Positions 1 to 32,549 of a DNA stretch of 32,549 bases are shown here, one piece after another. The stretch is taken from the NCBI GenBank assembly GCA_002898175.1, contig BDSW01000291.1, positions 1-32,549 on the forward strand. Reading direction: 5' to 3'. Within the stretch, counting starts at the first letter, position 1. The number at the start of each line of letters is the position of its first letter. Source of the DNA: a bacterium BMS3Abin04. Its GTDB lineage: Bacteria > Bacteroidota > Ignavibacteria > Ignavibacteriales > Melioribacteraceae. The translations under genes were made by a program, and so were the position numbers. The notes under the pieces were generated by a model that was given only the letters and a program-made list of their open reading frames with translations, was not told the DNA's origin and did not search any database.

Positions 1-1
1 T

Positions 2-496
2 TCAAGAAAAAGAAATAAAGCAGAGAGTGATGAACATATAAAATTAAAGAAAGAAGAAGGAGAAAAAAGATTAGAATTAGAAAATATTATTTACAATCAT
101 CCACTATTTAAAAGACTTCATCGAAAGACACGTAATAACATTCAAGGGAGAAAGGCTGCGCGAATATTTACTTGGAAAAAATTATTTCAAGAAGCAGACT
201 TGAATATTGATTTATTTGAAGCAGGTTGGTTCTTATACTCTGAATTTGTCCACTCAGAATTTGTATCTCACATTCAACTGTATGGATATTTTTCTGAGGA
301 ACTTTCTTCATTAGAAGCTTCTGACAGAGTTTCCAATATATTATTAGCACTTATCTCAGTTTTTATTTTTGATTTGCTAAATCAATATAAAGAAGTAGAA
401 GAAAGATATAATTCACTTGATGAAAATGTAAAAGAAGTAATTAATTTTTTTAATGGTGTTGGTAGAAAAGAATTACCAACTGAAGAAGCAAGCTAA
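2..496 (+). CDS. Hypothetical protein, 5'-truncated by window edge
   Basis: The reading frame is open from base 2 and ends in TAA at 494-496, so only the C-terminal ~164 residues are visible. A TTG at 200 is an in-frame internal leucine, not a convincing start, because the frame stays open and protein-like upstream of it. The visible part starts with a Lys/Glu-rich, probably helical stretch, followed by a basic block and then a mostly helical domain with a Trp-Lys-Lys motif, 'FVHSEF' and a leucine-rich helix near the end. The W...A...S..VHS spacing faintly recalls DUF5677-type proteins, but I cannot confirm this. No signal peptide or catalytic motif is seen. It lies upstream of a structured non-coding region with an attC-like element, so it could be the cargo of a gene cassette; that is speculation. 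Confidence 0.7.
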   Translation, partial: SRKRNKAESDEHIKLKKEEGEKRLELENIIYNHPLFKRLHRKTRNNIQGRKAARIFTWKKLFQEADLNIDLFEAGWFLYSEFVHSEFVSHIQLYGYFSEELSSLEASDRVSNILLALISVFIFDLLNQYKEVEERYNSLDENVKEVINFFNGVGRKELPTEEAS

Positions 497-504
497 CCTG
501 GAAG

Positions 505-535
505 TCAACTCGACCGAAGAACCGGTTCGATTTGA
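505..535. repeat. Imperfect stem-loop after first gene
   Basis: TCAACTCGACCG (505-516) and CGGTTCGATTTGA (523-535) pair around a six-base AAGAAC loop, with one mismatch and one bulged base. It starts 9 bases after the stop codon of the truncated gene. No run of T follows, so it is not a typical intrinsic terminator, although it could protect a transcript end or be part of a repeat family. Confidence 0.35.
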
Positions 536-735
536 ATTGTAAAAATTTAGTTTATTTAGTAGTTTGTCCGCGGCGGCGGATTGTAGTTTCAGTTTAGTGC
601 AGTAAATAAAGTTTTGTTGCAGTGTTTGCCTAAAGGAAAATTAGCACGGCTTATAAATATTAAAATAAATTGAGTAACCCAAACAAAAGTAAATTATATC
701 AAATATTGGGGTAAATTTATACCAGCAATAAGAAA

Positions 736-804
736 ATCTAACAACGAAGGATTTTCAACGCTTTTTCAAACGCTTCAATTTATTTTGAAAAACAATAGTT
801 AGAT
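736..804 (+). other. attC-like inverted element (candidate integron recombination site)
   Basis: ATCTAAC at 736-742 and GTTAGAT at 798-804 match the RYYYAAC / GTTRRRY core boxes of integron attC sites and are perfectly complementary; the pairing extends to 8 bp (735-742 with 798-805). Inside them, TTTTCAA (752-758) pairs with TTGAAAA (785-791), giving the nested outer-stem/inner-stem arrangement of attC, with unequal spacers of 9 and 6 bases and a 26-base loop. The 69-bp length lies in the usual attC range. The orientation is right for a cassette carrying the plus-strand gene that ends at 496, although 240 bp is a long gap. No integrase and no second attC are visible, so this may be chance in AT-rich DNA. 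Confidence 0.3.
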
Positions 805-891
805 TATAAATATCCGGCTAATACGAACTTATAATCTTTGTAATCTTTTTTATTCTTGATATTTTTGCAATTCATTTTTTACGAAGTTTAA

Positions 892-1530
892 ATGTTAAAA
901 GTAAACGAAATATTTTTTTCGATTCAAGGCGAAAGTTCCTATGCCGGTTTATCTTGCGTATTCGTGCGGTTGACATATTGTAATCTTCGCTGCTCTTATT
1001 GCGATACCGAATATGCTTTTTACGAAGGCGAGGATAAATCGATTGATGAAATTATTAGTGAAGTAAAAAAATATGGATGTAAACTAATTGAAGTAACCGG
1101 CGGTGAGCCGTTAGTTCAAAATGAATCTTTGGAATTGATGAAAAAACTTTGTGATGAAGGATTTGAAGTAATGCTGGAGACTAGCGGTAGTTTGCCGATA
1201 AAAGATGTTGATAAAAGGGTTAAAATTATAATGGACTTAAAATGTCCGTCAAGCAAAATGGAAAAGAAAAATCTTTACGAAAATATAAATTTTCTAAAAC
1301 CGAATGACGAAGTAAAATTTGTAATAGGCGACAGGGAAGATTATAACTGGTCAAAAGAAATTATAAAAAAGTATAAATTGAATGATAAATTTGAAATTCT
1401 TTTTTCCGTTGTGTTCGATAAACTAGAACCTGTTACATTGGTTAATTGGATACTTAACGATAAATTAAATGTAAGATATCAACTGCAAATGCATAAATAC
1501 ATTTGGAAACCGGAGACAAAAGGCGTATGA
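892..1530 (+). CDS. queE: 7-carboxy-7-deazaguanine synthase QueE
   Basis: This radical-SAM enzyme converts 6-carboxy-5,6,7,8-tetrahydropterin to 7-carboxy-7-deazaguanine in preQ0/queuosine synthesis. The 212-residue protein begins with the substrate-binding 'IFFSIQGES' segment typical of QueE, then has the CxxxCxxC 4Fe-4S motif at C30, C34 and C37 and the SAM-contacting GGEPL at 70-74. Length and domain order match bacterial QueE. The ATG start fits the family N-terminus. Its TGA stop overlaps the ATG of queD (ATGA), so the two genes are translationally coupled. QueC and QueF, which complete the route, are not in the window. Confidence 0.93.
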   Translation: MLKVNEIFFSIQGESSYAGLSCVFVRLTYCNLRCSYCDTEYAFYEGEDKSIDEIISEVKKYGCKLIEVTGGEPLVQNESLELMKKLCDEGFEVMLETSGSLPIKDVDKRVKIIMDLKCPSSKMEKKNLYENINFLKPNDEVKFVIGDREDYNWSKEIIKKYKLNDKFEILFSVVFDKLEPVTLVNWILNDKLNVRYQLQMHKYIWKPETKGV

Positions 1531-1940
1531 AAATTGCGAAAGAATTTAAGTGGGAAATGGGTCATAGATTACCCTTCCACAAAGGTAAATGCAAAAACCT
1601 TCACGGACATTCATATAAATTGATAGTGGAATTCGAAGGTACTTTAGATGAAAACGGTATGGTTCTTGATTATTACGACGTAAAAGAAATCGTCGGTCCT
1701 ATTGTGGATAATTTAGATCATTCCGTAATGGTTTTTAACGAAGACAAAGAATTAATAGAAGTCCTCGAAAAACTTAACTCGCGTTATGTTGAAGTTCCGT
1801 TTCAAACAACGGCGGAAAATATGTGCGGATATTTTTTAGATCAGATTCAATCCGGAAATCTCCCCGGTAATATTTCCGCAATTCGTGTTTGGGTTTACGA
1901 AACGGAAAATACTTACGCAACCGATTTGTTTGTGCTGTAA
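1527..1940 (+). CDS. queD: 6-carboxy-5,6,7,8-tetrahydropterin synthase QueD
   Basis: QueD converts dihydroneopterin triphosphate to 6-carboxytetrahydropterin, the substrate of QueE encoded just upstream. From the ATG at 1527 the protein has 137 residues, normal for the PTPS/QueD family. Zinc ligands are H13, H26 and H28 ('HGH'); the catalytic cysteine is C22; D61/H65 ('DNLDH') and the substrate-binding glutamate E125 ('WVYETEN') are in place. A longer reading from a TTG at 1503 is possible but would add residues unlike the family N-terminus. The chosen ATG overlaps the queE stop by the common ATGA arrangement, with a purine-rich stretch upstream. queE and queD probably form one operon. Confidence 0.93.
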   Translation: MKIAKEFKWEMGHRLPFHKGKCKNLHGHSYKLIVEFEGTLDENGMVLDYYDVKEIVGPIVDNLDHSVMVFNEDKELIEVLEKLNSRYVEVPFQTTAENMCGYFLDQIQSGNLPGNISAIRVWVYETENTYATDLFVL

Positions 1941-2020
1941 ATAATCTGTCTGCATTTTAGAAATTCCGATCGGCTAATATTCTTTCAATCTAAAGTAAAT
2001 TAGTAAAAAGGAGCTGGTGA

Positions 2021-3070
2021 ATGTCAAATCAAATAATGGTATACGGAGCAAACGGTTATACGGCTCAACTAATCATAAAAGATTTATTGAAACTGAATGT
2101 TAAACCTGTTTTAGCAGGCAGAAATAAAAATTATATTGAAGAAGCATCTAATAAATTTAACTGCCGGTATCGTATATTTTCAGTTGACGATGAAAGTAAA
2201 ATCTTGGGAAACTTAAGCGGTATAAGTACTTTGTTAAATTGTGCCGGACCATTTAAGTATACGGCAAGAAAGCTGATTGATGCATGTTTGTCTGCGAAAG
2301 TAAATTATCTTGATATTGAAGGTGAAGTTGATGTGCTCGAATCGATTAGGTTATATGACGAACGAGCAAAAGAAAAAGGTATTGTAATTTTACCCAGCGT
2401 AGGTTTTGATGTTGTCCCTTCCGATTGCATGGCAAAAAAACTAAGTGAAAAAATGCCCGACGCTACTTCAATTCAAATAGGATTAAAGAATGAAAAGGGT
2501 GGAATATCGAGAGGAACATGGTTAACGACTTTTGAAATGCTTGGAGTTCCCGGGAAAATAAGGAAAGACGGAAAAATCATCGACTCGATAATAGGAGAAA
2601 AGACATTCTCCATAAAACAAAACGAATTTAAATTTTACGGCATTTCAATACCCTGGGCTGATGTTTACTCGGCGTATTATTCAACCGGAATACCGAATGT
2701 TGAAGTTTATATGTATTTCCCTCCTGCATTAAGTTTTTTAAGAGGGTTATCGAAGTTATTACAAAAAATATTTTCGAACCAAAGTATTAAAAAAACGTTT
2801 AGTAATATTGTTATTAGAAGTAAATTTGGCCCGAGTAAAAAAGAAAGGGAAAATTCCACATCAATTATTATTGAAAAACTAAGTAACGATAAAGGGGACT
2901 CGATTACCGAAGCATATAGATTCATTGACGGTTATTGCTTAACGGCATCGAGCGCTGCAAATATAACAATTAAAGTCAATAACGGGGAAGTAGCATCGGG
3001 TGTGCAAACGCCTTCTTTGGCAGTGGGAAGTGATTTTATGAATCAGTATATTATTGAGAAAATACTTTAG
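2021..3070 (+). CDS. Saccharopine dehydrogenase-like NAD(P)-binding oxidoreductase
   Basis: The 349-residue protein starts with a Rossmann nucleotide-binding loop, GANGYT at residues 9-14, followed by 'AGRN' about 20 residues on and 'NCAGPF' near residue 78, the signature of the saccharopine dehydrogenase/SCCPDH and trans-acting enoyl-reductase group. 'SVGFDVVPSDC' near residue 125 is also typical. The substrate is unknown: members act on amino-acid adducts or on enoyl lipids, and many are uncharacterised. A clear Shine-Dalgarno, AAGGAG, lies about 10 bases before the ATG. It stands alone after queD, 80 bp downstream, and 122 bp before the ABC permease, so an operon with either is uncertain. 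No signal peptide or definite membrane segment is seen. Confidence 0.8.
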   Translation: MSNQIMVYGANGYTAQLIIKDLLKLNVKPVLAGRNKNYIEEASNKFNCRYRIFSVDDESKILGNLSGISTLLNCAGPFKYTARKLIDACLSAKVNYLDIEGEVDVLESIRLYDERAKEKGIVILPSVGFDVVPSDCMAKKLSEKMPDATSIQIGLKNEKGGISRGTWLTTFEMLGVPGKIRKDGKIIDSIIGEKTFSIKQNEFKFYGISIPWADVYSAYYSTGIPNVEVYMYFPPALSFLRGLSKLLQKIFSNQSIKKTFSNIVIRSKFGPSKKERENSTSIIIEKLSNDKGDSITEAYRFIDGYCLTASSAANITIKVNNGEVASGVQTPSLAVGSDFMNQYIIEKIL

Positions 3071-3192
3071 TTTTGTTAAGTACTCTTAAGTGGTTTTATG
3101 GTAAAAGATTATTTGAAAATTATAATTTATAAAAGAATTGATTAAATTTAAATGACAGATTAACAAATTATTGGATATTATAACATAGTTTA

Positions 3193-4806
3193 TTGCTTAT
3201 TGTGTTCCGGAATTTCAAAATCTTACTCCAGTTATCATTTCTAAAAAAGAAAGAATTTATCCACTCATTTAAGAAAAGCGACTTTTGGGTTAGAGCCGTT
3301 ACTGTTGTATTTATTATTTACCTTATTGTTAATTCTATAACTACAAGCGGTTTCGTAGTACAATTTGTGAAAAGTAATTTTGATCCGGGAAGCCAAAATT
3401 TTATACCGGTATTTAACATCATCGTATTTTTGCTTTTTGTAAGTAACTTAATTGCAATTATATTTTTGGGAACCGCAAAATATGATCAGTCAAGTATAAA
3501 AACTCTTCTCCGTTACCCGATTACTCTAAAACAAATCATATTTTTCAGAACGCTTTCGGTAAGCGCCGAATTACTGAATATTATGTTTATACCATTTTAT
3601 ATCGCGGCGTATTTCATAGTCGGCAATACTTTTGATTTCACGAGTATAATTCTTTTCCTTTTCATACTTCTGTTATTTCTGTTTTGCTTTAATTCGATTA
3701 TAGAATTTCTAAGAAATTTTACGGCGGCAATTATCTCACTAAAGAAATATAAATTTTTGTTTTGGTTTTTTTCTTTTGCTTTAACGCTAGTAATCGTTCT
3801 AATAATTCCTAAGATTTCGTTTTACTTTTCAAATGAGCAAAGTATTAAAAAACTTAGTGATATTTTATTCTATTTCCCAACCGGAATTTTTACTAAATCA
3901 ATTTTTGCTCTAAGCGGGCAAAGCGATGTATTCCAAATCTTTCGTTACGCTTTATATTTATTTCTTTTCGGTTTTTCTTTGTCTGGGATTAATCTTTACC
4001 TCGTAAAATTTTACAAAACCCGCGACTTTGGAAAAACATGGAAAAAGAAGAAATTAAAAGAACCGGTAATTCCTAAGTTACTTAATAAAACTTCATTAGG
4101 ACCTTTTGAAAAAAAGAACATTTTTTATTTATACAGAAGCCCGCGTGCATTGTTGAATATCCTTGTATTCATAATGTATGAAATTTTACTTGCATATTTT
4201 GTAACGGTTCGTCTTCACGATAAAAGCGCTCTGAATATATATGTGGCTGTGAGCTTTATTGTTTTATTTCAATCTTTGATAATACTTGGATATGCGGGTA
4301 ATTTTTTTGCATTCGATTATTCCGGGATAATAAATTATTTTTTCCGCCCGTTGAAAACCGAAAGACTTATAAAATCAAAAATTTTAATTCTTAACATCTT
4401 GGTAATTTTTAACAGTTTGGTTTTTATATACTTCGCGTTTTTGTTCCGGATAAATATATATGATGTATTATTACAAATAAATGCTTTAATCTTTGTCTAT
4501 TTTGTTTCTCTGTTTGTTGCTATCTTGTTGTCTTTATTTTTCCCTAAAACGGTAGGTTTTTATGCAATGATGGGAATGAATGCCCCATTTATGGCGGTTT
4601 TAATAAGCATGATAATATCCATGGGATTTTGGGGATTGGATTATTTATTACTTGCCAAAATTAATTCTATTCGTGTGGAACTCACAATTATATTTTTTGT
4701 GTTTCTTCTGAATCTTTCACTCGTTTATTATAAAAAAAGCATCTTCGGATTTTTCGATAAAATACTAATTAACCAAAAAGAAAAAATAATTGATAAATTA
4801 ATATGA
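3193..4806 (+). CDS. ABC-2-type transporter permease
   Basis: The 537-residue protein is strongly hydrophobic, with about 12 likely membrane segments, the first at about residues 32-50 and others spread to the C-terminus, separated by short Lys-rich loops. A longer soluble loop around residues 265-310 precedes a conserved-looking 'YLYRSPRALL' segment. This resembles the ABC-2/DUF5687-like permeases of Bacteroidota, but the cargo cannot be read from sequence. An in-frame stop at 3181 forces a non-ATG start; TTG at 3193 is used here and GTG at 3202 is the alternative. It overlaps the next gene, an ABC ATPase, by ATGA, which strongly supports a two-gene exporter. Confidence 0.8.
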   Translation: MLIVFRNFKILLQLSFLKKKEFIHSFKKSDFWVRAVTVVFIIYLIVNSITTSGFVVQFVKSNFDPGSQNFIPVFNIIVFLLFVSNLIAIIFLGTAKYDQSSIKTLLRYPITLKQIIFFRTLSVSAELLNIMFIPFYIAAYFIVGNTFDFTSIILFLFILLLFLFCFNSIIEFLRNFTAAIISLKKYKFLFWFFSFALTLVIVLIIPKISFYFSNEQSIKKLSDILFYFPTGIFTKSIFALSGQSDVFQIFRYALYLFLFGFSLSGINLYLVKFYKTRDFGKTWKKKKLKEPVIPKLLNKTSLGPFEKKNIFYLYRSPRALLNILVFIMYEILLAYFVTVRLHDKSALNIYVAVSFIVLFQSLIILGYAGNFFAFDYSGIINYFFRPLKTERLIKSKILILNILVIFNSLVFIYFAFLFRINIYDVLLQINALIFVYFVSLFVAILLSLFFPKTVGFYAMMGMNAPFMAVLISMIISMGFWGLDYLLLAKINSIRVELTIIFFVFLLNLSLVYYKKSIFGFFDKILINQKEKIIDKLI

Positions 4807-5582
4807 CTGCACTAAGTATAAAATTACTGAGTAAGAGTTTCGGCAGCCAAGTTGTACTGGATAATTTAGATCTTGAAATTAATCAAGGACAAATTTTCGG
4901 TTTGATCGGTCCTAACGGAGCGGGCAAAACAACAACAATCAATTGTATTGCCGATCTACTAAATTTTAATTCAGGTAAAATTGAAATTTTCGGTCAAGAT
5001 TTAGTTTCCAACAGAATTGAGGTTAAAAAGAATGTGGGAATTTTATTCGAGAATACCGAAAGTCTGTTTGAATACTTAAAAGGAGAAGAACAGCTGCAAT
5101 TTGTGGGCGAGATTTACGGTTTGGATAAAACCACTATAGAAACCAGGATATATGAATTATTTGAGTATTTCAACTTGGAAATATTTCGTTGGAAATCCGT
5201 TTCCGAGTATTCAAAAGGAATGCGGAAAAAATTAGCCCTTGCTTCCATTCTTCTTTATAATCCGGATTTAATAATAATGGACGAGCCGTTTGACGGTTTG
5301 GATACTTTGACTGTTAAGAAAGTTAAAGAATTAATTAAAACTCTAAAAAAGAACGGTAAAACAATTTTAATAACTTCGCACATTTTATCATACATCGAAG
5401 ATATTACCGATGAAGTGGCAATTATTGATAATGGTAAAATAGTTTTTCAATCGCCTACAAAGGAAATTAGAACGAAATTTAAAAACAGCACAACAAACGA
5501 AAATTACGAATCGCTTGAAGAAGTATTTTTGGATTTAACAACCGAAGGAGGTATACAAGAGAACGTACTTTCGTGGCTTTAA
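4803..5582 (+). CDS. ABC transporter ATP-binding protein
   Basis: This is the nucleotide-binding subunit of the exporter formed with the upstream permease. The 259 residues contain Walker A GPNGAGKTT at 36-44, a signature region 'YSKGMRKK' around residue 137, Walker B 'LIIMDEP' with catalytic Glu, the D-loop 'GLD' and a switch histidine in 'ITSHIL'. The signature motif departs from LSGGQ in the way common for ABC-2 export ATPases of the CcmA/NatA type. The start codon overlaps the permease stop by four bases. It is convergent with the sirtuin gene, only 25 bp away, with no obvious terminator between. The substrate is unknown. Confidence 0.9.
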   Translation: MTALSIKLLSKSFGSQVVLDNLDLEINQGQIFGLIGPNGAGKTTTINCIADLLNFNSGKIEIFGQDLVSNRIEVKKNVGILFENTESLFEYLKGEEQLQFVGEIYGLDKTTIETRIYELFEYFNLEIFRWKSVSEYSKGMRKKLALASILLYNPDLIIMDEPFDGLDTLTVKKVKELIKTLKKNGKTILITSHILSYIEDITDEVAIIDNGKIVFQSPTKEIRTKFKNSTTNENYESLEEVFLDLTTEGGIQENVLSWL

Positions 5583-5607
5583 TTTTTTCCTCGAAGATTG
5601 ATAATTT

Positions 5608-6348
5608 TTAGTGAAATGATCTTATTTCTGCAAGTATTTCCGGTAATATTTCGCCGGACTTACCAATTAACGAATAATCGACCCAATGGGAAATTTCTGT
5701 CGGTTCAATATTTATTTCAACTAAATATGCTCCGTCTTCTTTTGCTAAACGAGGAATGGAAGCAGCTGGATAAATAATTGCTGTGGTTCCGACAACAAAA
5801 CAAATATCGCTGTTTTTTGCTTTTAATTCGGCAGCTGAAAAAATACTTTGCGGTATTGGCTCACCGAACCATACAATATCGGGTCTGATTAAACCTCCGC
5901 ACTTTTTGCATCTCGGAGCTTTGCCGGTAACTTCCAATTCATTTGTATTGTATATGGCTTCACAATCGATGCAGTAATTGCGCTCAATATTGCCATGGAG
6001 CTCGTAAACATTTTTGCTTCCGGCCCGGTTATGTAAATCATCAACATTTTGCGTTATAACAGAAACGTCCTCAAAATATTTTCCCATTTCTACTATAGCC
6101 AAATGTCCGGGATTCGGATTTGCTTCTTCAACAATTTTTCGCCGGTATTGATACCATTCCCAAACTAAATCCGGGTTACGTATGAATGCATCAAAATTGG
6201 CAAGCTCTTGAGGTTTGAATTTTTTCCAAAGTCCTTCTTTTCCACGGAATGTCGGGACACCGCTTTCAGCGGATATCCCGGCTCCGGTGAAAAACACAAC
6301 AGACTTTGCAGTTTTTAATTTATCGATAAAGTCCTGATTAAACTTCAT
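5608..6348 (-). CDS. cobB: NAD-dependent protein deacylase, sirtuin class III (CobB-like)
   Basis: Sir2-family enzymes remove acyl groups from lysine using NAD+. The 246-residue protein has GAGISAESGVPTFRG from residue 22, 'TQNVDDLH' at 99-106, catalytic His118 ('ELHGN'), and a structural zinc site C126, C129, C147, C150. Y66 and R69 (YxxR) match the pair that in SIRT5 and E. coli CobB favours succinyl/malonyl-lysine, so desuccinylase activity is inferred. Length matches bacterial CobB. The gene is the last of a long minus-strand series and starts 4 bp after the TPR gene stop, so it is probably cotranscribed with it. The gene symbol is by family, not by proven orthology. Confidence 0.92.
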   Translation of the reverse strand: MKFNQDFIDKLKTAKSVVFFTGAGISAESGVPTFRGKEGLWKKFKPQELANFDAFIRNPDLVWEWYQYRRKIVEEANPNPGHLAIVEMGKYFEDVSVITQNVDDLHNRAGSKNVYELHGNIERNYCIDCEAIYNTNELEVTGKAPRCKKCGGLIRPDIVWFGEPIPQSIFSAAELKAKNSDICFVVGTTAIIYPAASIPRLAKEDGAYLVEINIEPTEISHWVDYSLIGKSGEILPEILAEIRSFH

Positions 6349-6352
6349 TTAA

Positions 6353-7129
6353 CTATTCGTCTTTTATCTCGTTTAAAAGTTCTTTAGCCTCCGCTAAACG
6401 GATGTGGTCGTCTTCATCTTTTTTAGGACTGGTAAGAGCATTATTTAACATTTCTCTCGCTTTTTCGTATTCATCTTCTCTAATTAATGCTTTCGCATAA
6501 TCTAAGTAGTACATAATATAGTTGGGTCTTAGTTTTATTGCTATATCATACTCAGCCAAAGCTGTATCAATATCTGCCCAACCCAAACCGAGTACTGCTC
6601 TTGCCGGCGCCCATTTTTCGCTTACTTTAGCATGTGTACGGGCTAAAATATAATGCGCAAGACTTTGATAAATTTTACCACCGTTATTTAATTTAATAGC
6701 TTTTTCACAATCATCGCGAACTGCATCTACAATGCTTCCTACACTAAAGACACCCTTAAATAATGCTATACGTCCGTTTGCTATTGCTCTTCTAACATAA
6801 GGGATAGCTTCGCCCGGAGCAAGTTTAACGGCTTTGTCCGCATAATCAAAAGCCATTTTATAATCTTTTAGCTGCTCGTCTTCAAAGTCTTCAATATCTT
6901 TACTTATATGTTCACCTATATCTACATAAGCTCTGCTGATTCTCCAATATACTTTCCAGTTTTTAGGAAATAGTTTATCTGCTTGCTGGTAAACTTCTAA
7001 AGCTTTTTCGTCGTTAAACTTTTCGACCAACGAATCTCCTTTGGATAGTAAAGAGTCAAGGGATTGAGCATAATTGCTGGAAATAAAAAGTGTTAGTAAA
7101 AGAAAAAAGGTAATTTTCTTAATTAACAT
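6353..7129 (-). CDS. Exported TPR-repeat protein of unknown function
   Basis: From the ATG at 7129 the product has 258 residues: a signal peptide (Lys-rich start, hydrophobic 'FFLLLTLF', then an 'NYAQS' cleavage region) followed by TPR-like helical repeats, for example the ones around 'EKALEVYQQADKLFPKN', 'DYADKAVKLAPGEA' and 'EYDIAIKLRPNYI'. TPR domains mediate protein-protein contacts; no enzymatic motif is present. A GTG at 7138 would lengthen it by three residues, but that GTG lies inside an AGGTG Shine-Dalgarno-like sequence spaced six bases from the ATG, so the ATG is preferred. Similar TPR proteins in this lineage are annotated as regulators of microtubule dynamics-like proteins, but I would not transfer that function. 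It is followed closely by the sirtuin gene. Confidence 0.8.
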   Translation of the reverse strand: MLIKKITFFLLLTLFISSNYAQSLDSLLSKGDSLVEKFNDEKALEVYQQADKLFPKNWKVYWRISRAYVDIGEHISKDIEDFEDEQLKDYKMAFDYADKAVKLAPGEAIPYVRRAIANGRIALFKGVFSVGSIVDAVRDDCEKAIKLNNGGKIYQSLAHYILARTHAKVSEKWAPARAVLGLGWADIDTALAEYDIAIKLRPNYIMYYLDYAKALIREDEYEKAREMLNNALTSPKKDEDDHIRLAEAKELLNEIKDE

Positions 7130-7170
7130 TGTGTGCACCTATTTATTAATGAGATAATGTATTAAACAAT

Positions 7171-8163
7171 TTAATCAAATAATGTGTTTTTTATTTCATT
7201 ATTTGAATTATTATTTCTTTTTGTATATAGTGCGGTTCCGGCTAACTGAAGGAATTTTGTCCAATTTCCCTCTTTGTTTTGTTCTGAGTGAATTGCCAAT
7301 TTATAGGCATTGGTTTTAGCGCTTAATTCATCTGCATGATATAATACTATTGCTTCCAATGTTTTAGGTTCAACAGGCGAAGCATATTCAAGTTTGCCCT
7401 GATGACTTAGTATTAAATGGATTAATTGGGTCTTCAAATCCTTTGGGAAATCATTAATATTATCTATTGCTTCATCAATTTTAAGTGCTGCAATTACAAT
7501 GTGACCTAATAATCTGCCTTCATCAGTATAGTCAAAACCGGTTTCATACGAAAGTTCTTCCGTTTTACCAAAGTCATGAAGCAAAGCTCCGGTTATTAGT
7601 AAATCTCTATTCAGCTCGCTGTGTATGCTGCACATAAGATCACATATTTTAACTATTTCCAGAGTGTGTTCAAGCAAACCGTGCAGGTAAGAATGATGCC
7701 AAGATTTGCCTGCCGGGACACTAATGTATTTTTCAAAAGTATCTCCGGCAAGAATTTGATTAAGTAAAGATTTAAGATGTTCATTTTGAATTACTTCAAT
7801 TCGATTTTTTAATTCCGTTACCATATCATTTAGCGGACGTGAAGATTTGGGAAGAAAGTCTTCGTGACTAACATTATCGGAATCTTGCGACAAACGAATT
7901 TTAGTAATTCTAATTTGAGGTTGGTTATTAAATTCTTCCAGGGTTCCTTTAATCTTTACAATACTTCCTTCTTTTGCAGAGTTTGCAAGAGAATTAAAAT
8001 CGTCCCACATTTTTGCAGGAATTACCATAGATTTATCACGCAGCTCAAGGCTTAGATATTCCTTATTATTTCTGGTTGTTTTAAGTTCAATCTTATTTAA
8101 CAATAAAAAATGATTTATTTCATCACCTGTTTTTAATTCATTTAGTTCTTTCTGTTCTGTCAT
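7171..8163 (-). CDS. OB-fold/HD-domain 3'-5' exoribonuclease, YhaM-like
   Basis: The 330-residue protein has an N-terminal OB-fold (about residues 15-95, with 'YLSLELRDKSM' and 'IVKIKGTLEEF') of the tRNA-anticodon-binding type, then an HD phosphohydrolase domain with H166, the H196-D197 doublet ('LLHDFGK'), H221, H254 and D278 as probable metal ligands. This is the architecture of the YhaM family, which degrades RNA and single-stranded DNA 3' to 5'. It starts 21 bp after the UpxY-like gene stop and is followed by the TPR gene, so it probably belongs to a multi-gene transcript. The last ~20 residues are Asn/Lys-rich and look disordered. RNase activity is inferred from the family. Confidence 0.85.
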   Translation of the reverse strand: MTEQKELNELKTGDEINHFLLLNKIELKTTRNNKEYLSLELRDKSMVIPAKMWDDFNSLANSAKEGSIVKIKGTLEEFNNQPQIRITKIRLSQDSDNVSHEDFLPKSSRPLNDMVTELKNRIEVIQNEHLKSLLNQILAGDTFEKYISVPAGKSWHHSYLHGLLEHTLEIVKICDLMCSIHSELNRDLLITGALLHDFGKTEELSYETGFDYTDEGRLLGHIVIAALKIDEAIDNINDFPKDLKTQLIHLILSHQGKLEYASPVEPKTLEAIVLYHADELSAKTNAYKLAIHSEQNKEGNWTKFLQLAGTALYTKRNNNSNNEIKNTLFD

Positions 8164-8184
8164 TTTTATTTCTTTAATTCGTTG

Positions 8185-8706
8185 TTAAATTTTCTTGATT
8201 AAACTATCTCTTGGAATTTGTACTATAACAGACCTTCTCAACAGGTCGATAGTAATAGCCAGCATTTTTTCACGATTAACGGTTTCGTATACAATACCTT
8301 CAATATCTTTAAAAGGACCGGAAATGATTTTAACCGGGATACCAACTTTTAATTGGTCGGTAACGGTTACGTCTGAAGATTTTTCGAGCATCTTTCTCAA
8401 ATTTTCAATCTGCCAGTCCGGTACAATTGCCGGTTTACCGCTAAAGAAAATTGTCCTTACAATTGCATACTGTTCCAGGGCAATTAATCTTTCTTTCTCA
8501 TTACCGTATACAAATATATAACTTTTGAGAAGAGGTTCCTTTACTTTTTTCTTTCTATCACTCCATTGTTTTATTCTTACAACAGTGGGTAAATAGAATT
8601 CAATTCCGTTTGCTTTCAATTGTTGCTCGGCTTTGAACTCGTGCCGAGGCTTAGTATATAGTGCATACCAATGTTTTATAGTAGAACCGGCAGTATTTGG
8701 CTGCAT
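8185..8706 (-). CDS. UpxY-type NusG-like transcription antiterminator
   Basis: The 173-residue protein has an N-terminal NGN domain ('HWYALYTKPRHEFKAEQQL' from residue 12) and a C-terminal KOW motif (about 121-155, 'GIPVKIISGPFKDIEGIV'). These are specialised NusG paralogues that ride with RNA polymerase on selected operons; in Bacteroides the UpxY proteins control capsule loci. NusG proper is usually flanked by secE and rplK, which are absent here, so this is a paralogue. No polysaccharide genes lie in the window. It sits 45 bp downstream of the hybrid kinase and 21 bp before the YhaM-like gene. Its target operon cannot be told from sequence. Confidence 0.88.
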   Translation of the reverse strand: MQPNTAGSTIKHWYALYTKPRHEFKAEQQLKANGIEFYLPTVVRIKQWSDRKKKVKEPLLKSYIFVYGNEKERLIALEQYAIVRTIFFSGKPAIVPDWQIENLRKMLEKSSDVTVTDQLKVGIPVKIISGPFKDIEGIVYETVNREKMLAITIDLLRRSVIVQIPRDSLIKKI

Positions 8707-8751
8707 TTATTTGTCCTTAAAATTTTAAATAAACTTACAGATAAACTAAAT

Positions 8752-10314
8752 TTAATCTATAATATCCTTAATGATATTTTCAACTGACGAATAGTTTAAC
8801 GGTTGATATAAAAATTCCCTTACTCCTAAACCAATATATCTATTTTTAACAGAATCTTCTAAGTTTTCCGCAGAAATAGCAATTGGAATATTTTTATAAT
8901 TTTCTTTTTTCTTAAGAGACTCAACTAATTGTGTCCCGGTCATTAAAGGCATGTGATGATGTGAAATTATAAGAGCAGGTGTTTTTTCGGCAATTAAGTT
9001 AATAGCTTCGTACCCGTTTTGAGCAAAAACTATTTCAAAATTACTAAATGAATCTTGAATTACCGATTCATAAAGCTGCTTATTCTCCTGATTATTCTCA
9101 ATAATTATAAATATATTATGAGCCTCCGGTAAAGTGATGTGAAATTCAGTCCCTTCGTTTTCTTTTGAATAGAACCAAATTTGACCATTATGTTTTTCCA
9201 CTATTTCTTTTACAAGCGTTAACCCCAATCCACTGCCCTTTTCTCCCATTGTACCGTTGAGTGTGAACTTTTCATCTATTCTGAATAGCTTAGACTGATT
9301 CTCTTCGGAAATACCCACGCCTTCATCCTTTATTATAATTTCAATAGTTTGTTCTTTAAATTTAGCTGATTTAATAAGAATATTTTTGCCGGGCTGTGTG
9401 AATTTTATAGCATTGCTTAAGAGATTAGTAATTGCTTGATTAATTAATCTTTCATCAACATTTAAAAACATATTGTTTGGAATGTCGGTTTTAATTTCAA
9501 TACTTTTTCTTATTGCAGCACCGGTTAATACGGAAACGCAATTGTTGATAATACTTTTGGTTTCTAATCGTCTCGGTTCAACCTTCATCGTTCCAGTCTG
9601 AAGTCTGGACCAGTCCAGTAAATAATTAATTAGTTGAAGTTGAGTTCGAGAAGCATCGTTTATATATTCTAAGTATTCTCTTCGTTCAGCTTCCTGTAAA
9701 TCCGGTTCATTTAGGAGAATTTCGGAGAAACCCAATAAACTTGTAAACGGTGCTCGTAAGTCATGCGAAACTATTGAAATTAATTTGTCTTTTGAACGGT
9801 TTAGCTCTTCCATCTTGTGGAGAAGAATTTGCATCTCATCAATTTTCTTTTTGCTTTCGGTAATATCATTAATAAAACCGATTACATGTTTAATTGAGCC
9901 GTTACTATCCCGAATAACTTTTGCAAATTCTTTTACCCTAACTATATCACCGGATTTGCTGTTTAGCCTGTATTCAATGCTATAAGTATTTTCGGTAAGC
10001 CTTTCTTCTAAATCCAGCAGCTTATCTTTGAATTTTCTAAGATCATCTTCATGCACGCATGATAAATATTTATTTTTCAAACTATTAATTTCTTCCTGAC
10101 TGTAACCGGTAATTTGTAATACAGACTCAGAAAATTCATCTTTTCGTTTAGGTTCTAAATACCTTATAAAGGTAAAAAAAACTCCGGAGGAGATGAGCAA
10201 CGAAAATACTTCCTTGGAAAATCCATTTTTATCAAATATCTGATTATTCATATTAAAATAGGTTGCTTCCTCAGCTTTATTTGCAGAATTAAAATTAAAT
10301 CCATTTGTCTTCAT
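8752..10314 (-). CDS. PAS histidine kinase with degenerate receiver domain
   Basis: The 520-residue protein has a PAS domain (about 45-155), a HisKA domain with phospho-accepting H184 ('VSHDLRAPF'), and an HATPase_c domain with N301, a G1 box DEGVGIS (330-336) and a G2 box GSGLGL (360-365). A receiver-like fold follows (about 400-520). In it the acidic pair is E406-N407, the phospho-acceptor position is H452 in 'SHHHMP', and the invariant Lys is Q504 ('YQP'), so phosphotransfer to this domain is unlikely. No membrane segment or signal peptide is convincing; the hydrophobic stretch at 37-50 leads into the PAS fold. It lies 86 bp after the NtrC-type gene on the same strand. The input signal is unknown. 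Confidence 0.88.
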   Translation of the reverse strand: MKTNGFNFNSANKAEEATYFNMNNQIFDKNGFSKEVFSLLISSGVFFTFIRYLEPKRKDEFSESVLQITGYSQEEINSLKNKYLSCVHEDDLRKFKDKLLDLEERLTENTYSIEYRLNSKSGDIVRVKEFAKVIRDSNGSIKHVIGFINDITESKKKIDEMQILLHKMEELNRSKDKLISIVSHDLRAPFTSLLGFSEILLNEPDLQEAERREYLEYINDASRTQLQLINYLLDWSRLQTGTMKVEPRRLETKSIINNCVSVLTGAAIRKSIEIKTDIPNNMFLNVDERLINQAITNLLSNAIKFTQPGKNILIKSAKFKEQTIEIIIKDEGVGISEENQSKLFRIDEKFTLNGTMGEKGSGLGLTLVKEIVEKHNGQIWFYSKENEGTEFHITLPEAHNIFIIIENNQENKQLYESVIQDSFSNFEIVFAQNGYEAINLIAEKTPALIISHHHMPLMTGTQLVESLKKKENYKNIPIAISAENLEDSVKNRYIGLGVREFLYQPLNYSSVENIIKDIID

Positions 10315-10355
10315 TTAACTGATAATCAAATTTAACAACTAAATATACTAAAGAT

Positions 10356-10384
10356 AATTAAATTCAGTTAGACAGAATTTAATT
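10356..10384. repeat. 10-bp perfect inverted repeat between ntrC-like and hybrid kinase genes
   Basis: AATTAAATTC (10356-10365) and GAATTTAATT (10375-10384) are perfect complements around a nine-base loop. The stem is almost entirely A/T. It lies in the 86-bp gap between the NtrC-like stop and the hybrid kinase start. It could be a weak terminator or a dyad operator, but it has no T-tract and can arise by chance in AT-rich DNA. Confidence 0.3.
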
Positions 10385-10400
10385 TTAAGTTTCGCTTTTT

Positions 10401-11765
10401 TTAGTCATCAAAAGATTTAGTAGGAATATCAAGTTCTTCCATCTTTCTGTAAAGCGAAGATAGACCAATGTTCAATGCTTTCGCTGTTGCATCTTTATCA
10501 TAATTATATTTTTTTACAGTTTTAATAATATGTTCTTTCTCGAATGCTTTTACTGCATCTTTTAGTATTTCTGGATACAAGTTTTCATTTGTCTCGCAAA
10601 TTAGATAATCGGCCAAATTATCCGGCGAAATAACCATACCCGTAGCAAATATTACTGCACGCTCTATTACGTTTTCCAATTCTCTTACTCCGCCTCGCCA
10701 ATTATGGTTCATTAAGATTCTAATGGTCTTGTTATCTATTCTAAGATTCGGTTTACCCATTTCGTAACAAAATTTTTCAATGAAGTGATTAACAAGAATT
10801 GGGATATCTTCTTTCCTTTCGTTTAGTGAAGGTAACTTAATTTCAACTACATTTAATCTATAATATAAGTCTTCTCTAAATTCACCGGTTTTCGTTTTTT
10901 CAAAGATATTTTGGTTAGTCGCAGCAATTATTCTCGCATCGGTTTTTACATGAACTGTGCCTCCAACCGGTAAAAATTGTTTGTCTTCAATTGCACGTAA
11001 TAATTTAACTTGCAATGCTAAAGGAAGATCACCAATTTCATCCAGGAATAAAGTTCCTCCGTCCGCAACTTTGAACAAACCGGTTTTTTCTTCAGTTGCA
11101 CCGGTAAAGGATCCTTTTTTATGACCAAACAATTCGCTCTCAATTAAATTCTCAGAGATTGCGCCACAATTTATTGGAAGAAATATATCGTTTTTTCTTT
11201 TACTGTTGTAATGGATAGCCTTTGCAACCAGCTCTTTCCCGGTCCCGCTTTTCCCGGAAATTAAGACATTACTGTTGGTTGGAGCTACTTGGCGAATTAA
11301 GTTGAAAACTTTGTGCATCGATTTGCTCTTCCCAATTATATTTTCAAACCCGACGGGTGCCGAAATTCTTTGCCGCAAAGTTATATTTTCCGAAGCCGCA
11401 CGCTTATAATCCAATAATCTTTTAACTTTCATAATAAGATCATCAAACTCAATGGGCTTTATAAAATAATCAATAGCGCCTTTCCGCAGAGCACCAATAG
11501 CTGTATCAATTGAAGCATAAGCAGTCATAATAATAAAAAAGCTTTCGGGAGAAAAGTGAGAAACCTTTTCTAATAGTTGAATCCCATCCCATTTAGGCAT
11601 CTTAATATCGGAAATAATAATGTCATAATCTTCCGATTTTATTCTATCTAAAGCTTCCTGACCGTCAGATGCCGTATCGGTTCTATAACCTTCCTCGTTT
11701 AAGATCATTTGTATTGAGGTTCGGATTGCTTCTTCGTCGTCTACTACTAAAATTTTTGCGTTCAT
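10401..11765 (-). CDS. NtrC-family sigma54-dependent response regulator
   Basis: The 454-residue protein has an intact receiver domain (acidic pair D9/D10, phospho-acceptor D53 in 'SDIKMP', K103 in 'FIKP'), an AAA+ domain with Walker A GKSGTGKE at 171-178, the sigma54-contacting loop as GSFTGA (218-223, a conservative Ala-to-Ser variant of GAFTGA) and Walker B 'LFLDEIGD' at 239-246. It ends in a Fis-type helix-turn-helix ('DATAKALNIGLSSLYRKMEEL', about 425-445). It should activate sigma54 promoters when phosphorylated. It starts 24 bp after the kinase gene at 11790-13286, which is almost certainly its partner. The regulon is unknown. Confidence 0.94.
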   Translation of the reverse strand: MNAKILVVDDEEAIRTSIQMILNEEGYRTDTASDGQEALDRIKSEDYDIIISDIKMPKWDGIQLLEKVSHFSPESFFIIMTAYASIDTAIGALRKGAIDYFIKPIEFDDLIMKVKRLLDYKRAASENITLRQRISAPVGFENIIGKSKSMHKVFNLIRQVAPTNSNVLISGKSGTGKELVAKAIHYNSKRKNDIFLPINCGAISENLIESELFGHKKGSFTGATEEKTGLFKVADGGTLFLDEIGDLPLALQVKLLRAIEDKQFLPVGGTVHVKTDARIIAATNQNIFEKTKTGEFREDLYYRLNVVEIKLPSLNERKEDIPILVNHFIEKFCYEMGKPNLRIDNKTIRILMNHNWRGGVRELENVIERAVIFATGMVISPDNLADYLICETNENLYPEILKDAVKAFEKEHIIKTVKKYNYDKDATAKALNIGLSSLYRKMEELDIPTKSFDD

Positions 11766-11789
11766 AATGAACCTTTGTAATTAATTTTG

Positions 11790-13286
11790 TTACTTGTTAA
11801 TGGGTAATACTACTGAAAATTTACTTCCTTTGCCAACTGTACTTGAAACAACAATATCACCGTTTAATTTTTTAATAATGTTATAGCTGATAGCTAATCC
11901 TAAGCCTGTGCCTTTTCCGGTTTCTTTTGTAGTAAAGAAAGGGTCAAAAATTTTCTTTAAAATCTGTTCGTCTATACCGCAACCATTATCAATAAATTCA
12001 ATATAAATATGCTTTTCATCGTGTGATGAAATAACTTTTATTTTGCCCCGCCCTTCAATTGCATCCAACGAGTTAATTAAAATATTTATAAACACCTGAA
12101 GTAATTGATCAGGTACGATTTTCACAAACGGTGATTTTTCATCCAGTTTCGTAACAAACTGAACTTCTTTAACCCGCTTATCGTATCTAACTATTCCCAA
12201 TGCAGTTTTTATTATATCCGTTACTTGGGTCAGCTCTTCAATATTACTTGGCGGACGAGACAAGTCAACTAATTCTCTAACTATTTTTGAAATTCTATCT
12301 ATATTTTCCTTTATATTTTTTAGAAGATTAGCAGAAAACTTATTTTCGTTTTTTCTTTGTAATATTTGTACAAGAGACGAAATAGATGTAAGAGGATTTC
12401 CAATTTCGTGTGCAACTCCGGCGGCCAATTGACCAATTACAGCCAGTTTTTCCGATTGATCTACTTGCTGCTGAAGTCTTTTTACTTCTGTTACATCTTT
12501 TATTACAACAGTCCTTCCATAATAATTACCCTTTGCGTTCTGCAGTCTTGTTACGTTTAATTGTACGGGAATTAAATCACCGGATTTTGTAGTGCGTTCT
12601 GTTTCCAGTATTTGAACTTTACCGCTTTTGTTAACTTCCGAAATTATGAAATCGAGCTCTGTTTTATATTTTTCTTTGTTGGGTATTAGGAAAGAAGAGG
12701 GTTTATTTAAGACATCCTCTTTTGTGTATCCAAAAATATTCTGGGCACCTTCATTCCACGCTACAATACTTTCGTTCTGGTCAATAACCATTATTGCAGC
12801 ATCCGAAGTTTGTAGTATGTTTTGTAAGTATTGCTGGTTTTGTTCGAGCTTTTGAGTTAGTCTATCTATATTTTTCGAAAGTTCGTATGTTTTTTTCTCC
12901 TGGTGCATCATACTGAAACGGGCAAAAACTTCCTCGAAAAGTTCATCGATAAAACCTATAAGGAATAAGGAATCAGTATTCTTTTTTTTCTCAGATTCCA
13001 GACGATTAATTATTTCATTTCTTCCAATACTAAAAATATGGCTCACTTCAAGCAAGGTTAGATTCAAACGGGATAATTCTTTATAAATCAATACTAAATG
13101 TTTGTCTATTACTGTATCATCAGCTCCCCGAAGTATTTCGCTAAAAAGGTTAAGATTCTCTTTTACGGAATGGTCTATTTGTTCTTGTGTAAATTTTTTA
13201 CGAAAGGATTTTAAAACTTTCTCACCCCAATTTGAAGCAATTTTATCATAATATTTATTAATAAGTTCTAATAGTAGTTTTTTCAT
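11790..13286 (-). CDS. Soluble NtrB-type PAS sensor histidine kinase
   Basis: The 498 residues comprise a helical N-terminal region (1-135) that faintly resembles RsbRD-type sensor domains, a coiled-coil linker, a PAS domain (about 152-268, '[20 protein letters not shown]'), a HisKA domain with H293 ('[10 protein letters not shown]', the NtrB-like form) and an HATPase_c domain with N405, G1 'DNGCGI' and G2 'GTGLGL'. There is no transmembrane segment, so it senses something in the cytoplasm. The start ATG overlaps the stop of the upstream flavoprotein gene by ATGA, coupling the two-component system to the ferredoxin/geranylgeranyl-reductase genes. The NtrC-like regulator follows 24 bp downstream. 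Confidence 0.92.
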
Positions 13287-14455
13287 TTTGAAAAGAATAC
13301 CTTTGCAACATCCATTAGTAAAGATGGTTTATTAAACAGTGCTGTTTTAAATACATTTCCGATTGATCTGTTTTCAAACGGAATTTTTTCAACTGCTTGG
13401 GCAATATCATTAAATTTTTCATCTGAAAAATTATAAATACCATTCTTAAGTTTTTCAAAAATTAAATGTCTTTTACCTAATCTTTTATTCCATCGTTTTT
13501 CATATTCAATAATATGGTTAAGCTTATTTTCCTGAACGGCTTCCGCACTAACCGCCCCGGCAATACTGCCGCCAATCATTCCGCTTACAATTCCTCCACC
13601 AGATAACGGATTAACTTGTCTTGCCGCATCTCCAACTACCATAATTCCGGGTGCAACTATTTTTTCTAAAGTCGGTACACATGGAACACCACCGGCAATA
13701 GTTGTTAAGACTGATGCGTCCGGATAATTTTTGACCATAAAACGGTTAAGAAATGAAAGCGCCGATTCCTTTTTCCCGATATTCCCGCCGACACCCAGCC
13801 CAATATTGGCGGAATTATTTCCTTTGGGGAAGACCCAAAAGTAACCTCCGGGAGCAAATTCTTTTCCGAAATAAAAATAACATGTTCGGTCGTCAATATT
13901 ATTAATACCTGCTGCAGTTATTTGAACGGCGCTTTCCATGTCTTTAAAATCAATATGGGTTTTAATTCCGGCCCATCTTCCAACCCGCGATTCAACTCCG
14001 TCTGCCGCAATTACAATTTTAGCTTTGACTTGTTTTTCTTTCCCTTGGAATTTATATTTTACACCGGAAACCTTGTCGTTCTCAAAAAGCAGTCCGTTCA
14101 CATAAGCCCTGGTTAAAAACTCGGCTCCTGCTTTTGAAGCGGATTTTGCAAGTTCATAATCGAAAATTCTTCTTTCAAGCACATAGCCTTCCTCTTCCAG
14201 CGAAATCAAAATTTCAGTTCCGTTTGGTGAAATAAAGGAAAATTTATTTATAGTTGCAGCAATAAATTTGGGGTCGGAATTAATAAACTCTTCTATACCC
14301 GCTTTACTCACAGCTTCACCGCACCTTACCGGGTAACCGACATCCCTGTCCTTCTCCAAGACTAAAACGGAAACTCCTCTTTCTGCAGCAAATCTTGCAG
14401 CCATCGATCCGGCAGGACCCGCTCCAACAACAACTATATCATATTCATTAAGCAT
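13283..14455 (-). CDS. Geranylgeranyl reductase-family FAD-dependent oxidoreductase
   Basis: From the ATG at 14455 the protein has 390 residues, starting directly before a dinucleotide-binding motif GAGPAG (11-16) with the FAD-ribose Glu in 'VLEKD'. 'RCGEA' near residue 45, the family signature 'PGGYFWVFPKG', and 'VGDAARQVNPLSGGGI' are all typical of geranylgeranyl reductases, which saturate prenyl double bonds. A more upstream ATG at 14518 would lie within the ferredoxin gene and add residues not found in the family. The ferredoxin stop overlaps this start by eight bases, so the ferredoxin is a likely electron donor. Possible substrates are menaquinone side chains, prenyl lipids or pigments; the sequence does not decide. 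Confidence 0.88.
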   Translation of the reverse strand: MLNEYDIVVVGAGPAGSMAARFAAERGVSVLVLEKDRDVGYPVRCGEAVSKAGIEEFINSDPKFIAATINKFSFISPNGTEILISLEEEGYVLERRIFDYELAKSASKAGAEFLTRAYVNGLLFENDKVSGVKYKFQGKEKQVKAKIVIAADGVESRVGRWAGIKTHIDFKDMESAVQITAAGINNIDDRTCYFYFGKEFAPGGYFWVFPKGNNSANIGLGVGGNIGKKESALSFLNRFMVKNYPDASVLTTIAGGVPCVPTLEKIVAPGIMVVGDAARQVNPLSGGGIVSGMIGGSIAGAVSAEAVQENKLNHIIEYEKRWNKRLGKRHLIFEKLKNGIYNFSDEKFNDIAQAVEKIPFENRSIGNVFKTALFNKPSLLMDVAKVFFSK

Positions 14456-14648
14456 TACCGGTTTCCCTAACTCCGCTTTTGTTAAATTTAAGAACCTCGA
14501 TTGGGCATGACCAAACACATTTGGAGCAATTTGTACAAAGTTCTTCTATTATTTTTATTTCCGCCTCCTTAAGTTCAATTGCATCTTCGGGACAAATGCC
14601 GACACAGCAACCGCAAAAATCACATTTGTCCGGTAAAATTTCTATCAT
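14448..14648 (-). CDS. Small 2x[4Fe-4S] ferredoxin
   Basis: A 66-residue protein with two CxxCxxCxxxCP motifs: 'CDFCGCCVGICP' near the N-terminus and 'CTNCSKCVWSCP' in the middle, the normal bacterial-type ferredoxin layout. The ATG at 14648 begins 'MIEILPDKC', standard for the family; a TTG two codons upstream is less likely. The 3' end overlaps the start of the geranylgeranyl-reductase-family gene, the next gene on the strand. It is the first gene of the minus-strand series that runs down to the sirtuin. It probably delivers electrons to the flavoprotein. Confidence 0.92.
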   Translation of the reverse strand: MIEILPDKCDFCGCCVGICPEDAIELKEAEIKIIEELCTNCSKCVWSCPIEVLKFNKSGVRETGNA

Positions 14649-14985
14649 TAACAAAATTGATTCCTTTCTTAAAATTGAGAATCAAAAATAAATAATAAGA
14701 GATTCAAATTAAAGAAGAATAAATCTGTATGCACTATAGTATTAACAATTAATTCCTTGTTCGTCAAAAGCCGAATCTTCGATTTTTTGGAAGAAAAATC
14801 AAATACTCTCTTCCGTATCACTTCTAATTGCTCTCTACAAATTGCGAATTGTAAAATGTTTTATAAATTGCTTTATCTCAATTCTCAATTGCACTTCAGT
14901 GCGCTATAGGTATATACGTCTAATTAAAAACATACAAAAATGTTACGATAATAATTTAGTGTATTTTATTCTCAAGAAAAATTAA
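14649..14985. other. 337-bp divergent intergenic region
   Basis: This separates the leftward ferredoxin operon from the rightward PAS-GAF kinase. No coding frame or tRNA is seen. It contains a perfect 7-bp inverted repeat (GATTTTT 14781-14787 with AAAAATC 14794-14800), a GCAC-TTCA-GTGC hairpin at 14891-14902, and two related words, TGCACTATAG near 14730 and TGCGCTATAG near 14900. A possible promoter for the kinase lies at 14889-14916. A leftward promoter must also lie here, but I cannot place it confidently. Confidence 0.6.
14889..14916 (+). promoter_or_regulatory. Possible sigma70-like promoter for PAS-GAF kinase
   Basis: TTGCAC (14889-14894), a 16-bp spacer and TATATA (14911-14916) lie about 70 bp upstream of the kinase ATG. 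The -35 hexamer is inside a small hairpin (14891-14902). In AT-rich DNA such matches are common, so this is tentative. Confidence 0.3.
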
Positions 14986-16608
14986 ATGAATACTACGGCA
15001 AATAAAATAGCAAAGCACAAATATCGCGGATGGAGAAACATGGATAATAGCGGATTAAATAATCTTTTTACGTCTATTTTCGAATCTGCTGATATTGCAA
15101 AATGTATTATTAATTCCGATGGAATAATTGTAGATGCAAATCGTTTGTTTTGCAAAATGCTTGGGTATACTCACAAAGAATTATTAGGATTACATTATTT
15201 TATTTTAATACCTTCCGACTCGCGCGAAAAATCTAAAGAATTTCACAATAAAATATTATCTGATGAACAAATATTAAAATTCGAAGAAAAACTAAGACGT
15301 AGAAACGGGACCCATTTCTATGCATTCACTACCAATATTAAAGTTAGTGATGAAGAAGGAAACCTATTCAGAGTAGTTTCTATTGAAGATATCTCCGATA
15401 GGATGAAAAATGAACTTCTTCAATCTGTGTTACTTAGTATTTCTAAAGAAGCAACATTTTCAAACTCGCCCGATACTATGTATGCTTTAATTCATGAATC
15501 AATCTCTCAGATAATTCCTATTACAAATATTGATGTCTTTTTGCTTGATGACGGTAAAGAGTTAGTTAAGAAGTATTCAAATTATAAACTTAACAATGAA
15601 TGGTTAACGGTATATTTTGCCAATTATTCATTAGATAAAAAAGAAAGTTTGTTATTAGATAAGAAGGAATTGAAAAATATTTTGATTGAAAACAATCACC
15701 TTTTTAAAAGCGATAAACTTCCGGAATCGTTTTTAGGTATTCCTCTCAAAACAAAAACAGATATTGAAGGTATTATTACCCTGCAGAGTTTTGATAGAAA
15801 ATATAAGTATTCAGAAAACGACAAAGCCTTGCTGGAGTTAATATCTGATCAGGTTGCACGAGTAATTGAAAGAAAAAATAATGAACTTGCATTGAAAAAA
15901 GCGAAAGAAGAGGCTGAAGAAGCGAGTAAATTAAAATCGCAATTTTTAGCCCAAATTTCTCACGAAGTTCGAACTCCGTTAAATTCTATTTTAAGCTTTA
16001 CCTCACTGATTGAGAGTGAACTTAAAGGGAAATTAAGCAATGACCTGAAAGACAGCTTTGAGATAATTAACAACGGAGGAGAGCGATTAAGAAGAACGAT
16101 TGAACTCTTATTAAATGCCTCACAGCTTCAAAACGGTAAATATAAAATTCATATTGAGGAGGTAGATTTAGTAAAATATGTGTTGCTGCCAATAGTTAAA
16201 CAATTCTCCCTACAAGCAAAAGAGAAAGGGTTAAAGCTGGAATTTGATAACAAATTAGGAAATTCCAATGTTGTCTGTGATGTATATACTACTGGACAGA
16301 TTTTTATCAATATTATTGATAACGCGATTAAATATACAAAGCACGGTAAGATTATTGTCAAAGCGTTTAAAAACAATTTTGGGAAAGTCCAAGTTGATGT
16401 TACCGATACCGGTATTGGAATTTCAGAAGATTATTTACCTAATATCTTTGAAACTTTTTCACAAGAGGAAACCGGTTATACAAGAAGATATGAAGGAATG
16501 GGATTGGGCTTAGCTTTAGTAAAAGAATATGCAGCGTTAAATAATATTGAAGTCTCGGTAGAAAGTAAAAAAGGAAAGGGTACTAAATTTTCAATAGTTT
16601 TCAACTGA
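14986..16608 (+). CDS. Soluble PAS-GAF sensor histidine kinase
   Basis: The 540-residue protein has an N-terminal PAS domain (about 25-140, 'KCIINSDGIIVDANRLFCKMLGY'), a divergent GAF domain (about 145-295), a coiled-coil, a HisKA domain with H326 ('QISHEVRTPL') and an HATPase_c domain with N446 ('IIDNAIKY'), G1 DTGIGIS (474-480) and G2 'EGMGLGL'. It has no membrane segment and no attached receiver, so its partner regulator is elsewhere, possibly the NtrC-like protein encoded nearby. A second start at Met19 is possible. It is divergently oriented from the ferredoxin operon and convergent with the MORN-repeat gene, 58 bp away. Confidence 0.92.
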   Translation: MNTTANKIAKHKYRGWRNMDNSGLNNLFTSIFESADIAKCIINSDGIIVDANRLFCKMLGYTHKELLGLHYFILIPSDSREKSKEFHNKILSDEQILKFEEKLRRRNGTHFYAFTTNIKVSDEEGNLFRVVSIEDISDRMKNELLQSVLLSISKEATFSNSPDTMYALIHESISQIIPITNIDVFLLDDGKELVKKYSNYKLNNEWLTVYFANYSLDKKESLLLDKKELKNILIENNHLFKSDKLPESFLGIPLKTKTDIEGIITLQSFDRKYKYSENDKALLELISDQVARVIERKNNELALKKAKEEAEEASKLKSQFLAQISHEVRTPLNSILSFTSLIESELKGKLSNDLKDSFEIINNGGERLRRTIELLLNASQLQNGKYKIHIEEVDLVKYVLLPIVKQFSLQAKEKGLKLEFDNKLGNSNVVCDVYTTGQIFINIIDNAIKYTKHGKIIVKAFKNNFGKVQVDVTDTGIGISEDYLPNIFETFSQEETGYTRRYEGMGLGLALVKEYAALNNIEVSVESKKGKGTKFSIVFN

Positions 16609-16666
16609 TAGTTCCGGTTTAATATTTAATACTGTTTGTTTTTCTCTGTAATTCTATCGACAAGAA

Positions 16667-17989
16667 TTATTGTTTCCTTGACCCGTCCGGATTATACAAA
16701 ACACCTTTCACAAGTTTTCCCATATTGTATTCTGCTTCGCTCTTAAGTAAACCGTTTTTGTAATAAGTATAATAATTACCGTTTTTTAATCCGTTTTTGA
16801 AATATCCGTATTCTTCTATTTCCCCATTTGGAAAATAAGCAGTGAACATTCCGTTTTTCTTCCCGTTTTTATAAATCACTTCGGATTTAGTCTTTCCATT
16901 TTGATAAAATTCTTTTGCTTCTCCGGAGAGGATACTATCTCTGTAAATCGCAAATAATTTTAATTTACCTGATTTATAAAAGTACTTTGCAGTATCTTGA
17001 AGAATGCCGCTGTAATAATTCAATATGGAAATTAATGTACCGTACGAATCGTAATTGTATTCTTTTCCATTAATAGTATCGGCTGAATAATTAATAATTT
17101 TTTGCAGAATACCCGCATCGGAATAATACCGGCAGGTACTATCTAATTTGCCGTCTTTATAATTAGCAGCTGCTTTTAGAAAGCCGTTTTCATAATAGTT
17201 TTTATTTAGTCCGTCCAGCCTGCCAAGATGAAAATGTTTCTCGGATTTTAGTACCCCGTTCGTATAGTAATCGTTGAAGTCTTCTTCAACTTTATCAAAA
17301 TTACCAACTATATCAAATCTCTTCCTTTTTACAATTTGTCCATTAATGTATGTATCGATAACTTTAATTGAACCATCAGGGTAATAAATGTATGAAGTGC
17401 CGTCTAATTTATTATTCTTATAATTCGCTTCCAGTGCAACACCGCCGTAATCATTATAAACCTTACTGGTTCCTTCCAATTTACCGTTTACGTAGTTGCG
17501 TACAACTTCCAATTTCCCGTCTTTGTTAAAGATTTTTGAAATACCGTTTAATTTATCGTTCTCATAATTCCAAATACCCTGCAGAGTTCCGTCTTTGTAA
17601 TACGTTTCTGTAAATCCTGTCCTAATTCCGTTTTCAAAATTGGGTGTTGCCCATAATTTACCTGTTTCATAATACCATTTTGATTTACCTTCCAATTTCC
17701 CATGATTATAGTTCCATACCATACTCAATGTGCCGTCTTCAAAATACCAAAATGATTTACCCTCTTCTAAACCATTTTTGTATTCCCAATCTTTCCATAA
17801 AGTCCCGCTTTCATAATATTCTTTATATTCGCCATTTCTTTTCCCGTTAACGTAAACTCCTTCCGACTTTAACTTACCGCTGTTATAAAAAGTTTTTTTT
17901 ATTTCGGAACCGGAATTTTGGGATAAGATTGAACCGGAATATGAAAAAATAAAAATTAGAGTAATAAAAATTATATTATTGGATATCAA
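16667..17989 (-). CDS. Exported MORN-variant (YwqK-like) repeat protein
   Basis: After a hydrophobic signal peptide ('IIFITLIFIFSYSGSILSQ'), nearly the whole 440-residue protein is about 17 tandem units of ~23 residues of the form G-K-x-x-G-x-x-x-x-Y-Y-x-x-G-x-L-x-x-x-x-x-Y, the MORN_2 (YwqK) type. One unit near residues 220-245 is degenerate. Such repeats form extended beta-meander surfaces; function is unknown in free-living bacteria. No ATG is available before the signal peptide: the start is TTG, preceded by AGGA five bases upstream, which supports it. It sits 54 bp after the thioredoxin-like gene on the same strand and may be co-expressed with it. Confidence 0.82.
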   Translation of the reverse strand: MISNNIIFITLIFIFSYSGSILSQNSGSEIKKTFYNSGKLKSEGVYVNGKRNGEYKEYYESGTLWKDWEYKNGLEEGKSFWYFEDGTLSMVWNYNHGKLEGKSKWYYETGKLWATPNFENGIRTGFTETYYKDGTLQGIWNYENDKLNGISKIFNKDGKLEVVRNYVNGKLEGTSKVYNDYGGVALEANYKNNKLDGTSYIYYPDGSIKVIDTYINGQIVKRKRFDIVGNFDKVEEDFNDYYTNGVLKSEKHFHLGRLDGLNKNYYENGFLKAAANYKDGKLDSTCRYYSDAGILQKIINYSADTINGKEYNYDSYGTLISILNYYSGILQDTAKYFYKSGKLKLFAIYRDSILSGEAKEFYQNGKTKSEVIYKNGKKNGMFTAYFPNGEIEEYGYFKNGLKNGNYYTYYKNGLLKSEAEYNMGKLVKGVLYNPDGSRKQ

Positions 17990-18043
17990 AGTATTCCTAA
18001 GAGAAAGTTTTTTACAATTGACTGCTTAACGGGGAAATGCAAT

Positions 18044-18442
18044 TTATAATTCGGCAAGTTTTTTACGCAAAGCTGTTTCATTTCTAAAGCCGATCATTAC
18101 ATCCTTAATTTGATTCCCTTTAACAAAAATAGTTGATGGCGTTCCCATTATTCCGAATGCCCTGGCATCACTAACATTTTGAGAAGCGTCAATCATAAAT
18201 ATATTACTAAAATCTTTTTTTAATTCTTCCATAACCGGACTTTGCTGCTTACATGCATGGCAGTTAGGTGAATAGAAATACAACACCGAATTTTTGTCTT
18301 TTATCAAATTTTTAAGACTACTGCTTAATTTATCAAACGGTAACGGTTGACCTATAAATTTTCTGGATTTGAAGTATGCAGTAAATTGCATGGCTAAAAA
18401 TAACACAACTAACGCAACAACTATGATTAATAAAACATTCAT
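18044..18442 (-). CDS. Membrane-anchored thioredoxin-like protein
   Basis: A 132-residue protein with one N-terminal membrane segment (residues 3-22) and a thioredoxin fold: the active site C61-H-A-C64, a preceding 'VLYFYSPN' strand, and a cis-proline P102 in 'GTPST'. The usual Trp before the CxxC is replaced (SPNC). It is likely a thiol-disulfide oxidoreductase or a disulfide-reducing protein. Topology is uncertain: a short N-terminal anchor followed by basic residues 25-28 ('KSRK') may place the domain in the cytoplasm. It is divergent from the thioesterase gene with a 114-bp gap. Confidence 0.85.
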   Translation of the reverse strand: MNVLLIIVVALVVLFLAMQFTAYFKSRKFIGQPLPFDKLSSSLKNLIKDKNSVLYFYSPNCHACKQQSPVMEELKKDFSNIFMIDASQNVSDARAFGIMGTPSTIFVKGNQIKDVMIGFRNETALRKKLAEL

Positions 18443-18556
18443 AAAATATGTTTCTGTTTGTAAAAAAGTATTTAAATTTAGAAAAGAAATTATATATTAA
18501 ATTCAGTAAAAATCCAATTTTTAAAAGGCAATTATTTTTACACTAATTTCTGTATT

Positions 18557-18964
18557 ATGTTTATAAACAAGAGTCGAATATATTTTAATCAAGTTGATCC
18601 CGGCGGAATTCTTTTTTACGGAGAAGTTTTTAACATTGTTCATTGCGCTTACGAAGATATGTTCAACGGTTTTAATCTTGGTGTAAATTATTTTGAGCAT
18701 CCGGAATTTGCTGTTCCGATTATACATACTGAAGCGGATTACTTAAAACCGATTAAGCTAGGAGATGAAATTATTACAAGAATTATTGTATCGGAATTAA
18801 AAACTTCTTCCTTTTCCCTTGAGTATGAAGTTCAGGATATTTTTGGTAATATCTTGGTAAAAGTAAAAACCGTTCATGTATTTGTAAGAAAAAAAGGTTT
18901 TTCCAAAACAGAATTACCAACTGAATTACGTAATAAACTTAGCGATTTATATTTCGCAAAATAA
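18557..18964 (+). CDS. Hotdog-fold acyl-CoA thioesterase, candidate DHNA-CoA hydrolase (MenI)
   Basis: A 135-residue single-domain 4HBT thioesterase. The family signature 'FNQVDPGGILFYG' places the probable catalytic Asp at D14, and E33 follows at the usual distance in the long helix. YbgC/FcbC-type enzymes share this layout. In menaquinone synthesis 1,4-dihydroxy-2-naphthoyl-CoA, made by MenB, must be hydrolysed before prenylation by MenA; a hotdog thioesterase does this in cyanobacteria and E. coli. The gene ends 27 bp from the 3' end of menE, facing the men operon, and no other thioesterase is in the cluster, so a MenI role is a reasonable inference from context. A YbgC-like role with acyl-ACP/CoA is the alternative. 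Confidence 0.8.
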   Translation: MFINKSRIYFNQVDPGGILFYGEVFNIVHCAYEDMFNGFNLGVNYFEHPEFAVPIIHTEADYLKPIKLGDEIITRIIVSELKTSSFSLEYEVQDIFGNILVKVKTVHVFVRKKGFSKTELPTELRNKLSDLYFAK

Positions 18965-18991
18965 ATTTAGTGTTTGGGAACAGCAATAATT

Positions 18992-20443
18992 TTAAAGTTT
19001 ACTGATCATCTCATAAACTTTTCTTGTTTGTATTTTCCCTAAAGAAGTTTTTGGCAGTTTATCTACAAAATATATTCTTTTTGGAATTTTAAATCCCGGC
19101 AGTTTTTTTCTGAGGAACATTTTTACATCATTTCCATTTATAACGGAATTATTCTCTTTAACTATTACACCGACTATAATTTTGCCCCATTCATTATCAT
19201 CTAAACCGATAACGCAAGTTTCCGCAACTCCGGGTATCTTAGATATTACGTTTTCAACTTCAAGAGGATTGATATTTTCCCCACCGGAAATAATCAAATT
19301 ATCTTTTCGGTTTTGCAAGAATAAATATCCTTCATTATCTAAGTATCCGATATCACCCATCAAAAAAGAATTGTTTGCGAATTGACCTATAGAATCTTTT
19401 TTGTTCATGAAATATCCGCTAGCAACCGAGTTGCCGGTGACTTGGATTTCACCCTTTAAATTAGTTCCCGGAACGTTCCCGTCAATATCAATTATTTTTA
19501 GAACATTTCCGGGAAACGGCTTACCTACAGACTTTGGTCTCTTTTGAAATTCCTTGTAATTTAAATAAGTTATCATCGAAGAGGTTTCGGTAGAGCCGTA
19601 AACTTTTACGACCGGCCAACCTTTAGTAATAGCTGAATGAATTAATCCTGTATGTGCTGGACCGCCGCCGATGAAGGCAATCCTTAAATTATTGTTCGGT
19701 TCTATCCCCATTTCCAATAACCGTTTTAACATTGTTGGTACCAGTGAAATAATTGAGGGATTGAATTTTTTGATCGCTTCAGCTAAATCAAATGTCTTTA
19801 GTGATGCCGGTAAAATAATTGCAGTGCCGGAAAGAAGTGCACGGGTAATAACAGAAAAACCGCCAATATGAAAAAACGGAAGACTTGCAAGTAATTTGTC
19901 GTTAGCTGAAAAGTTAAATACATTATTGATTGAAGTAAAGCTTGCCGTAAGATTATTATGTTCAAGAATAACACCCTTTGGTCTTTCGGTAGTTCCCGAA
20001 GTAAACAATATCAATGCATCCTTTTCATTACACAAAGGAAGTTTGCTCGCCTGATTTTGCTTATCGGTTTTAGAGAATGGGAAAACGTTACTTTTGAATT
20101 CCGCACTAATTTTTACTTCTGAGGTTTTGTGAACTAAAGTTGTTTGAACGTTAGCATTTGTGAGTAATTTTTCAATTTCTTTATTAAGCAAATTAAAATT
20201 TAAAGGAACTGCAACAGCGCAAATTTTCCAAATACTCAATAAAGCGATTATAAAATCTTTATTGTTGGGACTGATTATTCCAACATTATTTCCGGGTTTT
20301 ATACCAAGAGAAATTAAATAATTTGCAAAACTCTCAACCTTTTCAGCTAATTCAGCGTAAGATAATTTTACACAGGTTCCAAGAATTGCAGTTTTGTCCG
20401 GAGTGAGTTTCCCGTATTTAAGCCATATAAAGTTTTTTCTCAA
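18992..20443 (-). CDS. menE: o-succinylbenzoate-CoA ligase MenE
   Basis: MenE activates o-succinylbenzoate to its CoA thioester with ATP. The 483-residue adenylate-forming enzyme has the P-loop 'FTSGTTERPKG' (147-157), the 'YGSTETSS' motif, 'GDIGYLDNEGYLFLQNRKDNLIISGGENI' as motif A7/A8 region, and the catalytic C-terminal Lys in 'KTSLGKIQ'. Length is typical. The start is TTG: no ATG is available in frame upstream of the family-conserved 'WLKYGKLTPDKTAI' segment. The 5' end overlaps menC by 26 bp. It is the last gene of the men operon. Assignment as MenE rather than another acyl-CoA ligase rests on the operon. Confidence 0.92.
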   Translation of the reverse strand: MRKNFIWLKYGKLTPDKTAILGTCVKLSYAELAEKVESFANYLISLGIKPGNNVGIISPNNKDFIIALLSIWKICAVAVPLNFNLLNKEIEKLLTNANVQTTLVHKTSEVKISAEFKSNVFPFSKTDKQNQASKLPLCNEKDALILFTSGTTERPKGVILEHNNLTASFTSINNVFNFSANDKLLASLPFFHIGGFSVITRALLSGTAIILPASLKTFDLAEAIKKFNPSIISLVPTMLKRLLEMGIEPNNNLRIAFIGGGPAHTGLIHSAITKGWPVVKVYGSTETSSMITYLNYKEFQKRPKSVGKPFPGNVLKIIDIDGNVPGTNLKGEIQVTGNSVASGYFMNKKDSIGQFANNSFLMGDIGYLDNEGYLFLQNRKDNLIISGGENINPLEVENVISKIPGVAETCVIGLDDNEWGKIIVGVIVKENNSVINGNDVKMFLRKKLPGFKIPKRIYFVDKLPKTSLGKIQTRKVYEMISKL

Positions 20444-21515
20444 ATTGTTCGTCGCCGGAAAGTTTAGTTATATATTCTTTATACTTATCAAAATCAAATT
20501 TAACAAAACCGTTTTTAATTTTGTAAAAATCGGGCGTTAAATCATTTTTATAAAATTCGGTAGTCGCTAATCCATGTGCAAAATTATGATTGGTATTTGA
20601 AGCTAACAATGGAAGAATACTCCGCCCGACAGCGCTTTCCAGAGCAGAAGATATTATAATGTTAACCCCTTTTAAATTGGCATAATTAATCATTTTTATT
20701 GTGTCAAATATTCCGCCGTTAAGCATTGGCTTTATAACAATAAAGTCAAATATATCAGAGTCTATTAGATTAATTGTATTGTTCAAATTATTTGCGGATT
20801 CATCCGGAGCAATTTTAATGGGACTTGTTCTTGATAAATTTATTAACTCATTTGTATCTTTAACAGGTTGTTCAATAAATTCAATATTATAATTAGTTAT
20901 TTGAGATATGTTTTCTTTTGCTTTCTCAAGCAACCAAGAACCATTTAAATCCAACCGCAGTTTTATTTTAGTATCAATGGATTTGTAAGCAGCATCTATA
21001 ATTTGCAGGTCATCATAAAAATTTCTCCTGCCGATTTTTATTTTCACAGATGAATAATTCCCGACTGTAATTTCTTCAATTTTTTTAACTGTTTCTTTCA
21101 ATGGTAATTTCCCAACTACAGCATTAACCGGAATTTTATTTTGAACTCCGGTTGATATCAAATTAATTACCGGTCGATAATTTGAATGTATTGCAAAATT
21201 CATTATCGCTTGTTCCAATGCGAATTTTGTAACCGGATATTTATTAAACGCCGGAGAAGCAGAAAGTGAAATTGCATCCTCAATTTCTAAGCCTGAGAAC
21301 TCAGATATTTTTTCTTTAAGTAAATTTTTGATATCATTTAAATTTTCAGAACCGAAGTTTTGTAAAGGAGCAGCTTCGCCGTAAGATTTATTCCCTTCAT
21401 CATCTATAAGTTGTAGAATAATAATATCTCTTAACTTAAATGTTTGTTTTGAGGTAATGAAAATTGAATTGAACTTTAGGCGATAGGGAAAGTATTTAAA
21501 TTCCCTAATTTTCAT
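20418..21515 (-). CDS. menC: o-succinylbenzoate synthase MenC
   Basis: MenC dehydrates SHCHC to o-succinylbenzoate. The 365-residue enolase-superfamily protein has the catalytic K158-x-K160 ('VKIKIG'), metal ligands D189 ('RLDLNGSW'), E215 ('FIEQP') and D238 ('APDES'), and K262 ('VIKPML') on the opposite face. All expected residues are present. The ATG overlaps the menA stop by four bases, and its 3' end overlaps menE by 26 bp. The N-terminal capping domain contains 'GEAAPLQNFG', typical of MenC. Family members in this clade can also act as dipeptide epimerases or N-acylamino-acid racemases, but the operon settles the function. Confidence 0.93.
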   Translation of the reverse strand: MKIREFKYFPYRLKFNSIFITSKQTFKLRDIIILQLIDDEGNKSYGEAAPLQNFGSENLNDIKNLLKEKISEFSGLEIEDAISLSASPAFNKYPVTKFALEQAIMNFAIHSNYRPVINLISTGVQNKIPVNAVVGKLPLKETVKKIEEITVGNYSSVKIKIGRRNFYDDLQIIDAAYKSIDTKIKLRLDLNGSWLLEKAKENISQITNYNIEFIEQPVKDTNELINLSRTSPIKIAPDESANNLNNTINLIDSDIFDFIVIKPMLNGGIFDTIKMINYANLKGVNIIISSALESAVGRSILPLLASNTNHNFAHGLATTEFYKNDLTPDFYKIKNGFVKFDFDKYKEYITKLSGDEQFEKKLYMA

Positions 21516-22411
21516 ATTGAAATACCGAATGCAAATAATAGCCCGTAAACAGCAGAAAGTATTGCCGTTAAAGCCAGCGTTTTATTAAGTTCAGTTCCTT
21601 TATATTTATAAATCATTCTTACAAGCCGAATCGCTAAAGGAAGTGATAATAACGGAAGGAATACAAATAAACTTTGTTTATATGTAAAATAAACCACAAA
21701 AAGGATTAAGTAAGAAACAATTGTAAAAGTTAGGTATTGAATTCGAGTTAAGCGTTTACCTAATTTTACAGCAAGAGTAATTTTACCGGCGGAAGCATCT
21801 TCTTCAATATCACGGTAGTTGTTTACTACTAATATGTTTGTAATTAAAGCACCAACAGGAATTGATGCCCAAAGAACCAAAGGCGTAATATCTACTGCCT
21901 GTACGTAGTAAGTCCCGACAGTACCAACAAAACCAAAGAAGACAAAGACGAATATATCTCCTAAACCGTTATATGCAAGCGGATACGGACCGGCTGTATA
22001 AGCTATCCCGGCTAATATTGACATAATGCCGATTAGCAATGTAATCCATGTTGAAATGTAAACCAGGTAAAGTCCAAACAAAAAAGTTAATGCAAAAATT
22101 AAAATAATTCCGATTTTCATTTCTTTTACGGAAATTAAGCCTGATGCCAATACCCTTAAAGGTCCGACTCTGTCTTCTTTATCCGTACCGGAAAGATAAT
22201 CGTATAAATCGTTTACAAAGTTTGTCCCTATTTGTATTAAAAGGGCACAAGTTAAAGCCACTAAAGTAGCAAGTAATTTAAATTTATGGTCATAAAGTGC
22301 AATGGACGAGCCGATAAGAACCGGGACTATTGCTGCAGGTAATGTTTTTAGCCTGCTTGCAAAAATCCAGCTTTCAAATTTAGAATATTTTTGTATCGTC
22401 GTTTCTATCAT
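21512..22411 (-). CDS. menA: 1,4-dihydroxy-2-naphthoate polyprenyltransferase MenA
   Basis: MenA attaches the polyprenyl tail to DHNA, giving demethylmenaquinone in the membrane. The 299-residue UbiA-family protein has about eight or nine hydrophobic segments, the first Asp-rich motif N67-D68-x-x-D71-x-x-x-G-x-D77 ('NDLYDYLSGTD') and the second 'NNYRDIEEDASAGK' near residue 202. Both are standard for MenA. It follows menB by 54 bp and overlaps menC by ATGA. A MenG/UbiE methyltransferase, needed to finish menaquinone, is not in the window. Confidence 0.94.
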   Translation of the reverse strand: MIETTIQKYSKFESWIFASRLKTLPAAIVPVLIGSSIALYDHKFKLLATLVALTCALLIQIGTNFVNDLYDYLSGTDKEDRVGPLRVLASGLISVKEMKIGIILIFALTFLFGLYLVYISTWITLLIGIMSILAGIAYTAGPYPLAYNGLGDIFVFVFFGFVGTVGTYYVQAVDITPLVLWASIPVGALITNILVVNNYRDIEEDASAGKITLAVKLGKRLTRIQYLTFTIVSYLILFVVYFTYKQSLFVFLPLLSLPLAIRLVRMIYKYKGTELNKTLALTAILSAVYGLLFAFGISI

Positions 22412-22465
22412 TTTCTATAATTTTTATAATAAACTAATTAACTATCGTAAATGGAAATGTCGTGT

Positions 22466-23299
22466 TTAAGGCACTCTTGGGAATTTTTTAAAGTCCGGTT
22501 TTCGTTTTTCATTATATGCTTTTTTCCCTTCCTGGGCTTCTTCACTCATATAATAAAGTAAAGTTGCATTGCCTGCTAATTCTTGTATCCCCGCTTGTCC
22601 GTCTAATTCGGCATTAAATGCCGATTTTAATAATCTAATTGAGAGCGGACTTTTTTCTAAAATCTCTTGTGCCCATTCTACACCTTCCTTTTCTAATTCG
22701 TTAAGCGGAACAACTTTATTTACCATTCCCATTTCGTAAGCTTCTTCGGCGCTGTATTGCCTGCATAGAAACCAAATTTCTCTGGCTCTTTTTTGACCGA
22801 CCATTCTTGCTAAATAGCTCGCTCCAAATCCCCCGTCAAAACTACCGACTTTCGGTCCGGTTTGACCGAAGACTGCATTATCGGCTGCAATTGTTAAATC
22901 GCAAACAACGTGTAAAACATGCCCTCCGCCAATTGCATACCCGGCTACAAGAGCAATTACCGGTTTGGGTATACTTCTGATTAATTTCTGAAGGTCTAAA
23001 ACATTTAATCTGGGAACCCCATCCGTACCGACATAACCTTTATCTCCTCTAATTCTTTGGTCGCCTCCCGAACAGAAAGCGTATTTACCGTCTTTTGCCG
23101 GACCCTTGCCTGTTAAAAGAACAACACCTATTTCAGGGTCTTCCCGTGCGTCGGAAAATGCATCATACATTTCCAGTACGGTTTCCGGTCTGAAAGCATT
23201 TCTTACTTCCGGTCGATTTATTGTAACTTTGGCAATACCATCCAATTTTTCATAAATAATATCTTGGTAATCTTTTGCTTTAATCCAATTGAAGTTCAT
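22466..23299 (-). CDS. menB: 1,4-dihydroxy-2-naphthoyl-CoA synthase MenB
   Basis: MenB cyclises o-succinylbenzoyl-CoA to DHNA-CoA. The 277-residue crotonase-fold protein has the oxyanion-hole segments 'FCSGGDQ' (75-80) and '[11 protein letters not shown]' (120-130) and the catalytic Asp D155 in 'VGSFDGGFG'. The segment Q146-T147-G148-P149 is the bicarbonate-using (E. coli-like) type; other MenBs have Asp at the Gly148 position and supply the carboxylate themselves. A Shine-Dalgarno AAGGA lies about 6 bases before the ATG. It begins 92 bp after menH, the largest gap in the men operon, and is followed by menA. Confidence 0.95.
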
Positions 23300-23391
23300 G
23301 ATATTCCTTAAGATTAAACACAGTTAAATTAAGCTTTTTACAATGCTCTAAATAAATTTAATGATTACAAATAAAAGAAACACATTATATT

Positions 23392-24213
23392 TTAATTGTT
23401 TAAAAATCGGTTAAGAAAAATAATAAATTCTTGCGGTTTTTCTAAGTGTACATTGTGTCCGGTATTTTTAATTATAACATGTTTTGCATTTGGAAGTTCT
23501 GAAGAAAGTTTTTTATTAATTGTTGTAAACTTATTATCCAAATTTCCTGAAATAAGAAGAGTATTAGTTTTTAGGTTATAAAGCTTTTCCCAATAATTCG
23601 GCATCGTACCCGTCCCGAAACCTCGTAAGGAATTAGCCAAACCTGTCCTGCTGTTGAATTTCCTTCTTTCTACTATTTCGTTATATGTGTTTGACGGAAG
23701 ATTTTTAAGTGATTCAAACAACGATTGGTTTAACCAATAACTTATAAAATCATCAATACTATTTTGCTCAATAAAATTGGCTAGATCATTATCTTTTTGT
23801 TCTCGCTGTTTTTTCTCAGTTTCATTTATAATTCCTGCGGTTGAACTTTCTAAAACAAGTTTATCAACTTTTTTCGGATAATTAAAAGCATATGCTAAAG
23901 CAGCTCTGCCGCCCATTGAATAACCAACCAGAACTGTGTTTTTAATCTCAAAATAATTTAGGATAAAATCTATACTTTTGATAATAAAGTCAGTCGAATA
24001 ATAGTATAATGTTTCCGGCGAACTACTTTTCCCATGACCAGTTAAATCAATTGCAATTGGTTCAAATTCTGACGGCAGTTTATCAAATATAAAAAACCAG
24101 TCTTCGGCACATCCTGTAAATCCGTGTAAAAATAAAACAGGAATCTTTTCCCGAAGGGCATTTTTATTTCCCGTTATTACATTTATTTCAATATTATCAT
24201 TTCGGATTATCAT
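23392..24213 (-). CDS. menH: SHCHC synthase MenH (alpha/beta hydrolase)
   Basis: MenH eliminates pyruvate from SEPHCHC to make SHCHC. The 273-residue alpha/beta-hydrolase has the oxyanion-side 'LHGFTG' (29-34), the nucleophile S99 in 'GYSMGGR', 'DLTGHGKSS' (56-64) and the catalytic His in 'NTGHNVHLEKP' near the C-terminus. The GYSMGGR and LTGHGxS motifs are those of MenH rather than of general esterases. The ATG overlaps the menD stop by 17 bp. The genomic position between menD and menB matches pathway order. Confidence 0.92.
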   Translation of the reverse strand: MIIRNDNIEINVITGNKNALREKIPVLFLHGFTGCAEDWFFIFDKLPSEFEPIAIDLTGHGKSSSPETLYYYSTDFIIKSIDFILNYFEIKNTVLVGYSMGGRAALAYAFNYPKKVDKLVLESSTAGIINETEKKQREQKDNDLANFIEQNSIDDFISYWLNQSLFESLKNLPSNTYNEIVERRKFNSRTGLANSLRGFGTGTMPNYWEKLYNLKTNTLLISGNLDNKFTTINKKLSSELPNAKHVIIKNTGHNVHLEKPQEFIIFLNRFLNN

Positions 24214-25978
24214 TGTATGTCTTTATTTCTTTATCGACCTTCTGCCAATAAGCTTCTCTTATTTTAAGTGAATTTTTAGCATTAGTTTTTATTCTTAAAA
24301 CCGTAAATCTTTTTCTCTTTAATGCAGATAGAAAATGAGTATTCAAATCTTCCCAATTTTCAATTTCGTACGAATTTCCACCGTAGCTTTTAGCAAAACT
24401 TAATAAATCAATATCTAAAGGTGCACGGAAATAATTAGTGAAAGATTTTCTGTAACTCGAAATTGGAAGCATATTAAAAATACCTCCGCCATTGTTATCA
24501 ATTAGAATTATTACTAACGGTATTTTCTGTTTCCGTAAAATCAACAAACTATTCATATCATGATAAAACGCCAAATCACCAATAATAAGAACTGTCGGGT
24601 TTACGGATTCAACGGCAACTCCGGCGGCTGTTGAAATAATTCCGTCAATACCGCTTGCACCTCGGTTTGAAAAAATATTAATATACTTTTTATTGAAGGA
24701 GGCAAAAAAATCCAAATCCCGCACAGGCATACTGTTGGAAAACATAAAATTCGTATTATTTGGTATTAGTTTAAAGGTCTCTGTAACTATTCTTCCTTCA
24801 AAAGGAAATTTTGCATTCTCAATCTTTTCTCTTTTAATATCTTCAGAAATTTTTTCATATGTGAGTAATTTATTTATCCATTCTTTCGACCTCGTGAAAT
24901 TTAAATTTTTTGTACTATCAAGAAAACTTCTACAAAAATCTTCCGGTGTGATTGCAAAAACATTTTGTGCTGTCCGGGAAGGATCTTGATAATCTCCGAA
25001 AGAATTAATTAAATATTTATCGGCTTTCGATTTTTTAATAAAATTTTGTACAATATTGGAAATAGGAGTGTTTCCGAACTGAATTATTATTTCAGCTCTA
25101 ATTATTTTTTTTAATGCATCCGATTTAAGAAATGCTGTTGAATTGCTGAGGACAAGCTTTTTTGAAGAATTACTAAATCGGAGTCCGGAATTCCCTTCGG
25201 CGAATATCGGGTATCCGAGTTTAGAAGCAAAGGACGTACATATTTCGGGAAATTTATTGCTATAGTTATATCCGCCGCAGATAATAATTCCCTTTCTATA
25301 TTTTTTAACTGCTCCGGTAAATTCGGCAATCTTATTTTTGCTAAGCAAATCGGTTTTGCTTATTCCTGCTTTGCTATAAATAAAAACTTTTGATTTCGTA
25401 ATAAAGTCTTTGCTGATACTATCCGTAAAAGTTTTAGGTTCGAAAGGTTTTCTAAAAGGAAAATTTAAATGGATGGGACCGCGTTTGAAGATTAAACTAT
25501 TCTGAACTGCGGTATGAGTAATCTTTTTAAGCCGGTTTATTTTGTTCATTGATAAAGAAGGAAGACCGATATTAGCAAAATATCTTATGTGGTTAGCATA
25601 AATATTCTGTTGATTTATAGTTTGATTTGCTCCGCAATTTTGCATTTCGGGAGGTCTATCGGCTGTGCAAACTATCAATGGAATTCGTTGTTGAAATGCT
25701 TCGATAATAGCCGGATAAAGATTAGCCGTAGCAGTGCCGGAAGTAGTAACTACTGCCACCGGAGAGTTTGTTTTATTTGCTAAACCAAGAGCAAAAAAAC
25801 CGCTTGTTCGCTCATCTATATTTACAAAAGTCTTTATTTTACTGTTTTCGGAAAATGCTAAGGTTAGAGGAGTACTTCTTGAACCCGGAGAAATACTTGC
25901 GTATTTAACGCCGGATTTACTCAGTTGTTCGACAAAAATTTGTGCCCATAGAAAATTACGATTGACGTGATTTTTCAT
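24197..25978 (-). CDS. menD: SEPHCHC synthase MenD
   Basis: MenD is the ThDP enzyme that joins 2-oxoglutarate to isochorismate. The 593-residue protein has 'SPGSRSTPL' (30-38), the ThDP-activating Glu E56 ('DERTSGFFALG') and the ThDP/Mg2+ motif from G467-D468 ('GDLAFYHD') to N495-N496 ('DNNGGGIF'). The MenD-specific 'SNSMPVRD' precedes the C-terminal domain. Length is somewhat longer than E. coli MenD (556). The gene overlaps menF by 23 bp at its start and menH by 17 bp at its end. Confidence 0.95.
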   Translation of the reverse strand: MKNHVNRNFLWAQIFVEQLSKSGVKYASISPGSRSTPLTLAFSENSKIKTFVNIDERTSGFFALGLANKTNSPVAVVTTSGTATANLYPAIIEAFQQRIPLIVCTADRPPEMQNCGANQTINQQNIYANHIRYFANIGLPSLSMNKINRLKKITHTAVQNSLIFKRGPIHLNFPFRKPFEPKTFTDSISKDFITKSKVFIYSKAGISKTDLLSKNKIAEFTGAVKKYRKGIIICGGYNYSNKFPEICTSFASKLGYPIFAEGNSGLRFSNSSKKLVLSNSTAFLKSDALKKIIRAEIIIQFGNTPISNIVQNFIKKSKADKYLINSFGDYQDPSRTAQNVFAITPEDFCRSFLDSTKNLNFTRSKEWINKLLTYEKISEDIKREKIENAKFPFEGRIVTETFKLIPNNTNFMFSNSMPVRDLDFFASFNKKYINIFSNRGASGIDGIISTAAGVAVESVNPTVLIIGDLAFYHDMNSLLILRKQKIPLVIILIDNNGGGIFNMLPISSYRKSFTNYFRAPLDIDLLSFAKSYGGNSYEIENWEDLNTHFLSALKRKRFTVLRIKTNAKNSLKIREAYWQKVDKEIKTYNDNPK

Positions 25979-27347
25979 TCACAAACAGATTTTTAATTGG
26001 CTTTAACTTGAGTTCGGTTTCCTCGTATTCTGCATCAGGATCAGAACCTTCAACAATTCCGCAACCGGCATATCCATATACTTTTTTATCTTTTAGCAGC
26101 GCAGAACGAATAGCAACGGCAAATTCAGCTTTATTTTCCAAACAAAACCAGCCGACAATTCCTGCATATAATCCGCGGTCATGTTCTTCCATCATGGTTA
26201 TTGATTGAAGTGCGTTCAACCATGGTGCGCCGCAAATTGCCGGTGTAGGATGCAAATTTTTTAGTATCGAAAAAAGTTTTAATTCTTTGTTCAATTTTGC
26301 CCGGATAGGCGTCCATAGATGTTGTATATTCGGTAATTTCCTAATAATTGGTTTTTCATCAAATTCTATATTATCAGAAATTTTTGAAAGAGAACCAGTA
26401 ATAAATTTTACAACGGCATCTTGCTCGTTTAGATTTTTTTCGCTTGAAAGTAACTCTTTTTCTAATTTAAGATCTTCTTTCGGATTTGGACTTCTCGAGA
26501 TTGAGCCGGCTAATGCATCGGTTTCTATCCAACCGTTTTGAATTTTTGCCAGTTTTTCAGGGGAAGCGCCAAAAAACACAGAATTGTTTCTACGGAATGC
26601 AAAGACATAGCATTTAGGATAGCGTTTGCCTAATTTTTGAATTAAAGAATAAATATTCGGCACTCCTGAAAGTTCCCATTCAACTTCACGGGAAAGAACA
26701 ATCTTTTGAATTGCTCCTTCATGGATACTTTTAAGTGCATTTAATACTTTATTGTTCCATCCGTTATGAACAATTGTGGATGTTATTTGTATATTTTTTT
26801 GTTCAGCAGGATTGGTGGTTTGAGTCAAAAAATCTGTGATTTCAAGAATTTCATTTTCTAAAACCGAATCATCATAAGTGGATGATTTGTAGTTAATGAT
26901 TAAAAAATACTCCGAGTTATTTTTATAAAATAAAAATTTCGGCAGCATCCAATCCGAATCGCTAAAATCGTTCCATACATTTCCTTGTTCATTCGGTACG
27001 AACTTCATACCCCCTAAAAACATTGGCGGGAAGTTTAGTCCAACTTCGTGCCAATTACTTTCAACATTATTTTCGATTTGTAAAATTTTACTATCCGTCT
27101 TCTCTATCCTGTCCAACCCGCTTATTTTAATATCAAAAACGGATTTAATACCGAGCATAGATAAGTTGTTATCTGAAACTGACCAATAAAAATAATCTTC
27201 CGAATTAAAATTGTTTAACAAGAATGAAAAATTGATGGTTTTTATTCTATATGCAAAACTTCTAAAACCTGAAACAGTATTGTTAAAACCAGTTCGGTTT
27301 TTAAAAGAGTCGTTGAATAGACGAAATTTTTTCAGTAAATCTTTCAA
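25956..27347 (-). CDS. menF: Isochorismate synthase MenF
   Basis: MenF converts chorismate to isochorismate, the first committed step of the classical menaquinone route. The 463-residue protein has a variable N-terminal half and a conserved chorismate-binding half: K215 ('IQKIVLSR', the water-activating base), 'FGASPEKL' (259-266), 'TDALAGSISR' (276-285), 'LHPTPAICG' (365-373) and 'YAGCGIVEGSDP' (426-437). The start is TTG; no ATG occurs in the N-terminal region. A sigma70-like promoter lies 26-53 bases upstream of the TTG. It is the first gene of the men operon and divergent from the YgjP-like peptidase. Confidence 0.94.
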   Translation of the reverse strand: MKDLLKKFRLFNDSFKNRTGFNNTVSGFRSFAYRIKTINFSFLLNNFNSEDYFYWSVSDNNLSMLGIKSVFDIKISGLDRIEKTDSKILQIENNVESNWHEVGLNFPPMFLGGMKFVPNEQGNVWNDFSDSDWMLPKFLFYKNNSEYFLIINYKSSTYDDSVLENEILEITDFLTQTTNPAEQKNIQITSTIVHNGWNNKVLNALKSIHEGAIQKIVLSREVEWELSGVPNIYSLIQKLGKRYPKCYVFAFRRNNSVFFGASPEKLAKIQNGWIETDALAGSISRSPNPKEDLKLEKELLSSEKNLNEQDAVVKFITGSLSKISDNIEFDEKPIIRKLPNIQHLWTPIRAKLNKELKLFSILKNLHPTPAICGAPWLNALQSITMMEEHDRGLYAGIVGWFCLENKAEFAVAIRSALLKDKKVYGYAGCGIVEGSDPDAEYEETELKLKPIKNLFVNEKSRQS

Positions 27348-27372
27348 TGTAAAAACTTAAAAATAAAATATA

Positions 27373-27400
27373 AATATAATGTTTCTACTTGAAGTTTCAA
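27373..27400 (-). promoter_or_regulatory. Sigma70-like promoter of the men operon
   Basis: Reading the minus strand, TTGAAA (27400-27395), a 16-bp spacer and TATATT (27378-27373) form a near-consensus promoter about 26 bp before the menF TTG start. The predicted leader is about 20 bases. It overlaps the far 5' TTG candidate of the divergent peptidase gene, which argues for a later start of that gene. Confidence 0.5.
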
Positions 27401-27451
27401 ATTATATCATATAAATTTAGCTTAAAGTTTTTATTTTACTATTCCGTAATA

Positions 27452-28123
27452 TTGAATAATAAAACAATACATATATATAACAAACAATTTACTTATTCAA
27501 TTAGAAAAAGTAAGAGAGCAAAATATGTTAGAGTTCGGATAAATATCGACGGTGGAATTGAACTTGTTGTTCCAAGATTTATGAATTTATCAGCTGCCGA
27601 AAAATTCTTACTTAAAAAGAAAGAAATTTTATATAAATATTTTAAGCTTGTAAATAATAGACAAAATAGATATTATTACTTAGGGAATGAAATTGAAATT
27701 ATTAGTTTAGATGATGTAAATTTAAGTGTTTCCGAACAAATTTTAAAAGGTAATAAGTTATTTCTATACACTCAAAAAGCTTTAATGAGCTTTGAAGATG
27801 AATATAGAAGATGGCTGAAAGAGAGGGCGCAGGAATATATTCCGGTTAGGGCTAAGGAATTATCTGAGAAGCATAATTTTAATTATAATAGAATAACAAT
27901 CCGAGGTCAAAAATCGAGATGGGGAAGTTGTTCAAGCAAAAATAATCTTTCTTTTAATTATAAACTTATGTATTTTAACAATGAAATAATTGATTATGTA
28001 ATAGTTCATGAGTTATGTCATCTTAGAGAAATGAATCATTCAAAAGAATTTTGGAAAATTGTAGAAGGTATAATACCTGATTACAAGACATATAAACAAC
28101 AACTTAAGTCATTTTTTAACTAA
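27452..28123 (+). CDS. YgjP-like (DUF45) zinc metallopeptidase
   Basis: The protein carries the DUF45/YgjP domain: the 'RGQKSRWGSCSSKNNLSFN' signature, the gluzincin-like 'HELCH' zinc motif and a third histidine in 'MNHSKEFW', close to the C-terminus. Members are M48-related or SprT-like peptidases; substrates are mostly unknown. The frame opens with TTG at 27389, but the extra 21 hydrophobic residues are unlike the family and cover the divergent menF promoter; the TTG at 27452, just before 'NNKTIHIYNKQF', gives 223 residues, normal for the family. The start is therefore uncertain. The stop is 18 bp before the marR ATG, so the two genes are likely cotranscribed. Confidence 0.82.
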   Translation: MNNKTIHIYNKQFTYSIRKSKRAKYVRVRINIDGGIELVVPRFMNLSAAEKFLLKKKEILYKYFKLVNNRQNRYYYLGNEIEIISLDDVNLSVSEQILKGNKLFLYTQKALMSFEDEYRRWLKERAQEYIPVRAKELSEKHNFNYNRITIRGQKSRWGSCSSKNNLSFNYKLMYFNNEIIDYVIVHELCHLREMNHSKEFWKIVEGIIPDYKTYKQQLKSFFN

Positions 28124-28141
28124 TTGGAAGGGAGAAACATT

Positions 28142-28570
28142 ATGTCAAAAAATGTCAAATCCAAAAACGCTTTGGAATTATGGGAAAATCTTGCCAAAGC
28201 TTACGAAGTAGTGCGAAGAGCACATTCGAAACATCTTTATTCACACAAACTTACTGGTCCGCAATTCGGAGTTCTCGAAGTTCTAACTGAAAGAGGAAGT
28301 ATTCCTTTGAAGAGAATTAGCGAACAAATGAATGTTACCGGCGCTAATATCACATGTGTTATCGATAATCTGGAAAAAGAGGACTTGGTTAAACGAGTTC
28401 CTTCAAAAACAGACCGTCGTGTAATTAATGCTGAAATTACTAGCAAAGGGAAACAAAAATTAGGGAAAATTTTCCCTGAGCATGTTAAAAACATTCAGGA
28501 ATTCGCCGATAAGCTAAGTGAAAACGAACAAAAACAATTGGCCAAATTATTAAATAAATTGGCACACTAA
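28142..28570 (+). CDS. MarR-family transcriptional regulator
   Basis: A 142-residue winged-helix regulator. The DNA-binding region covers roughly 37-100, with recognition helix 'VTGANITCVIDNLEKEDLV' and the wing 'SKTDRRV' carrying the family Asp-Arg-Arg. Helices at both ends should form the dimer interface. The ATG at 28142 is chosen over a TTG at 28124 because a strong Shine-Dalgarno (GAAGGGAG) lies seven bases before it. The ligand is unknown; MarR proteins usually repress neighbours, here perhaps itself and the upstream peptidase. Its stop overlaps the prmA stop on the opposite strand by four bases. Confidence 0.92.
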   Translation: MSKNVKSKNALELWENLAKAYEVVRRAHSKHLYSHKLTGPQFGVLEVLTERGSIPLKRISEQMNVTGANITCVIDNLEKEDLVKRVPSKTDRRVINAEITSKGKQKLGKIFPEHVKNIQEFADKLSENEQKQLAKLLNKLAH

Positions 28571-29421
28571 GGACTTTGCTTTTGTAGTACTAAAGCAATC
28601 CATTCATTCAATTGTTTAGTTCTCAGTATTTTGAAATGAAGTTCTTCAAAGCTTTGTTTCATTTGGTTTTCGTCCTGGAGTAATACTCCGGATATAATTA
28701 GAAGACCGTTATTTATTAAGCGGCGTGCAAGTTCTTCTTTTATTGAAAGCAAAACGGATTTATTAATATTTGCTAATATTAATTCAAATTTAGTTTCGGA
28801 AATATTTTGGATTTCAGAATTTAAAACTTCTACTTTATCCGAGACTTTATTTTTCTTAACGTTTTCGTTACCATTGATGTAACACCATTCATCATTGTCA
28901 ATTGCAAGAACTTGCTGCGCCCCTAATTTTATAGCAGCTATCGATAAAATAGCTGTCCCGCTTCCTACATCCAGTACTTTTTGTTTACTGTGTGCGTATT
29001 CTTCAAGCAAAGTTAAAATTAATTTCGTAGTTTCATGCATACCGGTTCCGAAAGACATTTTGGGATCTATTGTTATAACAACTTGATTTTCCTTAGATAC
29101 ATATTCTTTAAATGAAGGTTTAATTACCAAGTTTTTAGTTATTTCAATAATACTTAAATTCTTTTCCCATTCCTTGTTCCAATTTTTGCTTTTTATAAAT
29201 TGCTCTTCAATTTTGAATGATTCAATTAAATTTTGAGCTTTTAACGTAAAGAAAAATTTATTTATTATATCATATGATATATCCGAGCTGTCCCCAACAA
29301 AAACTAAAATTGAATCTTCTAATTCCTGAATCCCTGTAATTTCAAAATTCCATAGAAGTCCGGATATTAAGTCCGGATTAAAAGGTTCCGCTATTATTCT
29401 GAACTGTCTGAAATTTTTCAT
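28567..29421 (-). CDS. prmA: Ribosomal protein L11 methyltransferase PrmA
   Basis: PrmA methylates lysines and the N-terminus of ribosomal protein L11. The 284-residue protein has an N-terminal substrate-recognition domain ending in 'NWNKEWEKN', then 'MSFGTGMHETT' (122-132), the SAM-binding motif I 'VLDVGSGTAILSI' (149-161), the acidic 'AIDND' (173-177) and 'LANIN' (216-220), all standard for PrmA. Length matches the family. Its stop overlaps the marR stop on the other strand by four bases. The preceding gene on this strand is the PBP4-like peptidase, 64 bp away. Confidence 0.94.
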   Translation of the reverse strand: MKNFRQFRIIAEPFNPDLISGLLWNFEITGIQELEDSILVFVGDSSDISYDIINKFFFTLKAQNLIESFKIEEQFIKSKNWNKEWEKNLSIIEITKNLVIKPSFKEYVSKENQVVITIDPKMSFGTGMHETTKLILTLLEEYAHSKQKVLDVGSGTAILSIAAIKLGAQQVLAIDNDEWCYINGNENVKKNKVSDKVEVLNSEIQNISETKFELILANINKSVLLSIKEELARRLINNGLLIISGVLLQDENQMKQSFEELHFKILRTKQLNEWIALVLQKQSP

Positions 29422-29485
29422 AAAAATTGCCTGTGATTATCTTTTGGAGGAAATTTAATATTTTAGAAAATAAAATGAAGCGATA

Positions 29486-30907
29486 TTATAAATCCGCTCC
29501 GGATAAAATTTCGCAAATCCTATCTTGAAAATATCTTGCTACTCTTGCGCTTACAACAAAATTTTCCATGATTATGGAAAAAACAATTTTATGTGAGTTT
29601 TTAGAAGTCAAATATCCCGAAAGCGCACTTACTCCGCTCAGTGTTCCGGTTTTTGCATGGACGTTATTTATTGCTAAAGAATTCTGCATCCTTTTTTCCA
29701 GTGTTCCGTCAACTCCCGCTTCGGGAAAGGAGGTATAAAGAATATGATACTTCTCGGGATAATTTTTATAGATATATTTTAAAATTGATAACAGAAGTTT
29801 CGATGAAACCAAATTATATCGGGATACGCCCGAACCGTCTGCAAAACGATAATCATCAGGATTAAGTCCGACCAGCGTTACCAAGCTATCTAAAACTTTT
29901 ATACCGTTTTCAGCTGTTGCGGGTTTTCCGTAAAATTTATAAGCTAAAGCCCGAAGAGTCATTTCGGCGCTTAGATTATCGCTTGTTTTATTTAGGTTAA
30001 AAATAACATCGCCAAATTTTCGTTTGAATGTAAAAATGTGATGCGCATAAACCGGTAGAGAAGCTGTATCGACCAAACCTTCGAATACGATTCCGTTTTT
30101 TCTTAGTGCTTCTTCCGTTAAGTTCAAAAAATATTTTTCGGGATGGACAAGATTAATGCCGACAGTATCCGGCTCTGCATTGTGTGAAAGGGTTCCGGAA
30201 ACTATCAAATCGTTACTCCTATTAATCCAATCTCTCGTAACTGTTAAATCCGATGTGTCTTCTTTAATGGTAACGGATGTATTAGTCAAATTAAAGTATT
30301 TGGAGTTTGGAATTAGCGAAACATCTACCGGCTGACCGATTAGAGAAGGTTGATAAGCAATTTTAACTGCAGCATCATTTATTATTAACGGGGTCATATA
30401 AGGAAAGTCCGTACTAGGATCATCATCCCACATCCAGCCGTTACCCCAAAATAAAGAATCGAACAAAGATATATCGCCGTATACGTTACCTCTAATTTCA
30501 TTAATACCGAAATCTTTAATTGACCTTATAAGCGAGTCCAAATCATCTGAGGTAAAATCAGGGTCTCCTCCTCCAACAACATAAAGATCACCGTAACAAA
30601 TGGAATCCATTATAAGTCCCGAATAATAAACAGATGTATTAAAGGTGTACGATGTATCTAGAAATAATAATGCAGTTGTTGTTGTAATTATCTTCATATT
30701 TGAAGCTGGGTTGAGAAGCTTTTTTTCATTTATTTGATAGACGGTGTCCCCGGCAGTTAAATCATATATATCTAAAGATAAAACTGTGGACTTAAAAAAA
30801 TCTTCTTTTGCTAAAGAATCAAGTTCGGTTTGTACTTTTAATGAATCCTGTGCAAAAATTAACGTGCTGAAAAAGAAAAAGAGCGATAAAATTTTAATTA
30901 TTTTCAT
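29486..30907 (-). CDS. dacB: D-alanyl-D-alanine carboxypeptidase/endopeptidase, PBP4 (S13) type
   Basis: Periplasmic peptidoglycan hydrolase that trims or cleaves D-Ala cross-links. The 473 residues start with a signal peptide ('LSLFFFFSTLIFAQD') and contain the penicillin-binding triad: S69-x-x-K72 ('SNMK'), S309-D-N311 and K419-T-G421. A long insert between the first two motifs is the hallmark of the S13/PBP4 class. The ATG fits the signal peptide. It starts 23 bp after the TatD/radical-SAM gene, so they may share a transcript. The symbol is given by family. Confidence 0.92.
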   Translation of the reverse strand: MKIIKILSLFFFFSTLIFAQDSLKVQTELDSLAKEDFFKSTVLSLDIYDLTAGDTVYQINEKKLLNPASNMKIITTTTALLFLDTSYTFNTSVYYSGLIMDSICYGDLYVVGGGDPDFTSDDLDSLIRSIKDFGINEIRGNVYGDISLFDSLFWGNGWMWDDDPSTDFPYMTPLIINDAAVKIAYQPSLIGQPVDVSLIPNSKYFNLTNTSVTIKEDTSDLTVTRDWINRSNDLIVSGTLSHNAEPDTVGINLVHPEKYFLNLTEEALRKNGIVFEGLVDTASLPVYAHHIFTFKRKFGDVIFNLNKTSDNLSAEMTLRALAYKFYGKPATAENGIKVLDSLVTLVGLNPDDYRFADGSGVSRYNLVSSKLLLSILKYIYKNYPEKYHILYTSFPEAGVDGTLEKRMQNSLAINNVHAKTGTLSGVSALSGYLTSKNSHKIVFSIIMENFVVSARVARYFQDRICEILSGADL

Positions 30908-30930
30908 ATAATACTTTCATTTTTAATAAT

Positions 30931-32292
30931 TTAGGAAAAATAGGGACGTTCTCTAAAATTTACTCCAATCTCATTTTCAACAAAACTCCTTGCTTTTTCA
31001 ATATCAATTTGGCTCATTCCAACAACAGTTAATGTAACCTTTGAATATTGTTTTGCTGATTTGGCAAAAGCAACCATTTCATCAAACATTTTCGGTTCAA
31101 CTCTCATAATTTTGGCGTATTGTTCGGGATCGGAAGAATTCAAGCTAATAGAAACACTATCGATTAAATCTTTAAATTCAGGAGTTATATCGCGTTTATT
31201 TATCACATTCCCGTGTCCGTCCGTATCCAATCTTGTTCGTCCGCCGTTTTGTTTTACATACTTCGCTACTTCTTTTACAACTTCCCAGCGGATAGTCGGT
31301 TCACCGTAACCGCAGAAGACAATTTCGTTGTATTCTCTTGGGTTACCAATTTCTTTAATGAATGCATCAGCGCCGGGTTCTTCGGATTTATCCATTTTCA
31401 GATTATAACCATTAAGAACAGCCTCGCCTTTCCTATCACAGAATATGCAATCCGAATCGCAGCGGTTTGTAACATTGATATAGAGATTTTCCCCGATCTG
31501 ATATGTTATACTTAGTTTAGGTTTTGTACCGATTCCGAATAATTTGTAAGCGTTATAGGAAGTAGTGCGCGCAACGTCTTCAGTCCTTATACTTTTTAGC
31601 TCCGCAATTTTCTCTGCTATTAAAGCAACGTAAGAAGGTTCATTCCTTTTACCTCGATGGGGTACAGGAGTTAAAAACGGCGAATCGGTTTCAAGCAGTA
31701 AGTCTTCAATGCTAACTTTATCTAGAACTTTTCTAAGATTATCCGCATTCTTAAAAGTTATATTCCCGGTGAAAGAAACAAAATGCCCCATTTCAATAAG
31801 TTCTCTTGCTTCGTCAATAGAACCGGCAAAACAATGAAACTGCGCTTTTAATTCGGTTCCTTTATATTCACGGAAAATTTTCATTAAATCCGTACTTGCT
31901 TCGCGGTTGTGAACGATTATTGGTAATTTAAGTTTTAGCGCAAGATCAATCTGCTTTTTGAATGCATCAATCTGAACTTCCTTGGGAGAGAAATCATAAT
32001 AATAATCAAGACCGATTTCACCAATGGCAACAACTTTCGGATTTTTTGAAAGTTCTTCGATCTTTTTAATTAAAGAATCATCCCATTCTTTTGTATCCTG
32101 CGGATGAACTCCAACAGCGGCATAAATAAAATCATATTTTTCCGCCAGCTGTACTGCTTCGGCAGATGTGGCTAAATTTGTCCCCGGTACTAATATATAA
32201 TCAACACCGTTTGCTTTTGCGCGGTTAACAACTTCATCTAAATCTCCGTTAAAATTAGGATAGAAAAGATGAGCATGAGAATCTATAAACAT
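30931..32292 (-). CDS. TatD-family nuclease fused to radical SAM domain
   Basis: The 453-residue protein joins two domains in one frame. Residues 1-255 form a complete TatD metal-dependent hydrolase: H6-x-H8, E92 ('GEIGLDYY'), H128 ('VHNRE'), H153 ('FHCFAGS') and D203 ('LETDSPFL'). Residues 258-453 form a short radical-SAM domain with C278-x3-C282-x2-C285 ('NRCDSDCIFC') and 'FCGYGEPTIRW' as the SAM-binding GGE-like motif. Separate TatD-linked radical-SAM proteins are a known family; here they are fused. TatD acts in DNA repair/3'-5' exonuclease or RNA quality control; the radical-SAM substrate is unknown. A Shine-Dalgarno AAGGAG is present about 11 bases before the ATG. Confidence 0.92.
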   Translation of the reverse strand: MFIDSHAHLFYPNFNGDLDEVVNRAKANGVDYILVPGTNLATSAEAVQLAEKYDFIYAAVGVHPQDTKEWDDSLIKKIEELSKNPKVVAIGEIGLDYYYDFSPKEVQIDAFKKQIDLALKLKLPIIVHNREASTDLMKIFREYKGTELKAQFHCFAGSIDEARELIEMGHFVSFTGNITFKNADNLRKVLDKVSIEDLLLETDSPFLTPVPHRGKRNEPSYVALIAEKIAELKSIRTEDVARTTSYNAYKLFGIGTKPKLSITYQIGENLYINVTNRCDSDCIFCDRKGEAVLNGYNLKMDKSEEPGADAFIKEIGNPREYNEIVFCGYGEPTIRWEVVKEVAKYVKQNGGRTRLDTDGHGNVINKRDITPEFKDLIDSVSISLNSSDPEQYAKIMRVEPKMFDEMVAFAKSAKQYSKVTLTVVGMSQIDIEKARSFVENEIGVNFRERPYFS

Positions 32293-32324
32293 TTATCGAA
32301 TTTCTCCTTCCGAATAAGTATGGA

Positions 32325-32549
32325 TTAAAATAAGAATTGCAAATTTAACGAAATATTTCTTATTGGAGAAATATTACCTATCATTTCTACATAATTATAA
32401 TTTAAAGCGTTATTTAGATTTAAAAATAAATTCGCAGGGATACACATAGAATAAAAATTTATACCGGTTCTTAAATCCAAAACAAATACTTGTACACGTT
32501 TATCTCCGTCAGGTACAAGCCCTAATTTCACTAAATCAAAATCTATTTG
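32325..32549 (-). CDS. Hypothetical protein, 5'-truncated by window edge
   Basis: The minus-strand frame is open from base 32549 to a stop at 32325, so only the last 74 or so residues are seen. A GTG at 32531 is in frame but probably internal. The visible tail contains 'VFVLDLRTGINFYSMCIP' and Asn/Leu-rich ends with alternating hydrophobic residues, suggesting beta structure, but no family is recognised. It ends 32 bp upstream of the TatD/radical-SAM gene on the same strand and could be in its transcript. Confidence 0.6.
   Translation of the reverse strand, partial: QIDFDLVKLGLVPDGDKRVQVFVLDLRTGINFYSMCIPANLFLNLNNALNYNYVEMIGNISPIRNISLNLQFLF

Follow-up and report, generated by a model that had tools for sequence, protein, structure and literature searches.

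The pairing of a TatD nuclease with a small radical-SAM protein already has a name: the NCBIfam model TIGR04038 (tatD_link_rSAM) describes a "TatD family nuclease-associated radical SAM protein". Its model type, subfamily_domain, suits use within longer proteins, and its description gives no reaction. A search of titles and the beginnings of abstracts, mostly outside the subscription journals, found no paper treating the TatD/radical-SAM pair. TatD proteins, including E. coli YcfH and the human TatDs, act as 3'-5' exonucleases and AP endonucleases, and those of class II are defined by an HxH motif together with E, H, H and D metal residues (parts of PMC10085689). Another described partnership of a TatD is the anti-phage Qat system, which couples the TatD-fold protein QatD with a QueC-like protein and not with a radical-SAM enzyme (part of PMC13329287). 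Closely related to the TIGR04038 domain itself is a second small radical-SAM domain, TIGR04100 (rSAM_pair_X).

The locus reported here lies in a window of 32,549 nucleotides, by which we mean the whole stretch of DNA that was analysed, and joins both partners in one protein. Its open reading frame starts with ATG, runs uninterrupted for 453 aa and has a good ribosome-binding site; downstream on the same strand follow genes for a D-Ala-D-Ala carboxypeptidase (S13) and a PrmA-like methyltransferase. The features are as follows.

30931..32292, minus strand: TatD-radical-SAM fusion gene, 453 aa, a single ORF in which both domains are matched and for which fused orthologues are known
31531..32292, minus strand: N-terminal class II (HxH) TatD nuclease domain, residues 1-254 (TIGR00010, PF01026)
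31510..31530, minus strand: linker of 7 residues (255-261), the gap between both domain matches
30940..31509, minus strand: C-terminal minimal radical-SAM domain (TIGR04038), residues 262-451, from profile matches
31438..31461, minus strand: [4Fe-4S] cluster motif C278-x3-C282-x2-C285, found in fused and unfused frames
32304..32311, minus strand: Shine-Dalgarno-like ggaaggag upstream of the ATG, read from the sequence

The C-terminal domain belongs to TIGR04038 over its full length (residues 262-451, profile positions 2-191 of 192, 212.6 bits against a cut-off of 129.7), and the TatD with which that family is associated stands in the same frame, so the pairing seen here is one that is already named; the difference is that the family name tells of an association, whereas the connection here is covalent. 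The architecture is thus an ordinary one of a named kind, built from two families that both have names. An earlier note on this DNA had held that TatD-associated radical-SAM proteins are known, which the name of TIGR04038 bears out, and that two enzymes with complete active sites share one polypeptide, which the profile matches and the kept motif residues confirm. Membership in the other described families does not extend to the fusion: it reaches 160.9 bits against the TIGR04100 cut-off of 262 and 87.9 bits against 230 for QatD (82.6 bits in PADLOC, which lists no cut-off). Prokaryotic viperin was likewise considered and rejected, at 34.7 bits against 180 (PADLOC pVip matches of 38.0 and 31.8 bits, no cut-off listed).

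The TatD half is matched by PF01026 over residues 3-253 (294.5 bits) and by TIGR00010 with 294.1 bits against a cut-off of 206. H6, H8, E92, H128, H153 and D203, which we take to be the TatD metal-site residues, are identical in 51 of the 51 fused frames first collected, a set that, like the 67 unfused frames beside it, includes duplicate loci. The domain thus has the HxH and the E, H, H and D of class II, as do YcfH, the S. aureus protein (6l25, 2gzx) and human TATDN3, which likewise keep all metal-site residues. It is 45-46% identical to 6l25 and 2gzx across the domain, and its model agrees with 6l25 at a target TM of 0.94 and with solved TatDs at best at 1.6 A over about 250 residues. What sets the fusion apart from these class II proteins is its C-terminal radical-SAM domain. 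No other TatD was detected in the genome, which is 91.8% complete. The TatD half most likely keeps the usual metal-dependent action as 3'-5' exonuclease and AP endonuclease.

The radical-SAM half is matched by PF04055 over residues 272-433 (62.3 bits against 29.5) and carries the CxxxCxxC of the radical SAM superfamily within that core. It is a bare core, with only 2 residues after its end. The motif is present in 51/51 fused and 67/67 unfused frames, and the intact CxxxCxxC and GEP motifs make cleavage of SAM to a 5'-deoxyadenosyl radical the most likely activity of this half. Beside the cysteines, N273, T275, P306, F326, C327, G328, G330, R354, T357, G359, D378, S383, N385, F409 and R449, among others, are the same in at least 117 of the 118 linked and unlinked frames. 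The fact that unlinked forms share these invariant residues suggests that the reaction is probably the same without a TatD, and the chemistry does not seem to depend on one. Across phyla (70 fused, 32 adjacent and 26 unlinked sequences) no TatD position separates linked from unlinked TatDs. For the radical-SAM half, the conserved basic residues hint at a substrate that bears a phosphate or carboxylate. Within the fused proteins the mean identity of this half is 62%, against 52% for the TatD half (2415 pairs). An AlphaFold model of the fusion from 15 alignment rows (pLDDT 88.3, pTM 0.69) shows alternating helices and strands in the radical-SAM region, and the isolated domain modelled without an alignment reaches a pLDDT of 54.0. 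In a phmmer search with the domain, no PDB entry matched below E 0.048. On mobile elements the domain is seen in 1 of 72,556 plasmid records, with a TIGR04100 annotation, and in 2 of 50,697 phage records, neither of them annotated.

A frame that joins two enzymes could be a sequencing or assembly error, as the earlier note had warned, and such chance joins do exist: in one locus (L173) the two domains are joined solely across an N gap. Our collection, however, holds 60 distinct frames with both domains, the window included, of which 57 are uninterrupted; in the other three, L173 and L177 reach N gaps and L178 begins at a contig end. The distance between the domains is 7 residues in 57 of the 60, 8 in two and 52 in the one across the N gap. 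CxxxCxxC is kept in 60/60, so the fused orthologues have not lost their radical-SAM cysteines, the other outcome that had been named as counting against the fusion. Independent genomes with the same frame, and a tree in which L173 is the single fused-labelled row outside one clade, leave an error with practically no probability, and the orthologues have refuted it.

The fusion is an old one and stable among relatives. Of 39 near genomes, the window included, 38 exceed the cut-off of TIGR04038, and in 36 the frame is 452 aa long or longer; in the other three the pair is split again (G012), lies at a contig edge (G034) or meets an N gap (G014). Across a sample of 197 genomes of the class the radical-SAM domain occurs in 82 (81 above cut-off); 78 of these have frames of at least 425 aa, fusion being read from frame length where no locus was fetched, and the remaining four have short frames at contig edges. 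No unfused copy away from contig edges was found in this sample. Two departures from the common form deserve mention. In L008 (2925..1498, minus strand) the fusion has been split again into two adjacent genes, the second of which can start from an ATG 3 bases beyond the TatD stop, with GGGGA just upstream. L174 (2905-4302, minus strand; family f16) is a diverged fusion in which CxxxCxxC is kept and C327 has been lost together with the conserved C-terminal region.

We built a quick, midpoint-rooted tree from 139 radical-SAM domains. In it, one clade (SH-aLRT 98) unites 57 of the 58 rows labelled as fused with the re-split L008 and with L179, at a contig edge. Elsewhere the two genes are separate. 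Among the Elusimicrobiota the domain is present in 65 of 79 sampled genomes; 64 of these have it in frames no longer than 309 aa, and the remaining one is L173. In the phylum of a Clostridiales genome it is present in 71 of 299 genomes, in 70 of them in frames of at most 291 aa, and the 493-aa frame of G278 holds no TatD. A TatD lies within a 1.5-kb flank in 18 of the 20 top-scoring Elusimicrobiota loci and in 13 of the 30 top-scoring loci of the Clostridiales genome's phylum, 17 of the 30 being without one, and the pairing recurs in three phyla. The simplest history would be an operon pair fused once and then inherited vertically: a single fusion of a neighbouring tatD and small radical-SAM gene would have taken place in the ancestry of the class as well as of a small number of members of another family in the phylum.

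The association is far from general, as TatD is absent from the 1.5-kb flanks in all 11 loci of family f21, which belongs to the same phylum as the window, and from four of four lower-scoring Elusimicrobiota loci with about 7 kb fetched per side, one of which has metG directly upstream. A recurring order in Elusimicrobiota and in the phylum of the Clostridiales genome is metG-tatD-radical-SAM, which ksgA follows in L143 and L144; L143 has further small frames between tatD and the radical-SAM gene. In L147 (7579-9666, minus strand) MetG and TatD share a 696-aa frame; the TatD match there begins at profile position 15, so the HxH is missing, and the frame is probably an indel and not a working fusion.

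This gene order raises the possibility that the pair serves translation quality control or RNA maturation, acting on tRNA or rRNA ends, with TatD working either as an RNA exonuclease or, in the manner of the TatD-like DTD3, as a deacylase. The metG and ksgA neighbours speak for it. However, the metG-tatD-ksgA string is ancient and is also found without a radical-SAM gene, presumably as in B. subtilis, which makes the neighbourhood weak evidence, and we consider this reading improbable. A replacement of RNase M5 by the domain was also considered. Genomes with TIGR04038 proper have RNase M5 (TIGR00334) in 5 of 62 cases; it was found in 9 of 9 TIGR04100-like ones (the nine lowest-scoring full-length rows) and in 42 of 228 without the domain, a distribution confounded by descent; with G371 counted as TIGR04100-like, as the tree suggests, the first two become 5/61 and 9/10.

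The gene neighbours of the wider family point in several directions. Members that score like TIGR04100 form a clade in the same tree, and their neighbours are not TatD. In this TIGR04100-like clade (L122-L130, L156 and L044; 11 loci, two of them nearly identical) every locus (11 of 11) has a pyridoxamine-kinase gene upstream, 5 have a relative of the preQ1 synthase QueF and 3 a membrane protein like TIGR04002, which we take to be an ECF transporter subunit (above the model cut-off in L156, below it in L127). We first suspected that TIGR04100 is the queuine lyase QueL, which is probably QueE-like, and rejected this, no preQ1 riboswitch being found at the gathering score in 21 loci and 5 earlier ones; in C. 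difficile, QueK-QrtT-QueL form a preQ1-riboswitch operon (parts of PMC11477304 and PMC11130926). The QueF-like neighbours remain an observation on this clade and do not extend to the TatD-linked one. In L157, a membrane protein (9637-10404, minus strand) is encoded some 2 kb upstream of a clostridial radical-SAM gene that stands free. It has no NCBIfam match at 1e-10; judged by eye, it presumably resembles a YhhQ-type queuosine-precursor transporter. In family f21, the opposite strand encodes a B12-dependent ribonucleotide reductase near the free-standing radical-SAM gene of L131, the one of L136 has an acyl-CoA dehydratase activase nearby as well as a double-cubane-reductase-like protein (below model cut-off), and ABC transporters were recognised by eye near L135 and L136.

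These f21 surroundings of L131 and L136 are among the points that would fit a protein-activating enzyme of the pyruvate-formate-lyase-activase kind, as are the minimal size of the domain and the presence of the PFL-activating enzyme 3c8f among the solved radical-SAM folds matched (E 1.7e-4; the VIA list spans residues 1-256 only). The target TM of that match is just 0.56, however, and the PFLA HMM gives 29.1 bits against a cut-off of 231.75. Nor was a glycyl-radical enzyme gene recognised by eye next to the domain in the listed loci, where most neighbours are unannotated. We regard an activase as likewise improbable.

The same class of bacteria contains a second fusion to TatD. Among the genomes without the radical-SAM domain, we examined 18 with long TatD frames, and in 17 of these, all in sister families (L184, L189, L199, L202, L205, L206, L209-L216, L218, L225 and L226), TatD is followed by a signal-peptide-like helix and a barrel-like domain; the eighteenth, L217, is merely an over-long frame, and eight examined genomes with short frames have TatD alone. 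The barrel-like domain is about 200-330 aa long, continues in frame past the last helix of TatD and ends with an aromatic residue in 12 of 17; Pfam gives hints of outer-membrane barrels, all below cut-off. A profile made from 11 such domains, which misses the f13 type (L210 and L211), matches 37 of the 197 class genomes, 26 of them outside the profile, once each and in frames of 474-674 aa, with no overlap with the 82 genomes that have the radical-SAM domain. An in-frame ATG stands, perhaps by chance, 5-20 codons ahead of the junction in 17 of 17, so the one frame may give two proteins. The TatD-barrel fusion is possibly more surprising than the radical-SAM fusion. The C-terminus of TatD is a recurrent fusion point in this class, and this weakens any step from fusion to a shared substrate.

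The earlier note had taken the fusion as a strong sign of a shared substrate or pathway. That claim is not borne out: TatD is often absent nearby, the invariant residues are the same in unlinked forms and TatD is also fused to barrels, so the fusion by itself is weak evidence of a shared pathway. Its suggestion that the substrate is a nucleic-acid end went beyond what our results show. We tentatively prefer a coupled role of both halves on nucleic-acid-derived substrates, a shared nucleic-acid substrate being plausible; coupling and substrate are both a guess on our part. TatD would expose or remove a 3' end or nucleotide, and the radical domain would then repair or modify it, abstracting a hydrogen from a phosphate- or carboxylate-bearing substrate that the conserved basic residues R354, R449 and K347 would hold. 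A narrower form, in which TatD trims or incises and the radical half repairs or modifies the 3' end or base thereby exposed, or the nucleotide set free, making a two-step nucleic-acid end enzyme, we find rather doubtful; we know of no TatD system in which radical repair or modification of such ends occurs.

Almost as likely as the coupled role is that two co-expressed housekeeping neighbours with unrelated jobs were simply joined, the radical half acting on a free small molecule with or without TatD. The many relatives without a nearby TatD, the different neighbours of the TIGR04100-like sister clade, the joining of TatD in sister families to an unrelated barrel-like domain and the lack of any linkage signature in TatD are all consistent with such a convenience. 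On the other side stand the TatD/radical-SAM pairing in three phyla and the scarcity of separation once the genes had fused, with short frames only at contig edges in the class sample and a single re-split in near relatives.

What the window offers is one protein uniting the two partners that NCBIfam already links by name, and the radical-SAM reaction can therefore be tested with its partner at a fixed stoichiometry. If the two halves do share a substrate, radical chemistry would be added to the TatD nucleases; if they do not, the fusion would be a warning against calling functions from TatD fusions.
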